Positions 1 to 64,000 of a stretch of 64,000 nt of DNA are shown here, piece by piece. The stretch is from positions 2,666,001-2,730,000 of the forward strand of contig CP032931.1 in assembly GCA_003666485.1 (NCBI GenBank), given 5' to 3'. Source of the stretch: Levilactobacillus brevis (GTDB lineage: Bacteria; Bacillota; Bacilli; Lactobacillales; Lactobacillaceae). A model generated the notes under the pieces. It searched no databases. It saw only the letters and a program-made list of their open reading frames with translations, and had not been told where the DNA came from. How positions within the stretch are numbered: position 1 is the stretch's first letter; every line of letters begins with the position of its first letter. The position numbers and the translations under genes are program-made.

Positions 1-427
1 CGTCCCCATTCTGACGGTGCTACAGCGTAATCACCTGCACAACGTCATTGCAGTCGTCACCCGGTACTTCGGGGGCATCAAGCTGGGCGCCGGCGGGTTG
101 ATCCGCGCCTACAGCAATAGCACCTCCACGGCAATCGAAGCGGTCGGCGTGGTCAAATTGGTCCGCCAACAAGCCATGACGCTGACCGTGGACTACCCCC
201 ACTTTGACCGGCTCAACCATTACCTGACGGAAAATAACATCGCCATCTTGGACACCAGTTATACCGATCAGGTCGCCATCACGATTGCCGTGGACCTCGC
301 GGACGTCGCGGCAACGCAAACGGCCATTACCAATTTGCTGAGTGACCGGCTGACTCTCAAGCTCGGCGACATCGCCTACAACGAGGTTCCGGTCGAAATC
401 AACGCCAGCAGCCGGAGCGATGACTGA
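1..427 (+). CDS. yigZ: YigZ/IMPACT family protein, 5' end outside window
   Basis: C-terminal part of a YigZ (IMPACT/UPF0029) family protein; the reading frame is open to the left edge, so the start lies outside the window. The conserved family stretch RYFGGIKLGAGGLIRAYSNS is seen about 15 residues in, followed by the usual C-terminal ferredoxin-like domain and a stop at 425-427. Family members are widespread small cytoplasmic proteins related to eukaryotic IMPACT, which influences translational control; the bacterial role is not settled. No terminator directly follows the stop; a large structured repeat begins about 65 bases later. Identity is sure, function is not. Confidence 0.9.
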   Translation, partial: VPILTVLQRNHLHNVIAVVTRYFGGIKLGAGGLIRAYSNSTSTAIEAVGVVKLVRQQAMTLTVDYPHFDRLNHYLTENNIAILDTSYTDQVAITIAVDLADVAATQTAITNLLSDRLTLKLGDIAYNEVPVEINASSRSDD

Positions 428-492
428 TATTGCCACAACTAAAGATTGAAATCGACATGAACCATTGTCACCACACGGTTCATGCCGTTAAA

Positions 493-776
493 CTTAGTCG
501 TTTACAGCCCCGTAGTGGGGACTGGTCGCCTACCGTCCGCCAAATATGGGTCGGAACGCGGTGGGCGGACCGGACCGAGCCTGAAAAGCGGTCTCGGCCT
601 CGCTTTGAGCCGATGGCCCACGTCTCCAAGACGCCAGTCTCCTAAGCGGCATGAAACGCGCCGCTAAGGAGACTCCCACGGCTGAACCCATATTTGGCGA
701 ACTCTCGGCTACAAGAGTACGTGCTACTAGCAGTCGGCTTAGTCCCAGATAGCAGGCAGAATCTCTGGCTGACACA
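493..776 (+). repeat. Structured intergenic repeat, copy A (domain I complete, domain II mostly lost)
   Basis: Starts near a terminal motif CTTAGTCGTTTACAG. The closing helix of domain I pairs 535-552 (GTCCGCCAAATATGGGTC) with 684-702 (GAACCCATATTTGGCGAAC). Inside are a CTCGG/CCGAG-type helix (about 577-596), the CTTTGAG..CTCCAAG-type helix and a hairpin GTCTCCTAAGCGGC / GCCGCTAAGGAGAC (637-673). After the spacer only the edge of domain II remains (AGCAGGCAGAATCTCTGGCTGAC). No protein frame is convincing. Orientation is defined as domain I before domain II. Confidence 0.8.
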
Positions 777-876
777 AGCACTTGCTTTCACTAACATATT
801 AGTAGACAGAACACTGTCGTTCCAGAAATCAGTCCGTTAACGCTACTTACAACCTGTTCACAATTGTCCATATATG

Positions 877-917
877 AAAGGCGCCAACCTGCTCTCTCCA
901 GCAGATTGGCGCCTTTT
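877..917. terminator. Strong bidirectional hairpin
   Basis: AAAGGCGCCAA and TTGGCGCCTTTT arms with a nested CTGCT/AGCAG pair. The T run follows on the plus strand and an A run precedes it, so it can stop transcription both ways. It lies between repeat copies A and B, far from yigZ and from the end of the LysR gene, so it may end a transcript of copy A or of the LysR gene. Confidence 0.6.
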
Positions 918-930
918 GCATTGTCTCAAT

Positions 931-1304
931 CTAAAGGTTGCAAGTACAAAAACACCTGATAATACTCAGCTGACAAGGATTGTGAACATGAAATTAGTCC
1001 ACACCGCCATCTGTAGCAGTCAGAGATTACCCGCAAAATTTGCAAGGAAATTTCTGAAATGGCAACGTTCATCCACATTAGTAGGCAACCTGTCACGTAG
1101 CCGTGAGTGAGCTAAATTTGGACTCAGCCGCGAGGTTGAAGACCGCCTTTTGGCTTCGACCGGTCCTTCCCACAGCGTCACGGTCCAAATTTGGCGAACG
1201 GTAAGGTGGCCAGCACAGAGCAAGGTGCGTTCAAAGACTAAATTTATCCCTGTAAACCCTGGTGTCACCATAAATTTAGCTACTTTTAAACTTGCAACCT
1301 TTAG
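931..1304 (-). repeat. Structured intergenic repeat, copy B (TIR subfamily, internally deleted)
   Basis: Bounded by CTAAAGGTTGCAAG (931-944) and CTTGCAACCTTTAG (1291-1304), exact 14-bp terminal inverted repeats shared with copy D at 52018. Domain II is deleted and domain I keeps the closing helix (1107-1125 with 1181-1199, AAATTTGG core) and one inner hairpin GGTTGAAG/CTTCGACC, while two other inner hairpins are gone. No target duplication is visible beside the ends. Lies 29 bases past the end of the LysR gene. Confidence 0.85.
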
Positions 1305-1332
1305 ACCTTGATACTGATTACCGCCAGCCCAT

Positions 1333-2211
1333 TCAATCCGCAAAGTCCACTTGCAGCTGCTTCACAAAGCTTTCAGCGATTGGCGTGAAGACCTGGTATT
1401 TCTTCCAAATGATATACATCTTCGTCTTCAGTTCTGGTGCCAAGGGGCGGAAGGTCAGCCCACTCTCAGCGCTGGTATCGCAGAGGCCTTTAAAGGTCAG
1501 CTCGACACCTAACCCGCTACGCACGAAGACGGAGCCGTTGAACGATAGATTCGTCGTCCCAATCAAATTCAAATCCAAAGTCTCATCCCCCGCCCACCGT
1601 GGAATGTCATTTTGAATCGACTGTTCCGAGCAAATCACGGCTTGTCCCCGCAAATCGGCTGGTGTGATGACAGCCTTTTGCGCTAGTGGATCCTGTTGGC
1701 GCATGACTACGCCCCAGGTGTCCGCTCCGGGCACTTCTAAATACGTGTACCGTTCCAGACTAGGTGGCTCCACGATAACCGCCAGATCGACCAATCCCCG
1801 GTCCAACCGGTCAGTTACCAATTCCGTATCTCCGCTGACTAGATGGAACCGTAAGTCCGGATATTGCTGGCGAAACCGACTGATGGCTTCCGCCAGATAA
1901 TGGATCAGCTGGGATTCCGCACAGCCAATGTAGATGTCACCACCCGTCAGCGTCGTCAGGGCCGCAAACTCAGCGCTAGTCTTATCCACCATCGCCAGAA
2001 TATCTTCCGCCCGTTTGCGCATCAAGTTTCCAGCTTCCGTTAGCTTGATGCCGTAATTATCGCGCCGAAATAACTGTTTGCCTATTTCATCCTCTAATCC
2101 CTTTAATTGTTTGGACAGCGTAGGCTGCGACACGTGCAACGCTTCGGCCGCCCGGGTGATGCTTGCCTGCCTGGCCGCCTCAACAAAGTACCGGAGCACC
2201 CTGATTTCCAT
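1333..2211 (-). CDS. LysR-family transcriptional regulator
   Basis: A 292-residue LysR-type regulator: N-terminal winged helix-turn-helix (residues 1-60, ITRAAEALHVSQPTLSKQLK) followed by a periplasmic-binding-like effector domain (about 90-290). Length is typical. The ATG follows AGAGAGGTGAG. It is divergent from a small gene and a hydrolase-like gene on the plus strand, which are the obvious regulatory targets. The shared region contains an inverted repeat AGTTAT-N11-ATAACT (2226-2248) that fits the T-N11-A pattern of LysR sites. The effector is unknown. Repeat copy B sits just after its stop. Confidence 0.92.
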   Translation of the reverse strand: MEIRVLRYFVEAARQASITRAAEALHVSQPTLSKQLKGLEDEIGKQLFRRDNYGIKLTEAGNLMRKRAEDILAMVDKTSAEFAALTTLTGGDIYIGCAESQLIHYLAEAISRFRQQYPDLRFHLVSGDTELVTDRLDRGLVDLAVIVEPPSLERYTYLEVPGADTWGVVMRQQDPLAQKAVITPADLRGQAVICSEQSIQNDIPRWAGDETLDLNLIGTTNLSFNGSVFVRSGLGVELTFKGLCDTSAESGLTFRPLAPELKTKMYIIWKKYQVFTPIAESFVKQLQVDFAD

Positions 2212-2225
2212 TTACTCACCTCTCT

Positions 2226-2248
2226 AGTTATTCTGAAAAAGCATAACT
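2226..2248. promoter_or_regulatory. Candidate LysR-type operator
   Basis: AGTTAT, 11 bases, ATAACT: a perfect 6-bp inverted repeat of the T-N11-A type, placed between the divergent LysR gene and the plus-strand small gene. Assignment to this regulator rests on position and pattern only. Confidence 0.45.
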
Positions 2249-2323
2249 GGTTATCGTTATTAAGTATTATACATAATCGTGTCGTGCAGGTAAACTGTAA
2301 TCACAGTCAAGAAAGGAGCCCCC

Positions 2324-2548
2324 ATGACTAATGCCAATGACCGCTTAGGACTGATTCAGCAAAACCTCATCGACGCCGGCTGTAGCACCGCCACGACCCA
2401 GGCCTTCCTCGCCTCGCTTAATCGTGACGACCAGGTTGGTCTACAACGCCTTCTCCAACAACACCGCCGTCAGCTACTGAAAACCTTACGTCAAACCGAG
2501 CAGCAAATCGACTGTCTCGACTTTCTTGCCAATCAATTTCACCAATAG
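2324..2548 (+). CDS. Small uncharacterised protein
   Basis: A 74-residue protein I do not recognise. It is preceded by a very good ribosome binding site (AAGAAAGGAG, then CCCCC and ATG) and followed after 17 bases by the hydrolase-like gene with its own AAAAGGAG site, so the two probably form an operon driven from the LysR intergenic region. It looks helical and charged: a central VGLQRLLQQHRRQLLKTLRQ stretch reads as an amphipathic helix. It has two cysteines and no membrane segment. Function unknown. Confidence 0.6.
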   Translation: MTNANDRLGLIQQNLIDAGCSTATTQAFLASLNRDDQVGLQRLLQQHRRQLLKTLRQTEQQIDCLDFLANQFHQ

Positions 2549-2565
2549 AAAAGGAGTTAGATGAT

Positions 2566-3566
2566 ATGATTAACGAAAAATTAACCCTCACCACTGACTG
2601 GGATAAGGTTTTTCCAAAAAGCAATTTAGTTAACCACCAAAAGGTTACCTTTACCAACCGCTACGGCATTACCTTGGCCGCCGACATGTATACCCCCAAG
2701 AACGCTACCGGTAAACTGGCTGCGCTCGCCGTCAGTGGTCCCTTTGGCGCGGTCAAGGAACAATCTTCCGGCCTCTACGCACAGACCATGGCCGAAAAAG
2801 GCTTCTTGACGATTGCCTTTGACCCGTCGTTTACCGGCGAAAGTGCCGGTCAGCCCCGCTTCATGGCGTCTCCTGACATCAACACCGAAGATTTCCAAGC
2901 GGCCGTTGATTTTCTCTCGGTGCACCCAACGTTGATCCCGAAAAAATCGGTATGATTGGTATCTGCGGTATGGGTGGCATGGCCCTGAACGCTGCCGCGC
3001 TGGACACTCGCGTCAAGGCAACTGCCACTATGACCATGTACAATATGAGTCGGGTCAACGCCAACGGCTATTTTGACGCCGACGACAACGAAGCGGCACG
3101 GCACAAGATGAAGGTTGCCTTGAACCAGCAACGCACCGCTGACTACCAGAGTGGTCGCTACCAACGCGTTGGTGGTGTGGTGGACCCCGTGCCAGACGAT
3201 GCCCCCCAATTTATCCGTGATTACAACGCTTATTATAAGACCGACCGCGGCTACCACGCCCGTTCCGTCAACTCTAATGATGGCTGGAACACCATTGGCA
3301 CAATGTCCTTCATCAACCAACCCATCAACCAGTACTCGAACGAAATCCGCAGCGCTGTCCTGATGGTCCACGGCGATAAGGCTCACTCCTACTACTTCAG
3401 CAAGGATGAATTTAAAAAGATGACGACCGATTCAAAGTATACGGCTAATAAGGAATTTATGACTATCCCTGGTGCCGTACACACGGACCTGTACGACGGT
3501 GGCGTCAACCATGATCTGATTCCATTCACGAAGCTGACTAGCTTCTTTAACCAGTACCTGAACTAG
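2566..3566 (+). pseudogene. Alpha/beta hydrolase (dienelactone-hydrolase-like), frameshifted
   Basis: Two overlapping frames make one alpha/beta hydrolase. Frame one (2566-2955) ends ..AAVDFLSVHP then leaves the family; frame two (to 3566) resumes at PEKIGMIGICGMGGMAL. Restoring one base near 2929 (CACCCA-ACGTTGAT) joins them, so a single-base deletion is the simplest explanation. The nucleophile elbow reads G-I-C-G-M-G, with cysteine where esterases have serine, as in dienelactone hydrolases. Total length would be about 333 residues, and a late His (AVHTDLYD) fits the catalytic triad. Cytoplasmic, substrate unknown. It could be a real inactivation or a sequencing error. Likely controlled by the divergent LysR regulator. 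Confidence 0.8.
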
Positions 3567-3597
3567 ACGGATTACCGCCTTCAATCTCAACCCAAAA

Positions 3598-3639
3598 AAC
3601 GCCTGTCGAATTGCGCTAAGCAACCCGACAGGCGTTTTT
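3598..3639. terminator. Bidirectional terminator between hydrolase and tagO
   Basis: ACGCCTGTCG and CGACAGGCGT arms with a T run on the plus strand and an A run before the left arm, serving both convergent genes. Confidence 0.85.
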
Positions 3640-3664
3640 GATGCGTCTAAATAAACGACGCCAG

Positions 3665-4759
3665 TTAATCTGAATTTTTTGATGTCAATTTTTGTACGAT
3701 ACGATTGATCCAGTGCAGTAGCGGCTGGCGGTTGGACCCGACCAAGCCGATGGCCTCAACGAACAGCTCCAGCCCAATCAAGATGGCAATCGTCAGTAGG
3801 ACGGATCCCCAAATGGTTGACAGCGGGTACAGTAAGGAAATGAACGAGAAGATCAAGGCAATTCCGTAGATGACCAGTACCGTTTGCCGGTGAGTCAATC
3901 CCAGCTGCATCAAGCGGTGATGCAAGTGATGCTTATCCGCGTGGGAAATCGGTTGGCGATTTAAAATTCGCCGAATCATGGCGTAGACCGTATCCGTGAT
4001 GGGTACTCCCAAGATAATCACGGGAATGATCACGGAAATAAAGGTGACGTTCTTCAGTCCATAAAGGGAGAAACAAGCAATCATGAAGCCGATGAACTGT
4101 GCGCCGGTGTCTCCCAAATAAATACGCGCTGGGAAGAAGTTATACGGCAGGAAGCCGACCATGGCGGCCACCAGCGCAAAGATCATGATGGCCACCCAAG
4201 TGTTGGCCACGTTCAAGAAGAACAAGCCCGTAATCCCGGTCGTGGTCAACGCGATGATCGACACCCCGGTCGCCAGGCCATCCAGCCCGTCGATCAGGTT
4301 GATTGCGTTGACGATGGCCACGATCCATAGCAGCGTGATGGGCAACGCTAACCAACCAAAGTGCCAGACACCCACGAATGGTAGCGTTAGGTAACGCATC
4401 CGCACGCCAGCCACAAAGTAGACTTCCAGGGCGGCCAGCAGCTGTCCCAGAATCTTTTGTCTCGGCTTTAACTCAAAGACGTCATCGATCATCCCTTCTG
4501 CCACGATGATACACTCGCCACCGAACAGCCCCCACAGCTGTTGGGTCGGCATTTGGTCGCGCAGTAAGAACATCGTCGAAAACGTAAACGCAATAAAAAT
4601 AGCTAGGCCACCCAGCGTCGGCATCGGAACTTTGTTGACTCGCCGCTGATTAGGTTTATCCACCGCACCAATTTGAAACGCAAAGCGGCGTACAAACGGG
4701 GTTAGGACCGCGGAGATAATCATGGTAGCAAATAAGCTAACAATAATCTCAAATTTCAT
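3665..4759 (-). CDS. tagO: UDP-GlcNAc:undecaprenyl-phosphate GlcNAc-1-phosphate transferase
   Basis: A 364-residue polytopic membrane enzyme of the MraY/WecA/TagO family with about ten hydrophobic segments. It transfers GlcNAc-1-phosphate to undecaprenyl phosphate, the first step of wall teichoic acid (or other envelope polymer) synthesis. The cytoplasmic catalytic motifs are visible: DDVFELKPRQK (Asp pair), NAINLIDGLDGLATG, and the HIH-like SHADKHHLHHRLMQLGLTH loop. The ATG follows GAAAGAGGACA. It stands alone, convergent with the hydrolase. TagO and WecA cannot be told apart from sequence alone; TagO is usual in Lactobacillaceae. Confidence 0.93.
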   Translation of the reverse strand: MKFEIIVSLFATMIISAVLTPFVRRFAFQIGAVDKPNQRRVNKVPMPTLGGLAIFIAFTFSTMFLLRDQMPTQQLWGLFGGECIIVAEGMIDDVFELKPRQKILGQLLAALEVYFVAGVRMRYLTLPFVGVWHFGWLALPITLLWIVAIVNAINLIDGLDGLATGVSIIALTTTGITGLFFLNVANTWVAIMIFALVAAMVGFLPYNFFPARIYLGDTGAQFIGFMIACFSLYGLKNVTFISVIIPVIILGVPITDTVYAMIRRILNRQPISHADKHHLHHRLMQLGLTHRQTVLVIYGIALIFSFISLLYPLSTIWGSVLLTIAILIGLELFVEAIGLVGSNRQPLLHWINRIVQKLTSKNSD

Positions 4760-4794
4760 TGAAGTGTCCTCTTTCTTTCATTACAGCTCTTTTG

Positions 4795-5073
4795 CTAATT
4801 ATACAAATCTCTGAAATCAAACACAACCGCGATTTCGGAGTCGTTAGCGAAAATCAATCTTTCACGCGCATCCTCTGACAATTCACAAGCGGTTATTCCC
4901 AACCCTTGTGAATAAAGAAATAATTCATAAAGTTCATGTAAGCGTTTCCTTTCTATCCAATCAGGTGATTTCGTGCACAAGTATACAGACAAAAGCCTAA
5001 AATCCAAAGATTTATCTTGTGCAAATCGCGCAAAAGCCATATAATGGATTTGTGCCATTGAGAAAGGTTTCAC
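4795..5073 (-). CDS. Small hypothetical protein
   Basis: A 92-residue frame starting at GTG, with an alternative ATG five codons later. I do not recognise it. The product looks soluble and mixed alpha/beta, ending in AVVFDFRDLYN. Codon use is less GC-rich than the neighbours, which could mean transfer or a non-coding frame. The upstream region carries part of an inverted repeat shared with the lrgA promoter region, and no good ribosome binding site precedes the GTG. Coding status is uncertain. Confidence 0.35.
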   Translation of the reverse strand: MKPFSMAQIHYMAFARFAQDKSLDFRLLSVYLCTKSPDWIERKRLHELYELFLYSQGLGITACELSEDARERLIFANDSEIAVVFDFRDLYN

Positions 5074-5125
5074 ATTTCATTTGTGTCCAAGCTATTTATC
5101 CTATTTCCTTGTGAAACCTTTCCAG
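5062..5125. promoter_or_regulatory. Inverted repeat upstream of lrgAB
   Basis: GAAAGGTTTCACA (5062-5074) and TGTGAAACCTTTC (5113-5125) form an exact 13-bp inverted repeat with a 38-base spacer, ending about 44 bases before the lrgA start. It could be a paired operator bound by a regulator making a loop, or a hairpin. Regulator unknown; no lytTR-type system is adjacent. Confidence 0.5.
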
Positions 5126-5168
5126 TCGTCCGTCACTTTGGTTTGTATTTCGAAAGGAGATTTTTCTA

Positions 5169-5609
5169 TTGGCTGCTAATGATAAAGCAACAAAGACAGA
5201 AACGGCTAAAGAAGAACAAGCTTCACCCATCTTAATTCAAATGGGGATCTTCGCCGCAATCCTGTTTGTTTCCAGCCTAATTTCCCCGTTGTTCCCAGCA
5301 ACATTCCCAGTTCCAACGCCTGTTATCGGTTTGGTAATCCTTTACATTTTATTGGCTTCCCACATCGTTAAGTTACGCAACGTTGAAAAATTTGGGGACT
5401 TCATGATCAGTTTAATTGCCTTCCTGTTCGTTCCTTCAGGTATCCAATTAGCTGCTAGCCTGGACATCTTAAAGGCGCAAGGGGTTCAACTGGTTGTTGT
5501 TATTTTAATTGCAACGATTGTCCTGCTGGTTGTTGTGGCTTACACGACTGCCGGATTCATCTGGCTTCGGAAGAACGTCTTCCATCGTGACGTTAACGTC
5601 GAAGAATAA
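5169..5609 (+). CDS. lrgA: LrgA/CidA-family membrane protein
   Basis: A 146-residue protein with a charged N-terminal tail (about 20 residues) and four hydrophobic segments, matching the LrgA/CidA family. These holin-like proteins work with LrgB; they were first linked to control of murein hydrolases, and homologues (PftA) import pyruvate in Bacillus. The start is TTG after GAAAGGAG (5154-5161). lrgB follows 44 bases later with its own ribosome binding site, so the pair is an operon. Codon choice (many GTT, ATC, TTC) suggests strong expression. Choice between autolysis control and pyruvate transport cannot be made from sequence. Confidence 0.88.
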   Translation: MAANDKATKTETAKEEQASPILIQMGIFAAILFVSSLISPLFPATFPVPTPVIGLVILYILLASHIVKLRNVEKFGDFMISLIAFLFVPSGIQLAASLDILKAQGVQLVVVILIATIVLLVVVAYTTAGFIWLRKNVFHRDVNVEE

Positions 5610-5653
5610 TTTCGTCGGCTGCTACTACTTTCACTAGAAAAGGATGAAAATTT

Positions 5654-6460
5654 ATGATTACATTAACTGGAACCGCCCATATGGCAGTTTGGGGCAAATG
5701 GCTCGGTGATGCGTTAGGGACTAACGCCGCTGGTGCTTCTGCCGGTAACGCTTTATTTGGTATTTTTCTATCATTAGTTGTTTACTTATTCGGTCAATGG
5801 TTGTTCAAGATCGGTAAAGGTTTCTTCTTATTCCAACCTCTGTTCGTTGGGATGGTCTTAGGGATCTTCATTCTGTTCCTGTTTGCTAAGGCATTCGGTA
5901 CAGACACGGCTACTTTCTATAAGTCCGCATACTTACCAGGTGGTAACATTATCTTCTGGTTCTTGAACCCAGCTACTATCGCCTTCGCTATTCCACTGTA
6001 CCGTCGGAATGACGTTGTTAAGAAGTTCTGGTTGGAAATCGTTCTTTCCCTGATCGTTGGGTTGATCATTTCCCTGTTCGTTATCTACTACGTTTCAAAG
6101 CTTATCGGCTTGGACAACGTTGGTATTGCTTCCATGATGCCACAAGCTGCCACGACCGCGATCGCGATGCCTATTGCGACTGCTATCGGTGGTAACTCAG
6201 CCGTTACTGCGATGGCCTGCATCCTCAACGCCGTTATCATTTACGCCTTGGGTGACTGGCTCGTTAAGTTCTTCCGTGTTAACAGCGACCCAATCGGTGC
6301 CGGTCTTGGTTTAGGTACTGCAGGGCACACGGTTGGTTCAGCTAAGGCCTTACAACTTGGTTCTATCCAGGGGTCCATGGCTTCTATCGCCGTTGTTGTT
6401 ATCTCAATCGTTGTTGATATCGTTGTACCACCATTTGCTTCTATGATGGGCTTGATCTAA
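5654..6460 (+). CDS. lrgB: LrgB-family membrane protein
   Basis: A 268-residue polytopic membrane protein, longer than typical LrgB (about 230) because of an N-terminal extension rich in Ala and Gly before the first helix (residues 1-35). The family core with SMMPQAATTAIAMPIATAIGG and GLGTAGHTVGSAKALQLG is intact. It is the partner of LrgA, possibly a pyruvate carrier (PftB) subunit or holin regulator. It starts at ATG after AAAGGATG and ends just before a clear terminator. Confidence 0.9.
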   Translation: MITLTGTAHMAVWGKWLGDALGTNAAGASAGNALFGIFLSLVVYLFGQWLFKIGKGFFLFQPLFVGMVLGIFILFLFAKAFGTDTATFYKSAYLPGGNIIFWFLNPATIAFAIPLYRRNDVVKKFWLEIVLSLIVGLIISLFVIYYVSKLIGLDNVGIASMMPQAATTAIAMPIATAIGGNSAVTAMACILNAVIIYALGDWLVKFFRVNSDPIGAGLGLGTAGHTVGSAKALQLGSIQGSMASIAVVVISIVVDIVVPPFASMMGLI

Positions 6461-6478
6461 ATCTGATATTAACTAAAA

Positions 6479-6513
6479 AACACCGAGTCCGTTGTGGGTT
6501 CGGTGTTTTTTTG
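6479..6513 (+). terminator. lrgAB terminator
   Basis: ACACCGA / TCGGTGT stem followed by a run of T (GTTTTTTTGC), 19 bases after the lrgB stop; A residues before the stem also allow reverse use. Confidence 0.85.
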
Positions 6514-6864
6514 CGCGCAAATGTTAGTGGCAACGTGGCCAGTATTGCCTACCCCGACCACTCGTTATTTGCCTGTCTGCACGTCTTGACAGGCATTTTC
6601 CCAGTGCCACAGGTAAGTTTACCCGTAACCCGTGGATTGGCTAAAAGCGGCCAAAACATGGTGAATTTCACCTAGTCTAGCGTACTCCCCTGTTCCGGGA
6701 TGTTACCAGGCTATCAAACACATCTCCTTAGGCTAAAGGCATTCCCTAGTACAGGCAAAATTCCGCCCGGTGCAAGTGTTTGCGCGTGGACCAATCTAGT
6801 GTCCAGAATCCCTGTCAATTAGGTGCTGTCAGCTGCTTTTGCACTGGCAGCCCCTTTAAGACCT
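6514..6864. other. Gene-free spacer between convergent lrgB and kimA
   Basis: About 350 bases with no coding frame and no copy of the large repeat. A short inverted repeat GCCTGTC..GACAGGC (about 6571-6595) is the only structure I noticed. Confidence 0.5.
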
Positions 6865-6899
6865 AAAAAGGCGGCTCTCCATCAAAGGAAAGCCGCCCT
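6865..6899 (-). terminator. kimA terminator
   Basis: On the minus strand GGGCGGCTTTCC / GGAGAGCCGCC followed by TTTTTAGG, directly after the kimA stop. Confidence 0.85.
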
Positions 6900-6906
6900 G
6901 TTTAAT

Positions 6907-8742
6907 TTATTTCTTCAAATGATAGTTATACGTAGAAACAATAATGTTTTCCCGTGAATTTAAAATCGTCCGTAAGCGCAACGCCGTTTGGTTATGCAAG
7001 ACGTTTTGCCAGGGGTGTCGTGGCACGAACTGTGGGACCAGCACGGTCGTCGTAAAGTTACGTTCCGCCGCCCGTTTGGCAATGACATCACAGAACCGCA
7101 ACGTTGGCGTGGCGATAGACCGGTAAGACGAGTGGATATCCACGAACCGAATGTCCGGGAACTCTTCTTTGAATTCCTGCGCCGTCTTGTGCTCCTTCTC
7201 CGGATTCTCATCGAAGGACACGTGCATTGCGATGACGTAATCCCCAATCGACCGGGCGTAGTTGATCGCCCCAGATGTCACGCGGGTAATGTTGCTGACT
7301 AGCACAATGACCGTCGCCCCATCGTACTCGTGGATGTCGGCCCGTTCTTTTTCCGCGACCCGCAATTGCTTCGCAACGTTGTGGTAATGGCCGTTGATGC
7401 GGTAGAACAGCAACAGAATCAGTGGCATGATGATCAGGTAAGGCCAAACATTCGGGAAGCGTAGCAGCATCAGTGAAACCACCAGGACCAGTGACATCAC
7501 GGCTCCCAGTAAGTTGATCAATGACTTGCCGATCCACCAGCCCTCACGTACCCGGAACCAATGAATGATCATCCCGGATTGTGACAGCGTAAATGGTACG
7601 AAGACCCCGACCGCATACAGCGGAATCAGTAAGGTCGTTTGCCCGTGGAAGATGAAGATCAGCACGATAGCCCCGACCGCTAAGGAAATGATCCCGTTGG
7701 AATACCCCAGCCGGTCGCCCCGGTCCAGGTACGCGTGCGGTAAGAATTTATCCTTAGCCAAGTTGTAGGCCAAAATTGGAAAGGCCGAGAACCCGGTGTT
7801 GGCAGCTACGGCTAAAATCAAGGCCGTTGATAGTTGTAACAAATAGTAGAGCACACCGTGACCAAATACGCCGACCCCGATTTGAGACAGGACGGTTTGG
7901 CTACTTTGTGGCCGAATCCCCATGTAGTAACTCAGGTAGGTGATGCCGGCAAAGAAGACAGCCAAGATGCAGGCCATGATGGCCAAGGTAGCCGCCGCGT
8001 TGTGTCGCTTCGGTTCCTTGAAGTTTGGCACCGCATTACTGATGGCTTCAACCCCGGTCAGTGAAGATGACCCGGATGAGAATGCCCGGAAGAACAGCAA
8101 CAGGGTCATGCCCTTAACGGGTTCTCCTAGCGATGCTGAGGCATGGTAGGTAATGTTCCCGCTCATGATGTTGTAGAGCCCAACCCCCACCATCAAGATA
8201 ATCATGACAATGAAGAGGTAGACGGGCACCGTCAGAAAGGCTGCAGATTCGCGCATCCCCCGTAAATTTAGCAACATAATGCCAATGACGATCAAAACCG
8301 ACACCAATACAGAGTACGGATACAGCGCCGGAATCGCCGAGGTAATCGCCTCGGTCCCGGAAGTCGTTGAAACCGCCACGGTCAGCATATAATCAACCAG
8401 CAAGGAGCCACCCGCTACTAACCCGGCCGACTGGCCCCAGTTGGTGCTGGCAACCACGTACGCGCCACCCCCAGAAGGATAGGCGTGAATGATTTGCTGG
8501 TATGAAAGCGTGATCGCAAATAACAGAACTAAGACCAAAGCCGCTGCCCACATTTGATACATCAAGGCGGCTGCTGATAAGGTAATCAGGACTGTCGTAA
8601 TTTGCTCAGTACCATAAGCCACGGAGGATAACGCATCAGACGATAGTAAGGCTAATGCTTTAAACTTGGTTAGCGCCTGACCGCCCTCGTCCATGGTCTT
8701 GAGGGGTTTCCCAATTAAAACCCGCTTTAAATAACGCCACAT
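6907..8742 (-). CDS. kimA: KimA-type potassium importer (APC superfamily)
   Basis: A 611-residue protein with twelve hydrophobic segments (about residues 25-455) and a soluble C-terminal domain (about 460-611). Length and sequence match KimA/YdaO, the high-affinity proton-coupled potassium importer, including ALSSVAYGTEQ, YPSGGGAYVVA and SLLVDYMLTVAVS. In Bacillus the gene is under a c-di-AMP riboswitch and the protein is also inhibited by c-di-AMP. Here the leader shows no ydaO riboswitch that I can recognise, only a short GC hairpin before the ribosome binding site. The start ATG follows AAGGAG. A general amino acid permease is the alternative, but the C-terminal domain argues for KimA. Confidence 0.85.
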   Translation of the reverse strand: MWRYLKRVLIGKPLKTMDEGGQALTKFKALALLSSDALSSVAYGTEQITTVLITLSAAALMYQMWAAALVLVLLFAITLSYQQIIHAYPSGGGAYVVASTNWGQSAGLVAGGSLLVDYMLTVAVSTTSGTEAITSAIPALYPYSVLVSVLIVIGIMLLNLRGMRESAAFLTVPVYLFIVMIILMVGVGLYNIMSGNITYHASASLGEPVKGMTLLLFFRAFSSGSSSLTGVEAISNAVPNFKEPKRHNAAATLAIMACILAVFFAGITYLSYYMGIRPQSSQTVLSQIGVGVFGHGVLYYLLQLSTALILAVAANTGFSAFPILAYNLAKDKFLPHAYLDRGDRLGYSNGIISLAVGAIVLIFIFHGQTTLLIPLYAVGVFVPFTLSQSGMIIHWFRVREGWWIGKSLINLLGAVMSLVLVVSLMLLRFPNVWPYLIIMPLILLLFYRINGHYHNVAKQLRVAEKERADIHEYDGATVIVLVSNITRVTSGAINYARSIGDYVIAMHVSFDENPEKEHKTAQEFKEEFPDIRFVDIHSSYRSIATPTLRFCDVIAKRAAERNFTTTVLVPQFVPRHPWQNVLHNQTALRLRTILNSRENIIVSTYNYHLKK

Positions 8743-8775
8743 GACTATTTACTCCTTATCTCCAGAAATAATGAA

Positions 8776-8793
8776 AACGGGACTAGGCCCGTT
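8776..8793 (-). promoter_or_regulatory. Leader hairpin upstream of kimA
   Basis: AACGGG-CCTAGT-CCCGTT followed on the minus strand by TTTTCATT, about 20 bases before the ribosome binding site. It resembles a weak intrinsic terminator and may act as an attenuator. Confidence 0.35.
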
Positions 8794-9137
8794 AAATAAT
8801 AGCTTGTTTCTGTCAAAGCTCAACGTGCAGCAAGTCTACTACAACTAGCTCCACATTACCACAATTCCAGCAGTTAGCAACCGTAGAATTGCTTAGCGAA
8901 CTTATCCATTATCCGGCAAAGTCTGACAGAAATAAAGACTTTCTTTTTGCTAAATTTTGTTGCTACCCTCTTGCGTGGGTTCTAAGCCAGTCTTTGGCAG
9001 TTACATAGCCGATACTGGCCGCCTCGCCGTCGAAGTCTGGTTCTCCCTGTTTCAGCGACAATGCCTGATTCTAACGCTAAGTCACCACACTTTCAAGCTA
9101 AAGTGGAACTTTTACTGTCAATTAAAGAGGCTGAATA

Positions 9138-9329
9138 ACGAAAATCGGCTAGAAGCGAGGTTGAAGACCGACTTTTGGCTTCGACCGGTCCTTCCCACAG
9201 CGTCACGGTCCAAATTTGGCGAACGGTAAGGCGACCAGCACCAATCACATGACATTCAAAGACTAATTTTGTCCCTGTAAACCCTAGTGTCACCATAAAT
9301 CCGACTGCATTCCAACTTGCAATCTTTAG
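9138..9329 (-). repeat. Structured intergenic repeat, copy C (truncated)
   Basis: Only the 5' half of the element is kept: the terminal repeat CTTGCAATCTTTAG (9316-9329, one change from the 14-bp TIR), the segment TGGTGACACTAGGGTTTAC shared with copies B and D, one arm of the closing helix (CCAAATTTGGCGAAC, 9211-9225) and the GGTTGAAG/CTTCGACC hairpin (9161-9188). The partner arm of the closing helix and all of domain II are missing. The rest of the 8743-9137 gap shows nothing I can name. Confidence 0.8.
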
Positions 9330-9338
9330 CCGATAATC

Positions 9339-9374
9339 AAAAAAAGAAGCCTGAACCCGAAAGTCCAGACTTCT
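9339..9374 (-). terminator. groESL terminator
   Basis: GAAGTCTGGACTTTCGGG.. hairpin with partner TTCAGGCTTC and seven T on the minus strand, 28 bases after the groEL stop. Confidence 0.85.
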
Positions 9375-9401
9375 CGTCAATCATTTTTAATTGGATGCAG
9401 C

Positions 9402-11030
<1,629 letters not shown>

Positions 11031-11087
11031 CTACATTCACCTCATACTAAATTTTTTAAATAGTCTCTCGTATCAGTGGGAAAGCAA

Positions 11088-11372
11088 TTAGTCAACGACA
11101 GCGACTAAATCCTTTTCGTGTAAAACAAGGTAAGTCTTGCCGTCATACTTAACTTCTGTACCGGCGTACTTGTCGAACAATACCTTGTCGCCAACCTTAA
11201 CAGCTGGGGCTACCTTATCGCCATTGTCTAACACACGGCCATCACTCACAGCAACAACATTGGCCGTTGAAGGCTTTTCCTGCGCATTACTTGCTAAAAC
11301 AATGCCGCCAACCGTAGTTTCTTCTTCTTGTGGTTGATCCAAAATGACGCGGTCTCCTAATGGTTTTAACAC
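11088..11372 (-). CDS. groES: 10-kDa co-chaperonin GroES
   Basis: A 94-residue GroES starting at GTG ([11 protein letters not shown]), chosen because GGAGGG lies 6 bases upstream and family members begin here; the longer frame runs back through the CIRCE element and promoter. The mobile loop ([18 protein letters not shown]) and the barrel are complete. It caps GroEL. First gene of groESL, with a good sigma-A promoter and a perfect CIRCE operator in its leader. Confidence 0.98.
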
Positions 11373-11407
11373 TTGAATCCCTCCAATAAACTTACTTTTT
11401 AGCACTG

Positions 11408-11434
11408 TTAGCACTTGACTAACATAAGTGCTAA
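11408..11434. promoter_or_regulatory. CIRCE operator (HrcA binding site)
   Basis: TTAGCACTT-N9-AAGTGCTAA, a perfect 9-bp inverted repeat matching CIRCE, placed just downstream of the promoter. HrcA is known to repress groESL from this site. A half copy (TTAGCACTG, 11399-11407) adjoins it and another half (GAGTGCTAA, 11498-11506) lies upstream of the promoter. Confidence 0.95.
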
Positions 11435-11445
11435 TCACAATATCT

Positions 11446-11474
11446 AATATATGGTTTTTCGCGCTAAAAATCAA
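11446..11474 (-). promoter_or_regulatory. groESL promoter
   Basis: On the minus strand -35 TTGATT (11469-11474), 17-base spacer, -10 TATATT (11446-11451), immediately upstream of the CIRCE site. Confidence 0.8.
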
Positions 11475-11569
11475 GGAATTTGGCAAACAATTTGCCGAGT
11501 GCTAACGGCCCAGTTCGCCTAGCCCTTGTGGCTCTAAGCGAAATCCTTCATTGTATGATTTTTCTAATA

Positions 11570-12088
11570 ACGTTGGCGAAACCAGAATGCCTCCGTCAGC
11601 CAGCAATTCCGCCTGCTCTGGGGAACACCTCCAGCCTGAGAAACGGTCTTCCGGTTCGCTTGAAAGCCTGGCAAAGTTCACCAGTCTCTCAAGTCGTCCC
11701 ACCCAGTAACCTGGTAAGAAACACCAGCTAACTGGGTCGACACAGCTGGCTCCATTGCTGGCTGACTCCGGCGGGTTAGGGCTTGTCAACGACTCCGATA
11801 TCAATTAGAGACGACTATGGGCTTTCGTTACTAAGGGTTAACACCATTAGTAGTTAATCATCCGTGTCGCCGAGAGTCCACCAAATATGGGTTCAGCCGT
11901 GGGAGTTACCTAAACGGCATGACTTTTCATGCCGCTTAGGTAACTGGCGTCTTTGAGACGCGGTCTTTCGGCTCAAAGGCGAGGTGTCGAGACCGACCTT
12001 TGGCTCGACCCGTCCGCCCACCGCGTTCCGACCCATATTTGGTGGACGGTAGGCGGCCAGCCCGGACCGTGTGTCTGCAAATAACTAG
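11570..12088 (-). repeat. Structured intergenic repeat, copy E (nearly complete)
   Basis: Domain II (about 11585-11780) then spacer then domain I (11874-12047), ending in CTGCAAATAACTAG (12075-12088). Closing helix GTCCACCAAATATGGGT pairs with ACCCATATTTGGTGGAC; the CACC/GGTG part is a compensated change relative to other copies. Inner hairpins GTTACCTAA..TTAGGTAAC, CGTCTTTGAG/CTCAAAGGCG and GTCGAG/CTCGAC. Domain II hairpins CCCAGTAACCTGG/CCAGCTAACTGGG and CAGCCAGCAA/ATTGCTGGCTG. Confidence 0.85.
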
Positions 12089-12106
12089 TTTTATCTTGTT
12101 ATTTTT

Positions 12107-12169
12107 GGAAGTTTGTCAAATGGTGTTGAAGGATAGTTTCTATCCTTCAACACCATTTGACAAACTTCC
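12107..12169. repeat. 63-bp perfect palindrome, left copy
   Basis: Two 30-base arms (starting GGAAGTTTGTCAAATGGTG and ending GGATAG) around a TTT centre. The same palindrome, with AAA at the centre (the reverse complement), is at 13804-13866. The arm looks like an insertion sequence terminal repeat placed head to head. It cuts a short-chain dehydrogenase-like gene at 12170. Confidence 0.9.
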
Positions 12170-12211
12170 GGCAATGGAACCAGATGCACCAAGAATTAAA
12201 ACTTTTTTCAT
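12170..12211 (-). pseudogene. NAD(P)-binding oxidoreductase, 5' fragment only
   Basis: On the minus strand an ATG at 12211 follows AGGAGGATAT and encodes MKKVLILGASGSIA, the start of a Rossmann-fold NAD(P)-binding (NmrA/SDR-like) protein with its GxxGxxx loop. After 14 codons the 63-bp palindrome begins and the rest is absent. The ribosome binding site overlaps the stop of the DMT exporter gene, so the two were an operon before the break. Confidence 0.75.
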
Positions 12212-12224
12212 GTGATATATCCTC

Positions 12225-13175
12225 CTAGAATGTAACGACTTTAACGGTTAAGACACCAACGAACATAATAACTAAACCGATTATTTTGGAACGCGTAATA
12301 CGATTTACTTGAGAGCCAAACAACCCAAAATTTTCAACTAAAGCACTGAATACTAATTGGCCAAATAGGGCGAGAACTACGACCTGTCCCGTTCCAATCA
12401 GTGGTACCAGCCAGGAGCTGCACAGGATGTATAGGGCCCCAATTACCCCGCCAATCCAGACCCACCAGTACCGGCGACCTTGGGCAAATGCCCGCCGAAG
12501 ACTGGTCAGGTGGGAGTGGGTGAATAGGTTAACTAAGATGAGGCAGAGCACACCAATGCTGAATGAGATAAAAGCAGCGTGAATTGGTGAATGTAGCGTT
12601 GTCCCTAGGTAGCCGTTGATGGCCGTCTGCATGGCCATGAGCATTCCGGCAAGTACTGCAAATATCTGATAGAGAAGTTGGGACCCACGGTGGGCGCGTT
12701 GCTCGGTGGCTTTTAATAAGGGGTCGCGGGGGTCGAATAGACCCAGTGAGAGAATGACACCCCCAATGATGAGTAGCAATCCAGTTACTTTGGCGAGAGT
12801 TAAGGGATTTGTAGGTGACTGGAAGAGACCAAATTGATCGATCAGAGTGCTCATCATGATCTGCCCCATGATGGGCAACACGGTTGTTTGGAGACTCCCA
12901 ATTTTTTGAAAGAGCACCACGTTACCAGTTAGGAAAATAGCACCAAACAGGCCGCCCAGCCAGAGCCAACCGGGATGCTGGGTGATAAAACTACTGCTGA
13001 TGACGAGTGGCTGGTGGGTGGTCCAACTGAGCAGTAAGAGAAACAGCCAAGCTATTAAAAATGAAACGCCAGATGAGAGGTACGGGGAACCGACAAAGCC
13101 ACGCAGCTTGGCGTTGACCGCCGTTTGTATCGCTAGACCGACGCCCATAGCAACTGGAAACATTAAGAGTAACAC
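12225..13175 (-). CDS. DMT-superfamily (DUF606/YdcZ-type) membrane exporter
   Basis: A 316-residue membrane protein made of two tandem five-helix DUF606 repeats (about residues 1-150 and 170-316), each with the family pattern MAxQTAxNxxLG (VGLAIQTAVNAKLRG and MLMAMQTAINGYLGT). The family belongs to the drug/metabolite transporter superfamily; substrates are unknown. The start GTG at 13175 is preferred because AAAGGAAG precedes it and the longer frame runs into the IS200 end. It is carried on the segment bounded by the two palindromes together with the 5' ends of two other genes. Confidence 0.85.
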   Translation of the reverse strand: MLLLMFPVAMGVGLAIQTAVNAKLRGFVGSPYLSSGVSFLIAWLFLLLLSWTTHQPLVISSSFITQHPGWLWLGGLFGAIFLTGNVVLFQKIGSLQTTVLPIMGQIMMSTLIDQFGLFQSPTNPLTLAKVTGLLLIIGGVILSLGLFDPRDPLLKATEQRAHRGSQLLYQIFAVLAGMLMAMQTAINGYLGTTLHSPIHAAFISFSIGVLCLILVNLFTHSHLTSLRRAFAQGRRYWWVWIGGVIGALYILCSSWLVPLIGTGQVVVLALFGQLVFSALVENFGLFGSQVNRITRSKIIGLVIMFVGVLTVKVVTF

Positions 13176-13199
13176 GCAATCACTTCCTTTAATATAAAA

Positions 13200-13745
13200 T
13201 AGGCAGAATTCCCTTGCTTTCAAGCAAGGGATGAATGCCACTATGCCTTTCGTTGATTAGCAATGTATTTTTCCACGGTCGTCTTGCTCATGTCACCCAG
13301 GGTGCTCATAAAGTAATTAGGGGACCAAAGATGTCCACCCCAGAATTTTTGAGCTTTTATTTCTGGATGTAGTTCGAAAAATAAGCGAGCCGAACCGCCC
13401 TTAAAGGCTTTGACAATATTAGTTGGTGCATACTTGGGCTTAAAGCTTAGTAGTAAGTGGATATGGTCAGGCATTACTTCTATTTTCTCAATGGTCACCT
13501 CGTTCAGTCGAGCTATCTTCATTAGAATATCGGTCATCTCAGCGACTAGCTTTGGTGTTGTAAATGCTTCATGCCGGTATTTAGTGACCCAGACTAAGTG
13601 AAAATGAAAGTTGTAAACATAACCTCGTTCGTGAATTACTCCTCCAACATCTTTGCTCATACGTTGCCTCCATAAATATTATTATAAGGCACTTTACTAT
13701 GGATACAGTATACTCATATGGTACGCTTGTTATCAAGCAAAGGGA
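13200..13745 (-). mobile_element. IS200/IS605-family element (TnpA only)
   Basis: A short element with one transposase gene and the expected subterminal hairpins: CCCTTGCTT..AAGCAAGGG (13211-13230) at the 3' end and GCTTGTTATCAAGC (13725-13738) at the 5' end. No terminal inverted repeats or target duplication are expected in this family. Exact ends are approximate. It sits between the start of the DMT exporter gene and the start of a divergent broken gene. Confidence 0.8.
13241..13660 (-). CDS. tnpA: IS200/IS605-family transposase TnpA
   Basis: A 139-residue Y1 HUH transposase. The HUH motif (PDHIHLLLSF, around residues 73-82) and the catalytic tyrosine in TTVEKYIANQ near the C-terminus are both present, so it may be active. 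It cuts and joins single-stranded DNA at the element ends, recognising the subterminal hairpins. There is no TnpB gene beside it. The start is ATG with GGAGGCAACGT just upstream. Confidence 0.95.
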   Translation of the reverse strand: MSKDVGGVIHERGYVYNFHFHLVWVTKYRHEAFTTPKLVAEMTDILMKIARLNEVTIEKIEVMPDHIHLLLSFKPKYAPTNIVKAFKGGSARLFFELHPEIKAQKFWGGHLWSPNYFMSTLGDMSKTTVEKYIANQRKA

Positions 13746-13756
13746 GGTGGCAGGTT

Positions 13757-13803
13757 ATGACGAAAACGATGGCCCAATTACCTTATCATTATGGTGTTAA
13801 GGT
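13757..13803 (+). pseudogene. 5' fragment of an unrecognised gene
   Basis: A good ribosome binding site (GGGAGGTGGCAGG) precedes ATG at 13757, followed by MTKTMAQLPYHYGVK, then the right palindrome begins at 13804 and the rest of the gene is missing. I cannot identify the family from 15 residues. It was divergent from the DMT exporter gene before the IS200 element entered between them. Confidence 0.5.
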
Positions 13804-13866
13804 GGAAGTTTGTCAAATGGTGTTGAAGGATAGAAACTATCCTTCAACACCATTTGACAAACTTCC
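13804..13866. repeat. 63-bp perfect palindrome, right copy
   Basis: Identical arms to 12107-12169 with AAA instead of TTT at the centre. It cuts the MFS transporter gene on its right and the fragment starting at 13757 on its left. Confidence 0.9.
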
Positions 13867-14241
13867 TAGTAATGGCATTGAAACCCCAACACCCACGGCT
13901 TGAATGAGCCGGCCAATGAGTAACATGGGAAAGCTCACGGCAGACCAACAGAGAATCGTTCCTAAGAGGAAGGTCGACATCGCGCCGATGTACAACCACT
14001 TGGAGCTGATGGTCGTTAATAACCAGGCACTAATGGGAATCATGATCCCGTTGACTAACAAGAAACCAGTCGTCAACCATTGTACGGTGGAGGTCGACAC
14101 GTCAAAGGCCTTCATCAAGGTTGGGTAGGCGGTACTTAAAATGGTTTGGTTCAGAACCGTACAGAAAGTCCCCACCAGCAGTAAAACGACGAGTAGCGTT
14201 CTGCTGTAGGACTTTCCGTTGGTATCAATTGCAGTTCCCAA
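13867..14241 (-). pseudogene. MFS drug transporter (DHA2-like), 5' fragment
   Basis: N-terminal quarter of a 14-helix-type major facilitator: four membrane segments with LNQTILSTAYPTLMKAFDVS and GRLIQAVGVGVSMPLL (motif C region), after which the 63-bp palindrome supplies SLSNGVEG and a stop. The start is taken as TTG at 14241, after AGAGGGAA; a longer frame has no ribosome binding site. It has a perfect sigma-A promoter and is divergent from a MerR regulator that probably controlled it. It can no longer make a transporter. Confidence 0.85.
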
Positions 14242-14281
14242 TGTATATTCCCTCTTTATCCATAAAATTAATGCTGTGACT

Positions 14282-14343
14282 ACTATACGCAGATTTGTCG
14301 TTTGTGTCAACTAGCTTGACAATCTTTTTAGAATATCTATACT
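14282..14343. promoter_or_regulatory. Divergent MFS/merR promoters with central inverted repeat
   Basis: Minus strand: -35 TTGACA (14305-14310), 17 bases, -10 TATAGT (14282-14287). Plus strand: -35 TTGACA (14316-14321), 16 bases, -10 TATACT (14338-14343). GTCAA-N5-TTGAC between them overlaps both -35 boxes and is a candidate MerR operator. Confidence 0.7.
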
Positions 14344-14448
14344 AGTTGGAGAAAAGGAAACATTGATGATAGAAGAACTCATAAATTTCATAACCGCTTT
14401 CATTTATACGATACCGGGATTTCCCGCAATGGAATAGAAAGGTGGGCG

Positions 14449-14898
14449 TTGCTCATTATGGACGAAGATGCATCAAATTTATTAAAAAGAATGCCGATTG
14501 AGAAGCTAATCTTGGGAATCGGGGATGTGGCCGCAGCGACTGGGGTCTCACAGAGTCAGATTCGTTACTGGGAAAGCAAAGGCTACATTCACAGTGAGGC
14601 GTCAACCGACGGCAAGAACCGCAAATTTTCCTATAAGACGGTGCTCAAGGTCCAACAGATCAAGACGTACCTGGATGACGGCTACACCTTGGTGGGCGCG
14701 GCTAAGCAGTCGCAACGGCGGTCCAGTTATTTTGACACACTGCGGTCATTTTTTGAGGGGCGCTTCGTGAACATGGACGTGAGTGCCGAGTCGGCTAGCA
14801 TCGACCTGGGCCACTTTGATCCAGAACCCGGTAAGGACTTGGTCGCGCAAAGATCTGGCGACCAGTGGCAGTTTAAGCTGATTGATACCAAGAATTAG
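14449..14898 (+). CDS. MerR-family transcriptional regulator
   Basis: A 149-residue MerR-type protein: winged helix-turn-helix from about residue 20 (LGIGDVAAATGVSQSQIRYW) through the wing (GYIHSEASTDGKNRKFSYKT), then a short linker and a C-terminal region without the cysteine pattern of metal-sensing MerR proteins. The start is TTG with GAAAGG six bases upstream; ATG at 14458 is an alternative. It is divergent from the broken MFS transporter and shares a palindromic control region. It probably sensed a drug or stress signal; the target is now a fragment, so it may be an orphan. Confidence 0.88.
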   Translation: MLIMDEDASNLLKRMPIEKLILGIGDVAAATGVSQSQIRYWESKGYIHSEASTDGKNRKFSYKTVLKVQQIKTYLDDGYTLVGAAKQSQRRSSYFDTLRSFFEGRFVNMDVSAESASIDLGHFDPEPGKDLVAQRSGDQWQFKLIDTKN

Positions 14899-15188
14899 GG
14901 CCATTTGATTGTTTATCGTTGGTAACAATGGTAATCTGAAGGCACGGGAACATTTCTCGTAGGTGGCAGAAAAAACTTTCGATACCAATCGATCTTCTGG
15001 CTGGATTGGTGGTCAATCATGTTGTTGACGTGTTGTGAAACCAGGCGAATAACCATTAGTAATAGCGCGTTTATCTTGCGCATGGACTACGTTGGCAATA
15101 TGTCAGCGTAAGCGATCGTGAAACTAAAACGACGTGTTTTCTGGAAAATTAATTGTGATTTTTCTCTCGCCGCCTACCGTTCTCGTGA
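14899..15188. other. Gene-free spacer after merR
   Basis: About 290 bases with no convincing frame, repeat copy or RNA. It may be the remains of a lost gene. Confidence 0.4.
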
Positions 15189-15226
15189 GGCCCACTCAAG
15201 TTTAGAAAGTTCTTGGGTGGGTTTTT
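15189..15226 (+). terminator. Intrinsic terminator
   Basis: GGCCCACTCAAG / CTTGGGTGGG stem followed by TTTTTG. It lies 290 bases after merR and insulates the GNAT gene. Confidence 0.8.
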
Positions 15227-15432
15227 GTGTGGGCTGAAAAAGTGAAAACTTCTTGAGAAAATGTCAAAAAACTGTGAAAATGATCCGCGCTAAAATGCCG
15301 GTGTGACGGGTTTTCATGCTGTTACTGAAAAATTGTTAGCAAAAATCGCTTCTCTTTGGTTGTAATCTCTGGCGAACGTGTTAATATTACAAAATCGCTT
15401 TAAACCAAAAACAAGAAGGATGGTGTTAACAC

Positions 15433-15996
15433 ATGCTGTTACGACAAGCTACTATGGCTGACTTACCTCAAATTGAATCGATTATCCGTGATGGCCGAGA
15501 GTTACTCGCGGCCCAAGACATTGATCAATGGCAAGGATCATACCCCAACACGGCTGTCTTAGTCGACGACATTCACCAAGGATGGACCGTCGTGCTCGAG
15601 GAAGACAATGAAATTTTGGGAACCGCCGCATTGATTCCCGGAGAGGACCCAACCTATAAACAGATTGAAGGTCAGTGGCTGACCAAACAAGCCCCATACT
15701 TGGCCATCCATCGGGTAGCTGTGTCGAGCCACCATCACGGCCGCGGTCTGGCGGGCGAATTGTTCCAACGGTTATTCACGCAAATTGATCACGCGGCTTC
15801 GATCGAAAGCATCCGGATCGATACGCATCCCCACAACATGGCGATGCAACACGTCATCAAGAAGAACGGTTTCACAGAAACTGGTCAGATTGATCTGGCG
15901 GCTGCGGGCATGCCGGGCACCAAGGACTTCGCCTACGAACGGTTAACGGTCAACGTTAAGCCGGCTCATGTGACGGCCACGCAAACCATTAAGTAA
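15433..15996 (+). CDS. GNAT-family N-acetyltransferase
   Basis: A 187-residue single-domain acetyltransferase. The acetyl-CoA binding signature is seen as HRVAVSSHHHGRGLAGELF (about residues 97-115) and the later IDTHPHNMAMQHVIKKNGF, a typical strand-helix end. Substrate is unknown. It starts at ATG after AAGAAGGATGG and has a likely promoter (TTGTAA, 16 bases, TAATAT around 15359-15390). It stands alone, with terminators on both sides. Confidence 0.88.
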   Translation: MLLRQATMADLPQIESIIRDGRELLAAQDIDQWQGSYPNTAVLVDDIHQGWTVVLEEDNEILGTAALIPGEDPTYKQIEGQWLTKQAPYLAIHRVAVSSHHHGRGLAGELFQRLFTQIDHAASIESIRIDTHPHNMAMQHVIKKNGFTETGQIDLAAAGMPGTKDFAYERLTVNVKPAHVTATQTIK

Positions 15997-16017
15997 TTAA
16001 AATCTACTATAATATAT

Positions 16018-16059
16018 GGGAATTGGTTTCGCTTTCAAGCGAGCTGATTCCCATTTTTT
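16018..16059 (+). terminator. Terminator of GNAT gene
   Basis: GGGAAT / ATTCCC outer stem, TCGCTT/AAGCGA inner stem, then CATTTTTTG. Confidence 0.85.
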
Positions 16060-16213
16060 GTTGGGTCATTTTGGACGACACGCTGACTCAATCTAGCCAG
16101 CCGTCAGCCAAGTGACTATGCAAACTCACCGTCATCACAACAAATTTTAATGAGGTTTACCGAAAACCGGCTTTTCATTGACCCTAAATTCTGCGATAAT
16201 AGAGGTTAAAGCA

Positions 16214-17125
16214 ATGGGGGCGAGACAATTGGAGAAGAGTCTCTCTGGGGGCCGGTTTCTACTGGTAACTATCTTGAACGTGGTCATCACGATTTTTGAA
16301 TTGTTGGGTGGCCTGTTGTCAGGCAGTCTGTCGTTACTGTCAGATGCCTTCCACAATCTGGGGGATGCATTATCAATTGTTCTGAGCTACGTGGCGCACC
16401 GCATTGGTGGGCGTCGCCAGACCCGGAGCAACACGTATGGCTACCGGCGAGCGGAAATTTTGGCCGCACTGTTAAATGCCGGTGTTTTGATTCTGATTTC
16501 ACTGATTCTGGCGGTCGAGGCCGTACGACGGTTATTGCATCCGGAACCGGTGAAAGGCGACGTGATGTTAGTTGTCGCCGTCGTTAGTTTTTTGGCAAAT
16601 TTGTTTTCAACCGTCCTGTTAAATCACGGGGCCAAGCACAATCTGAATATCCGCGCGACGTATCTGCACTTACTGAGTGACGCACTGGCCTCTGTCGGTG
16701 TGATCATCGGGGCCATCCTGATCACGGTCTGGCAGGTCAGCTGGGTCGACCCGGTCATTACGATCCTGGTCGCGGGCTATATCAGTTATGAATCCTGGCC
16801 CATTATCAAGCAGACCTTTGGCATCTTGATGGAGGCCTCACCGAAGCTGGACTACGAGGCCATTGCGCATGACCTGTGCCAACTGCCTAAGGTCGAGGGC
16901 GTCCATCACATTCACGCCTGGCTGATTGACGAGAACAACATTGCCTTTTCCGTCCATGTGAACATGGACAACCTGCCGTTGAGCGAGATTGAACCGATTT
17001 ACCGGCAGATTGAAACGTTGCTGTGCCACAAGTACGGCATCAATCACGTGACGATTCAGGCGGAATGTCGCCGCGGCAAGGACGAGGATTTATTTTTCAA
17101 GCAAAACGACTGGCGCCACGATTAG
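16214..17125 (+). CDS. Cation diffusion facilitator (divalent metal exporter)
   Basis: A 303-residue CDF transporter with six membrane helices and a C-terminal cytoplasmic metal-binding domain (from about residue 205, HHIHAWLIDENN). The metal-site residues are visible in SDAFHNLGDALS (helix 2) and HLLSDALASVG (helix 5). ATG at 16214 is chosen because AGAGGTT precedes it by six bases. It is followed after 61 bases by an mntR-type gene, which suggests manganese (or zinc) efflux controlled by a metal-sensing DtxR-family regulator. CzcD/ZitB-like and MneP-like roles cannot be separated from sequence alone. Confidence 0.9.
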   Translation: MGARQLEKSLSGGRFLLVTILNVVITIFELLGGLLSGSLSLLSDAFHNLGDALSIVLSYVAHRIGGRRQTRSNTYGYRRAEILAALLNAGVLILISLILAVEAVRRLLHPEPVKGDVMLVVAVVSFLANLFSTVLLNHGAKHNLNIRATYLHLLSDALASVGVIIGAILITVWQVSWVDPVITILVAGYISYESWPIIKQTFGILMEASPKLDYEAIAHDLCQLPKVEGVHHIHAWLIDENNIAFSVHVNMDNLPLSEIEPIYRQIETLLCHKYGINHVTIQAECRRGKDEDLFFKQNDWRHD

Positions 17126-17186
17126 ACTTGCACTACGGCGCGATTCGCGGTATAAATGAGGCACTATCTAGATGAGGTGAACAGTG

Positions 17187-17783
17187 ATGACTCCGATGAA
17201 GGAGGATTATTTAAAAATTATTTTTGAGCTGGGCGGGAAGCAGAAAAAGGTTTCCAATAAGCAGATCGCCATCAGCTTGAACATTGCGGCGGGTTCCGTG
17301 ACCGAAATGGTGAATAAAATGGCGGCGGAAGGATTGGCGGAACACACGCCTTACGCCGGTATTTCGTTGACCAATAAGGGTATTCGCCTGGCCGAGGATC
17401 TGGTCCGCAAGCACCGGATCTGGGAAGATTTCTTGGTGGAGAAGCTCGACTATGATCTGCCAGACGTCCACGATGAAGCTGAGGTCTTGGAACACGTGAC
17501 GAGTGCCAAATTGGTCAACGCCCTGGACGACATGCTGGGCAATCCCACGCACTGTCCTCATGGTGGGGTGATTCCAGACCGTTACGGCCATTATCATGAA
17601 GACTCACATACGGAGCTTGTGTCCGTTAGGGTGCAACGTATTGTATCCACAGCTGGGACAGCGCCTGAGTGTGTAGGTAAGCTCTGCCTGGATGACCAAA
17701 TACTTTTTGCGACCCGAGCCCCGACCATGAAATTCCTCACGAGTACCGAACACCTGAATGTTTGTGTCTGTAATTCCCAGTAA
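17187..17783 (+). pseudogene. mntR: MntR/DtxR-family metal-dependent regulator, C-terminus replaced by IS sequence
   Basis: Residues 1 to about 141 are a normal DtxR-family repressor: helix-turn-helix (SNKQIAISLNIAAGSVTEMV), then the metal-binding and dimerisation domain with RKHRIWEDFL, HDEAEVLEHV and CPHGGVIPD. After GHYHEDSH the frame enters the antisense of an ISL3 transposase and runs 54 nonsense residues to a stop, so the C-terminal SH3/FeoA-like domain of the long-form protein is lost. The short Bacillus MntR works without that domain, so partial function is possible. Start ATG after GATGAGGTGA. Likely controlled the adjacent CDF exporter and manganese uptake. Confidence 0.85.
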
Positions 17784-17810
17784 TTTAAGTGTATTATCCA
17801 GTTGAGACAT
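17604..17810 (-). pseudogene. ISL3-family transposase, N-terminal fragment
   Basis: About 65 residues from the start of an ISL3-family transposase: helical N-terminus then a zinc-finger start [15 protein letters not shown]. The remainder, including the DDE domain, is missing where the frame runs into mntR. ATG follows GGGGTAGGA. Confidence 0.85.
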
Positions 17811-17950
17811 CTATTCCTACCCCGCTTATCTTGAGTTTCGTCGCTTAAAGCATAGCACTAGGGAGGCTTAGATGCCTTTTTTTGTTATCAAAAAGGGCCT
17901 AGTACTTTTGGAATGGAAATACTTTCCAACACCAAAAATTCTAGACCCTT
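17612..17950 (-). mobile_element. ISL3-family insertion sequence remnant
   Basis: One end of an ISL3-type element: transposase 5' fragment plus the end sequence. The end (17893-17950) forms a hairpin, AAGGGCCTAG..CTAGACCCTT with TTTTGG/CCAAAA and TGGAAA/TTTCCA inside. The inner boundary is the junction with mntR near 17612. The other end of the element is absent. Confidence 0.75.
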
Positions 17951-18086
17951 ATTTTTCAGTTCTTCCGTAATCCCCCAATTAATTCAGGCCGTTGTCTATA
18001 ATTGCACAATCACAAGGCTATTTTGTGAAGGGCTTTTTGCCGATAGATTGGCAATTTTTCCGGCGATGGCTTCACAAAGCGTAAAC

Positions 18087-18119
18087 AAAAAGTCGTAATC
18101 CCCCAAAAGATTACGACCC
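18087..18119 (-). terminator. rex terminator
   Basis: GGTCGTAATC / GATTACGACT stem followed by TTTTTG on the minus strand, five bases after the rex stop. Confidence 0.85.
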
Positions 18120-18123
18120 CGTT

Positions 18124-18762
18124 CTATTCTTTGCTGTTGTAGTGTTCCAAGAAGTAGATCAACGTTTGTAATTCGTTGGTCAAGTCCACGTTTTGGACCC
18201 GGACATCCTTAGGAACGGTGACCCGTAATGGTGTGAAGTTCAAAATTCCCTTCACCCCGCCGGCAACGGCATCGTCCGTGACGGATTGGGCCACGTCAGA
18301 TGGGACCGTTAAGATGGCCACTTGAATCTGTTGTTCTTCCAACTGTGTCCGCAACTCCGTCATTGGATAAATCGGCACGCCGCTTTGAATCGTGTTGGCA
18401 ATGTCTGCGTTCACGTCAAAGGCCGCACTGATACGGACGTTGCCGTCTTGGTGGAAGTTGAAGTTCAACAGGGCATGGCCCAAATTCCCAACCCCGATCA
18501 AGGCCACGTTGGTCAGCCGATCTTGGTTCAGAATTTTCTTAAAGAACTTAATTAAACTTTCAACGTCGTAGCCGTACCCCCGCTTACCCAGGGCACCGAA
18601 GTATGAAAAGTCTCGGCGAATGGTGGCAGAGTCAACTTTAACTGCCTCAGATAATTCAGTCGAGGAAACACGCGTCTTATCCGCGTCCAACAGGATGTTT
18701 AAGTAGCGGTAGTAAATGGGGAGCCGCTTCGCTGTGGCGCGGGGAATCTTTTGTTCTGTCAA
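18124..18762 (-). CDS. rex: Redox-sensing transcriptional repressor Rex
   Basis: A 212-residue Rex: N-terminal winged helix (residues 1-80, with [23 protein letters not shown] split over the wing) and a Rossmann NADH-binding domain beginning [12 protein letters not shown] (about residue 90). It represses fermentation and respiration genes until NADH rises. The start is TTG after TAGGAGGT. Its own promoter region carries three TTGTGAAA half-sites of the Rex consensus, one overlapping the -35 box, which points to autoregulation. Gene order rex - abcF - tsaD matches the Bacillus ydi region. Confidence 0.96.
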
Positions 18763-18836
18763 AAACGAGACCTCCTAATCAATCTTGCTGATCACTGCCA
18801 AACCGGCAATAACCATTTCTCTAGATGATAACCTGA

Positions 18837-18911
18837 TTGTGAAATTTACTTTCTTACAAATTATAGCATAACCGCCCGCCTTGTGAAAGAAATTGCAAGT
18901 ATTTTTCACAA
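18837..18911. promoter_or_regulatory. rex promoter with Rex half-sites
   Basis: Minus-strand -10 TATAAT (18860-18865), 16-base spacer, -35 TTCACA at the TTGTGAAA half-site 18881-18888. Further half-sites TTGTGAAA at 18837-18844 and TTTCACAA at 18904-18911. None forms a full TTGTGAAATATTTCACAA palindrome. Confidence 0.5.
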
Positions 18912-19077
18912 TTATTTAGGAATTTCGGTCTAATTGCAGAATATGCTAAAATAGACATACTGAGGTTTCGGCCAAACTGCCGCACAAACCCAAGACTTTC
19001 AGAACGGACAGTGACTTACCATTGCCCGCTGAAATATACCTTAAAAATAACTTTAACCCCATCAAGGAGGTCATACC

Positions 19078-21030
19078 GTGATTCTTTTACAAGTCCAACA
19101 GGTTACCCGGCGTTTCGGGGCGACCGTCTTATTTGAAAATGTCACCATGGACGTCCCCGAGCATGGCCGCGTGGCACTGGTTGGCCGCAACGGTGCTGGG
19201 AAATCCACTTTACTTAAAATGATTGCTGGCGAAACCACCCCGGACGTCGGCCAGATTACCACAAAACGGGGATTGACCATGGGCTACCAAGCCCAAAATG
19301 CCGGACTCGCCTCATCGAAGACCGTCTGGAACGAAATGCTTGACGTCTTTGCCGAGGTTCGCGCCACAGAAAAACGGATCCATGAGTTGGAACAGCAGAT
19401 GAGCGACCCGGCCGTCATTGCCGATGCCGAACAGTTCCAACAGGTCAGCGCGACTTACGACCAGCTCCAACAAGACTTTAGCGACCACAACGGCTACGGC
19501 TACCAAGCCGAAATTCGGGGTGTGCTCCACGGATTTGAATTTGGCGAAGAATACTACGACAAGCCCATCAACGAGCTTTCCGGTGGGCAACGGACCCAAC
19601 TGGCCTTAGCCAAGCTGTTGCTGGAAAAGCCCGACCTCTTGATTTTGGACGAACCGACCAACCACTTGGACGTCGAAACACTCACCTGGTTGGAAGGCTA
19701 TCTGCAAGGTTACTCCGGCGCCATTTTAGTCGTTTCCCATGACCGGTACTTCCTGGATCACGTGGTCAACGACGTCTATGACATGGCACACGGCGGGCTG
19801 GACCATTATCCTGGCAACTATTCACACTACATCGATGCCAAGGCTGAGCGGCTCAAGCGGGAATGGAAGGAATACGACAAGCAGCAGACCGAGATCAGTA
19901 AGCTCGAAGACTTCGTGAATAAAAATATCGTGCGGGCCTCGACCACCAAACGGGCCCAGGCTCGGCGGAAACAATTGGAAAAGATGGACCGCATGGCCAA
20001 GCCTGAAGGCGATGAAAAGGTCGCCCGTTTCACCTTCAAACCCCACCGACAAAGCGGTAACGTGGTCTTGGACGTGGTCAACGGGGCGGTTGGCTATGAC
20101 GATCAGATACTCTGCGCACCGGTCAACCTGGACATCAAAAAACACCAGGCTGTGGCCATCGTCGGCCCCAACGGCATTGGTAAGTCCACCCTATTGAAGA
20201 CGATTCTCGGGCGGATTCCTGCTATTCAAGGCCAGATCATCTTCGGTACCGGCGTTGACACCGGCTACTACGATCAGGACCAAGCCACGCTGCACGAGAA
20301 GAAAACGGTGCTCCACGAACTGTGGGACGACCATCCGACAACTCCCGAGGGCGATATTCGCTCGATTCTGGGCAGCTTTCTCTTTACCGGTAGTGATGTC
20401 GACAAGACCGTCCACAGCCTCAGCGGGGGTGAACGGGCCCGCCTGTTGCTGACTAAATTAGCGCTACGCCATGACAACTTCTTAATGCTGGACGAACCAA
20501 CCAACCACTTGGACATCGACAGCCGGGAAGTCTTGGAAAACGCGCTCAACGAGTTCGATGGCACGATTTTGTTCGTTTCCCATGACCGGTACTTCATCAA
20601 CCAAGTGGCCACACAAGTCGTGGAGCTGGCGCCAACCGGGACGACCCGCTACCTGGGGAACTACGATTATTATGTAGAAAAGAAAGCCGAGCAAGACGCC
20701 TACGCCGCCAAGGAAGCCGCCGAAGCTGAAGCCGCTCACCCGACCGTTGACGCACCCAAGCAGACCCAGGTCGACTATCAACAGCAAAAGGAACAGGCCA
20801 AGGCCAAACGGAAACTGAGTCGTCAGGTCGATGCCCTAGAAACCAAGCTGGGCGAGTTGGAAACGCAGAAGACGACGGTCGAGACGGCCATGAGTTCTCC
20901 CGAGAACTTCAACGATGCCGAAAAGCTGGCCGACCTGCAGGAGCAGCTCACGTCAGTCACCGATGAACTGGCCGCGACCGAGGAGGACTGGACCGAAAAG
21001 AGCCTGGCCCTGGAAGATTTCGCGGATTAA
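19078..21030 (+). CDS. ydiF: ABC-F family ATPase (YdiF-like)
   Basis: A 650-residue ABC-F protein: two ATP-binding cassettes with Walker A GRNGAGKST (about residue 37) and GPNGIGKST (about 364), signatures LSGGQRTQLALAK and LSGGERARLLLTK, an inter-domain linker (about 250-330) with KRAQARRKQLEKMDRM, and a C-terminal coiled coil (about 555-650). ABC-F proteins bind the ribosomal E site and relieve stalled translation or protect against antibiotics; no membrane part exists. The start is GTG after AAGGAGG. Position next to rex and tsaD supports YdiF, a housekeeping type, rather than a resistance factor. Confidence 0.92.
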   Translation: MILLQVQQVTRRFGATVLFENVTMDVPEHGRVALVGRNGAGKSTLLKMIAGETTPDVGQITTKRGLTMGYQAQNAGLASSKTVWNEMLDVFAEVRATEKRIHELEQQMSDPAVIADAEQFQQVSATYDQLQQDFSDHNGYGYQAEIRGVLHGFEFGEEYYDKPINELSGGQRTQLALAKLLLEKPDLLILDEPTNHLDVETLTWLEGYLQGYSGAILVVSHDRYFLDHVVNDVYDMAHGGLDHYPGNYSHYIDAKAERLKREWKEYDKQQTEISKLEDFVNKNIVRASTTKRAQARRKQLEKMDRMAKPEGDEKVARFTFKPHRQSGNVVLDVVNGAVGYDDQILCAPVNLDIKKHQAVAIVGPNGIGKSTLLKTILGRIPAIQGQIIFGTGVDTGYYDQDQATLHEKKTVLHELWDDHPTTPEGDIRSILGSFLFTGSDVDKTVHSLSGGERARLLLTKLALRHDNFLMLDEPTNHLDIDSREVLENALNEFDGTILFVSHDRYFINQVATQVVELAPTGTTRYLGNYDYYVEKKAEQDAYAAKEAAEAEAAHPTVDAPKQTQVDYQQQKEQAKAKRKLSRQVDALETKLGELETQKTTVETAMSSPENFNDAEKLADLQEQLTSVTDELAATEEDWTEKSLALEDFAD

Positions 21031-21049
21031 TCACCACACAAAGCGACGC

Positions 21050-21102
21050 AAAGACGCCCGCTCTAGCAGCACGATTCAGCTGTTAAAGTGAGCGCCTTTT
21101 TC
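21050..21102. terminator. Bidirectional terminator between abcF and SDR gene
   Basis: GCGCTCAC.. / ..GAGCGGGCG imperfect stem with CAG/CTG inner pairs and TTTTTC on the plus strand. Confidence 0.65.
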
Positions 21103-21120
21103 ATGCATATTTTTACTCGA

Positions 21121-21837
21121 CTAAAGGGCCGTGTAGCCACCGTCGACGTTGATCGTGGCCCCGGTGACAAAGGATGCCTCATCGCTAGCGATAAAGGCAA
21201 TGACGTTAGCAATTTCCGCCGGTTGGGCTAAACGACCAATTGGCATCTTGCTGACCATGGGCCCGGTCACTTCTGGTGGTAGCGTTTTCAAAAGCGGGGT
21301 TGCCACGTAGCCCGGAGCGACCGCATTGAAGCGGATCCCCTGCGCCGCATAGGTGACGGCTTGCGACTTGGTGTAGTTGGCTACGCCGGCCTTGGCTGCC
21401 GAGTAGGCTTGCGATTTAGCCGCGCCCACGACCCCCAGAATCGAGCTCATGTTGATGACGCTACCGCTCCCTTGCTTGACCATCTGGGCAACAGCAACCT
21501 TGTTGGTCAACATGACCCCCGTCAAATCAATGGCGATGACCTGATTCCAGTTGGCCACGTCGATGTCCGCGACGCCGGCCTTCTTCTCAGCAACGCCGGC
21601 GTTAGCGACCAGGATGTCCAAATGACCGTACTGGCTGACGACCTGCTCCACCATGCCCTGCAGCGACTGTTCGTCCGTCACATCCGTTTTGATGAAGGCC
21701 ACGCTGGTGTCATCCGGTGCACTAACATCGGCCGAAATCGCCACGGCTCCCTCAGCGACGAATTTTTGCACGGTTGCCAGACCAATGCCTGACGAGCCAC
21801 CTGTAACAACGGCAACCTTGTTCTCTAGTCTACCCAT
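21121..21837 (-). CDS. Short-chain dehydrogenase/reductase
   Basis: A 238-residue classical SDR with the cofactor loop TGGSSGIG (about residues 12-19), NAGV at the strand-4 end, catalytic Ser in NMSSILG, and YSAAKAG (Tyr-X3-Lys). Oxidises or reduces a small alcohol or ketone with NAD(P)H; close to FabG and acetoin/diacetyl reductase types, but the substrate cannot be set. ATG at 21837 is chosen because AAAAGGAGTGAG precedes it; the longer frame begins in the tsaD terminator. Confidence 0.9.
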   Translation of the reverse strand: MGRLENKVAVVTGGSSGIGLATVQKFVAEGAVAISADVSAPDDTSVAFIKTDVTDEQSLQGMVEQVVSQYGHLDILVANAGVAEKKAGVADIDVANWNQVIAIDLTGVMLTNKVAVAQMVKQGSGSVINMSSILGVVGAAKSQAYSAAKAGVANYTKSQAVTYAAQGIRFNAVAPGYVATPLLKTLPPEVTGPMVSKMPIGRLAQPAEIANVIAFIASDEASFVTGATINVDGGYTAL

Positions 21838-21869
21838 AAAGCTCACTCCTTTTGGGGTCAGTATACAGC

Positions 21870-21912
21870 AAAAGACCGGTGGCAAATAAGTCACTGCCGA
21901 CCGGTCTAAAAA
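21870..21912 (-). terminator. tsaD terminator
   Basis: AGACCGGT / ACCGGTCT perfect 8-bp stem with flanking A/T runs, downstream of tsaD and just before the SDR start; usable in both directions. Confidence 0.75.
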
Positions 21913-21933
21913 TACTGTTTCGTTTGACTGCTT

Positions 21934-22977
21934 TTACTTCACGGGATCGGCAACCCAGTCGAATTCCAAACTGGGATCAGCGTTCAACGTGGCATCCGCA
22001 AAGACGCCGTGTTGGTAGGCCACGTAGGCGAAGGCACCGATCATGGCGGCGTTATCCCCGCACAGGTTCAGCGGTGCCTTGACCAAGTGGGTAACCGGAT
22101 TACTTGCCAAATCACGTTCCAAACGTTCGCGCAGACCATGGTTAGCGGCCACCCCACCAGCCAAGATCAGTTGATGAACCGGGTAATCTGCCAGGGCCCG
22201 TTGCGTCTTTTCAGCTAAGACATCAACGACCGCTTGTTGGAAACTGGCAGCCAGGTCCTGCTTGTTTAGGGTCTCACCGATTTGGTCCGCGTGATGGGTC
22301 GTGTTGATGAAGGCACTCTTCAAGCCGCTAAAGCTAAAGTCGAAGTTATCGTCCTTCTCCATTGCCCGCGGGAAGTTAAACGTATCGTGTCCCTGGTGCG
22401 CCCATTCGTCGACGGTCTTACCGGCAGGATAGTTGACCCCCATGACCCGCCCGACCTTGTCGTAAGCTTCCCCAGCAGCATCGTCACGGGTCTCACCGAT
22501 GATTTCAAATTCATTTTCGGCGGGCATGTACACCAGCTCCGTGTGGCCCCCAGATACCAGCAAGGCCATCGCTGGAAATTCAATGGGTTCCACGTAGCGG
22601 GCCGCATAGATGTGCCCGGCCATGTGGTTGACCGGAATCAGTGGCAGGTTGTGGGCAAAGGCCACCGTCTTGGCGGCCGTCACGCCGATCAACAAGGCGC
22701 CGACCAGACCAGGACCATAGGTAACCGCCACGGCGTCTAGGTCGTCGTAAGTCACCTGTGCCTCATCCAAGGCATCCTTGATGCACAGCGTGACCTCTTC
22801 GATGTGATGACGGCTGGCAACTTCGGGTACGACCCCACCAAACCGTTGGTGACTCTTGATCTGCGTGGCCACGATGTTGGACAAGATCTTATGGCCGTCT
22901 TCAATAACCGCCACACTCGTTTCGTCACAACTCGACTCAAACGCTAAGATTAAATTTCGCTTTTCCGTTGGACTCAC
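21934..22977 (-). CDS. tsaD: tRNA N6-threonylcarbamoyladenosine synthase subunit TsaD
   Basis: A 347-residue TsaD (Kae1/Gcp) with the ASKHA fold and the metal-binding HMAGHIYAA pair of histidines (about residues 115-123). It attaches the threonylcarbamoyl group to A37 of ANN-decoding tRNAs, with TsaB and TsaE. The start GTG follows AGAGGGA very closely; no better start is seen. In most relatives tsaB-rimI-tsaD form one operon, but here a terminator and a structured repeat of about 500 bp separate rimI from tsaD, so tsaD needs its own promoter or one supplied by the repeat. Confidence 0.96.
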
Positions 22978-23017
22978 TCCCTCTAAAATTCACGATAACT
23001 TGAAATTGTACATACCA

Positions 23018-23525
23018 TTTGCCTCCGCCAGCCAGGGGTTCCGCCTGCTATGGGGAACGCCTCCAGCCTGAGGAACGGGCTTCCGGTTCGCTTCAAAGCC
23101 TCGCAAAATCCGCGAGTCTCTGAAGTCGTCCCACCCAGTAACCTGGCAAAAGACGCCAGCTAACTGGGTCGACACAGCTGGCTACACCCCTGGCTGTCTC
23201 CGGCGGGACTGATCAGTTCTGATCATTAATCAGCAAACCAGGATGCTGGTATCACTAGGAGACAACCGGTGAACTGACCACCAACTGCTGCTACCAACCA
23301 CTACCGTAGCCGAGAGTTCGCTAGATATGAGTTCAGCCGTGGGAGTTTTCTAACCAGCAACGTTCCTTGCTGGTTAGAAAACTGGCAGCTTGGAGACGCG
23401 ATTCACCGGCTCCAAGCTGAGGGTCGAGACCGCACTTTGGCTCGGCCCGTCCGCCCACAGCGTTCCGACTCATATCTAGCGAACGGTAGGCGGCCAGTAC
23501 GACTCGTGTTGTCTATCTCTACCAG
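23018..23525 (-). repeat. Structured intergenic repeat, copy F (nearly complete)
   Basis: Domain II (about 23021-23210), spacer, domain I (23316-23484). The closing helix GTTCGCTAGATATGAGT (23316-23332) pairs perfectly over 17 bp with ACTCATATCTAGCGAAC (23468-23484): both arms differ from other copies, in step. Other compensated helices: GTTTTCTAACCAGCAA/TTGCTGGTTAGAAAAC, CAGCTTGGAG/CTCCAAGCTG, CTTCA/TGAAG, CTCGC/GCGAG, CAGCCAGGGGT/ACCCCTGGCTG. It splits the rimI-tsaD gene pair. Confidence 0.88.
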
Positions 23526-23542
23526 CTGCAGTTGGTGTCATT

Positions 23543-23572
23543 AAAAAAACGAGCGGCGAAGCGCCTACTCGT
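23543..23572 (-). terminator. rimI terminator
   Basis: ACGAG..GGCG/CGCC..CTCGT stem followed by seven T on the minus strand; it overlaps the last codons of rimI. Confidence 0.85.
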
Positions 23573-24155
23573 CATCCGCAGCTGATTCGTCAGCTAAATA
23601 CAGCGTCATGTCCGCTGCGTCTTCGTGGTCACCGAAGTAGTAACCCCGCTTGATGCCCGTCTGTTCAAAGTCCAAGTCGCGGTAGAGCTTCTGGGCGTTT
23701 TGATTGGATACCCGGACCTCTAGACTAACTGACTTGTAATTCAACTTACGGGCCTTTTTGATCATGGTTTCTAACAGGAACCGGCCCAGACCACGGTTTT
23801 GATAGTCCGGCAACACCGCAATATTGGTGATGTGGGCGTCACGGGTCCGTTCGTCGAAGGTGCTGCCGATAAAAGCTAACAACTTGTCTTCCTTACGAAT
23901 AACCAGGTACAGCCGGTCCTTTTCACGGCGCAGTTCGTTGGCAAAGGCCGTCGAATCCCACGGCGCCTTGCCGGCATAGACCGCCCGTTCGATCTCGATC
24001 ATTTCCGGGATATCGGTAAAGAGCGCTTTGGCGACGAAGTACGTGACCTCCCGGATATCGACCCGGTGGTTCTTCACGTCCATGGCCTCCTCGCGCACCA
24101 GTTCTCGGCGGCTGCCAAAGATATTTTTATACCAGACTTTAAATTTTTTCAACAT
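23565..24155 (-). CDS. rimI: Ribosomal protein S18 alanine N-acetyltransferase RimI-like
   Basis: A 196-residue GNAT enzyme with the acetyl-CoA motif LPDYQNRGLGRFLLETMI (about residues 117-134) and the downstream LYRDLDFEQTGIKRGYY typical of RimI. It is about 45 residues longer than E. coli RimI because of an N-terminal extension rich in basic residues. It acetylates the N-terminus of S18 in the model case. Overlaps tsaB by 17 bases, so translation is coupled. Its gene ends on a terminator. Confidence 0.9.
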   Translation of the reverse strand: MLKKFKVWYKNIFGSRRELVREEAMDVKNHRVDIREVTYFVAKALFTDIPEMIEIERAVYAGKAPWDSTAFANELRREKDRLYLVIRKEDKLLAFIGSTFDERTRDAHITNIAVLPDYQNRGLGRFLLETMIKKARKLNYKSVSLEVRVSNQNAQKLYRDLDFEQTGIKRGYYFGDHEDAADMTLYLADESAADDE

Positions 24156-24864
24156 ATGATTCGGTATCCTTCTTATTTGGGTTCTTAGCCTGCCATTCGG
24201 CCTCGGCTTGGGTCAGACGTAAATAATTTGGCACGAACCGGTCCACGTCAGCGACAGGGTCTAACTGTTGCCCCAGCAACCCGATTGTTGCGACTTGTGG
24301 CAGGTTCAGCCAGGAACTGATGCGTGGCGTGGCGGCCGAAACGGTCGTGTTGATCAGGTCCGTAAAGTGACTGGCATCCCCTAGGAACCAAACTGGTTCG
24401 GCGTACTCGGTGACGGCTTTTAGAAAATCCGTAATGTTGGTATGCGCATCCGCAATCACGGGCGTTGGCACGCCACCGGCAATCCGGTACAGTCCCGCAA
24501 AAACGTTTTGGTTGCGGGCATCAAACAACGGTGCCACCAGGGCGCCTTCGACAGGGACGTTGGCCGCTAACGTTTCAAGGCTCGATACCGCCACGAGATC
24601 AATGTCCAATGTGGTCGCAAGGGTCTTGGCCGTTGTCACGGCGATCCGAATTCCCGTGTATGAGCCGGGGCCGGCTGCCACGACAACGCGGTCTAAATCA
24701 GTGGGTTTGAGGTCGGCCATCGCGAGCAACCGTTCAATCTCGGGTAAGAGGTATTCCGCGTGCTTTTGGTGGACGGTGACCGTAATGGCCGCGAGAACCG
24801 TGTCGTCATCTAAGACGGCCACGCTCAACGGTCGATTCGATGTATCAATTGCTAAAATCTTCAT
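24139..24864 (-). CDS. tsaB: tRNA threonylcarbamoyladenosine synthase dimerisation subunit TsaB
   Basis: A 241-residue TsaB, the inactive ASKHA partner of TsaD. It begins MKILAIDTSNRPLSVAVLDD and carries GPGSYTGIRIAVTTAKTLA (about residues 67-86), the family signature. It scaffolds the t6A complex. First gene of a tsaB-rimI operon; the putative -10 TATAGT lies around 24971-24976 on the minus strand. No strong ribosome binding site precedes the ATG. Confidence 0.95.
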   Translation of the reverse strand: MKILAIDTSNRPLSVAVLDDDTVLAAITVTVHQKHAEYLLPEIERLLAMADLKPTDLDRVVVAAGPGSYTGIRIAVTTAKTLATTLDIDLVAVSSLETLAANVPVEGALVAPLFDARNQNVFAGLYRIAGGVPTPVIADAHTNITDFLKAVTEYAEPVWFLGDASHFTDLINTTVSAATPRISSWLNLPQVATIGLLGQQLDPVADVDRFVPNYLRLTQAEAEWQAKNPNKKDTESYVEKI

Positions 24865-25034
24865 ATTTGCTTGCGTTCCCCTTCACTTTACGTCACCAGA
24901 TTGGACTCGGCGTCAACTGATGACCGTACTGGCAGCTTCGGTCATCGTGGCCGTTTACTGCCTTTATCAGTTTACTATACTACCACAAAAGACTCGTGGC
25001 GACACCTGACCTGCTTAATCTGTTACAAAATCAC

Positions 25035-25772
25035 TTAACGCGCCTGCCACTGAATGGTGGCCTTGGCTGCAATCACGTCGTCACGTTGGACTAAATGTTG
25101 TGAGGTCAACGTTTCAGCGGGTAATTGATACCCACTCGTCACTGGTTCGCCATAGGTTACTTCGTTTTCGAACCGAATCCGCACGTCGGCCGGTTGGTGC
25201 GTCCGCAAGAAGTCCGCGGGGAGCACGTCCAACATCCAGTCAAAGTAGTGGGCATTGTTCACGTGGCCGTTGCCATCGATATCAAAGTAGCGCACCGTGT
25301 ACGGCTTAGCAGGTAAGTCCGTCGTCACGCGGTCCGGTCGGGGTAACCGCGGTAACCGCACCGACTGGGTGGACTGATACGGCGCCATGACCTCGGCCGG
25401 AATCGTCGCAATCTTGCGCGTCGCATAACTCATCGTGACCCAGATGCCTTCACCATAGGCCAATTGCTGGCCATCGGCGTCAAAGAGCCAGTATTCCCGG
25501 TACGCGAAGTATTTGTTATAGGACGTGGCCCGCGTCTTGAGTTGCACCTGGTCGCCCGTCTTGGGTAACGCCGTGAGTTGCAGGTGGTATTGGGTCACGA
25601 CCCAACCGACCCCGTGAGACTGCACAAATTCAGTGGTCAACCCCAGCGCCGCATTCTGGTCCTCGGAGACCAGTACGAACAGGTTGATCAGCATCGCAAG
25701 AGTTAAATGGCCAGTATCATCCGCTTCGTAGTAGACGATCCGGTGTGGTTCAGAAAATTCATTGGCAGCCAC
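25035..25772 (-). CDS. Acyl-ACP thioesterase
   Basis: A 245-residue protein with two hot-dog domains, matching the acyl-ACP thioesterase family (PF01643). It releases fatty acids from acyl carrier protein. The N-terminal hot-dog holds HIVYYEADDTGHL; the second has the family pattern VRYFDIDGNGHVNNAHYFDW, with the Asn/His catalytic residues. The start GTG at 25772 has AAGGAG eight bases upstream; an earlier GTG overlaps the rsmI stop by four bases. It is the last gene of the tadA-dnaX-tmk-holB-rsmI run. Confidence 0.9.
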   Translation of the reverse strand: MAANEFSEPHRIVYYEADDTGHLTLAMLINLFVLVSEDQNAALGLTTEFVQSHGVGWVVTQYHLQLTALPKTGDQVQLKTRATSYNKYFAYREYWLFDADGQQLAYGEGIWVTMSYATRKIATIPAEVMAPYQSTQSVRLPRLPRPDRVTTDLPAKPYTVRYFDIDGNGHVNNAHYFDWMLDVLPADFLRTHQPADVRIRFENEVTYGEPVTSGYQLPAETLTSQHLVQRDDVIAAKATIQWQAR

Positions 25773-25777
25773 CTGGG

Positions 25778-26659
25778 TCACTCCTTGTCTAAATGATGAT
25801 ACGTGTTGTAAATTGCTTGTTTCTTAACGCCGCGCAGGTTAGCGACTTCCTTGATGGCCGCGTTGGGTTTCTCACCCGCCGCAATCAACCGGTCGACCTG
25901 AACTTCAACGGGTTCGCTGAGGTCAACGGCCGTTGTCGCCGTCGTGGTGGGTGCGGGATTGCCGCCAACCAACACCACGAACTCGCCGCGCACGGTATCT
26001 GTTGCGGCCCATTCGGCCAACTCCGCCAACGTGCCACGCAAGAATTCCTCGTAGCGTTTTGTCAGTTCCCGGCACAATACTGCGGGTCGGTCATCACCGA
26101 ACCCCGTGGCCAGGTTCTGTAAGGTCTTCTTCAGCCGGTGTGGCGCCTCGTAGAAGATCAAGGTCTCTGGTCGTTGCGCCAAGCCTTCGATTTCGGCCCG
26201 TTGATCTTTGGGCTTCCGGTCTAAGAAGCCATAAAAGTAAAATGGCTGGGGCGCTAACCCAGACGCAATCAACGCCGTCAATCCGGCATTGGCACCGGGT
26301 AACGGCACGACCGGAATGTGTGCAGCGATGCAGGCGTTGACCAACTCGTGGCCGGGATCCGAAATGGACGGCATCCCCGCATCACTGACCTGAGCAATGT
26401 CTAGTCCCTGTTGTAGCTTGGCCACTAACTGGGGGATTCGTTCCTGCGTGTTGTGCTCGTGAAAGCTAATTTGTTTGGTAGTAATTTCAAAATGGTTTAA
26501 TAATTTCTGCGTGTTACGGGTGTCCTCGGCGGCAATCAAGTCGGCGTCCTGCAAGGTCTTCACCGCCCGAAAAGTCATGTCATCTAAGTTGCCGATGGGC
26601 GTGGGGACCAAATACAAGTGGCCCTGTGCCTCGGTCTTAAAACTGCGTGTTCGTTCCAT
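25778..26659 (-). CDS. rsmI: 16S rRNA (cytidine-1402-2'-O)-methyltransferase RsmI
   Basis: A 293-residue RsmI of the tetrapyrrole methylase fold. Motifs: LVPTPIGNLDDMTFRA at the start, AEDTRNTQKLL, the substrate loop SDAGMPSISDPG, and the C-terminal RsmI HTH-like region ending IKEVANLRGVKKQAIYN. It methylates C1402 in the ribosomal P site with SAM. ATG at 26659 is preceded by TAGGAGG; the upstream part of the longer frame has no support. Confidence 0.96.
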   Translation of the reverse strand: MERTRSFKTEAQGHLYLVPTPIGNLDDMTFRAVKTLQDADLIAAEDTRNTQKLLNHFEITTKQISFHEHNTQERIPQLVAKLQQGLDIAQVSDAGMPSISDPGHELVNACIAAHIPVVPLPGANAGLTALIASGLAPQPFYFYGFLDRKPKDQRAEIEGLAQRPETLIFYEAPHRLKKTLQNLATGFGDDRPAVLCRELTKRYEEFLRGTLAELAEWAATDTVRGEFVVLVGGNPAPTTTATTAVDLSEPVEVQVDRLIAAGEKPNAAIKEVANLRGVKKQAIYNTYHHLDKE

Positions 26660-26673
26660 TAAGTTGTGTCCTC

Positions 26674-27012
26674 CTACTGATCGCGATAAATAACTTCCAG
26701 GCAAAAGGCACACTCTTCATCTTGCTTGCGCCGGGTGCCGTAAAATTCCCGACACACGTGAAAGCCTTCTTCGTAGAGTTTCTCCAGAATCTGCCGGGAC
26801 TTTGAGAGGCCTTGGGGGGTCTCCGGGTCTTCCGGCAACGTCTTTTGTAATTCCCGAACCAACTCGCGCAAGTGTTGATTCTCGATCTCAAGCTCGGCGT
26901 TTTGTTCAAACACCTGCGTCATCTGCGCTTGTAAGTCAGAGAATTGGGCAAGCATCTGCTGTAGCTGGCCCTCAAGACTTTTGAACTGATCATACACTTC
27001 TTCTTTATCCAA
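26674..27012 (-). CDS. yabA: Replication initiation control protein YabA
   Basis: A 112-residue YabA: N-terminal helical coiled-coil region (residues 1-70) that tetramerises, and a C-terminal zinc-binding part with H-V-C..ECAFC (about residues 83-106). It binds DnaA and the sliding clamp to restrain initiation. TTG at 27012 is preferred: GGAGGGG is eight bases upstream and the product then starts MDKEEVYD, as in other YabA proteins. Lies between holB and rsmI, as in Bacillus. Confidence 0.93.
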   Translation of the reverse strand: MDKEEVYDQFKSLEGQLQQMLAQFSDLQAQMTQVFEQNAELEIENQHLRELVRELQKTLPEDPETPQGLSKSRQILEKLYEEGFHVCREFYGTRRKQDEECAFCLEVIYRDQ

Positions 27013-27041
27013 AGTTGCCACCCCTCCAATGCTGACTAGTC

Positions 27042-28055
27042 TTAGCGCATCTGCGCCAGAATCTGTAACGTTAAGGCTTCTAAGATTGCTTGAAAATTCA
27101 GGTTACCCGCCAATTGGCCGCGGGTCGCCAACGTTTCGGTCATGATGTTGACCAGCCGGTCGATCGACAACTGATGGGCAACGCGCTGACTGACCTGAGC
27201 TACCTGCGGATAGGCCAAATCAGCGGGATCCACCGTATTGGCCTGTTGGCGCAAGGCGTCGTGCCAGACCTGAACGACCATGTCTAAGACCACGCCTTGG
27301 CGGTCCCGATTGCTGCCCAGGGGCACGAGTTCAGTCTGCACCCGCACAAAGGCCCGCTCATCACGGTCGCAGCAAGCCGCGAACCATTGGCCCACCGCCG
27401 TCTGTGCATTTTGTAACCAGTCATCGGCCACCAACTCTTGTGCCGCACTGACACTTTCCGTCAGGGTGGTCAGCAAGTAGCGCTGACTGGGCACGATACC
27501 TGCCTGCGCCAGTGCCGTCGTCAACGCCTGGGGCGCGACCCGGATGAAATCAACAATCTGGGTCCGCGACAAAATCGTTGGTAAAATCAAATTTTTATTG
27601 GCCGTCAATAACAAAGCGACCGTGTTACCTACGGGTTCTTCAATGAATTTCAGTAAGCTGTTGGCCGCACCGGTCGTCATCCGGTCGACTTGATCAACGA
27701 TGAAGATCTTTTGATTGCCCTCCACCGCGCTCTTGGTAAATTCCGCCTTGAGATAGCGGACCTGGTCGACCTTAATACGTTGCCCATCGGGAACGACGCT
27801 GACCACATCCGGGTGGTCGCCCGCCATGATGCGCCGGCACTCCGCGCACTGGCCACACGGCAAGCCGTCTGCAGTCACGTTTTGGCAAAATAAGCGCATG
27901 GCCACGGTCCGGGCAACTTCTTGCCGGCCGGTCCCATCCGCGCCGTTAAACAGGTACGCGTGAGCCAAATGATTCGATTGAATTAACTGCATGAAGTGGC
28001 TCACGAGTTGCGGCTGCAGCCGTTGGGCCGTGGCCACCACGGATTCTTCGCTCAT
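27042..28055 (-). CDS. holB: DNA polymerase III subunit delta'
   Basis: A 337-residue clamp-loader subunit with a degenerate P-loop (FNGADGTGRQEVART), a four-cysteine zinc module (CQNVTADGLPCGQCAEC, about residues 60-75) and the RFC box-like IVDQVDRMTTGAANSLLKFIEEP. Part of the DnaX complex that loads the beta clamp. ATG at 28055 follows AGGAGGCAGTG. Nine bases separate it from darA. Confidence 0.95.
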   Translation of the reverse strand: MSEESVVATAQRLQPQLVSHFMQLIQSNHLAHAYLFNGADGTGRQEVARTVAMRLFCQNVTADGLPCGQCAECRRIMAGDHPDVVSVVPDGQRIKVDQVRYLKAEFTKSAVEGNQKIFIVDQVDRMTTGAANSLLKFIEEPVGNTVALLLTANKNLILPTILSRTQIVDFIRVAPQALTTALAQAGIVPSQRYLLTTLTESVSAAQELVADDWLQNAQTAVGQWFAACCDRDERAFVRVQTELVPLGSNRDRQGVVLDMVVQVWHDALRQQANTVDPADLAYPQVAQVSQRVAHQLSIDRLVNIMTETLATRGQLAGNLNFQAILEALTLQILAQMR

Positions 28056-28064
28056 CACTGCCTC

Positions 28065-28394
28065 CTAAAACCGGTGAAACTGCTCTACTGGCATGACAAA
28101 CACCGTGGCACCGCCGACTTGGACCTCGACGGGATAAGCAGACGTACTGTCCAACTGCGCGTCCAGGTTAACCGGTGGCGTCATAAATTGTTGCCGCGTG
28201 TGGCTAGCTTCCTTGATCATGTTCAAGACCTCGTCGACCCGTTCGTCTTCGAGACCAATCATAAATGTCGTGTTCCCGGACTTTAAAAAGCCGCCGGTCG
28301 TCGACAACCGGGTCGCCCGAATGTCGTGGTCGATAAATTGATTACTCAAGCGATTGGCGTCTTTATCCTGAACAATGGCGATTAATAATTTCAT
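28065..28394 (-). CDS. darA: Cyclic-di-AMP receptor, PII-like (DarA/PstA)
   Basis: A 109-residue PII-like protein (DUF970, YaaQ) that forms trimers and binds c-di-AMP at subunit interfaces. The family loop region RLSTTGGFLKSGNTTFMIG (about residues 29-47) is present and the C-terminal part ends AVFVMPVEQF-like as VFVMPVEQFHRF. Its effector partner is not settled. It lies between tmk and holB, the usual position. Together with the potassium importer at 6907-8742, it indicates c-di-AMP signalling. Confidence 0.95.
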   Translation of the reverse strand: MKLLIAIVQDKDANRLSNQFIDHDIRATRLSTTGGFLKSGNTTFMIGLEDERVDEVLNMIKEASHTRQQFMTPPVNLDAQLDSTSAYPVEVQVGGATVFVMPVEQFHRF

Positions 28395-28420
28395 ACTGGG
28401 TTCCTCCCTTTATGCCGATG

Positions 28421-29065
28421 TTAAAAGTAAGCGTGTGCGGTCTGCTTGATCAACGCCAGCGATTGGGCGACCACGGTGGCCGGGTCCTGCGTGGCGTCGA
28501 TCAACTTGATGCGGTCGGGATGAGCGGCCTGTAGCTTCAGGTAAGCCGCGCGGACCCGGTCGTGGAAGGCCGTTTGCTCGACATCGAGCCGGTCGACCTT
28601 TTGGGGATCACGATGCGCCTGAATGCGGCGCAACCCCACTTCAGCGGGGACATCGAAGTAAATCGTCAGCTCCGGCAGTAAGCCGTCCGTCGCAAATTCA
28701 TTCATCTGGGCGACCGCGGCTTCCCCGATCTCTCGGCCGGCACCTTGATAGGCTACCGAGCTGTCCACGTAACGGTCACACAGCACTAATTTATCCGCTG
28801 CTAACGCGGGGAGAATCGTCTGGGCCAAGTGCTGCCGGCGCGCTGCCGCATACAGGAGCGCTTCCGTTCGGTAATCCATAGCCGTATTGGCCCGGTCTAA
28901 AATGATCGACCGGATACTTTCAGAAATCGGATTGCCACCGGGCTCTCTCGTGATCGTCAACCGGTCCCCTAAAGCGGGCGCAATTTCCGCGGTAATGGCC
29001 TGCAACGCGCTGGTTTTCCCGGCGCCGTCGGGTCCTTCAAAACTAATAAACGTTCCTGACAACAT
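28421..29065 (-). CDS. tmk: Thymidylate kinase
   Basis: A 214-residue dTMP kinase: P-loop FEGPDGAGKTSAL, REPGGNPISESIR (substrate-binding DR-like loop), and CDRYVDSSVAYQGAGR. Makes dTDP for DNA synthesis. ATG at 29065 is chosen because GGGGTCGAG precedes it and the protein then starts MLSGTFISFEG as in the family; a start four codons earlier lacks spacing. Confidence 0.96.
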   Translation of the reverse strand: MLSGTFISFEGPDGAGKTSALQAITAEIAPALGDRLTITREPGGNPISESIRSIILDRANTAMDYRTEALLYAAARRQHLAQTILPALAADKLVLCDRYVDSSVAYQGAGREIGEAAVAQMNEFATDGLLPELTIYFDVPAEVGLRRIQAHRDPQKVDRLDVEQTAFHDRVRAAYLKLQAAHPDRIKLIDATQDPATVVAQSLALIKQTAHAYF

Positions 29066-29233
29066 ACTCGACCCCATTTTTGTTTGATAGTTATATTGTA
29101 CTTGAATTCAGAATTGATGTCTATTGCATCGCTGGTTTCCCGCTAGTTTTGTCGCCACGGCTACCAGCCAAGCCACCACAAGCAAAAGGCGCACCAGAAA
29201 ACACTCCTAGTCCGCCCCATCCTTGGTATTTAG

Positions 29234-29485
29234 CTAGTCTCGAAACACCGCCGCGGAAATGTGCTTGCCCTTGACCTGACGTCGCCGTGCTTCGCGGTAC
29301 AAGAAAAGGTACGTTTGGCGCGCCAACGCCGTATTGGCCGTCATTTGATTATCGGCGTCCGCAATGGCTTCCTCCGTTTGCTTGGCGTGGTCCCAACGGT
29401 CTTTGGCATTGTCAATGGTCACCAACAATTGCTCGTCGTAAGCCGCTTTCAAGCGCGGGAGTTGTCGTTTCTTTCGTCCAAACAT
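29234..29485 (-). CDS. yaaL: YaaL family protein (DUF2508)
   Basis: An 83-residue, strongly charged, helical protein matching the YaaL/DUF2508 family, always found between recR and tmk. Function unknown. The ATG follows AAGGAGGGG; it starts MFGRKKRQLPRLKAAYDEQL. The 170-base gap to tmk holds nothing I can name. Confidence 0.88.
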   Translation of the reverse strand: MFGRKKRQLPRLKAAYDEQLLVTIDNAKDRWDHAKQTEEAIADADNQMTANTALARQTYLFLYREARRRQVKGKHISAAVFRD

Positions 29486-29498
29486 GCAAAGCCCCTCC

Positions 29499-30098
29499 TT
29501 ACATTTCTGTCCGGCCTTCAACCGCCTTGAACAGGGTCATCTCATCCGCGTACTCAATGTCACTCCCCACGGACAGGCCGTGCGCCAGACGTGTTACCTT
29601 GATGCCCGCCGGCTTGATCAGTCGGGACAGGTACATCGCCGTGGCTTCCCCTTCTGGCGTCGCGTTGGTGGCGATGATGACTTCCTTGATGGCTGGATTA
29701 CTCTGTAGCCGATTGATCAGACTGGTGATGTTCAGGTCTTCCGGCCCCTTGCCCTCAATGGGTGACATCACCCCATGCAAGACGTGGTACAGGCCGTGAT
29801 ACTCCTTCATCTTTTCCATGACCATAATGTCCTTGGCCTGTTCGACCACTAACACGTGCGTTTGGTCACGCGTCTTGTCGGCACAAATGGTGCACGGGTC
29901 GCTCTCCGTGATATTGCCACAGATCGAGCAAAAATGCAGGTCTTTCTTAGCTGAGACCAGCGCTTTAGAAAACGCCTTAACGTCATCTTCTTGCATATCA
30001 ATCGTGAAGAAAGCCAGCCGCGTCGCTGACTTTTGGCCGATGCCTGGCAGCTTCATGTAGCTGTCGATCAGCTGCGCAATCGGTTCTGGATACTGCAT
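29499..30098 (-). CDS. recR: Recombination protein RecR
   Basis: A 199-residue RecR with helix-hairpin-helix ([16 protein letters not shown]), a C4 zinc finger ([16 protein letters not shown]), and a Toprim domain starting [14 protein letters not shown]. Works with RecF/RecO to load RecA at gaps. 21 bases after ybaB; ATG follows AGAAAGGACG. Confidence 0.97.
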
Positions 30099-30119
30099 GG
30101 TCCCAACGTCCTTTCTAAA

Positions 30120-30437
30120 TTACATCCCCGGAATGTTCATGCCTTGCGTGTACTTTCCTAAGGATTGCTTCGTTGCCGCTTCAACTTGGTCCAGTGCGTC
30201 GTTAACGGCGGCCAAGACTAAGTCAGCCAACATGTCGGGGTCGTCAGGGTCAATGGCTTCTGGCTTGATCGTCAAGTCGGTCATCTTCCGTTCCCCAGTA
30301 AATGTTGCTTGGACCATGCTATCCGGTGAAACGCCCGTAAAGGTTTGGGCGTTCAAATTGGCTTGGTCCTCCGCCATCTTCTTTTGCATTTGCCGCATTT
30401 GTTTCATCATATTTCCCATATTACCCATGTTCCGCAT
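30120..30437 (-). CDS. ybaB: Nucleoid-associated protein, YbaB/EbfC family
   Basis: A 105-residue YbaB/EbfC protein with the N-terminal methionine-rich helix ([18 protein letters not shown]) and the central beta region. Binds DNA as a dimer. Located between dnaX and recR as usual; ATG follows GAAAGGATGA. Confidence 0.95.
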
Positions 30438-30459
30438 TGTTCGTCATCCTTTCAAGGTT

Positions 30460-32208
30460 TTAATCGTTTTTAACATCCACAACATCTTTGCCAAATAGTT
30501 CTTCGGCCTTGGTAACGACCGGATTGGCTGCCGGTTTCACGGGTTGTTCCGCGCCCCCGGCGTTATTATTCTGCAGCTCATCCTTGTGGGCTGTCAAATA
30601 ATTCTTCCGGATCACTGGCCAATCATCCTTCGGCACGAACACGACGGGTAACGCCGTGCCAATCATCCGATCTAAGCCGTTTTCCAGAGCATCCGTCAAT
30701 TCATGGTCGGACGTTGCCCGTTGATACAAGAACGCATAATCAAAGGCCACAATCACCCCAGAATCAGCCGCGGCGACCGGTTGCGACACCTTCATGACCG
30801 CGCGTTGCGTGATCGACAGGCTATCCAACACATCTGGCCAGACCTCTTGTAGCTGATTAAGCTTCTCACGCGTGGCCGACCCCAGCACCGGATAAATCTT
30901 CGCCAGATTGACTTCCTTGGCAGGCGCCTGCTTCGTCATCCGCGGTTTGGCGGCTGGCTTGGCCGCAACCGGCGTTTGTTCCAGCTGCTTGACCGTGCTC
31001 TTCAGCTGATCGACCTCATGTTGTAAGGCCGTCAGTGCCGATGAGCTGGCCGCCGGTGCACTAGGCGTTGCCGCCGCGGCGGTTGGTGCCGCGCTTGCCG
31101 TGGCCTGGGGCGCCCCATTTTGCCGCCCAATTTCAGCCAACTTAATGGTCAGAATTTCCAGGTAAACGTCGGGGTGCGTGGTGAACCGCATCTGTTGTTG
31201 AATGGCGTTTAACTCGTTGATCATGGCGTACATCGTTTGGGCTGGCGTCTGCTTGGCCAATTGCTGAAAGTCCTCACTGACGCTACCCATTTCCGCTTCT
31301 TCAACCAGCTGTGGTGCCTGCTGGTATAACAGAAGGTCGCGGGCATAGCTGATCAGATCTTCGGTAAAGCGCTCGGCGTCCTTGCCGGCTTCGAGCACCG
31401 ATTGTAGCGTTGCTAGCGCGGCCTTGGTATCGCCAGCCAATACCTGTTGAACGTAGGTGGCCAACAGCTTGTGGGTCACACTCCCGGTCACCAGCAACGC
31501 GTTGTCGAGGGTGATCTCGTTATCACCAAAGGATAACGCTTGATCCAGGATACTCAGCGCATCCCGCATGCCCCCTTCGGCCGCCTTGGCAATCACCTTC
31601 ACGGCTTGGTCATCGTAGGTCACGCCCTTTTGATCCAAAATGTAGATCATCCGGTTGTAGCTGTCGTTGGCCACGATGCGTTTGAAATCAAATCGCTGGG
31701 TCCGTGAAATAATCGTGGCCGGAATCTTGTGGGGTTCCGTGGTGGCCAGGATAAAGATCACGTTAGCCGGTGGCTCTTCCAAGGTCTTCAGTAAGGCGTT
31801 GAACGCCCCCGTTGACAGCATGTGCACTTCGTCAATGATGTAGACCTTGTAGTCGGCTACCGTGGGCGCGTACTTGACCTTGTCCCGAATGTCCCGAATT
31901 TCTTCGACCCCGTTGTTCGACGCGGCATCAATTTCAATGACGTCGTTTAACGTGCCGGCCGTAATGGCTTTGCAGGTGTCACATTCGTTGCAGGGTTCAC
32001 CGTCTTGTTGGTGATGACAGTTGATGGCCTTGGCAAAAATTTTAGCAGCCGAGGTCTTCCCGGTTCCCCGTGGCCCCGCAAACAGATAGGCGTGGCTGAT
32101 CTGATTCGTCGTAATGGCGTTCTTCAAGGTCCGGGTAATGACTTCTTGCCCAATCATATCCTCAAATCGTTGGGGCCGCCAAACCCGGTAAAGTGCTTGA
32201 TAAGCCAT
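30460..32208 (-). CDS. dnaX: DNA polymerase III subunits gamma and tau
   Basis: A 582-residue DnaX: Walker A GPRGTGKTSAAK (about residue 45), zinc module CHHQQDGEPCNECDTC, Walker B/sensor IIDEVHMLSTGAFNALLKTL, then domain III and an Ala/Pro-rich linker (about 370-450) before the C-terminal tau domain. It is the motor of the clamp loader. The ATG at 32208 (AAAGGAACGGATTGC upstream) is preferred to a start six codons earlier. I saw no clear slippery site for a shorter gamma form. Confidence 0.96.
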   Translation of the reverse strand: MAYQALYRVWRPQRFEDMIGQEVITRTLKNAITTNQISHAYLFAGPRGTGKTSAAKIFAKAINCHHQQDGEPCNECDTCKAITAGTLNDVIEIDAASNNGVEEIRDIRDKVKYAPTVADYKVYIIDEVHMLSTGAFNALLKTLEEPPANVIFILATTEPHKIPATIISRTQRFDFKRIVANDSYNRMIYILDQKGVTYDDQAVKVIAKAAEGGMRDALSILDQALSFGDNEITLDNALLVTGSVTHKLLATYVQQVLAGDTKAALATLQSVLEAGKDAERFTEDLISYARDLLLYQQAPQLVEEAEMGSVSEDFQQLAKQTPAQTMYAMINELNAIQQQMRFTTHPDVYLEILTIKLAEIGRQNGAPQATASAAPTAAAATPSAPAASSSALTALQHEVDQLKSTVKQLEQTPVAAKPAAKPRMTKQAPAKEVNLAKIYPVLGSATREKLNQLQEVWPDVLDSLSITQRAVMKVSQPVAAADSGVIVAFDYAFLYQRATSDHELTDALENGLDRMIGTALPVVFVPKDDWPVIRKNYLTAHKDELQNNNAGGAEQPVKPAANPVVTKAEELFGKDVVDVKND

Positions 32209-32370
32209 GCAATCCGTTCCTTTCATTCACAATTCTTTTCGGCGTAGCTACTGGACTGACAGCTACGCAATCGTCTGTTCTCTAACTAAATTCGCTGATT
32301 AACATTATAGCCTTTTTCAGTGGTCGCTGTCACGGATTGACTAGTAGATTTACGCAAAATTAATCCAGTT

Positions 32371-32590
32371 GACTAGCAACATTGGTTAGCCTGGCCGCCT
32401 TACGTTGCGCGAAAGCTAGGCTGGAACGCTGGGGAAGGACGCCCCGAGCCAAAAATCGGTCTCGGCGCTTGCTTTGAGCCAGTAGGTCGCTGTCTCAAAG
32501 TCACCAATTTGCCAGCAAAGACCGCTGACAAATTCCCCGGCTGAGCCTAGTTTCGCTCCACTCCGGCTGACACGTGACGGAAATCCATCA
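32371..32590 (+). repeat. Structured intergenic repeat, copy G1 (domain I only, diverged)
   Basis: Contains domain I only. The closing helix arms GCGAAAGCTAGGCT (32409-32422) and AGCCTAGTTTCGC (32544-32556) share almost no sequence with other copies yet still pair, with one bulge. Inner helices: GAGCC..GGTCTC-type, GCTTTGAGCC..CTCAAAGT and AATTTGCCAGC/GCTGACAAATT. A diverged member of the family. Confidence 0.75.
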
Positions 32591-32627
32591 GCCAACTCAT
32601 ATCGTCCGTTCACTAGGATTTGTCAAA

Positions 32628-33386
32628 CCCGTTGCCTGCGACTGCCAGGGGTTCCGCCTGCTCTGGGGGACACCTCCAGCCAAAGAGCGGGCTTCCGGTT
32701 CGCTTAAAAGCCTGGCAAAAATCGCCAATCTCTCAAGTCGCCCCACGCTGTAGGCTGAGAAAAACCCCCAGCCAACACCGTCGACACAGCTGGCTACACC
32801 CCTGGCAGCCTCCGGCAATGATAGTGTGCCCACAGTTGAGATTGCGTTAACCCAGCCGTGTCATGACTGAATTGTTCGTTTGATGCTTTCTTCTATAGTA
32901 AATGGTCAAAATCATGAATGACACACAGTGACTGATTAAATGCTGCCATAATCATTGTCGTATACCATCGTTCACCTACATATTAATCAGTTACATAGCA
33001 CATCTGTAAATATATCATCAGCACGATGGAACCCTCTTTCAGACCAGGGGGCGGTCTACTGGCCGATTCCAATTAACAAGTACCTGTTCAGTGATTGTAC
33101 GTTTGTCCAAATTCGATGCTAGAACCAGCTGGAACTGAAGGCTAAATCTATTGTCGATTAGAGTCACCCTGTAGCCGAGAGTTCGCCAAATATGGGTTCA
33201 GTCGTGGGAGTTCCCTTAGCAGCGGGTTGGGCTGGTTAGGGAACTGGCAACTTGGAGACGTGGGTTACCGGCTTCAAGTTGAGGGGCGAGACCGCTCTTC
33301 GGCTCGCCCCGGCGCCCACAACGTTCCGACCCATATTTGGCGAACGGCAGGCGGCCAGCTCGGATTGTGTCGCTGCAAACACCTAG
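32628..33386 (-). repeat. Structured intergenic repeat, copy G2 (longest copy)
   Basis: Domain II (about 32630-32820) with CTGCCAGGGGT/ACCCCTGGCAG and GGCTGAG..CCAGCC hairpins; an unusually long AT-rich spacer (about 32825-33170); then domain I with the closing helix 33181-33199 to 33328-33345 (CCAAATATGGG type) and hairpins GTTCCCTTAG.../..TTAGGGAAC, AACTTGGAG/CTTCAAGTT and GGGGCGAG/CTCGCCCC. Ends at CTGCAAACACCTAG (33373-33386). The long spacer may contain a second insertion. Confidence 0.85.
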
Positions 33387-33413
33387 CCTTACCACACGCT
33401 TAGTCGCATGCCA

Positions 33414-33446
33414 TAAAAAAAGTTTGGGACAAAACGCCCAAACTCT
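33414..33446 (-). terminator. Terminator of the small structured element after ffs
   Basis: AGTTTGGG / CCCAAACT stem followed by seven T on the minus strand; loop contains GCGTTTTGT. Confidence 0.8.
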
Positions 33447-33592
33447 TTGGTATCTCTGAGCTTATATTGCTGAAACCTGGGTCAAAAGGCAGCTGGTTCC
33501 GCTTAAAACTGATAAGCAAACAATCCAAGCCCAGGATTATTCGCTTATCAGTCTTAATGCTCGCCAGCTAATCGCCTTCTGTCCCACTCTCA
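33447..33592 (-). ncRNA. Candidate small structured RNA (element J)
   Basis: On the minus strand, starting two bases after the SRP RNA terminator: GAGAGTGGGACAGAAGGCG.., outer stem AGAAGGC/GCCTTTT with AGCTGG/CCAGCT, conserved single-stranded CGAGCATTAA and TTAAGCGGAA, inner stem TGATAAGC/GCTTATCA, then a terminator at 33414. The same plan with different paired bases is at 62657-62765. Terminator and covariation support an RNA. No separate promoter is seen, so it may be a read-through product of ffs. Confidence 0.6.
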
Positions 33593-33593
33593 T

Positions 33594-33623
33594 AAAAAAA
33601 CTCCCAGTCAATCGACTAGGAGT
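33594..33623 (-). terminator. SRP RNA terminator
   Basis: ACTCCTAGTC / GACTGGGAGT stem then seven T on the minus strand, directly after ffs. Confidence 0.88.
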
Positions 33624-33639
33624 TGTTGATATCTCATAA

Positions 33640-33725
33640 ACTTGAAGCACAAAGCGAAACAAACTTAGTGCTGCTTCCTTCCGGACCTGACACGATTCGT
33701 AAGCCCACCCTTGCTTCAAGGCCTT
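33640..33725 (-). ncRNA. ffs: Signal recognition particle RNA (small 4.5S type)
   Basis: Minus strand contains the universal SRP domain IV: CAGGTCCGGAAGGAAGCAGC preceded by GGGTGGGCTTACGAATCGTGT, with closing stem CTTGAAGCA / TGCTTCAAG. This is the short bacterial form that binds Ffh for co-translational membrane targeting. Position between tadA and dnaX is the normal one in Firmicutes. Exact ends are estimated from the closing stem. Confidence 0.93.
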
Positions 33726-33744
33726 AACGGCAAGTACTAGTGTA

Positions 33745-34296
33745 TCATGCTTTTTTCTGGTTGTCTAGCGTCTTCTCATTTTCGGCCTGGGCCGCTGCCC
33801 GACGCGCTTTTTTACGGGCCTTTTGCCGGACCCGAGCCGCCCGGAAGAACCGGACCATGCGCTCACCCGCGTCCTTGGCCAACAAGCCCTCGTGCACCGT
33901 GACCGTGTGATTCAACCGGCTGTCAGTGAGGGTTTCGTACAGGCTATCGACCGCACCGGCCTTGGGGTCGCGCGCGCCGTAGAAAACCTCAGGAATCCGT
34001 GAGTTGATGATGGCCCCACTACACATGAGGCACGGTTCGATCGTCACGTACAGCTGGCAATCTTCCAACCGCCAGCTTTTCAGGGTGCCACAGGCCTCTT
34101 CAATGGCCCGGACCTCCGCGTGCATCGTGGCGTCGTTGCCGTGTTCCCGCAGGTTGTGGCCCCGGCCCACGATTTGATTGTCGTGGACGATGACCGCACC
34201 GATTGGAACCTCGCCAATCAGGGCCGCCTGGTCTGCTTCGAAGAGGGCTTCTTCCATATAGTGGCGTTGCCGCCCCGTATAATGCTGATCTCGCAT
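33745..34296 (-). CDS. tadA: tRNA-specific adenosine deaminase TadA
   Basis: A 183-residue deaminase with the zinc motif HAEVRAIEEA (about residues 61-70) and PCLMCSGAII (about 91-100). It makes inosine at position 34 of tRNA-Arg(ACG). The C-terminal tail (from about 150) is rich in Arg, Lys and Ala and longer than in E. coli. ATG follows AAGGAAGGGG. Directly followed by ffs. Confidence 0.95.
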   Translation of the reverse strand: MRDQHYTGRQRHYMEEALFEADQAALIGEVPIGAVIVHDNQIVGRGHNLREHGNDATMHAEVRAIEEACGTLKSWRLEDCQLYVTIEPCLMCSGAIINSRIPEVFYGARDPKAGAVDSLYETLTDSRLNHTVTVHEGLLAKDAGERMVRFFRAARVRQKARKKARRAAAQAENEKTLDNQKKA

Positions 34297-34320
34297 CCAG
34301 ACCCCTTCCTTTCTGGTTCG

Positions 34321-34935
34321 TTAGGCAAGCGTACTCTCCAAAATATAATAGCCCTTATCCTTTTTAATGTTGGTACAGTTCCCAAACGTTGCTTGCATGG
34401 TCTTTTCCGCCGACGGTGCCCCTTGCTTCTTCTGCAAGACAACTGTCAACGTGCCGCCAGGAAGCAAATGATCTTTCGCCCCCGTCAACATGGCTGTGAC
34501 AACTTGCTTACCAGCCCGTACCGGCGGATTCGTTACGATAGCCGCGTAACGCTCCGTGACGTTGGCATAGACGTCCGATGTCTTGATGTCGACATTGTCG
34601 ATCTGGTTTGCCACCGCATTTTGCCGGGCTAGACTCAGTGCCAACTCGTTAACATCAACCATCGTGACCTGCCGTTCAGGCCATTTCTTAGCCAGTGCCA
34701 AGCCGATTGGCCCGTACCCGGTACCCAGGTCCAACCAAGGGCCAGCTGGGGTCTTGTCCGCATTAAATGCATTGAGCAATGCCCGGGAACCATAGTCCAC
34801 CCTGTTTTTGGAAAAAACACCGTTGTCGGTGGTAAACAACAATTCGTTGCCTAAGAGGGTAAACGGCCAATGATGTTCCTCGTGTAAAACGTCTGGATTT
34901 TGTGTATAATAGTGATTAGTCAATTTCTCCGCCAC
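34321..34935 (-). CDS. Class I SAM methyltransferase, RsmC-like
   Basis: A 204-residue methyltransferase with the SAM-binding loop LDLGTGYGPIGLALAKK (about residues 68-84), VDVNELAL, and the catalytic NPP in VTNPPVRAG, which fits the RsmC/RlmG group methylating guanine in rRNA. The start is GTG; the region upstream has AGATAAAGG. It may be co-transcribed with tadA, 24 bases downstream. Confidence 0.88.
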   Translation of the reverse strand: MAEKLTNHYYTQNPDVLHEEHHWPFTLLGNELLFTTDNGVFSKNRVDYGSRALLNAFNADKTPAGPWLDLGTGYGPIGLALAKKWPERQVTMVDVNELALSLARQNAVANQIDNVDIKTSDVYANVTERYAAIVTNPPVRAGKQVVTAMLTGAKDHLLPGGTLTVVLQKKQGAPSAEKTMQATFGNCTNIKKDKGYYILESTLA

Positions 34936-34996
34936 CTTTATCTCTTATTTTACCGTAGATACCCACCGGTGGCCAATAAAAAAAGTTTATTCGCTG

Positions 34997-35053
34997 AGAC
35001 ACCATATTTGGTAGTTATTGTATGCTTCAACTACCAAATATGGTGTCTTTTTT
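34997..35053 (+). terminator. Perfect 20-bp hairpin with T run upstream of nrdH
   Basis: AGACACCATATTTGGTAGTT (34997-35016) and its exact reverse complement (35029-35048) around a 12-base loop, followed by TTTTTT on the plus strand. There is no plus-strand gene before it, so it is either an attenuator of nrdHEF or a block to transcription coming from elsewhere. Confidence 0.75.
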
Positions 35054-35122
35054 GATTGTAATTTTCTCTGACTGGTGTAAACTGTACTCATTGATATTGA
35101 AATTGATGAGGAAGTGGCAACA

Positions 35123-35350
35123 ATGAAAGTAACTGTTTATTCCAAGAACAATTGTATGCAGTGTAAGATGACAAAGCGTTTTCTGAGCGAACACAACGTG
35201 GAATTTGAAGAACGTAATATTAACCAGAATCCTGAATATGTGACATACCTCAAGGAGAAGGGTTTCCAAGCCGTTCCCGTTGTTGAAGCATCCGGTCACC
35301 CAGCCTTTTATGGTTTCCGGCCGGACCAATTAACGCAAATCGCGGGTTAG
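35123..35350 (+). CDS. nrdH: Glutaredoxin-like protein NrdH
   Basis: A 75-residue NrdH-redoxin with the active site CMQC (residues 11-14) and the family C-terminus GHPAFYGFRPDQLTQI. It reduces the class Ib ribonucleotide reductase. ATG at 35123 follows GAGGAAG. A likely promoter (TTGTAA, 16 bases, TAAACT) lies after the strong hairpin. First gene of nrdHEF. Confidence 0.96.
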   Translation: MKVTVYSKNNCMQCKMTKRFLSEHNVEFEERNINQNPEYVTYLKEKGFQAVPVVEASGHPAFYGFRPDQLTQIAG

Positions 35351-35459
35351 CCTCTTTTTGAGTTGGCCCAGAGTTGTTTTTGGCGATGTCGTGTTTTGCA
35401 CGGTGGCGCCATTTTTATTTTGATACTTGCGCATTCTAACCTAGAAAGAGTTGACTAGT

Positions 35460-37625
35460 ATGAGTTTGAAAGACCTAACCGATGTCACGTATTATGATTT
35501 GAACAATGAAATTAACATCCCCGTGAACGGTCAGATTCCGTTGAACAAGGACCAGGAAGCTTTACAGGCTTTCCTCAAGGAAAATGTGATTCCTAACACC
35601 AAAAAATTTGCGTCCTTACAGGAACGCTTTGACTTCTTGATTGCGCACAACTACGTCGAAAAGCATATCATCGACGCCTACCCGATGAGCTTCATCGAAG
35701 ACCTCTACGACTACCTGCGCGCCCAAAATTTTCATTTTAAATCCTTCATGGCCGCGTACAAATTCTACGCCCAATACGCCTTGAAGACCGACGACAACGA
35801 CTACTACCTAGAAAACTTCATTGACCGCGTGGCGATGAACGCGCTGGACTTTGCGGATGGCGACCAACAGTTGGCCCACGACCTGGCCGATGAGATCATT
35901 CATCAGCGTTACCAACCTGCAACACCTAGCTTCTTGAATGCCGGGCGTTCGCGGCGTGGTGAACTGGTCTCGTGTTTTCTGATCCAATCGACCGATGACA
36001 TGAACACCATTGGCCGGACCATCAACTCCGCGCTGCAATTATCCCGTATCGGTGGTGGGGTCGGTATCAGCCTGTCTAACCTGCGGGGGGCCGGTGATCC
36101 CATCAAGCACATTGAGGGCGCTGCTTCTGGCGTCGTGCCCGTCATGAAATTACTGGAAGACAGCTTTTCGTACTCCAACCAATTAGGCCAACGGCAAGGC
36201 GCCGGTGTGGTCTACCTCAGCGTGTTCCATCCCGACATCGTGGCCTTTTTGAGTGCCAAGAAGGAAAACGCCGACGAAAAGATTCGGCTGAAGACGCTGT
36301 CGCTCGGGGTCACGGTTCCCGACAAGTTTTACGAGCTGTGTGCAGCCGACGCGGACATGTACTTATTTAGCCCCTACGACGTCGAACGCATCTACGGTAA
36401 GCCGTTCTCCTACGTGGACATCACCCAGGAATACGACAACATGGTCGCTAACCCGGATATTCGCAAGAAGAAGCTAAATGCCCGCGACCTGGAAACGGAC
36501 ATCGGCAAGCTCCAACAAGAATCCGGTTATCCGTACATCGTCAACATCGACACGGCCAACCGCGAGAACCCGATCGACGGGCGTATCGTGATGAGTAATT
36601 TGTGCTCTGAAATCATGCAGGTTCAAACGCCATCGACCGTCAACAACCAACAAGAATACATTCAAAAAGGCACCGACATCTCTTGTAACCTCGGCTCCAC
36701 AAACATCGTGAACCTGATGGCAGCACCTGATTTCGGCCACTCCGTCGAAACCATGGTTCGCGCCCTGACCTTTGTCACGGACCACTCCGATATCGATGTG
36801 GTCCCTTCGATCCAAAAAGGAAACCGACTGGCTCACACGATTGGATTGGGCGCCATGGGTCTGCACAGTTACTTTGCCAAGAACCACATGATGTACGGCT
36901 CCAAGGACAGCATCGCCTTCACCAGTGTCTACTTCATGTTGCTGAACTACTGGACGCTCAAGGCTTCCAATCAAATCGCCAAGGAACGCCACGAAACCTT
37001 CCACAACTTTGAGAAGAGCACCTACGCATCCGGCACTTATTTCGACCGGTACACCGAGACCGACTGGCGGCCTAGCAGCGAAAAGGTTCAAGACCTCTTT
37101 GCCAACATTTGGCTACCGGCTCCCGAAGACTGGGTTGCCTTGAAAGCCGACGTCATGCGCGATGGCTTGTACCACCAAAACCGGATGGCCGTGGCACCCA
37201 ACGGTTCGATCTCTTACATCAACGACACGACGGCCAGCTTACACCCGATCATCAACCGGATCGAAGAACGCCAAGAAAAGACGATTGGGAAGATCTACTA
37301 CCCAGCACCTTACCTGGACAACGACACCATGCCTTACTACAAGTCCGCTTACGACACCGACATGCGCCGGGTCATCGACGTGTATGCCGCTGCGCAAAAG
37401 CACGTGGATCAAGGGATGAGCCTGACGCTGTTCATGCGCTCGACGATTCCCGCCGGCCTATACGAATGGAAGAACGGACGGACGGATAAGATGACGACCC
37501 GTGACCTCAGCATTTTGCGCAACTACGCTTATCGCAAGGGTATCAAGTCGTTGTATTACGTCCGGACCTTCACCGACGACAACAACGAAGTCGGCGCCAA
37601 CCAGTGTGAAAGCTGTGTCATTTAG
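35460..37625 (+). CDS. nrdE: Class Ib ribonucleoside-diphosphate reductase alpha subunit
   Basis: A 721-residue NrdE. Active-site cysteines are in SCFLIQSTDDM and NLCSEIMQ, with the C-terminal redox pair in NQCESCVI that NrdH reduces. It converts ribonucleoside diphosphates to deoxy forms with NrdF supplying the radical. No N-terminal ATP-cone, as expected for class Ib. ATG at 35460 after AGAAAGAG. The start of the next gene is 38 bases past the stop. Confidence 0.97.
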   Translation: MSLKDLTDVTYYDLNNEINIPVNGQIPLNKDQEALQAFLKENVIPNTKKFASLQERFDFLIAHNYVEKHIIDAYPMSFIEDLYDYLRAQNFHFKSFMAAYKFYAQYALKTDDNDYYLENFIDRVAMNALDFADGDQQLAHDLADEIIHQRYQPATPSFLNAGRSRRGELVSCFLIQSTDDMNTIGRTINSALQLSRIGGGVGISLSNLRGAGDPIKHIEGAASGVVPVMKLLEDSFSYSNQLGQRQGAGVVYLSVFHPDIVAFLSAKKENADEKIRLKTLSLGVTVPDKFYELCAADADMYLFSPYDVERIYGKPFSYVDITQEYDNMVANPDIRKKKLNARDLETDIGKLQQESGYPYIVNIDTANRENPIDGRIVMSNLCSEIMQVQTPSTVNNQQEYIQKGTDISCNLGSTNIVNLMAAPDFGHSVETMVRALTFVTDHSDIDVVPSIQKGNRLAHTIGLGAMGLHSYFAKNHMMYGSKDSIAFTSVYFMLLNYWTLKASNQIAKERHETFHNFEKSTYASGTYFDRYTETDWRPSSEKVQDLFANIWLPAPEDWVALKADVMRDGLYHQNRMAVAPNGSISYINDTTASLHPIINRIEERQEKTIGKIYYPAPYLDNDTMPYYKSAYDTDMRRVIDVYAAAQKHVDQGMSLTLFMRSTIPAGLYEWKNGRTDKMTTRDLSILRNYAYRKGIKSLYYVRTFTDDNNEVGANQCESCVI

Positions 37626-37663
37626 CATGTCCGTGTCAGGAAACGAAAAAGGAGTGGTTGTCA

Positions 37664-38659
37664 TTGGCAAGAACTGAAAATTATAACGCAATTAATTGGA
37701 ACCAAGTCTCAGATGAAATCGATAAGGCGACGTGGGAAAAGCTCACCGAGCAATTTTGGCTGGACACCCGAATCCCCGTCTCCAACGACTTGGATGACTG
37801 GCGGACGCTGGATACCGACCATCAATGGGTCGTGGGTCACGTCTTCGGCGGATTGACTTTGCTGGATACACTCCAGTCACAAGACGGCATGGCAGCGTTG
37901 CGGCGTGATGTACGGACGCCCCACGAAACGGCGGTGCTCAACAACATCCAATTCATGGAATCCGTTCACGCCAAGAGTTACTCCACGATTTTCTCCACGC
38001 TGAACACACCGGATGAGATCGACGAAATTTTCCAATGGAGCGACTCTGAGGAATTTCTGCAAAACAAGACCAAGCGCATCTACGACCTCTACCATGACGA
38101 CGAGCATCCCCTGAAGAAGAAGATCTCCAGTGTCTTTCTGGAAACCTTCCTGTTCTACTCCGGCTTCTTCACACCGCTGTACTACCTGGGGCACAACAAG
38201 CTCAACAACGTGGCGGAAATCATCAAGCTGATCTTGCGTGACGAGTCTGTCCACGGCACCTACATCGGCTACAAGTTCCAGTTGGGCATGAAGGAACTCA
38301 CCGACAACGAGCAACAACAGATGAAAGACTGGATGTATGACTTCTTGTATCAACTCTACGACAACGAAGAAAAGTACACCCACACGTTGTACGACCAAAT
38401 TGGCTGGTCAGATAAGGTATTGACGTTTATCCGCTACAACGCCAACAAGGCTTTAATGAACCTGGGGCAAGATCCCCTCTTCCCCGATACGGCCGAAGAC
38501 GTCGACCCCGTGGTCATGAACGGTATTTCCACCTCCACGGCGAACCATGACTTCTTCTCGCAGGTCGGTAACGGCTACCTGTTGGGGAACGTGGAAGCCA
38601 TGAGCAGCGACGACTACAACATCGGTGAGCCCGCTGATCCGGACGACCCTAATAAATAA
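37664..38659 (+). CDS. nrdF: Class Ib ribonucleoside-diphosphate reductase beta subunit
   Basis: A 331-residue NrdF, a ferritin-like di-metal protein holding the tyrosyl radical. Metal ligands are visible in NIQFMESVHAKSYSTIF and LILRDESVHGTYIG. The start TTG at 37664 has AAAGGAG nine bases before it. NrdI, the flavodoxin that activates the dimanganese form, is not in this operon and must be elsewhere if present. Confidence 0.96.
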   Translation: MARTENYNAINWNQVSDEIDKATWEKLTEQFWLDTRIPVSNDLDDWRTLDTDHQWVVGHVFGGLTLLDTLQSQDGMAALRRDVRTPHETAVLNNIQFMESVHAKSYSTIFSTLNTPDEIDEIFQWSDSEEFLQNKTKRIYDLYHDDEHPLKKKISSVFLETFLFYSGFFTPLYYLGHNKLNNVAEIIKLILRDESVHGTYIGYKFQLGMKELTDNEQQQMKDWMYDFLYQLYDNEEKYTHTLYDQIGWSDKVLTFIRYNANKALMNLGQDPLFPDTAEDVDPVVMNGISTSTANHDFFSQVGNGYLLGNVEAMSSDDYNIGEPADPDDPNK

Positions 38660-38706
38660 CCGTCGTGGCGATCTTCGCACGATGACGACAAGTCAATGTG
38701 CAATCG

Positions 38707-38742
38707 AAAAGGATTTGGGTGTGTCTGCCCAAATCCTTTTTT
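38707..38742 (+). terminator. nrdHEF terminator
   Basis: AAAAGGATTTGGG / CCCAAATCCTTTTTT stem and T run. Confidence 0.9.
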
Positions 38743-38870
38743 GGCTTGATTATTAATTTATTTGTAATTAACTGGATAAGTCACTTATGATAATCCCCCA
38801 GTTTAATTTATACCGACCGTTTGCTTGAAATCGGCTGGCATCGGCGCATGATTCAACTTAACGCGAGCCG

Positions 38871-39773
38871 TCACCTCGCCGTGAGAAACTCGGCTGAAGT
38901 AAAAGCGGGCATGGGATAGCTGTAGAACCCCTGTTGGCTTTCCTGGCCAAACTTCTGCTGGTCCAATAGCTCGTGCTTGAGCTTATGGGCCACGTCCACC
39001 AGGTAGCCCTTCCCCGGTTCACGACTCGTGGCCAGCAACGTGTGATACACCTGTCGCAGGCCAATCTCATCGAGGATGCCAAATGGGCCCATGGACGCGC
39101 CGGTCGCCATCATCCAGGCACGGTCAATGGCCTGAGGGTCCGCAATGTCGTGCGCCCACAGCGTCAGCGCCGTCGTCACGAATGGCCAGAGCATGGCCGA
39201 TAGGACGTAGCCCGGATGTTTTTTTTTGACCGTGATCGGCACCAGGCCAATCTGGCGAATGAAGTGGCAAACGTGCTGCACGACCGCGGCATCCGTCCCG
39301 GCATGCCCCATGACCTCGACCAGCTCATTTTCCCAGATGTGCGTCATGAAGTGGATGGCCAAAAATTGGGTCGGCCGTCCCGTGACCGTGGCGAATTGGC
39401 TGGGCACCATCGTCGCGGCGCTCGTCGCAAAAATCGCCCGTGTCGGTGCCACCTTAGCCAGGTCCGCGTAGAAGGCCGCTTTAACAGCAACCACCTCGGG
39501 GAGCGCTTCGATGATCAGGTCGGCGTCCTCCACGGCTGTCTCCAGGTCCGTTGCAAAGCTGATCCGTTCGTTGGTATCAAAGATAACCGCCGGCGTCGCA
39601 TTCTTCTCCTGCGCATAGATCTGGTCGCAAGTGGCTAATCGCTGTTTCACCGCAGCGATGGCTGTCGCATTGACATCCTCTATCACGACTTCCAACCCAC
39701 TGTAGGCAATCTGATAGGCGATTTGACTCCCAAGCGACCCGCCGCCGGCCACCACAATTTTTTTGAACTTCAT
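38871..39773 (-). CDS. 3-hydroxyacyl-CoA dehydrogenase family protein
   Basis: A 300-residue enzyme with an N-terminal Rossmann domain (VAGGGSLGSQIAYQIA, residues 7-22), an intermediate region with ATSAATMVPSQFA and HFMTHIWENELVEVM, and the C-terminal helical domain of the 3-hydroxyacyl-CoA dehydrogenase family (KKHPGYVLSAML). The canonical His-Pro pair is altered (HFMTH), so the substrate may not be the usual acyl-CoA; carnitine or hydroxyglutarate-type dehydrogenases are alternatives. ATG follows GAAAGGATGA. Stands alone. Confidence 0.8.
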   Translation of the reverse strand: MKFKKIVVAGGGSLGSQIAYQIAYSGLEVVIEDVNATAIAAVKQRLATCDQIYAQEKNATPAVIFDTNERISFATDLETAVEDADLIIEALPEVVAVKAAFYADLAKVAPTRAIFATSAATMVPSQFATVTGRPTQFLAIHFMTHIWENELVEVMGHAGTDAAVVQHVCHFIRQIGLVPITVKKKHPGYVLSAMLWPFVTTALTLWAHDIADPQAIDRAWMMATGASMGPFGILDEIGLRQVYHTLLATSREPGKGYLVDVAHKLKHELLDQQKFGQESQQGFYSYPMPAFTSAEFLTAR

Positions 39774-39938
39774 GTGTGTCATCCTTTCTCCATGCTCTTC
39801 AGCATACTCAGTTAGCAATCACACCACCATGCCTACCACCCGGTTAAGCGAAATACCTAACTAAGGATCAGAACCAAATCGTCACGTTGTTATTTTGCGG
39901 TATACTAATTTTAAACAAAAAACTTTGGGGGTCTTGAT

Positions 39939-40517
39939 ATGCCAACGATTAAAAATGTCTGTGTCTTCTGTGGGTCCAACCACGGCTATGATCCACAATT
40001 TCTCGCGCAAACCAATGCACTAGGAAAATACTTAGCCGAAAACAATCATCCACTGGTCTACGGTGGTGGCAAGGAAGGCTTGATGGGAGCTGTTGCCAGC
40101 GCGACCATGGCTGCCGGTGGTAAAGTGATTGGGATCATTCCCACCTTTCTCAGCGAACTCGGCCTGGCCAAGACCGACATCACCACTTTGCTGGAGACCA
40201 GTACCATGGATGAACGCAAGGACGAAATGCTCCGCCAGTCCGACGCCTTTATCGTGCTCCCCGGGGGCTTTGGGACCTTCGAAGAGTTCACGACCATGCT
40301 CTCTTGGAGCCAAATTAATGTCCACCAGAAACCAATCGCACTCTTTAACATCGACCACTATTACGATCCCCTCGTGACGATGATGCAAAACAGCTGTGAC
40401 GCGGGCTTTGCACCGCAGGAAAATATGAACCTGTTCATCGACGCCGCCACTATCGACGAGATCTTTAGCGGCTTCGCCAACTTCCACCACCAGCTGCCAT
40501 TCAAGTACACCAATTAG
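39939..40517 (+). CDS. LOG family protein (cytokinin riboside 5'-monophosphate phosphoribohydrolase-like)
   Basis: A 192-residue LOG family protein with the signature PGGFGTFEE (about residues 108-116) and the N-terminal VFCGSNHGYDP. Family members cleave AMP-type nucleotides, releasing the base; the role in lactic acid bacteria is unclear. ATG with GGGGG upstream. Lysine decarboxylase is an old misannotation of this family. Confidence 0.92.
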   Translation: MPTIKNVCVFCGSNHGYDPQFLAQTNALGKYLAENNHPLVYGGGKEGLMGAVASATMAAGGKVIGIIPTFLSELGLAKTDITTLLETSTMDERKDEMLRQSDAFIVLPGGFGTFEEFTTMLSWSQINVHQKPIALFNIDHYYDPLVTMMQNSCDAGFAPQENMNLFIDAATIDEIFSGFANFHHQLPFKYTN

Positions 40518-40546
40518 ATATCCGCTAGAATCCTTGTGCGCTAGGA

Positions 40547-41123
40547 CTGGTTATTTGCAATCCTAGCGCACAAACTGACCGCCTGCCGTCCGCCAAATAT
40601 GGGTCGGATTGCTGTGGGCGGACGGGTCGAGCCAAAGTGCGGTCTCGACGCCTCGCCTTTGAGCCGAAAGTTCACGTCTCAAAGACGCCAGTCACCTAAC
40701 CAGCCCAGACCGCTGGCAAGGTAACTCCCACGGCTGAGCTCATATTTGGCGAACTCCCGGCTACAGGGATGGTCTACCAGCAATCAGTTGGACCGTAACA
40801 ACAGCTGAAGACAATCAAGTCTGGCCCAATTGCAGTGTCACTGACAAGCACCAATCCGCCGGAGTCAGCCAGTAGTGTAGCCAGCTGTGTCGACCCAGTT
40901 AGCTGGCGTTTTTAGCCAGGTTACTGGGTGGGACGACTTGAGAGACTGGCGGGCTGTGCCAGGCTTTCAAGCGAGCCGGAAGACCGCTCCCCAGGCTGGA
41001 GGCGTTCCCCATAGCAGGCGGAACTGCTGGCTGACGGAGGCATTCTGGTTTCGCTAGCGTTCCAACCCATATTTGGCGGACGGTAGGCGGCCAGCTCGGA
41101 CTAGGTAGCTGTAAATAACTAAG
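40547..41123 (+). repeat. Structured intergenic repeat, copy H (complete, second TIR subfamily)
   Basis: Begins CTGGTTATTTGCAA (40547-40560) and ends CTGTAAATAACTAAG (to 41123); the outer 60 bases form an imperfect inverted repeat that includes GCCGTCCGCCAAATATGGGT at both ends. Domain I 40588-40753; spacer; domain II about 40865-41050 with CCCAGTTAGCTGG/CCAGGTTACTGGG and TTGAGAGACTGG/CCAGGCTTTCAA hairpins. The terminal motif matches those of copies A, E and G2 and differs from the CTAAAGGTTGCAAG ends of copies B, C and D. Confidence 0.88.
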
Positions 41124-41170
41124 CAAATAGCGCATCGACCAACAATTGCTGTTAGCCGATGCGCTATTTC
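41121..41170 (-). terminator. mprF terminator
   Basis: AAATAGCGCATCG / CGATGCGCTATTT 13-bp stem, bordering the end of repeat copy H. Confidence 0.7.
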
Positions 41171-41171
41171 G

Positions 41172-43781
41172 CTAATCATGATTTTGCCAGCGTACCTCGT
41201 CCGTGACCCAGTGGCCGAACCACTTGGGTGCCACGTGCATCCCTACCGGCGACCATTGATTGATGACTGACATCAGCTGTAACATGCTGAAGATCAGTGA
41301 TTGTCGGCGTCGGTACGCCAGATACTTGGGTTCCCAGCTGGTGACGTACTTTTCCTTATACGCCCGCAAGCCTTGGAAACTGTAAAAATTCGAGCCATAC
41401 TGGTAGATCAGATGGGCTGCCCGCTCCTCAATGAAACTGAACTCGGAGACCCCGACGTTTGCCAAGGGTGCCATCCCCAGGTTAAAGCTCAGATAGCCCG
41501 TTTCGCGGCAAGTCTCGAACAGGTAAACGAACAGGCCGTCCATGATGCCAGACGGGGCGTCGCGACTGGCCCGCATCAGGTCGATGGACGTCATGCGGTG
41601 ATCCCCCGTTGGCATCAGATTGGCAAAGGCCACCAGTTCACCAGCCGCATTCTTCATGACCGCCACCGGGGCCTCATTCAGGTAATCCCGGTCGAAGAAG
41701 CCCATGGAAAAGCCCTTTTCCGTTTCGTCATGAAGCCACGAATCCGAAATCTCCTTGAGCGCGTGAAATTGCGCGTCACTCAAGGGTGGCTGGAGCAGGT
41801 CGAACTGGTACCCCTCGCGTTTAAACTTATTGATCAACGCTCGCTCTCCGCGATGGGCCTTGCCGGCGAGGCTGAAGGTCGCTAGATCGACGTGACCTTC
41901 CTCCCCCACCTTGATGAAATCAAAGCCCATTTCGTGGAGCCGCAACGTCAGCGATTCACTGATCTCATAGAAAACGGGCCGCAAGCCAGCCTGGTTAGCG
42001 TCGTGCATGAAGGCTTGTAACGCCGGGGTCAGATAGTCTTGATTGCCGATGGGTTCGCCCATGACCAACAGTTTGTCGGCCTTTTGCCGGAACAACAAGA
42101 ATAGCTGGTCGGCCCCGTCGGCTTGATAGAAGTACGCCCGTTTATCCCGTAAGAAGGCCAAATGACTGACCTCGTTGCCGCCAAACTGTGCGATAATGGC
42201 CCGCATTCTGGGGGCGTCATAAGGGGCGTGGAGCCATTTAGGCTGATGTGCGGACAAGTACCGGTAAATGCCGATCAAAATCAACAGCGCGGCCAACAGA
42301 CTCCCCAGCCCGGTCAACCAGACCTGCGTCGATGGCAGAAGCCAGGCGTGCGGGAGAAATGGCCGGTGATGGCCCCCCTGAAAACTGGAAATTCCCAGAA
42401 TGGTGTACAACACGAAGGTGCCCACGTAAATCAGACCATCCACCAACAACCCGCCCCACGAATAGTGAAAGCCGGTCCGGTAGAGTTCCGGCCGCGCAAA
42501 CAGCAGGCAAGCCAAGACCAGGCCTAACAAGATGGCCAGACTGACGGGAAAGTTCTCCCGCCACAGCGTCACGCCAATCGCCACGACCAGAACCACCAGC
42601 GTCGGCCAGTACGCGCGTTTCACCCGTGCGCCCACTCCCCGTGCGAGGCCAATCAGAAGAAAGGCCATCACGATATTGGTGATTTGGCTCAGGAAGTAAA
42701 ACATGTAGGGCACCAACCGCAAGTAGAACCGGTTGGACAAGACCACGTCCGGAATCGTGGCGAATAGCAGCATCATCACGCCGGAGAAGTACATAAAGAT
42801 GGTCACGAATAAATGCGCCGCCCGCCGTAGCGTGGCCACCGGCAGGCCATTTAAGAAACCGTTCACCCGCCGACCAACGTCGTGAATGAAGAAGCCCACC
42901 CCCACGCCAAACGGCAAGAGGTAATAAAACAGCCGGTACAGCAGCAGCCAGCCCGTGGCGTCTGCCCGACTGACCCCCAAAAAGCCCAGCCCAATGATCA
43001 TGAAGACGTCAAAGGACCCCAAGCCACCGGGAATCATCGAGACGACGCCGGCTACAGACGCCACCACAAACATTGGAAAGACCGCCGCTAACGGAATCGG
43101 TAACCGTAACGCCCACCCGATCAGGAGGAAAAACAGGGCACAACTCCCCCACTCCAAGCTAGAACCGAGAATCAGGATGCCTTCTCGCCGCCACGTGAGG
43201 TCGCGGAAAAATTCACTGTCGCTAATACGGGTGAAGATAAAGACGACCGGGAAGTATAACCCGCCGCCTAACAACCAAAACCAGTAGCCGCGGAAAGGCG
43301 CCCCGATATCGAAGCCAAACAAGAAGACCAGCGCCACCCAACAGGATAGGGATAACCCCGCCAGCAAAAACAGCGCAATCTTCGAAATGGCGTAAACCAC
43401 CTGCTTTTTAGTAGCCGCTTTCGCGTAAAAATTGGCCCGGAGACTGGCTCCCAACAGGCCGCCCATTCCGGCCAGGTTGGTAAAGGTATTGGTCGTCCAC
43501 CCACTACGAATGATGTATCCGCGCGAGAATTTACCCGGTAGGAATTGCACGATAGAAAAATCATAGATTAGCATCGGCAAGACGGCCACGAACCCGCAAG
43601 CCAGCAGTAAGATAAACGTCCCCGTATCCAGTGAGGCCAGTTCGGCTTGAAGCTGCTCGCCGCTGACCTCGTGGGCGATGCGCCCAATCATTTGAATCAC
43701 AAAAATTAAAATTGAAAAGATAAAAATGCCTTTGATTAGCGTTAAGTGTTTCTGTATACGCCCCCATACTCTTTTCCCCAT
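41172..43781 (-). CDS. mprF: Lysylphosphatidylglycerol synthetase/flippase MprF
   Basis: An 869-residue two-domain protein: an N-terminal membrane flippase (about 14 hydrophobic segments, residues 15-530) and a C-terminal cytosolic aminoacyl transferase of the DUF2156/GNAT-like fold (about 540-869). It adds lysine (or another amino acid) from tRNA to phosphatidylglycerol and moves it outward, lowering negative charge and giving resistance to cationic peptides. ATG at 43781 follows GGGGAGGGG; the longer frame starts in a region with no ribosome binding site. Full length for the family. Confidence 0.95.
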   Translation of the reverse strand: MGKRVWGRIQKHLTLIKGIFIFSILIFVIQMIGRIAHEVSGEQLQAELASLDTGTFILLLACGFVAVLPMLIYDFSIVQFLPGKFSRGYIIRSGWTTNTFTNLAGMGGLLGASLRANFYAKAATKKQVVYAISKIALFLLAGLSLSCWVALVFLFGFDIGAPFRGYWFWLLGGGLYFPVVFIFTRISDSEFFRDLTWRREGILILGSSLEWGSCALFFLLIGWALRLPIPLAAVFPMFVVASVAGVVSMIPGGLGSFDVFMIIGLGFLGVSRADATGWLLLYRLFYYLLPFGVGVGFFIHDVGRRVNGFLNGLPVATLRRAAHLFVTIFMYFSGVMMLLFATIPDVVLSNRFYLRLVPYMFYFLSQITNIVMAFLLIGLARGVGARVKRAYWPTLVVLVVAIGVTLWRENFPVSLAILLGLVLACLLFARPELYRTGFHYSWGGLLVDGLIYVGTFVLYTILGISSFQGGHHRPFLPHAWLLPSTQVWLTGLGSLLAALLILIGIYRYLSAHQPKWLHAPYDAPRMRAIIAQFGGNEVSHLAFLRDKRAYFYQADGADQLFLLFRQKADKLLVMGEPIGNQDYLTPALQAFMHDANQAGLRPVFYEISESLTLRLHEMGFDFIKVGEEGHVDLATFSLAGKAHRGERALINKFKREGYQFDLLQPPLSDAQFHALKEISDSWLHDETEKGFSMGFFDRDYLNEAPVAVMKNAAGELVAFANLMPTGDHRMTSIDLMRASRDAPSGIMDGLFVYLFETCRETGYLSFNLGMAPLANVGVSEFSFIEERAAHLIYQYGSNFYSFQGLRAYKEKYVTSWEPKYLAYRRRQSLIFSMLQLMSVINQWSPVGMHVAPKWFGHWVTDEVRWQNHD

Positions 43782-43905
43782 AATGATTGACCCCTCCCCG
43801 TAGTTCTTCATTATCGCAAGCTGCTTGGTAAAGAACAATCTTAACCCCGTTCAACGACGCGGTTAATTTGTCTACTTTACAGCTCTCTCACCTATCAGCA
43901 TACCA

Positions 43906-43949
43906 AAAAGGCGTAAAGCCGCCTACAACTTTAGGTGGCCTTACGCGAA
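43906..43949 (-). terminator. Terminator of FMN reductase gene
   Basis: GCGTAAGGCC / GGCTTTACGC arms with CTTTTTGG on the minus strand. Confidence 0.85.
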
Positions 43950-43993
43950 TTTTAAAGCTTCGGCTAATTTTTAACGGGGTAAATCATTACGAC

Positions 43994-44593
43994 CTAGTCG
44001 GCCACACGCCGGTACGGGTGGTCCTTAGTGAGCTGCGCGTAATGCCGTAACTCATTGGCGGCCTCGGCTAAGCGCTGGGCGAAATGGTCGCTGTTGGCCG
44101 CATCCGGGACCAGATCGCCGGCCGCCGTAAAGTTGGGTTCAGCATTCCACAACAGGACTGGCGTCGGCAAGACCAGCATTTTAAGCATTTGCAAGATTCC
44201 CACAAAGGAGGCCGCCGCCAGCATCCCGCCGTCACTGTACTTGGAGTAGGTCACAATCTGGACGGGCTTGGCCGCCACTTCGGGGCCCACAAAGTCCAGC
44301 GCATTTTTTAGACTGCCGGGAATGGCGTGGTCATACTCGGGACTCAAGATGATGTAGCCATCTTGTTCCGCCAGCACGTCCAACCACCGTTTCTCCGGTG
44401 CGGCCAACTGCTGAATGGGTTCTGACAACGGTGTCTCCGCGTGGTCATACAACGGCAGCGGATAGTCTTGTAGGGCGATCCACGTGTACGTGACGCCGGT
44501 CGTCGGCAGGGCCCGTTGTAGATACTGGAAGAGCCGCTTCCCTAATGAATGTGTCCGCGTCGTGCCTAAAATTACACCAATTTTTACTGTCAT
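43994..44593 (-). CDS. NADPH-dependent FMN reductase
   Basis: A 199-residue flavodoxin-fold reductase. FMN-phosphate loop GTTRTHSLGKR (about residues 8-18) and SPEYDHAIPGSLKNALDF (about 80-97) are the family signatures. It uses NADPH to reduce FMN, quinones or azo compounds. ATG at 44593 has AGGAGG eight bases upstream. Stands alone between mprF and dedA. Confidence 0.92.
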   Translation of the reverse strand: MTVKIGVILGTTRTHSLGKRLFQYLQRALPTTGVTYTWIALQDYPLPLYDHAETPLSEPIQQLAAPEKRWLDVLAEQDGYIILSPEYDHAIPGSLKNALDFVGPEVAAKPVQIVTYSKYSDGGMLAAASFVGILQMLKMLVLPTPVLLWNAEPNFTAAGDLVPDAANSDHFAQRLAEAANELRHYAQLTKDHPYRRVAD

Positions 44594-44840
44594 GTTCATG
44601 GCCTCCTGTTTTGATTGACAAGGCTAACTATATCACGCAGGTTAACTGATTACAATAAAAACTAATTAATCATTTGATAACTAAAAGTAAGTAGATTGGC
44701 TTGTTGGTGGTCAATTGTCTGCCGCAATAGATTCGAACCCATCATCCCAAAAAATCTGCCAAGCGCCGAAAAACCACTTGATAGATTTGAAATGATACAC
44801 AGCAACTAAAAATTATATAGACGTGGGCCCGTTCTTTTCG

Positions 44841-45479
44841 TTACGAGCGGCGCCACGTCCGCATCCATCCTACGAGGGCCGGTATCAAGGACACCACAAT
44901 GATTCCCAGCACGACTGCAGAAAAGTGGGCCTTCACAAAAGCAATATTCCCGAAGAAATAGCCGCCCCCACAACAGAGTGTCACCCAAGCAACTGCCGCG
45001 CCCACATTGTACTTGAGGAACCGCCGATAGGCAAACTGCGAACCCGCAGCAACAAACGGGACGAAGGTACGGATGATTGGCAGGAACCGCCCCAAGAAGA
45101 TAGCGATGGGCCCATGCTTCTTGAAGAAGGCCGTCGATTGTGCCAAGCGTTCCTGATTGATCAACCGACTAAACCAGGACCGTTTGCCAAGTAGGACACC
45201 TGCCCGTCGTCCCAAGTAAAAATTCAAAGAGTCTCCAGCGATGGCTGCCATCAGAAAAACAGGCACGAATACCCAGATGTGTAAACCGTACGCTGGGTTC
45301 GCAGCCAACGCCGCAGCCGCGAAAAGCAACGAGTCACCGGGGAGAAAGGGCAAAATCACTGCCCCGGTCTCCACAAAGATGATGGCAAATAAGATGAGAT
45401 AGGTGGAACCGCCAAACGTATTGACGATGTTGACTAAATGACTATCAATGTGTAACACGAAATCGACTAGATATCCCAT
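44841..45479 (-). CDS. DedA family membrane protein
   Basis: A 212-residue DedA/SNARE-associated (VTT domain) protein with four to five hydrophobic segments and the motifs FVETGAVILPFLPGDSLLF and GRFLPIIRTFVPFVAG. DedA-type proteins recycle undecaprenyl phosphate or flip phosphatidylethanolamine across the membrane. ATG follows AAAAGGAGG. It is 21 bases after the yfhO gene, in line with a membrane carrier-lipid role for the whole group. Confidence 0.9.
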   Translation of the reverse strand: MGYLVDFVLHIDSHLVNIVNTFGGSTYLILFAIIFVETGAVILPFLPGDSLLFAAAALAANPAYGLHIWVFVPVFLMAAIAGDSLNFYLGRRAGVLLGKRSWFSRLINQERLAQSTAFFKKHGPIAIFLGRFLPIIRTFVPFVAAGSQFAYRRFLKYNVGAAVAWVTLCCGGGYFFGNIAFVKAHFSAVVLGIIVVSLIPALVGWMRTWRRS

Positions 45480-45500
45480 TTACGCGCCTCCTTTTCTGTT

Positions 45501-48122
45501 TTAAGATTTTTTCGCATGCTTCTTTTGTCGTGAATGTTGTCGCGTCCGCATCCCATCGACGAGACCAAAGCCAATCAGGCTCATCGCACTGACACCGAGG
45601 CCTAAGCGTCCACCTGGCACCCGGTAGGTTAGGGTCACTTGGTTATTCCCAGCTTGGATTGGGAGTCCCATTAACCCATTTAGCAATCGGTGAGGTTGGA
45701 CCCGTTTGCCATTGACCGTGGCTTGCCACCCCGTATCGTAGGGAATGCTCAGGAACAACTCGGATTTTTGTTGCGAACCTTTAACTTGGCCCGTCAACTT
45801 CGTTTGAAAATGACTAGGAACCGTGTGGATGGTGAGCTTTTGTTGCCGCAGATCAGCCAATAACTGATTAAAAGCGGCCTGGCGCAGAACCATGACTTGC
45901 GTCTTGTACAGGGCCACAGGATAGGTCGCCGCAAAATGACAGGTGATGGTCTGCCCTTTCTTAAAGTCGCCCAAATTAATCAGTGTCGCCCGGCCATTGG
46001 CATTCATGCTGGGCTTAATTTTAGTGCCATTCACCACCATCGTCGTATACTTGGTACCGCCGCCGACAGACCACAGATAGGCTGGTCCAGTTGCCGTCGC
46101 ACGTAACGTCATGATGTGATGATAGGCATAGGTCGTTGGCACCCCATGCACGCTGTTGACCCGTTTGACTGTATCCTTTAACAACTTAGTTTGCGCGAAG
46201 TAGTGCTGTGCTTGTGGCCGCAAAGCCTGCATGATACTCTCCTGATTTCGCAGCGCATTTGTTCCCAATTGCACTTGACTCAGCGCTGAAGCGACCGCAA
46301 AGCCCATACCGTTATAACTCTTAGCTGGCGTGGTAATCGCCCCGGAACTGGTCAGGTGAACAGAATCTTTTACGCCCAACAGTAGTTCACTCAGTGGTGT
46401 CAGTCCCAGTGCCCCAATCCGCCGAACGTTGTCACTGTACAACCCTAGCTTTTGCAAGGTCGTCCGCGTCTGCTCGTTCAACGTCGAATTGTAAGCCGTC
46501 ACCCCGTGAAAGTTAAAGAGTAGACTATCATTGTAGTTGTTGTAGTGTTCCGCGTAGGCCCGATTGATTAACGTATTATCATTTTGAACGCGATAAAGTT
46601 GCCCATCAGGATCGTTAACCTGCGCCATCTGCTGATTCTCTTGCCGGTAGGCCGTCGCGTAAGCCGTTTGGTTGCCAAAGGGGGTGGACCGCATCGCTAA
46701 AATAAAATTGCCCCCCACTTCGGTTAGCACTAGCAACCCAACCAGCCATTTTCGCCAGTAACGTTGGGTCCCAAAAATAACGGCTCCGGTCAAAACCATG
46801 TAGATTGCCGCGATGCCAATGCTTGGCCAATGCGCTTGGCCGATACTGGCATAGTACTTTTCGAGTTTAACTGACCGTCCCTTCATGAGTCTCACCATGA
46901 ATGGAATGAATTGCACCCCAACGACCATACTAACAACTTGAATCGTCGGGAGTCCCCATTGCCAATAACGGTTAATCCGCCGCGGCTCAGCTTGCCAAAC
47001 CGCAAAGGCCAGCACGACCATGACAAAGCTCAAGAAAAATACGTTACGAAACGGAAATCCCGCTGGTGCCTGAAGCATATGCCAAATCGTATTAAACGTG
47101 CGAATCCACATCGCCAGGAATAGGAACCCTAAGAATATCCCCGCTGACCATTTCTGCCGCCGAGAAAAATGTGGATGCACAAAGTAGCTCAGTGTTAATA
47201 AGACGATTGCACTCGATACAAATACGGTTGGTGCATGGCCCAGGCGCTGCGTGTAGTTCGTCGCTCCCACCCCAAATTGCGCAAAAAATTCCAGCCCAAA
47301 TTCTGGCAAAAAACGTAAATTCAGCGCGTTACTAGTCGTTTTAGCCGTCTGTAACATGCCCAAGGCCGTTGGCAACAAAACCACTGCCGCACTTAGCCCA
47401 CTCAGTACGGAGGTGAGTGCAAACTGGCCTAATCGACCGCGCCATTCACTTGCCATCGCGTGATGCTCGTATGTCCAGTTAAACAATACGTAACTAAAAT
47501 AGCCGACTGCAAACAAGCAGGTCATGTATCCCAAATAATAATTCGTCACAATGCTGGCCAACAACCAGCCGAAGAACATCCCCGGCCGATGGTCAATGAC
47601 CAACCGATCGATGCCGGCCGCAACCAGTGGCAAAATAATTAAGGAATCTAACCACATGAAGTCAAAGTAGTTCAGTGCCACAAACCCACAGAAACTAAAG
47701 GCTAAGGCAAATACCACGGTTAATCGTTGGGTGGTCCGAAAATGCCGTTGGAGGTACCAAGTCATGGTTGCCGCAATCGTGGCAATCTTTGCCATGACAA
47801 TGATGCTGGCCGCTACCGGTACCTGTGCCGCACTGAAGAAAATGACAATCAGGTTAAATGGACTGAGTAAATAATAGGCAACCGTGGGGACCACGACACT
47901 CCCCAGTGACTGCGAGAACGAATAGAGATGAAAGACCTGATATTTCAGCGCATGTTGCAGTGCCGTCAGCAAGGGAATGTACTGCGTTCCCATGTCACTG
48001 ATCAACAGGTTATGATTGCCAAACGGACTCACCCGCCAATAACCAAAGACTCCTATGACGATGATTAAGGCAATCAGCCAGGCGAGCCCCACATTTTGCC
48101 AAAACTTTTTCTTTACCAACAT
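45501..48122 (-). CDS. yfhO: YfhO family membrane glycosyltransferase
   Basis: An 873-residue polytopic protein of the YfhO family (PF09586) with about 13 hydrophobic segments, the outside-facing first loop DMGTQYIPLL, and a C-terminal extracellular beta-rich domain. In Bacillus, YfhO transfers sugar from an undecaprenyl carrier, made by CsbB, onto lipoteichoic acid. Here it follows a PAP2 phosphatase and a CsbB/GtrB-type transferase with short spacings, so the same job is likely. The last hydrophobic segment is followed by a lysine-rich tail. Confidence 0.9.
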   Translation of the reverse strand: MLVKKKFWQNVGLAWLIALIIVIGVFGYWRVSPFGNHNLLISDMGTQYIPLLTALQHALKYQVFHLYSFSQSLGSVVVPTVAYYLLSPFNLIVIFFSAAQVPVAASIIVMAKIATIAATMTWYLQRHFRTTQRLTVVFALAFSFCGFVALNYFDFMWLDSLIILPLVAAGIDRLVIDHRPGMFFGWLLASIVTNYYLGYMTCLFAVGYFSYVLFNWTYEHHAMASEWRGRLGQFALTSVLSGLSAAVVLLPTALGMLQTAKTTSNALNLRFLPEFGLEFFAQFGVGATNYTQRLGHAPTVFVSSAIVLLTLSYFVHPHFSRRQKWSAGIFLGFLFLAMWIRTFNTIWHMLQAPAGFPFRNVFFLSFVMVVLAFAVWQAEPRRINRYWQWGLPTIQVVSMVVGVQFIPFMVRLMKGRSVKLEKYYASIGQAHWPSIGIAAIYMVLTGAVIFGTQRYWRKWLVGLLVLTEVGGNFILAMRSTPFGNQTAYATAYRQENQQMAQVNDPDGQLYRVQNDNTLINRAYAEHYNNYNDSLLFNFHGVTAYNSTLNEQTRTTLQKLGLYSDNVRRIGALGLTPLSELLLGVKDSVHLTSSGAITTPAKSYNGMGFAVASALSQVQLGTNALRNQESIMQALRPQAQHYFAQTKLLKDTVKRVNSVHGVPTTYAYHHIMTLRATATGPAYLWSVGGGTKYTTMVVNGTKIKPSMNANGRATLINLGDFKKGQTITCHFAATYPVALYKTQVMVLRQAAFNQLLADLRQQKLTIHTVPSHFQTKLTGQVKGSQQKSELFLSIPYDTGWQATVNGKRVQPHRLLNGLMGLPIQAGNNQVTLTYRVPGGRLGLGVSAMSLIGFGLVDGMRTRQHSRQKKHAKKS

Positions 48123-48131
48123 TGCTTCCCC

Positions 48132-48779
48132 CTACTCTTGGGCCTGAATCTTTCGCCACCGCTGAACGACCCGTTCATAGACGCTTACGACTTGTAACCA
48201 CCAGCCACTGGCCAGTAGGACGCTCCCCAAGACATCACTTGGAAAATGATTGCGTAACCCCAATCGAGCCAGCATGATGGCAATGACCCCCATGACAATG
48301 ACGGCCGTCACACTCCAAAACACGGCATTGCCCTTTAAAAACTGATACAGTAACGTAATCACAATGCCAGCCACCAATGCCGTGCTAAAGACATGGCCGC
48401 TGGGAAAGCTGAAGCCACTATCGGCCACAACGGGCTGTAATGGTCGTACCCGCCCTACCAAATCCTTCAAAGCGAGTAGTAGGCCGTCCCCACCGATAAT
48501 GCCTACCAAAGTCGCGACTGACCAGCCAACTTGACGAATTCGCCAGAGAAATAGGGCCAGAACCACGGCAAGGCCACCGGTAACCAAGGGACTGCCCAGC
48601 AATGTCAACCATTCCCAGACCCGGATGTGTTGTCCCAAACTACTGCCACTGAAAGCCGTCAGCCACTGATGATCCAGACTGATCAGGGGCTCAAATTGCA
48701 TCTTAATCAAAATTGCTAAAATACCAAATAGGCCAAAGAATCCCAAAGCCAATTGCTGATTACGTTGTGTTAATGTCAT
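48132..48779 (-). CDS. PAP2 family lipid phosphatase
   Basis: A 215-residue membrane protein with six hydrophobic segments and the three PAP2 motifs: KDLVGRVRP, PSGH and RLGLRNHFPSD. It likely dephosphorylates undecaprenyl pyrophosphate or a related lipid. Located between the GT2 transferase and yfhO genes, each with its own ribosome binding site (TAGGAGG here). Confidence 0.92.
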   Translation of the reverse strand: MTLTQRNQQLALGFFGLFGILAILIKMQFEPLISLDHQWLTAFSGSSLGQHIRVWEWLTLLGSPLVTGGLAVVLALFLWRIRQVGWSVATLVGIIGGDGLLLALKDLVGRVRPLQPVVADSGFSFPSGHVFSTALVAGIVITLLYQFLKGNAVFWSVTAVIVMGVIAIMLARLGLRNHFPSDVLGSVLLASGWWLQVVSVYERVVQRWRKIQAQE

Positions 48780-48788
48780 GATAGCCTC

Positions 48789-49730
48789 CTACCGCTTGTC
48801 CTTGATCAAATATTGTGGTCGGTGTTTCGTCTCTAAGTAGATCCGCCCAATATACTTTCCTAAAATACCCAGGCACAGTAGCTGCAGGCCACCTAGCATG
48901 AGAACGATGGCGACCAATGACGGCCACCCGGCAGTTGCATTCCCAAATAACAGTGCACGAATCACAATCCAGATCATTCCCAGAATTGCGGTAACAAACG
49001 ATAAACCGCCCAGCCAGGAGGCAATCGCCAGCGGAACTTCAGAAAAGTCCACGATGCCGTCTAACGAGTAATCTAGTAACTGACGCATCGACCAGTGCGT
49101 TTCACCAGCAACCCGATCCTGGTGGGAAAAGGTGAGGTACTTGGTCTTAAAGCCGACCCAACTAAAGAGTCCCTTGGAAAAGCGGTTTGACTCCGGCAAA
49201 TCAACGATAGCCGTCACCACGGAGCGCCGCATTAACCGGTAATCACGTGCACCCGGAACAATCTTTACCTGTGAGATCCAGTTGATGACGTGGTAAAATG
49301 CCGCGGATAATTTGGAACGCAACCAGGGTTCGCCTTGACGGTCTGACCGCTTCGTTGCGACCACGTCATAGTCCGTTTCCATCAGCATCTGAATCATGGT
49401 GGGCAACAACTCTGGTGGGTCCTGCAGATCCGCATCCATCACTGCGACAAAATCTCCCTGTGCCGCCTTCAGTCCGGCTAGTAACGCCGCTTCCTTACCG
49501 AAATTACGGGAAAAATCAACGTAATGCACGCCGTCTGGATTAGCGGCGTGCAAATACTGCAGTTGCTGTAACGTTTCATCACTTGATCCGTCATTTACGA
49601 ACCAATATTCCCATTGAAATTGTTCCCGATGGTGGTTAAAATCAGTTAAAATTTGTTCAACGCGTTTATAAAATAATGGCAAACTCTCTTGCTCGTTGTA
49701 ACACGGGACAACGATGGAAATAACTTGCAT
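48789..49730 (-). CDS. Undecaprenyl-phosphate glycosyltransferase (GtrB/CsbB type)
   Basis: A 313-residue GT2 enzyme: catalytic domain with VVPCYNEQESLPLFY, VMDADLQDPPEL (D-x-D type) and SRNFGKEAALLAGL, and two C-terminal membrane helices (about 235-290). It places a sugar on undecaprenyl phosphate at the cytoplasmic face; YfhO then uses it outside. No GtcA-type flippase is beside it. ATG follows TGAGGAGG. A terminator/attenuator hairpin lies between it and the upstream histidine kinase gene. Confidence 0.92.
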   Translation of the reverse strand: MQVISIVVPCYNEQESLPLFYKRVEQILTDFNHHREQFQWEYWFVNDGSSDETLQQLQYLHAANPDGVHYVDFSRNFGKEAALLAGLKAAQGDFVAVMDADLQDPPELLPTMIQMLMETDYDVVATKRSDRQGEPWLRSKLSAAFYHVINWISQVKIVPGARDYRLMRRSVVTAIVDLPESNRFSKGLFSWVGFKTKYLTFSHQDRVAGETHWSMRQLLDYSLDGIVDFSEVPLAIASWLGGLSFVTAILGMIWIVIRALLFGNATAGWPSLVAIVLMLGGLQLLCLGILGKYIGRIYLETKHRPQYLIKDKR

Positions 49731-49750
49731 GACACACCCTCCTCACCCAC

Positions 49751-49805
49751 AAAAAAAGTACCTAACACACATGGATTTTTGACTATCTCCATGATAGTTA
49801 AGTAC
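49751..49805 (-). terminator. Terminator or attenuator between kinase and GT2 genes
   Basis: Minus-strand GTACTTAAC..CCATGTGTGTTAGGTAC pairs across a loop, then seven T. It stops or attenuates read-through from the two-component genes into the glycosylation genes. Confidence 0.65.
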
Positions 49806-49835
49806 ACGATTTGCTAAAACAGTTAGAAAAAGAGA

Positions 49836-51221
49836 TTAATCTGAGAGTTTATCAGAATTCTCAGCTACTGGGAATTTCAAGATAAACTGGGACCCCCGGG
49901 GCAGATTGTCGCTCACACGAATCGTCGCGTGGTTTAATCCCACTAATTGGGCAACGATGGCCAACCCCAGACCCGTGCCGCCGATTTGCCGAGTGCGGGC
50001 CGAATCGACCCGATAAAACCGCTCAAAAACATGGGCCTTATCTCCATCAGCAATGCCCAAGCCCAAATCCTGAACTGCGAGTTGCACGTGCTGGGCCGTC
50101 TGGATCAGTGACAGGGTAATGGGTTGATCCGCGGCCGAATATTTACCGGCGTTATCGAGTAAAGCGACCAGTATCTGATGCATGCTTTCTGCGTTGCCGT
50201 AAATGATGGCCGTTGTCTCCCCAGTGACACGAATGGGTTGACTGAGGACGGTTTGTTCTTCTTCAACCGTTTCATTGATGGTCTCCGCTAAGTCAAAATA
50301 AGCCAACGTCAGGGTTCCCCTGTCCGCCCGAGAAAGTGTCAGCAAGCTATTGACCAATTTTTGCATTCGCTGCGATTCATCGTCAATAAATTGAACTGAC
50401 CGCGGCACAATCTCGGGATGCTCTTGACCGCGTCGTTCAATCAGACGGACGTGACCCCGAATCGCCGCAATCGGTGTTCGCAGTTCATGTGCAGCGTTAG
50501 AAATGAATTCACGTTCCTGACTAGCGTGCTGATTGATGGTCGTCAAGAGTTCATTGATGCTGTTCGCCAGCTGGGTGACCTCACTGGGCTGATTAGGCAC
50601 CGGCAAAGTTGCTTTGGTCGTGCGGACGTGTGATTGCTCTTGCGCCGCCACATTCAGGCTGGACAACGGCTGGGTGATTTGTCTGGCCGTAAACCGAATA
50701 TAACCCCACCCGACACCTATCGTCACCAACATAATGAGTAGGACCACCAACACGACCGACAACAAGACTGTGGTGATTGGCCGCAGACTCAACCAGATCT
50801 GCGAGTGAATGCCTAAGCGAACACCCGCACGATAGTAGGTAAACCCATATCCGGGTGTATAAGCAACGGCCGAAAAGATTGGCATTTGATAATGTTTGGC
50901 CTTTAAAAACTTTTGCGTATTCGGTGAGTAAAAGGTCGCCGGGGCTTCACCAATCTTGCTGTTATAGACACGCACCATGGTATTTTTCGTATTGATCGAA
51001 CTACTCTTCCGCCAGCGATTCCAATCTGGCTTATCATCGATGATTGAACGGTTAAGACTCGCCATCAGTTCTACTGACGATTGCTCACTCTGCTTGACCA
51101 ATTGATAGCCGACCGTGAGAACCACGGCACCACCCATCACCAGGGTCAGCAGTACCAGCATCCACACGAAGCGGTGCTGAATCTCCTGGGCGGTCGACAA
51201 GGCACGTTTATTTTTCGCCAT
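49836..51221 (-). CDS. Two-component sensor histidine kinase (ArlS-like)
   Basis: A 461-residue kinase with two membrane segments (about residues 20-42 and 155-180) flanking an extracellular sensor, a HAMP domain (about 180-235), HisKA with the phospho-His in NAAHELRTPIAAIRGH (about 250), and HATPase with DNAGKYS, DLGLGI and GTGLGLAI. ATG at 51221 overlaps the regulator region by placing AGGGGTGAG upstream. Paired with the response regulator just before it. Organisation resembles ArlRS/CsrR types. Confidence 0.94.
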   Translation of the reverse strand: MAKNKRALSTAQEIQHRFVWMLVLLTLVMGGAVVLTVGYQLVKQSEQSSVELMASLNRSIIDDKPDWNRWRKSSSINTKNTMVRVYNSKIGEAPATFYSPNTQKFLKAKHYQMPIFSAVAYTPGYGFTYYRAGVRLGIHSQIWLSLRPITTVLLSVVLVVLLIMLVTIGVGWGYIRFTARQITQPLSSLNVAAQEQSHVRTTKATLPVPNQPSEVTQLANSINELLTTINQHASQEREFISNAAHELRTPIAAIRGHVRLIERRGQEHPEIVPRSVQFIDDESQRMQKLVNSLLTLSRADRGTLTLAYFDLAETINETVEEEQTVLSQPIRVTGETTAIIYGNAESMHQILVALLDNAGKYSAADQPITLSLIQTAQHVQLAVQDLGLGIADGDKAHVFERFYRVDSARTRQIGGTGLGLAIVAQLVGLNHATIRVSDNLPRGSQFILKFPVAENSDKLSD

Positions 51222-51226
51222 TCCGC

Positions 51227-51922
51227 TCACCCCTGATAGTCTGCCGACAACACGTACCCGACACCACGGACCGTGTGAATCAGCGGCTGGCTCTGTTCGT
51301 CCCTTAACTTATGCCGTAAATAACGGACGTAAACGTCGACCACGTTGGGTTGGCCTTCAAAATCCACGCCCCAAACTGCATCAAGTAGCTCGTCACGGGT
51401 CATGGTTTGACCAGCATTCTTCATCAAACATAGCAGGAGTTCATACTCTCGTTGTGTCAGCTGCACCAGCCGGTCATTGCGTCGTACCTGACGGGCACGC
51501 ATATCCAACGTGACATCCGCCACGTGAAGCTGACTGTTGGCGCTGGCTCGATGATGTTGATGTCGTAGAATAACCCGAATCCGCGCCAACAACTCTTCGA
51601 TTTCAAACGGTTTGGTAATGTAGTCATCCGCCCCGGTGTCCAAGCCGGCTACCTTGTCACCGACGTAATCGCGGGCAGTCATCATAATCACGGGTAAATC
51701 ATCATGCTTCCGAATGCGCCGCAGGACCCCCAGCCCATCCAACTCAGGCAGCATCCAATCCAAAATGATCAAATCCAAATTGCCACGATTAGATTCATAG
51801 ACGGCCAATGCCGTTTTGCCATCCATCGCATTCAAGACGGTATAATCCTCAAACTGTAATTCTGTTGTCAATGAGGCAAGCAACGCTTCGTCGTCTTCCA
51901 CAATTAAAATTGTTCCGGCCAT
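51227..51922 (-). CDS. OmpR-family response regulator
   Basis: A 231-residue regulator: receiver domain with the phospho-acceptor Asp in LIILDWMLPELDG (about residue 55), acidic pocket EDDEALL, Lys in ITKPFEIEELLARI, and a C-terminal winged helix (about 135-225; ARQVRRNDRLVQLTQREYELL, VVDVYVRYLRHKLRD). Likely controls the glycosylation genes downstream and others. Its upstream region reaches repeat copy D. Confidence 0.95.
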   Translation of the reverse strand: MAGTILIVEDDEALLASLTTELQFEDYTVLNAMDGKTALAVYESNRGNLDLIILDWMLPELDGLGVLRRIRKHDDLPVIMMTARDYVGDKVAGLDTGADDYITKPFEIEELLARIRVILRHQHHRASANSQLHVADVTLDMRARQVRRNDRLVQLTQREYELLLCLMKNAGQTMTRDELLDAVWGVDFEGQPNVVDVYVRYLRHKLRDEQSQPLIHTVRGVGYVLSADYQG

Positions 51923-52017
51923 ATTTTCACTCCGTTCATCTTACTTACCTTTCAGCTTAATCATTTTATTGGTGAAAAGCTATTGGGGAGACTTAATCAC
52001 AAGTTAAAATTAAACAA

Positions 52018-52632
52018 CTAAAGGTTGCAAGATTGAAATCAGCTAGCTTTATGGTGACACCAGGGTTTACAGGGACAAAATTAGTCTTTGAATGTCATGT
52101 GATCGGTGCTGGTCGCCTTACCGTTCGCCAAATTTGGACCGTGACGCTGTGGGAAGGACCGGTCGAAGCCAAAAGGCGGTCTTCAACCTCGCTTCGAGCC
52201 GAAAATCACGTCTCGAAGACGCCAGTTTCCAAGAAAATCACTTGAAAACTCCCACGGCTGAGTCCAAATTTAGCTCACTCTCGGCTACGTGACAAGTTAC
52301 CCACTAGTGTGGATGAACGTTGCCAGTTCAGTGATTTTCCTGCAAATTTTGCAGGTAATCACTGATGTAATCGGAGGCAGTCAGAAGTGTAGGTTGCTGT
52401 GACAACGGTGTTAGCTGAGCGCTTTTCCTCAGCTTACTGCGTGGGACGCGTTTGGAGATTGACGGTATTTGTCAAGCTTCAAACCGAGTCGGCGGACCGC
52501 TCCATAGGCCGCCGGCGTTCCCCATAGCTACCGGAATCTCTGACAGCCGCAGATGGCGGTGTGGACTAATTTCATGTTCACAATCCTGGTCAGCTGAGTA
52601 TTATCAGGTGTTTTTGTACTTGCAACCTTTAG
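52018..52632 (+). repeat. Structured intergenic repeat, copy D (complete, with TIRs and target duplication)
   Basis: 615 bp. Ends CTAAAGGTTGCAAG (52018-52031) and CTTGCAACCTTTAG (52619-52632) are exact 14-bp inverted repeats. The flanking TTAAACAA (52010-52017 and 52633-52640) is an 8-bp direct repeat, the mark of transposition. Domain I 52123-52278 (AAATTTGG-type closing helix, GGTTGAAG/CTTCGACC, CGTCTTCGAG/CTCGAAGCG helices). Domain II has GTTAGCTGAG/CTCAGCTTAC and GTTTGGAG../..CTTCAAAC helices. No coding frame of note. Confidence 0.92.
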
Positions 52633-52677
52633 TTAAACAACCGCTACGTTTAGCCGCCACGATCCAAATCAAGCCAC

Positions 52678-52712
52678 AAAAAAACCGCCACCCGAAGGCA
52701 GCGGCTCATTTT
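52678..52712 (-). terminator. rplJL terminator
   Basis: GCCGCTGCC-TTCG-GGTGGCGGT stem with a tetraloop and seven T on the minus strand. Confidence 0.88.
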
Positions 52713-52728
52713 TTGTAAGTGAAGGTGA

Positions 52729-53094
52729 CTACTTAAGCGTAACCACACCACCAACGGCTTCAAGCTTTTCCTTGATGTCGTTAGCTTCGTCTTCAGAAAC
52801 GCCTTCCTTGATGACAGATGGTACGTTGTCAACAAGACCCTTAGCGTCCTTCAAACCTAAACCAGTGATTTCACGGACAGCCTTGATGGCCTTAACCTTG
52901 GCGTCACCAGATTCAGTTAATTCAACGTCGAATGAATCCTTGGCAGCAGCGTCGCCACCAGCAGCACCGGCTGCAGCAACTGGGGCAGCAGCGGATACGC
53001 CGAATTCGTCTTCGATACCCTTAACTAAGTCGTTAAGGTCAGTAATGGATGCTTCTTTAAGAGAAGCGATGATAGCATCTTTATCAAAAGCCAT
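52729..53094 (-). CDS. rplL: 50S ribosomal protein L7/L12
   Basis: A 121-residue L7/L12: N-terminal dimer domain, Ala/Gly hinge ([16 protein letters not shown], about residues 36-51) and C-terminal factor-binding domain ([20 protein letters not shown]). Forms the ribosomal stalk with L10. ATG follows GGAGGAAAA. Last gene of the rplJL unit. Confidence 0.99.
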
Positions 53095-53150
53095 GTTATT
53101 TTCCTCCAATAATTGGGTTTTAGTTTTTAGTTCAAATCTGAAACAGTAAC

Positions 53151-53657
53151 TTAGGCTGCGTCGCCTTCGTCACCCTTTTCAGCAATTGCCTTAACGGCGT
53201 AAGCCACGTTCCGTACTGGTGCTTGTAAGACATTAGCCAGCATAGAGAGCAGGTCTTCACGACTAGGCAAGGTAGCGTAAGTGTTGATTTCGTCGATAGA
53301 CATGATCTTGTCTTCGATGTAACCACCCTTGATTTCAAGGGCATCAACATTGTCAGCAAAGTTCTTCAAGACCTTAGCAGGTGCGATTGGGTCCTCGTCA
53401 GAGAAAGCAACGGCAGTAGGACCAGCGAAGAGTTCGTTTAAGCCTTCGTAGCCAGCCTTTTCTGCAGCACGTACCAAAATCTTGTTCTTGATGACGTTCA
53501 GTTGAACGCCAGCATCACGCAATTGCTTCCGTAAGTCAGTAACTTGTTCAACAGTCAGGCCACGGTAGTCAACGACGATAGCACTGGTGGCGTTGTTGAA
53601 CTTCTCAACAACCTCATCAACCTTTTTAGCTTTAATTGCAATAGCTTGTTCACTCAA
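53151..53657 (-). CDS. rplJ: 50S ribosomal protein L10
   Basis: A 168-residue L10 with the N-terminal rRNA-binding fold ([20 protein letters not shown]) and the C-terminal helix that holds L7/L12 dimers. The TTG start ([12 protein letters not shown]) is chosen since GGGAGGTG is seven bases upstream; an in-frame GTG three codons earlier lies in the ribosome binding site. Preceded by a leader likely bound by L10. Confidence 0.98.
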
Positions 53658-53666
53658 ATTGTTCAC

Positions 53667-53850
53667 CTCCCGGAGTAGTTTGGTGGGATAAAAAAATCCC
53701 TATGCCACCAAGACATAAGGAGTCAAAAGTTTAAGTAAACTTCTGCCTCGGCAGGAAATTAAGACCATTAGGCCACCTGAGTCTTAGGTAGATCTATTAA
53801 ATACAACTTCAATAGCATACAATACTTCGACATTGCTGTCAATGCATTGT
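53667..53850 (-). promoter_or_regulatory. rplJ leader, probable L10-binding autoregulatory RNA
   Basis: About 180 bases between rplA and rplJ with paired segments CCTAAGACTC-like and GGTGG..AGGGAT/ATCCC..CCACC next to the ribosome binding site. L10 (with L12) is known to bind this leader in Firmicutes; I see the position and hairpins, not a confirmed match. Confidence 0.5.
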
Positions 53851-53876
53851 TAGGGATTTTTTCATTTCGAATTAAC

Positions 53877-54575
53877 TTAGGCTAATAAAGAAGCCAAGTC
53901 AACGTCGACACTAGGGCCGAACGTTGAAGAAATTGAAACGTGTTGTACGTAAGTCCCACGCACAGCGGCTGGGCGAATACGTACGATCGTTTCAGCAATG
54001 GTCTTCAAGTTGCCGGCAAGCTTGTCAGCATCAAAGGAAACCTTACCAAAAGGAACAGCGACGTTACCGTCACGGTCAGTCCGGTAGGTAACTTGACCAT
54101 TCTTAGCATCGGAAACGGCCTTTTCGACGTTCATCGTAACCGTACCCGTCTTAGGGTTAGGCATTAAGCCCTTAGGACCTAAGACCCGACCTAAACGACC
54201 AACTTGGGCCATCATGTCTGGCGTTGCAATGGCAACGTCAAAGTCTAACCAGCCGTCTTGGATACGTTCAACTAAGTCTTGGTCGCCAACAACGTCAGCA
54301 CCGGCAGCTTGTGCAGCCTTAGCTTGATCACCCTTAGCGAATACGATTACCGTGGTTTCCTTACCGGTACCATTTGGCAATACTAATGCGCCACGGAGTT
54401 GTTGGTCCGCTTGCTTCGTATCAACGTTAAGCTTGAAAGCAACTTCAACAGTTGCATCGAACTTAGCGAAATCCATCTTCTTAACTAAATCAACAGCGTC
54501 GCCCATAGTGTAGACCTTGTCAGCCTCGACCATTTTGGCAGCGTCTTGATACTTTTTACCTCGTTTGTGAGCCAT
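53877..54575 (-). CDS. rplA: 50S ribosomal protein L1
   Basis: A 232-residue L1 with [15 protein letters not shown] at the start and the RNA-binding [12 protein letters not shown]. It binds 23S rRNA at the L1 stalk. ATG at 54575 follows AAGGAGGAATACACAAAA. Follows rplK. Confidence 0.99.
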
Positions 54576-54673
54576 TTTTGTGTATTCCTCCTTGCAAATG
54601 TGGTTGTAACGGATAAACCTCCCACTTGACACATTTCATTTTCGTGAAGTGTCCGACTATCCGAAAACTGAGC

Positions 54674-55099
54674 TTAACCTTCGACCGTGAAGCCCATGCT
54701 CCGGGCAGTACCTTCAATCATGCGCATAGCTGCTTCAACATCAGCTGCGTTTAGATCTTGCATTTTAGTTTCAGCGATTTGCTTAACTTGATCTTTGGTT
54801 ACAGTAGCAACCTTCTTCGTGTTAGGTTCGCCGGAACCACTTTCAACACCAGCAGCCTTCTTCAACAGAGTTGCTGCTGGAGGGGTCTTGGTGATGAAAT
54901 CAAAGGAACGATCTTCATAGACACTGATCACAACAGGAATGATCATACCAGCTTGGTCAGCGGTACGAGCGTTGAATTCCTTAGTGAAGCCCATGATGTT
55001 GATACCTGCTTGACCTAAAGCTGGTCCAACTGGGGGAGCTGGGGTTGCTTTACCCGCAGGAATTTGTAATTTAACGACATTAGCTACTTTTTTAGCCAC
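54674..55099 (-). CDS. rplK: 50S ribosomal protein L11
   Basis: A 141-residue L11 with the proline-rich N-terminal domain ([25 protein letters not shown]) split by the linker from the rRNA-binding C-terminal domain. Needed for factor binding and RelA activation. Start GTG after GGAGG. First gene of the L11 operon, with its own promoter. Confidence 0.99.
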
Positions 55100-55189
55100 G
55101 AGACAATACCTCCTTGAGTCCGTGTGTGGTAAGTGGGGCTGTTAGTTTGCCCCTCCCACTTTGTGCATATGCGTCACGCATACCTGAGA

Positions 55190-55218
55190 ATCATACCACA
55201 CTTTACTAACCGCAACAA
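55190..55218 (-). promoter_or_regulatory. rplK promoter
   Basis: Minus strand -35 TTGTTG (55213-55218), 17 bases with TGTGG before -10 TATGAT (55190-55195). A hairpin AGTGGG..GGC/GCC..CCCACT follows in the leader (about 55123-55163). Confidence 0.75.
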
Positions 55219-55258
55219 GTTCTTTTCTGAAAACTATGCGAAAACTGTGGGGCCAGTC

Positions 55259-55810
55259 CTACTTCAGAATCGGGTCGACTTGGTCGAAGTTCAGTTCAGT
55301 ACTGGTTTCACGACCGAACATATCGATGTTGACCTTCAACTTCATCTTTTCGTTGTCGACTTCGGTAATCTTACCAACCAAACCGCTGAAGGCACCGTCC
55401 ACAATCGTCACGGAATCGCCAGGAGCGACGTCCAGATCGGCGTGCCGTGCAGAAATACCGACACGACGCAAGATCCGTTCAACTTCGTCAGGTAACAGTG
55501 GCGTTGGCTTACTCCCTTGCCCATGAGACCCTAAGAACCCAGTTACACCAGGCGTGTTCCGCACGATGTACCAAGCTTGGTCACTCATGACCATTTCCAC
55601 TAAAACGTAGCCGGGGAAGGTCTTTTCCATGGTGACCTTGTCCTTACCGTTCTTAACTTCGTGTTCCTCTTCTTCCGGAACAACCACGCGGAAGATGTTG
55701 TCTTGCATCCCCATTGATTCGGCCCGGGATTCCAAGTTTGCCATAACCTTGTTCTCGTAACCCGCATAGGTGTGAAGAACGTACCATTGCTTTTCAGCTG
55801 ACTCAACCAT
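55259..55810 (-). CDS. nusG: Transcription termination/antitermination protein NusG
   Basis: A 183-residue NusG: NGN domain (QWYVLHTYAGYENKVMANL) and C-terminal KOW (PGDSVTIVDGAFSGLVGKI). Couples RNA polymerase to Rho, ribosome or pausing signals. ATG at 55810 follows AAAAGGAGTG; the longer frame lies in the secE-nusG gap. Confidence 0.98.
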   Translation of the reverse strand: MVESAEKQWYVLHTYAGYENKVMANLESRAESMGMQDNIFRVVVPEEEEHEVKNGKDKVTMEKTFPGYVLVEMVMSDQAWYIVRNTPGVTGFLGSHGQGSKPTPLLPDEVERILRRVGISARHADLDVAPGDSVTIVDGAFSGLVGKITEVDNEKMKLKVNIDMFGRETSTELNFDQVDPILK

Positions 55811-55934
55811 GTTTGGTGCACTCCTTTTAATATCATTGACTTTTCGAGCAAAATAAAAAAACTCCGTGTACACGAAGTTTCCTGTTACCAACTAATATAG
55901 CATATTTTACGTGATTTGACTACCGACAATTCCA

Positions 55935-56111
55935 CTAGGAGAGGAACTTTAAGCCATATTGAACGACCCAGTCGACGACCGCAAAGAAGATTGCGAACAG
56001 AACCGAGATGCCAATCACAGTGCCGGTATCGTGCCGGGTCTGCTTAACGCCGGGCCAAGAAACTTGTTTCATTTCGGCTCCGACCGATTTGAAGAAACGG
56101 ATTAAACGCAT
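55935..56111 (-). CDS. secE: Preprotein translocase subunit SecE
   Basis: A 58-residue SecE, single membrane helix type: MRLIRFFKSVGAEMKQVSWP followed by one hydrophobic segment (about residues 30-52). Part of SecYEG. ATG follows GGAGGCAACACC. Between rpmG and nusG as usual. Too short for most gene lists but certain by sequence and position. Confidence 0.96.
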   Translation of the reverse strand: MRLIRFFKSVGAEMKQVSWPGVKQTRHDTGTVIGISVLFAIFFAVVDWVVQYGLKFLS

Positions 56112-56153
56112 GGTGTTGCCTCCCTAAAATTAGTGTTTGTCATGAACGTCAAA

Positions 56154-56303
56154 TTAACGGGTTTCACGGTGTAATGTGTGTTTACCACAGTATTTACAAA
56201 ATTTCATAACCTCTAGTCGCTTCGTGCGGGTCGCACTCGCGGTGATGGTGTAATTCCGCGACCCGCAAACTGAACAAGCCAGGGCAATTTTCCGTTGAGC
56301 CAT
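56154..56303 (-). CDS. rpmG: 50S ribosomal protein L33
   Basis: A 49-residue L33 with two zinc CxxC motifs (CSVCG and CKYCG), the zinc-binding paralogue. It starts [10 protein letters not shown] and ends [11 protein letters not shown] at 56303 follows AAGGTGGTGGC. 42 bases upstream of secE. Confidence 0.96.
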
Positions 56304-56378
56304 CTTGCCACCACCTTTTATTAAAACCTAGCGTCACTCATACTGTAGTAGCTTACCATCGTTTGCCCTCGCCGTCAA

Positions 56379-56948
56379 TCATTCCGCGAGCAGTTCGTGC
56401 AACTTCGCCTGGCTGCGGTGCAGCGCCGCCTGAACTTGGGACACGGTCAAATTATGTTCCTGGCCGATGGTTCGAAGTGATTGCCCCGTTAACAAGCCAT
56501 GGAAAACGTTGTGCTCAACGGCCGACAATCGGGGCAAGACCTGGTACACGGCTTCCTTGGCCTCTAATTGTTCCCGCAAGATCCACCGCTGGTCCGGTAG
56601 CGTGTCTGCAAAATATTCCGCCTCAGCCTCCAAGGACAGCGACTGGCGCAGTAACTGCCGCTTCAACGCCTGACTTTGCCGGATCAAGTCAAAGACCCGG
56701 TGGCGTAACCGCAGTCGGTAAAACGCCCCGAAGCTCCGCGACAAGCCGCTCTGATAGCGTTGGACCGTGCTACACAAGATGAGCAAGGCTTCCTGGTCCC
56801 AATCGGCCTGTTCAAAGCCGGGGATAAAATACTGCTTCTGGATGCGTTGGAGCACGGGATGGTACCGCTCAAACAAAATGAGGAGCGCGGGCGAATCAAG
56901 GTCTTGGCGGAGCAAATCAATCAGGTCATCATCGGACAAATCAAACAC
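56379..56948 (-). CDS. sigH: Sigma-70 family RNA polymerase sigma factor, SigH/ComX-like
   Basis: A 189-residue sigma factor with region 2 (FERYHPVLQRIQKQYF, DQEALLILCSTVQRYQ) and region 4 (AVEHNVFHGLLTGQSLRTIGQEHNLTVSQVQAALHRSQ). Location between yacP and rpmG marks it as SigH, which drives competence genes in lactobacilli. Start GTG. The ribosome binding site AAGGGAGG is in the 3' arm of a hairpin (56956-56992), so translation may be kept low until the hairpin opens. Confidence 0.88.
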   Translation of the reverse strand: MFDLSDDDLIDLLRQDLDSPALLILFERYHPVLQRIQKQYFIPGFEQADWDQEALLILCSTVQRYQSGLSRSFGAFYRLRLRHRVFDLIRQSQALKRQLLRQSLSLEAEAEYFADTLPDQRWILREQLEAKEAVYQVLPRLSAVEHNVFHGLLTGQSLRTIGQEHNLTVSQVQAALHRSQAKLHELLAE

Positions 56949-56955
56949 GGGTAAC

Positions 56956-56992
56956 GCCTCCCTTAACGTAGTCTTTTCAGTCTACGGGAGGC
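56956..56992 (-). promoter_or_regulatory. Hairpin covering the sigH ribosome binding site
   Basis: Minus strand GCCTCCC-CGTAG...CTACG-TTAA-GGGAGGC: a 7-bp outer and 5-bp inner stem. The outer 3' arm is the sigH ribosome binding site. Confidence 0.6.
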
Positions 56993-57059
56993 CCGCGTCA
57001 TGCCATAGCGAACGCTCGTTTAATGGGCAATTTATTTTTTCATAAGTAGCTCGCTAGAT

Positions 57060-57130
57060 AGCGAAGACCAGTGCCTACGGCTGCCAAGGGTTCCTCACAG
57101 CAGGCAGAGCCCTGGCAGCCGCAGGCAACT
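57060..57130. repeat. Decayed mini-copy of repeat domain II
   Basis: GCCTACGGCTGCCAAGGG and CCCTGGCAGCCGCAGGC pair around TTCCTCACAGCAGGCAGAG, matching the outer helix and loop of domain II in copies F and G2. Domain I is absent. Confidence 0.5.
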
Positions 57131-57151
57131 GGATGACGCATGTTGCCCACG

Positions 57152-57178
57152 AAAAAAAGCCGCGACTATGCGCGACTT
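57152..57178 (-). terminator. yacP terminator
   Basis: AAGTCGCGC / GCGGCTT stem with seven T on the minus strand, overlapping the end of yacP. Confidence 0.8.
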
Positions 57179-57746
57179 AGTGTTTCGCTTTCTTTTGCTT
57201 GGACCGTTTCGGTGTCTTCTCCGGTTGCGCCATCATCTGGTCACGCAACTTTTCCAGCTTGTAAAGCTGCTGATCGTTCCACGGTGACTTGCGTACGATG
57301 CCGCGGTCCGCAAACTCACGGGCCGTTTGCTTCACCTCGTTTTGGGCGCGCTCGATGTCCGTCAGGAGTTCTCCCGCCGGAATCCGCAACGCCCCTTCCG
57401 AGAAGATGGTCCACTGCTCGGCTTGGTCACTAGTAGCGACCGTCACCTGCGTGAAGCGCGTTTGCCGTTCCTTGGCGAGCTTTTCAATATAGCTATCCGC
57501 CGTCTCGTCACGATTGGTCCAGACGACCTCCAAGTCGAATTGCTTATAACTCTTGGAGATACCCGGCACGTACATCGCGTCGAAGACCACCGTGATCTTG
57601 GCATCCCGTAATTTTTTATAATTGGCCAACATGTTTAGCAACTCGTCACGGGCCTCGGGTAACCGGTCCGTTAGCTTGAGCCGGTTAAGTTTGGGCCAGT
57701 TGCCAATCATGTTATAGGCATCAACAATTAAAATGTCTTCTTTCAT
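57177..57746 (-). CDS. yacP: NYN domain protein YacP (Rae1-type ribosome-dependent RNase)
   Basis: A 189-residue NYN/PIN-like nuclease: ILIVDAYNMIGNWP with the first catalytic Asp, VVFDAMYVPG and VATSDQAEQW with the others. In Bacillus the homologue Rae1 cleaves mRNA in the ribosomal A site. The C-terminus is basic (KRSKQKKAKH). Gene order rlmB-yacP-sigH fits. Confidence 0.92.
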   Translation of the reverse strand: MKEDILIVDAYNMIGNWPKLNRLKLTDRLPEARDELLNMLANYKKLRDAKITVVFDAMYVPGISKSYKQFDLEVVWTNRDETADSYIEKLAKERQTRFTQVTVATSDQAEQWTIFSEGALRIPAGELLTDIERAQNEVKQTAREFADRGIVRKSPWNDQQLYKLEKLRDQMMAQPEKTPKRSKQKKAKH

Positions 57747-57775
57747 TGACTTGCTCCCTCGCTCATGCCGTGTGC

Positions 57776-58546
57776 TCAGTGCTGGACTGGGTGCCGGGAA
57801 CTAAAGCCTTGATACATCAACAAGCCAGCGGCAACACTGGCATTGAGGCTTTGGACCTCACCGACCATTGGAATCGTCAGCATCTCGTCGACCGTTTCCT
57901 TTAGTAACCGGGAAATGCCCTTGCCTTCATTGCCGATGATCAGTGCGCTGGCGCCCTTGGCGTTCCAGTCACGGTAATCCGTTCCGGCCATGTCGGTCCC
58001 AAAGACCCACAGCCCCCGGTCCTTTAGTTCCTTGACGGTGTTCACCAAATTGGTGACCCGGGCCACTGGGACCCGTTCAATGGCCCCAGTGGAGGTCTTT
58101 GCCACCACGGAGGTCAAGCCGACTGCTCGCCGCTTGGGGATAATGATCCCGTGAACGCCACTGGCGTCGGCCGTCCGCAAGATGGACCCCAGGTTGTGGG
58201 GATCTTCGACGCCGTCTAGGATCAAGAAGAATGGCGCTTCGCCGGCCTTGTCGGCGTTAGCGAAGAGGTCATCGATGGTGGCGTAGGCAAAGGCCGCCAC
58301 CCCCAGCGCCACGCCTTGGTGGTTTTGATGATCCGTCAACAGGTCTAATTTTTGCTTGGGGACCTCTGAGATGACCAAATGCCGTTTCTTCGCCAATTGC
58401 CGAATCTCGTCAATGGCTTCGGCCTTCAGCCCACTCTGCAAGAAGACCTTGTTGATGGTCTGTTGGCTGCGCAGTGCGGCGACGGCTGGGTGCCGGCCGA
58501 TCACAAAGTCGCTGCTGGTTTCCGTGTTTGCTTGATTTTCTGTCAT
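57776..58546 (-). CDS. rlmB: 23S rRNA (guanosine-2'-O)-methyltransferase RlmB
   Basis: A 256-residue SPOUT methyltransferase with a short N-terminal substrate-binding domain and the knot motifs ILDGVEDPHNLGSILRTADASG, IIGNEGKGISRLL and MLTIPMVGEVQSLNASVAAG. The ATG overlaps the mrnC stop (TAATG), so they are translationally coupled. Confidence 0.96.
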   Translation of the reverse strand: MTENQANTETSSDFVIGRHPAVAALRSQQTINKVFLQSGLKAEAIDEIRQLAKKRHLVISEVPKQKLDLLTDHQNHQGVALGVAAFAYATIDDLFANADKAGEAPFFLILDGVEDPHNLGSILRTADASGVHGIIIPKRRAVGLTSVVAKTSTGAIERVPVARVTNLVNTVKELKDRGLWVFGTDMAGTDYRDWNAKGASALIIGNEGKGISRLLKETVDEMLTIPMVGEVQSLNASVAAGLLMYQGFSSRHPVQH

Positions 58547-58953
58547 TATTCAGTCCGCCCCGCTTCTACTTGTTCAATGCACCACTGGCCGAGTTCATCC
58601 ACCCGGTCCTGTTGTCCGCTCAATGCCAGGTAGCCCATCAAGGCTTCAAACCCGGTGGAAATGCGGTAGGTCACGACGTCCGTGTTCTTGGCGTGGGTGT
58701 AGCTCTTGGCGTTGCGCCCGCGTTTGAACATGGTCCATTCGTCTTCACTCAAGATCTTGTCCTGTTCCATCAGGTCGATTAGCGCCGCTTGGGCCTTGGC
58801 CGACACGTAATGGGTGGCTTTCTTCTGTAAATGGTTGGGCTTGGCCAGGCCAGCCGCAATCAGGTGCCGACGGATGATGACCTCATAGGCCGCATCCCCC
58901 ATGTAGGCCAGCGCCACACCATTGAGTTGTTGATAATCTACTTCAGTTGTCAT
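58546..58953 (-). CDS. mrnC: Mini-ribonuclease III
   Basis: A 135-residue MrnC: an RNase III catalytic domain without the double-strand-binding domain, with [17 protein letters not shown] and the conserved acidic patch. It trims 23S rRNA precursors. ATG at 58953 overlaps the cysS stop (TAATG) and has AAGGGAAAT upstream; an ATG six codons earlier is less likely. Confidence 0.94.
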
Positions 58954-60365
58954 TAATTTCCCTTTCGCCAACGCGTCCCTTGGGGCGTGTCTTCCAAAAT
59001 AATCCCTTGGTTCTTTAATTGTTCACGGATTTCATCACTGCGTTCAAAGTTCCGGGCCTTGCGCGCGGCTAACCGTTCGTCGATGAGGCCTTGAATCCGG
59101 TCATCATCTAACTTGGCGGCCGCCGTTAGCTTCACGCCAAAGACGCTCAGCAGCTCAGCCAGTGTCTGCCGCATGAACTTCAGCGTGCCAGCAAAGACCA
59201 CTGGCCGTTCCGCGTAAACGTTGCCCAGCCGCGAGAGTTCAAAGACCTCGGCGACCCCATTTTGCACGTTAAAATCATCGTCCATGGCGTCAATGTAGTC
59301 CGCCACGATTTGCCGCGTTTCCTGTTCGATCTTAGGATCATTGCCGTCTTCGGCATCCTTGAGCCGGTAGCCCATGTTGTCGTAGGCCGTCTGTAGGCGT
59401 TCTAGGTTGCGTTCCGCCGTAGCCAAGTTCTGTTGCGTGTACTGAATCGGCCGCCGGTATTGCGTCGTGGCCATGAAGAAGCGCAGCGTCTGGGGGTCGA
59501 CGGTCTTCAAGATATCGTGGACCGTGACAAAGTTCCCCAGCGACTTGCTCATCTTCTCATCATCTTCACCTACCGTGACGAAGCCATTGTGCAACCAGTA
59601 GTGGACAAACGTCTTGCCGGTCTTGGCTTCACTCTGTGCGATTTCGTTTTGGTGGTGCGGGAAGATCAGGTCTTCGCCACCGCCGTGGATATCAAAGGTA
59701 TCGCCCAGGTAGTGCGTGGACATGACCGAGCACTCGATGTGCCAGCCCGGCCGGCCAGCGCCCCAAGGAGATGGCCAGGAGATTTCGCCCGGCTTGGCGC
59801 CCTTCCACAACGCGAAGTCAACGGGATCTTCCTTACGCGCCGTTTCCTCGTCATTGGTGTGTTGTGAGGCCCCCTCTTCCAGGTCGTCGAGGTTCAAGTG
59901 GGCCAGCTCACCGTAATGGGCAAACTTGTGGGCCCGGTAGTACACATCCCCATCGACTGGGTAGGCGTACCCCTTGTCGATCAGGTCCTGGACAAAGGTC
60001 ACGATTTCAGGAATATGGTCCGTGGCCCGCGGGTTGACCGTAGCGGGCTCAATGTTTAAGGCCGCCGTGTCTTCCTTGAAAGCAGCAATGAACTTGTCGC
60101 CTAATTCTGGCACCGTGATGCCTTCCTTACGCGCTTCATTAATCATTTTATCATCAACGTCTGTGAAATTTGAAACGTACTTCACCTGGTAGCCGCGGTA
60201 TTCAAAGTACCGGCGAATGGTGTCAAAAGCAATGGCACTCCGCGCGTTCCCAATATGAATGTAGTTGTAAACGGTCGGGCCACACACGTACATGTTGACC
60301 ACTCCCGGAGTAATGGGTTCGAATGTTTCTTTTTGGCGAGTCATGGTATTAAAAACTCTGAGCAT
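58953..60365 (-). CDS. cysS: Cysteinyl-tRNA synthetase
   Basis: A 470-residue class I synthetase with the HIGH-type HIGNARS (about residues 38-44), zinc ligands including CGPTVYNY and CSVMS, and KMSKSLGN (about 267). Charges tRNA-Cys. ATG follows AAAGGAGC. First of the coupled cysS-mrnC-rlmB-yacP group. Confidence 0.98.
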
Positions 60366-60465
60366 GCCGAAGCTCCTTTCGCATCATTAGTTAAATTCAG
60401 CCTAGGCCTATCACCCGGCCGCCGACTAAATGAGTTAGGTCCATTGTAGCATATTCCGGCGATAA

Positions 60466-60512
60466 CAAAGAAGCCGAATGAAGCGCCAATTGGCCCTCAT
60501 CCGGCTTCTTTA
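60466..60512 (-). terminator. gltX terminator
   Basis: AAGAAGCCGGATGAG / CTTCATTCGGCTTCTTT arms on the minus strand with T run; separates gltX from cysS. Confidence 0.85.
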
Positions 60513-60520
60513 CCAAATCG

Positions 60521-62011
60521 TTAGCCTTCTAACTGTGCTAAGGTCTGGTGAATGTGTTGTAAGGCGGTCTCCCGTCCCACTAATTCAATGGATTCTGGTA
60601 ATTCTGGCCCGTGCATTTCGTGGGTCACCGCGATTCGAATCGGCATCCATAATTGCCGACCCTTGATGCCCGTCTTAGCTTGAACGGCCTTGATGACGTG
60701 GAAGATCTCCACAGAATCAAAGAGGTCGAGCTTTTCGATTTGCGCAGCGAATTCCTTCAAAACGACGGGTGCCGTTTCGTTATTGATTTCATCAAAGGCT
60801 TCACCACTGACTTGGTCGGGTTCTTCAAAGAAGACCGAGGCCATGTCATTGATCTGCGCCATGTAGCTCATTTGGCGCTTGTACAGGTTGATCAATTGCC
60901 GTGCCCATTCAATCTTTTGGTTGTCTGGGTTAGCAGGAATGTTGCCAGCCTTGATCAATTGCTTCAAGGCCAGGTCCATGATCGTACTGTCGTCAGCGTC
61001 CTTGACGTAACGGTTGTTCAACCATTCCAGCTTGTCACTGTCAAACGTGGCTGGTGAGGAACTCAACCGCGTTTCGTCGTACATCTTGATAAATTGCTTA
61101 CGGTTGAAGATTTCGTCTTCGCCCACTGGTGACCAGCCCAACAACAGAATGAAGTTGAACATGGCTTCTGGCAGGTAACCCAATTCACGGTATTGTTCGA
61201 TGAATTGTAAGACGGATTCGTCACGCTTGGATAACTTCTTCCCGGTATCCTTGCTGATGATCAAGCTCATGTGCCCAAACTTAGGGGCTTCCCAGCCGAA
61301 TGCTTGGTAGATCATCAATTGCTTAGGCGTGTTGGCAACGTGGTCGTCACCCCGGAAGACGTGGCTAATGGCCATCTTGTGGTCATCCACGACAACGGCG
61401 AAGTTGTAGGTTGGCATGCCATCGCGCTTGGCAATGACAAAGTCCCCACCGATAGTATCGGAGTTGAAGGACACGTGGCCCTTGACCATGTCATCCCAGG
61501 CAAAGATTTCATCCTTAGGGACGCGGAAACGAATGACTGGCTTCAAGCCCTTGGCCTTGGCGTCAGCGATGGCCGCAGCCTTTTCGTCTTCCGTCATCCC
61601 AGCATATTCGTATTCATAGTGTGGCATTTCCTTACGCGCCTTTTGGGCTTCCCGGTCGGCTTGTAATTCTTCTTCCGTCCGGTAAGATTCGTAAGCTTTG
61701 CCTTCGTCCAACAGTTGTTGGATCAATGGGGTGTAAATGTCACGGCGTTCAGACTGACGGTAAGGACCGTAGTCGCCACCGACGTCAGGACCTTCGTCCC
61801 AATCCAAACCAAGCCACTTTAAGTTTTCTAATTGGCTCCGTTCACCGTCAGCAATGTTCCGTTTCGTATCTGTATCCTCGATCCGAATGATGAACTTACC
61901 CTTGTTGTGACGGGCAAATAAATAGTTAAAAATGGCTGTCCGGGCATTACCAATGTGTAAATGACCGGTTGGGCTCGGAGCGTACCGAACCCGAATTGAA
62001 TTTTTCGCCAA
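60521..62011 (-). CDS. gltX: Glutamyl-tRNA synthetase
   Basis: A 496-residue class I synthetase with [13 protein letters not shown] at the start and [10 protein letters not shown] (about residue 256). It lacks a strong glutaminyl feature; in lactobacilli it usually charges both tRNA-Glu and tRNA-Gln (then GatCAB acts). Start TTG after AAAGAGG. Confidence 0.98.
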
Positions 62012-62057
62012 AACGTTTGCGCCTCTTTCTAAAAGTTTTATTCATAATCAATAGTCA

Positions 62058-62085
62058 ATTATGACAGAATGTCTTAATTTTACAA
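62058..62085 (-). promoter_or_regulatory. gltX promoter
   Basis: Minus strand -35 TTGTAA (62080-62085), 16 bases, -10 CATAAT (62058-62063). It lies between repeat copy I and gltX; no T-box is visible. Confidence 0.6.
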
Positions 62086-62229
62086 TGCTCAGCCGGAAAA
62101 AGAAAGGACTGGCACCCAATCCTTCTCAAAAATCTGAAATTGGTGGATTACTGGCGGCGACAAAGCCGTGGCTGGCCGTCTGTCGTTATCGGAGTTCGAG
62201 AGGCTCAGAGACCCAGTTGGCGATGGACT

Positions 62230-62335
62230 GCCTGGAACCTAAAACCTTTAACCAAAAGGGCGGTTGAAAGTGGACCCAACGCGTTAAGCCCGGGAGCAAC
62301 AATGTTCCGCCCGTTAAAATTAGTGAAACCGGGAA
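62230..62335 (-). repeat. Degenerate partial repeat copy
   Basis: Only the right part of domain I remains: CTTTAACC..GGTTGAAAG hairpin and ATGTTCCGCCCGTTAAAAT in place of the closing helix right arm. The left arm is missing, so the helix cannot form. Confidence 0.4.
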
Positions 62336-62866
62336 CCTGAGTCGGCCTGGGTCCCGCCTGCTCTGGGGAACATGGCCAGTCTGAAGAATGGTCTTCAGGT
62401 TTACTTGAAAGCCTGGCAAAGTTCGCCAGGCTCTCAAGTCGCCCCACATTGTAGGTTGAGAAAGAATCTCAGCCAACACCGCTGATCCAGATAGGGCCAC
62501 CCCTGGCTACCTCCGATAAGTTGGCATCTATCAATAACACTGTGTTGACTGGAACTTAGTTGACAAGTCACCTGCTACCAAGGGCTAAGTCGATTGTGTT
62601 TGATAGGCACTCCAGTAGCCGGGAGTCCGCCAAATATGGGTTCAGCCGCTGAAAAAGAGTGTGACAACAGGCGGCTAACTGGCGAGCATTAACGGTGCTA
62701 GGCGGATAATCCTGCTTCTGGATTATTTGCCTAGCAGTGTTAAGCGGAACCAGTTGCCTGTTGGCGCACGTTTCGGCTGTGAGGCAATTTGAGACTCGAC
62801 CCGTCCGCCCACAGCGACACGACCCATATTTGGCGGACGGTAGGCGGCCAGCCCCCTGAATCTAGG
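62336..62866 (-). repeat. Structured intergenic repeat, copy I (complete, with a nested second element)
   Basis: Domain II (about 62340-62515) with GTTGAGA..TCTCAGCC hairpin; spacer; domain I closing helix 62625-62643 with 62821-62838 (GTCCGCCAAATATGGGT / ACCCATATTTGGCGGAC, 17 bp). The usual inner hairpins are replaced by the second structured element at 62657-62765. Located between yacL and gltX. Confidence 0.85.
62657..62765 (+). ncRNA. Second copy of small structured element (K), nested in repeat copy I
   Basis: AGAGTGTGACAACAGGCGG.., outer stem AACAGGC/GCCTGTT with AACTGG/CCAGTT, CGAGCATTAA and TTAAGCGGAA conserved, inner stem TGCTAGGC/GCCTAGCA. Each stem differs from element J but still pairs. 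There is no terminator after it. Confidence 0.6.
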
Positions 62867-62875
62867 CCGACCAAA

Positions 62876-62910
62876 CAAAAAGAGCCTAGGCACTCAGTCC
62901 CGGACTCTCC
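62876..62910 (-). terminator. yacL terminator
   Basis: Minus strand GAGAGTCCGGGACTG.. hairpin with AGGCTCTTTTTG; imperfect stem. Confidence 0.6.
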
Positions 62911-62916
62911 TGTGGT

Positions 62917-64000
62917 CTAGCGGGTCGACTTCGAATGCTTGCCAGTTGAGACGCTACCTTTAGAACTATTCTTTTCTTGATCTTCAATGTTCTTGGTCGA
63001 ATGCAATGGCTTGGCGAAGATCATCCGCCCTGCATCCGTTTGAATGGCACTGGTGACGACCACATCCAATTGCTTGTTGATGAAGTAGCGACCGTCTTCG
63101 ACCACGACCATGGTGCCGTCGTCGAGGTAAGCCACCCCTTGTTGCCGTTCCGTCCCGTTTTTCACGACCATCACGTGGAGATTTTCTCCCGGAATGACTC
63201 GCGGTTTCAAGGCGTTGGCCAAGGAATTGATGTTTAAGACCTGAACATTTTGGAACTGAATGACTTTGTTCAAGTTGTAATCATTGGTCACGATGACTCC
63301 GCCATTTTGCTTGGCCAAGGCAATCAACTTGCTATCAACCTCGGGGATGTCTTCGAAGTCGCCTTCGTACATCTCGATCGGCATGATGTGTTCATTTTGC
63401 AACTTGTTCAAAATATCCAATCCACGCCGGCCCCGGACCCGTTTGATGGAGTCACTGGAATCCGCGATGTACTGCAATTCATACAGGACAAAGTTGGGGA
63501 CCAACAGCGTTCCTTCTAAGAACCCGGTCTTGGCCAAATCGTAAATCCGCCCATCGATTAAGATGTTCGTATCCAAAATCTTATAGTGGTGGAAATTTGG
63601 TTCGGTCTCCTTGTCCAAGACCTTTTTGTCAGCCTCTTCTTCGGCCTTCTTGCCCCGCGGCTGGAACAGCTTACGCCACTCCTCTAGCCGAATCTTACTC
63701 AGCCGAGCCCCGATTCGGAACCCAAAGTAACCGAAGAGCAACATCAAGATCCACGGAATCACGGTGCCGATGAAGAAGGATGGCACGTGAAAGAGGAATT
63801 GCGAAATCAATAAGGCTAATGCCAATCCCACAATCGTTAACAGACTCCCGAAGATGATGGTCATCGGGTTTTGCTTATTCAAGTAGGCTTCGACACGATT
63901 GATCAGCCGCAAGATCACGCCCGCGAAGAGTAATCCGAGAATGAGGAAAATAATGGCTCCAAGCAAAATATTCACGAAGACGTTGTTGATCAAGCGGTTG
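62917..64000 (-). CDS. yacL: YacL family PIN/TRAM domain protein, start outside window
   Basis: C-terminal most of a YacL-type protein: hydrophobic segments at the N-terminal part, a PIN nuclease-like domain (LDTNILIDGRIYDLAKTGF, with Asp) and a TRAM domain near the end (EGTERQQGVAYLDDGTMVVVE-like). The frame is open at the right edge; the first ATG/TTG inside the window is not certain to be the start and the usual N-terminal transmembrane part is probably longer. Function: putative RNA-binding or RNase membrane protein, unknown in detail. Confidence 0.9.
   Translation of the reverse strand, partial: NRLINNVFVNILLGAIIFLILGLLFAGVILRLINRVEAYLNKQNPMTIIFGSLLTIVGLALALLISQFLFHVPSFFIGTVIPWILMLLFGYFGFRIGARLSKIRLEEWRKLFQPRGKKAEEEADKKVLDKETEPNFHHYKILDTNILIDGRIYDLAKTGFLEGTLLVPNFVLYELQYIADSSDSIKRVRGRRGLDILNKLQNEHIMPIEMYEGDFEDIPEVDSKLIALAKQNGGVIVTNDYNLNKVIQFQNVQVLNINSLANALKPRVIPGENLHVMVVKNGTERQQGVAYLDDGTMVVVEDGRYFINKQLDVVVTSAIQTDAGRMIFAKPLHSTKNIEDQEKNSSKGSVSTGKHSKSTR

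Follow-up and report, generated by a model that had tools for sequence, protein, structure and literature searches.

Copy D, a 615-bp element at positions 52018-52632 of the window (the whole 64-kb stretch of DNA analysed, from a Levilactobacillus brevis genome referred to here as G000), belongs to a family that has transposed in Levilactobacillus in a DDE-type manner and that carries two structured modules, D1 and D2, each folding better on the strand that points outward than on the other. Our preferred reading, to which we give about an even chance, is that of a MITE built around two inverted modules whose fold would work as RNA. More tentatively, the family may be an undescribed Lactobacillaceae class of structured RNA that spreads as back-to-back outward pairs, with hosts keeping the fold after mobility is lost. 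If this is right, a branched fold without a match in Rfam would rank with the most frequent sequences found between genes in a genus of food bacteria, and the many natural variants per genome would allow direct structure probing and tests of function. It also raises the question of whether bacteria retain RNA modules brought by dead transposons.

Copies of the element and past transposition

The original prediction had described a dispersed family of mobile elements, with transposition marks on copy D and no encoded protein, and each of these points was borne out. Copy D lies between a response-regulator-like gene and rplL, and its TIRs and flanking duplication were found again, both exact. 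Its parts are given below, with modules scored by R1, a covariance model of D2, or by R2, which scores D1-type modules.

52010..52017, no strand: target duplication, left copy, TTAAACAA (exact, 8 bp)
52018..52031, plus strand: left TIR, CTAAAGGTTGCAAG (exact, 14 bp)
52112..52290, minus strand: structured module D1, folded on the minus (outward) strand (R2, 190.5 bits)
52291..52375, no strand: variable spacer between D1 and D2 (alignment)
52376..52548, plus strand: structured module D2, folded on the plus (outward) strand (R1, 173.2 bits)
52619..52632, minus strand: right TIR, inverted CTAAAGGTTGCAAG (exact, 14 bp)
52633..52640, no strand: target duplication, right copy, TTAAACAA (exact, 8 bp)

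The sole listed ORF of at least 80 aa overlapping copy D (52452-52718, 88 aa, TTG start) exits the element and has no Pfam match. Copy D had no match in phage and plasmid collections, and blastn against its own genome gave at least 72 matching pieces (best 40 of 259 candidates scored). No intrinsic terminator was found inside it; three such sites sit at 52682-52707 beside rplL, outside the element. Promoter-like sites in copy D number three against a shuffle mean of 0.6, as consensus matches only; a site TTCACA-16-TATTAT at 52577-52604, in the right arm, points outward.

Merging R1 and R2 matches and excluding antisense echoes, we counted 16 domains in the 64 kb of the window, at the positions proposed for copies A, B, C, E, F, G1/G2, H, D and I. 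The copies other than D are as follows.

525..714, minus strand: copy A, D1-type module (R2, 163.7 bits)
931..1304, no strand: copy B, exact TIRs at both ends without duplication, partial D1 at 1095-1210 (R2)
9003..9235, plus strand: copy C, decayed D1-type module (R2, 44.8 bits)
11595..12057: copy E, D2 on minus at 11595-11766, D1 on plus at 11864-12057 (R1, R2)
23027..23494: copy F, D2 on minus at 23027-23198, D1 on plus at 23304-23494 (R1, R2)
32394..33355: copy G, D1 on minus at 32394-32572, D2 on minus at 32640-32810, D1 on plus at 33169-33355 (R1, R2)
40578..41035: copy H, D1 on minus at 40578-40766, D2 on plus at 40864-41035 (R1, R2)
62341..62848: copy I, D2 on minus at 62341-62511, decayed D1 on plus at 62613-62848 (R1, R2)

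Within the window, TIRs at both ends and duplication occur together only in copy D; the flanks of copy B match at 4 of 8 bases. Twenty evenly spaced 15-kb stretches of G000 (300 kb) hold 28 domains, from which we extrapolate about 280 domains in this genome; relative to this sample the window is domain-rich.

Mobility was assessed on 53 distinct TIR pairs lying 200-900 bp apart across the loci studied. With ends allowed a one-base shift, 7-8 of 8 flanking bases match at 33 of the 53 pairs, compared to 0/212 in shifted and 10/1044 in random pairings. TIRs of 14 bp combined with 8-bp target duplications thus indicate that the element moved like a DDE-type element. Insertion sites in relatives agree with this. 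We compared two other copies with seven genomes: the site of the first is uninterrupted in G033 (with partial matches in two genomes and none in four), and that of the second in G030 and G017 (with split matches in four and none in one). None of these three uninterrupted loci holds a domain. The intergenic flanks have diverged too far for the target to be followed at single bases. At rplL itself, in 30 loci from 34 genomes (two of them ending early), the element stands beside the gene only in G000, and G018 carries a partial D2 ~970 bp away; gene order beside rplL varies between genomes, so this site is no clean empty site.

Among TIR-bearing loci and the IS6-type loci of the genus, no transposase sharing the ends of the element, CTAAAGGTTG(A/C)AAG, was found. 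TIR pairs are 260-700 bp apart among the matches listed in G014 and G017. Seven wider pairs (900-4000 bp) occur in the loci studied, and ORFs from two of them, judged by eye, gave no sign of an autonomous element: L059 has a 291-aa membrane-protein-like ORF, and no transposase was recognised in L115. A domain lies within 1.2 kb of 116 of 121 TIR sites, leaving 5 without, in loci mostly preselected for a domain or a TIR.

The family extends well beyond G000, in which R1 has at least 80 matches (80/80 scored candidates, a saturated count). R1 matches 32 of 35 Levilactobacillus genomes, and 79 of the 80 matches listed from a D2-pattern scan of named genomes (at least 101 stretches) belong to Levilactobacillus, the remaining one to an uncultured Lactobacillus bin. 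Among 246 genomes sampled from the order, five match, including G000; three come from further genera within this family (best E 4.5e-21, 2.3e-15 and 1.2e-10), and one weak match falls outside the family (E 8.4e-5). This reach into other genera had escaped the original prediction. The sequences from other genera diverge widely yet keep the helices, with compensatory changes, and at seven loci in two of these three genera we again find a minus-strand fold on the left and a plus-strand fold on the right. None of 12 loci in other genera scored above 16, the maximum of 60 random G000 controls, for TIR plus duplication. In the third genus, L249 (G246, 500-1131) carries three modules head-to-tail on one strand with ~263-nt spacing.

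Two inverted modules and their outward folds

When 28 two-domain copies from G000 and its relatives are aligned, two conserved cores stand out, D1 and D2, separated by a variable spacer. The original prediction was right that there are two domains, and it missed that they are inverted relatives of each other on opposite outward strands. Profiles of D1 and D2 overlap at 21 places, in opposite orientation at all 21 (the weaker E of the two reaching 2.3e-9), and the window has 10 D1 domains, 7 of which R1 recovers on the opposite strand, as predicted (E 2e-11 to 7e-5). Antisense echoes of R1 on D2 itself are weaker (E 5e-7 to 6e-4), yet overlap with the weakest D1 matches. Together, the profile overlaps and the R1 matches on D1 rule out that D1 and D2 are unrelated domains and indicate, from sequence comparison, that the element is one module of ~175 nt present twice, back to back, i.e.: that D1 and D2 are inverted homologues. 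The arrangement is largely constant: all nine two-domain pairs in the G000 sample face outward, as do 176 of 216 neighbouring domain pairs across all loci, with 1 inward and 39 same-strand pairs, the latter including some fragments of single domains.

Covariation was examined in alignments of both modules and its significance judged by column shuffles. For D2, 46 of 53 chosen sequences entered the alignments (A2/A3); for D1, 55 of 65 chosen sequences entered alignment A1 together with copy D, and four rows, one of which had masked bases, were removed to give the 52 rows of A4. D2 shows 59 pairs, 33 of them changed on both sides, with 96.1% of cells paired, and reverse D1 shows 53 pairs, 32 of them changed on both sides, with 96.5% paired; since most of the excluded rows were weaker or carried indels, the figure of ~96% describes the better copies. 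None of 500 column shuffles reached the observed covariation in D2, nor any of 500 in reverse D1, and sliding the partner by 1-3 columns reduced pairing from 96% to 28-50%. The folds are hence above chance; D2 has 7 helices by our count and D1 has 6.

Single-sequence folding gave z-scores of -5.9 for D2 and -4.9 for reverse D1, but the reverse strand of D2 folds well too (-4.7), so z-scores alone cannot tell the strand. Alignment folding favours the outward strand for both modules (D2: -134.3 vs -113.3 for the other strand; reverse D1: -109.0 vs -98.4). Individual pairs point the same way: D2 columns 12-169 hold AU in 19 rows, GU in 18 and GC in 9, and columns 83-108 hold GU in 38 and AU in 8, no A-C being shown at either; reverse D1 columns 30-179 hold UA in 26, UG in 23, CG in 2 and another combination in 1. 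Alternation of A-U or G-C with G-U, without A-C, suggests that one strand folds by itself, be it RNA or DNA, and disfavours a double-stranded palindrome. Among pairs common to the folds of both strands, the excess of G-U over A-C is milder (only 45:26 and 56:35).

Retention of the fold and position among genes

TIRs with duplication stand clearly above control only at copy D among 26 places in the window and the G000 sample (27 tests: two for G, and one for A and B together). The scores of 17 for H and L357, one above the highest control (16), came from core similarity, with 4/8 flank matches. In G000 sample domains, 978/1020 and 373/386 pairs are nonetheless intact against ~80% for randomly placed changes, in a count of matches at E <= 1e-12 (27 of 28 sample domains) where some domains also belong to the model alignments and alignments are fitted to the model. 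These domains hold 127 both-side changes, and G-U outnumbers A-C by 80 to 15.

To compare cores and arms, 43 TIR-less copies were set against the nearest of 26 TIR-bearing ones (of 97 two-domain copies, 28 were intermediate between these classes and were set aside). Median identity was 84.6% and 85.6% in the cores, with the reservation that copies were found via their cores, which favours conserved ones, and 61.6% and 60.7% in the arms, where random sequence gives 59.4%. Within TIR-bearing copies, arms are 80-83% and cores 91-93% identical. Because TIR-less copies keep their cores beside arms that are nearly random, the fold looks selected apart from mobility, and the simplest reading is that it would be under selection in copies no longer able to move. 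The original view that selection keeps the fold across the family gains support from this and from the abundant compensatory changes; that many copies have lost their TIRs had gone unnoticed. Alternatively, core conservation could stem from spread by another route, or from repeated replacement of elements at one site. The site of copy F (22977-23565) would be compatible with this: it holds D2/D1 here, a D1/inverted-D1 pair in G033 and a short remnant in G030 (L315, L318). G030 also has a copy where copy H lies, a possible orthologue.

The 24 elements placed in the window and sample lie in 14 co-directional, 9 convergent and 1 divergent gaps (background gaps: 107, 38 and 43), and the 230 placed across all loci in 130, 85 and 15 (background: 340, 116 and 116); in the latter count 57 elements were unplaceable and gene calls were the longest ORFs, and the background came from a subset of loci and includes gaps holding elements. 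Convergent gaps thus hold more elements than the background would predict, and divergent gaps fewer. In co-directional gaps the median distance is 115 bp to the end of the upstream gene vs 217.5 bp to the start of the next. Both the gap types and this nearness agree with insertion close to the ends of genes. Among single intact domains lying in co-directional gaps there is no sense bias (19 sense, 17 antisense), so no tie to the mRNA of the neighbour is seen, weakening a role in that mRNA. Where a copy has two domains, D2 is the sense module in 27 cases and D1 in 41.

Known elements and rival readings

The element had been said to belong to no named family, and in Rfam this holds: release 15 gave no match at gathering level or at E <= 1, and seven related loci gave two sub-threshold matches, both outside the modules. 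Open-licence papers yielded no literature on this family, nor any report of a MITE containing two strand-specific folds in inverted arrangement. With its TIRs, target duplication and absence of coding capacity, the family behaves like a bacterial MITE whose autonomous partner was not found. According to passages of PMC2229807, the bacterial MITEs Correia/NEMIS, ERIC, RUP and RPE are likewise non-autonomous and intergenic, with TIRs, duplications and predicted folding transcripts, and NEMIS RNA has been suggested to be processed by RNase III; they are ~100-200 bp long and form simple long stem-loops, whereas the element here measures 615 bp and has a pair of inverted, branched modules that fold on opposite, outward strands. 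The same passages present the CIR repeats of Caulobacter/Brucella, which also have two arms, a linker and a phylogenetically conserved predicted RNA structure, but which differ in size and fold, each arm being a long inverted repeat that carries GANTC in a loop. In the Bacillus cereus group, bcr1-bcr18 (100-400 bp, TTTAT motif; bcr1 averaging 39 copies, up to 130 integral) are similarly group-restricted, intergenic, mobile and multicopy (passages of PMC6542083), in contrast to the 14-bp TIRs with 8-bp duplications of the present element. The passages of both articles describe no paired, branched, outward folds.

The IS6 family shares the 8-bp duplications with our element. The 14-bp TIR of IS26 has GTTGCAA at the same offset as the MITE TIR here. 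In IS6-type loci of the genus a TIR was recognised in 8 of 16, reading GGCTCTGGTGCAAA (6) or GGTTCTGGTGCAAA (2), and none was recognised in the other 8. These TIRs differ from that of the MITE in all 8 loci, which speaks against IS6 as the mobilising partner, and no IS6 match exists in G000. L341 and L345 contain isolated 10-bp stretches resembling the MITE TIR, without pairs.

Under our preferred reading, a transposase would have acted on the element in trans, RNA would be produced when transcription crosses the element or starts inside it, a factor of host or element would recognise the fold, and the host would use or tolerate it. With an outward fold on each half, reading of either strand yields one native fold, in the exit half, and the proposed recognition of the RNA fold would explain why TIR-less copies still keep it. 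This reading is supported by the TIR and duplication statistics, the uninterrupted sites, the inverted homology, the covariation, the outward folding and arrangement, the excess of G-U over A-C, the folds kept without TIRs and the gap bias; the lack of a transposase in our searches, the 19:17 split, the lack of an intrinsic terminator in copy D and the milder G-U excess on pairs shared by both strands count against it. On these grounds RNA is a likelier working form than any other, but the G-U pairs could also be G-T pairs in single-stranded DNA. That the fold works in the latter form, for transposition or for replication once an end turns single-stranded, we regard as unlikely: both modules do fold on the transferred strand, the one that a DDE transposase would link to its target by the 3' end, the duplications show transposition and there is no sense bias to neighbouring genes, yet TIR-less copies keep the fold, other genera have it with no recognised TIR plus duplication (12 loci), and cut-and-paste DDE transposition is not known to go via single-stranded DNA.

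A rather smaller chance goes to a trans-acting RNA or decoy, in which some copies would be transcribed from a promoter of their own and their RNA would bind a protein or another RNA, most copies being passengers. Such a role would suit a fold independent of the neighbour's strand, the outward promoter-like site and the tandem array in G246; it does not need hundreds of kept copies, and the promoter-like site, a consensus match only, follows the D2 fold. It is quite improbable that the family is an inert selfish repeat, with folds as by-products of palindromes and inverted duplication and with alignments reflecting the common descent of young copies. Past mobility is evident from TIRs and duplications, and TIR-bearing copies are more alike in their cores (91-93%) than TIR-less ones (85%), as such a repeat would have it. 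Compensatory changes within the genus and in other genera, the G-U pattern and cores at 85% beside arms at the random level all speak against inertness.

Some observations concern the surroundings of these copies. The distance between rplL and mprF is ~8.9 kb here (43838-52729) vs ~280 bp in G012 and 1.06 kb in G030; here the two genes are separated by a block with glycosyltransferase-like and response-regulator-like genes. The mprF matches in L296, L297 and L298 (G009, G028 and G027) contain one internal TGA and one internal TAA, so the gene may be broken in that related species group. Two known RNAs from Rfam lie on the minus strand of the window: a ribosomal protein L10 leader at 53682-53806 and a small SRP RNA at 33636-33722.
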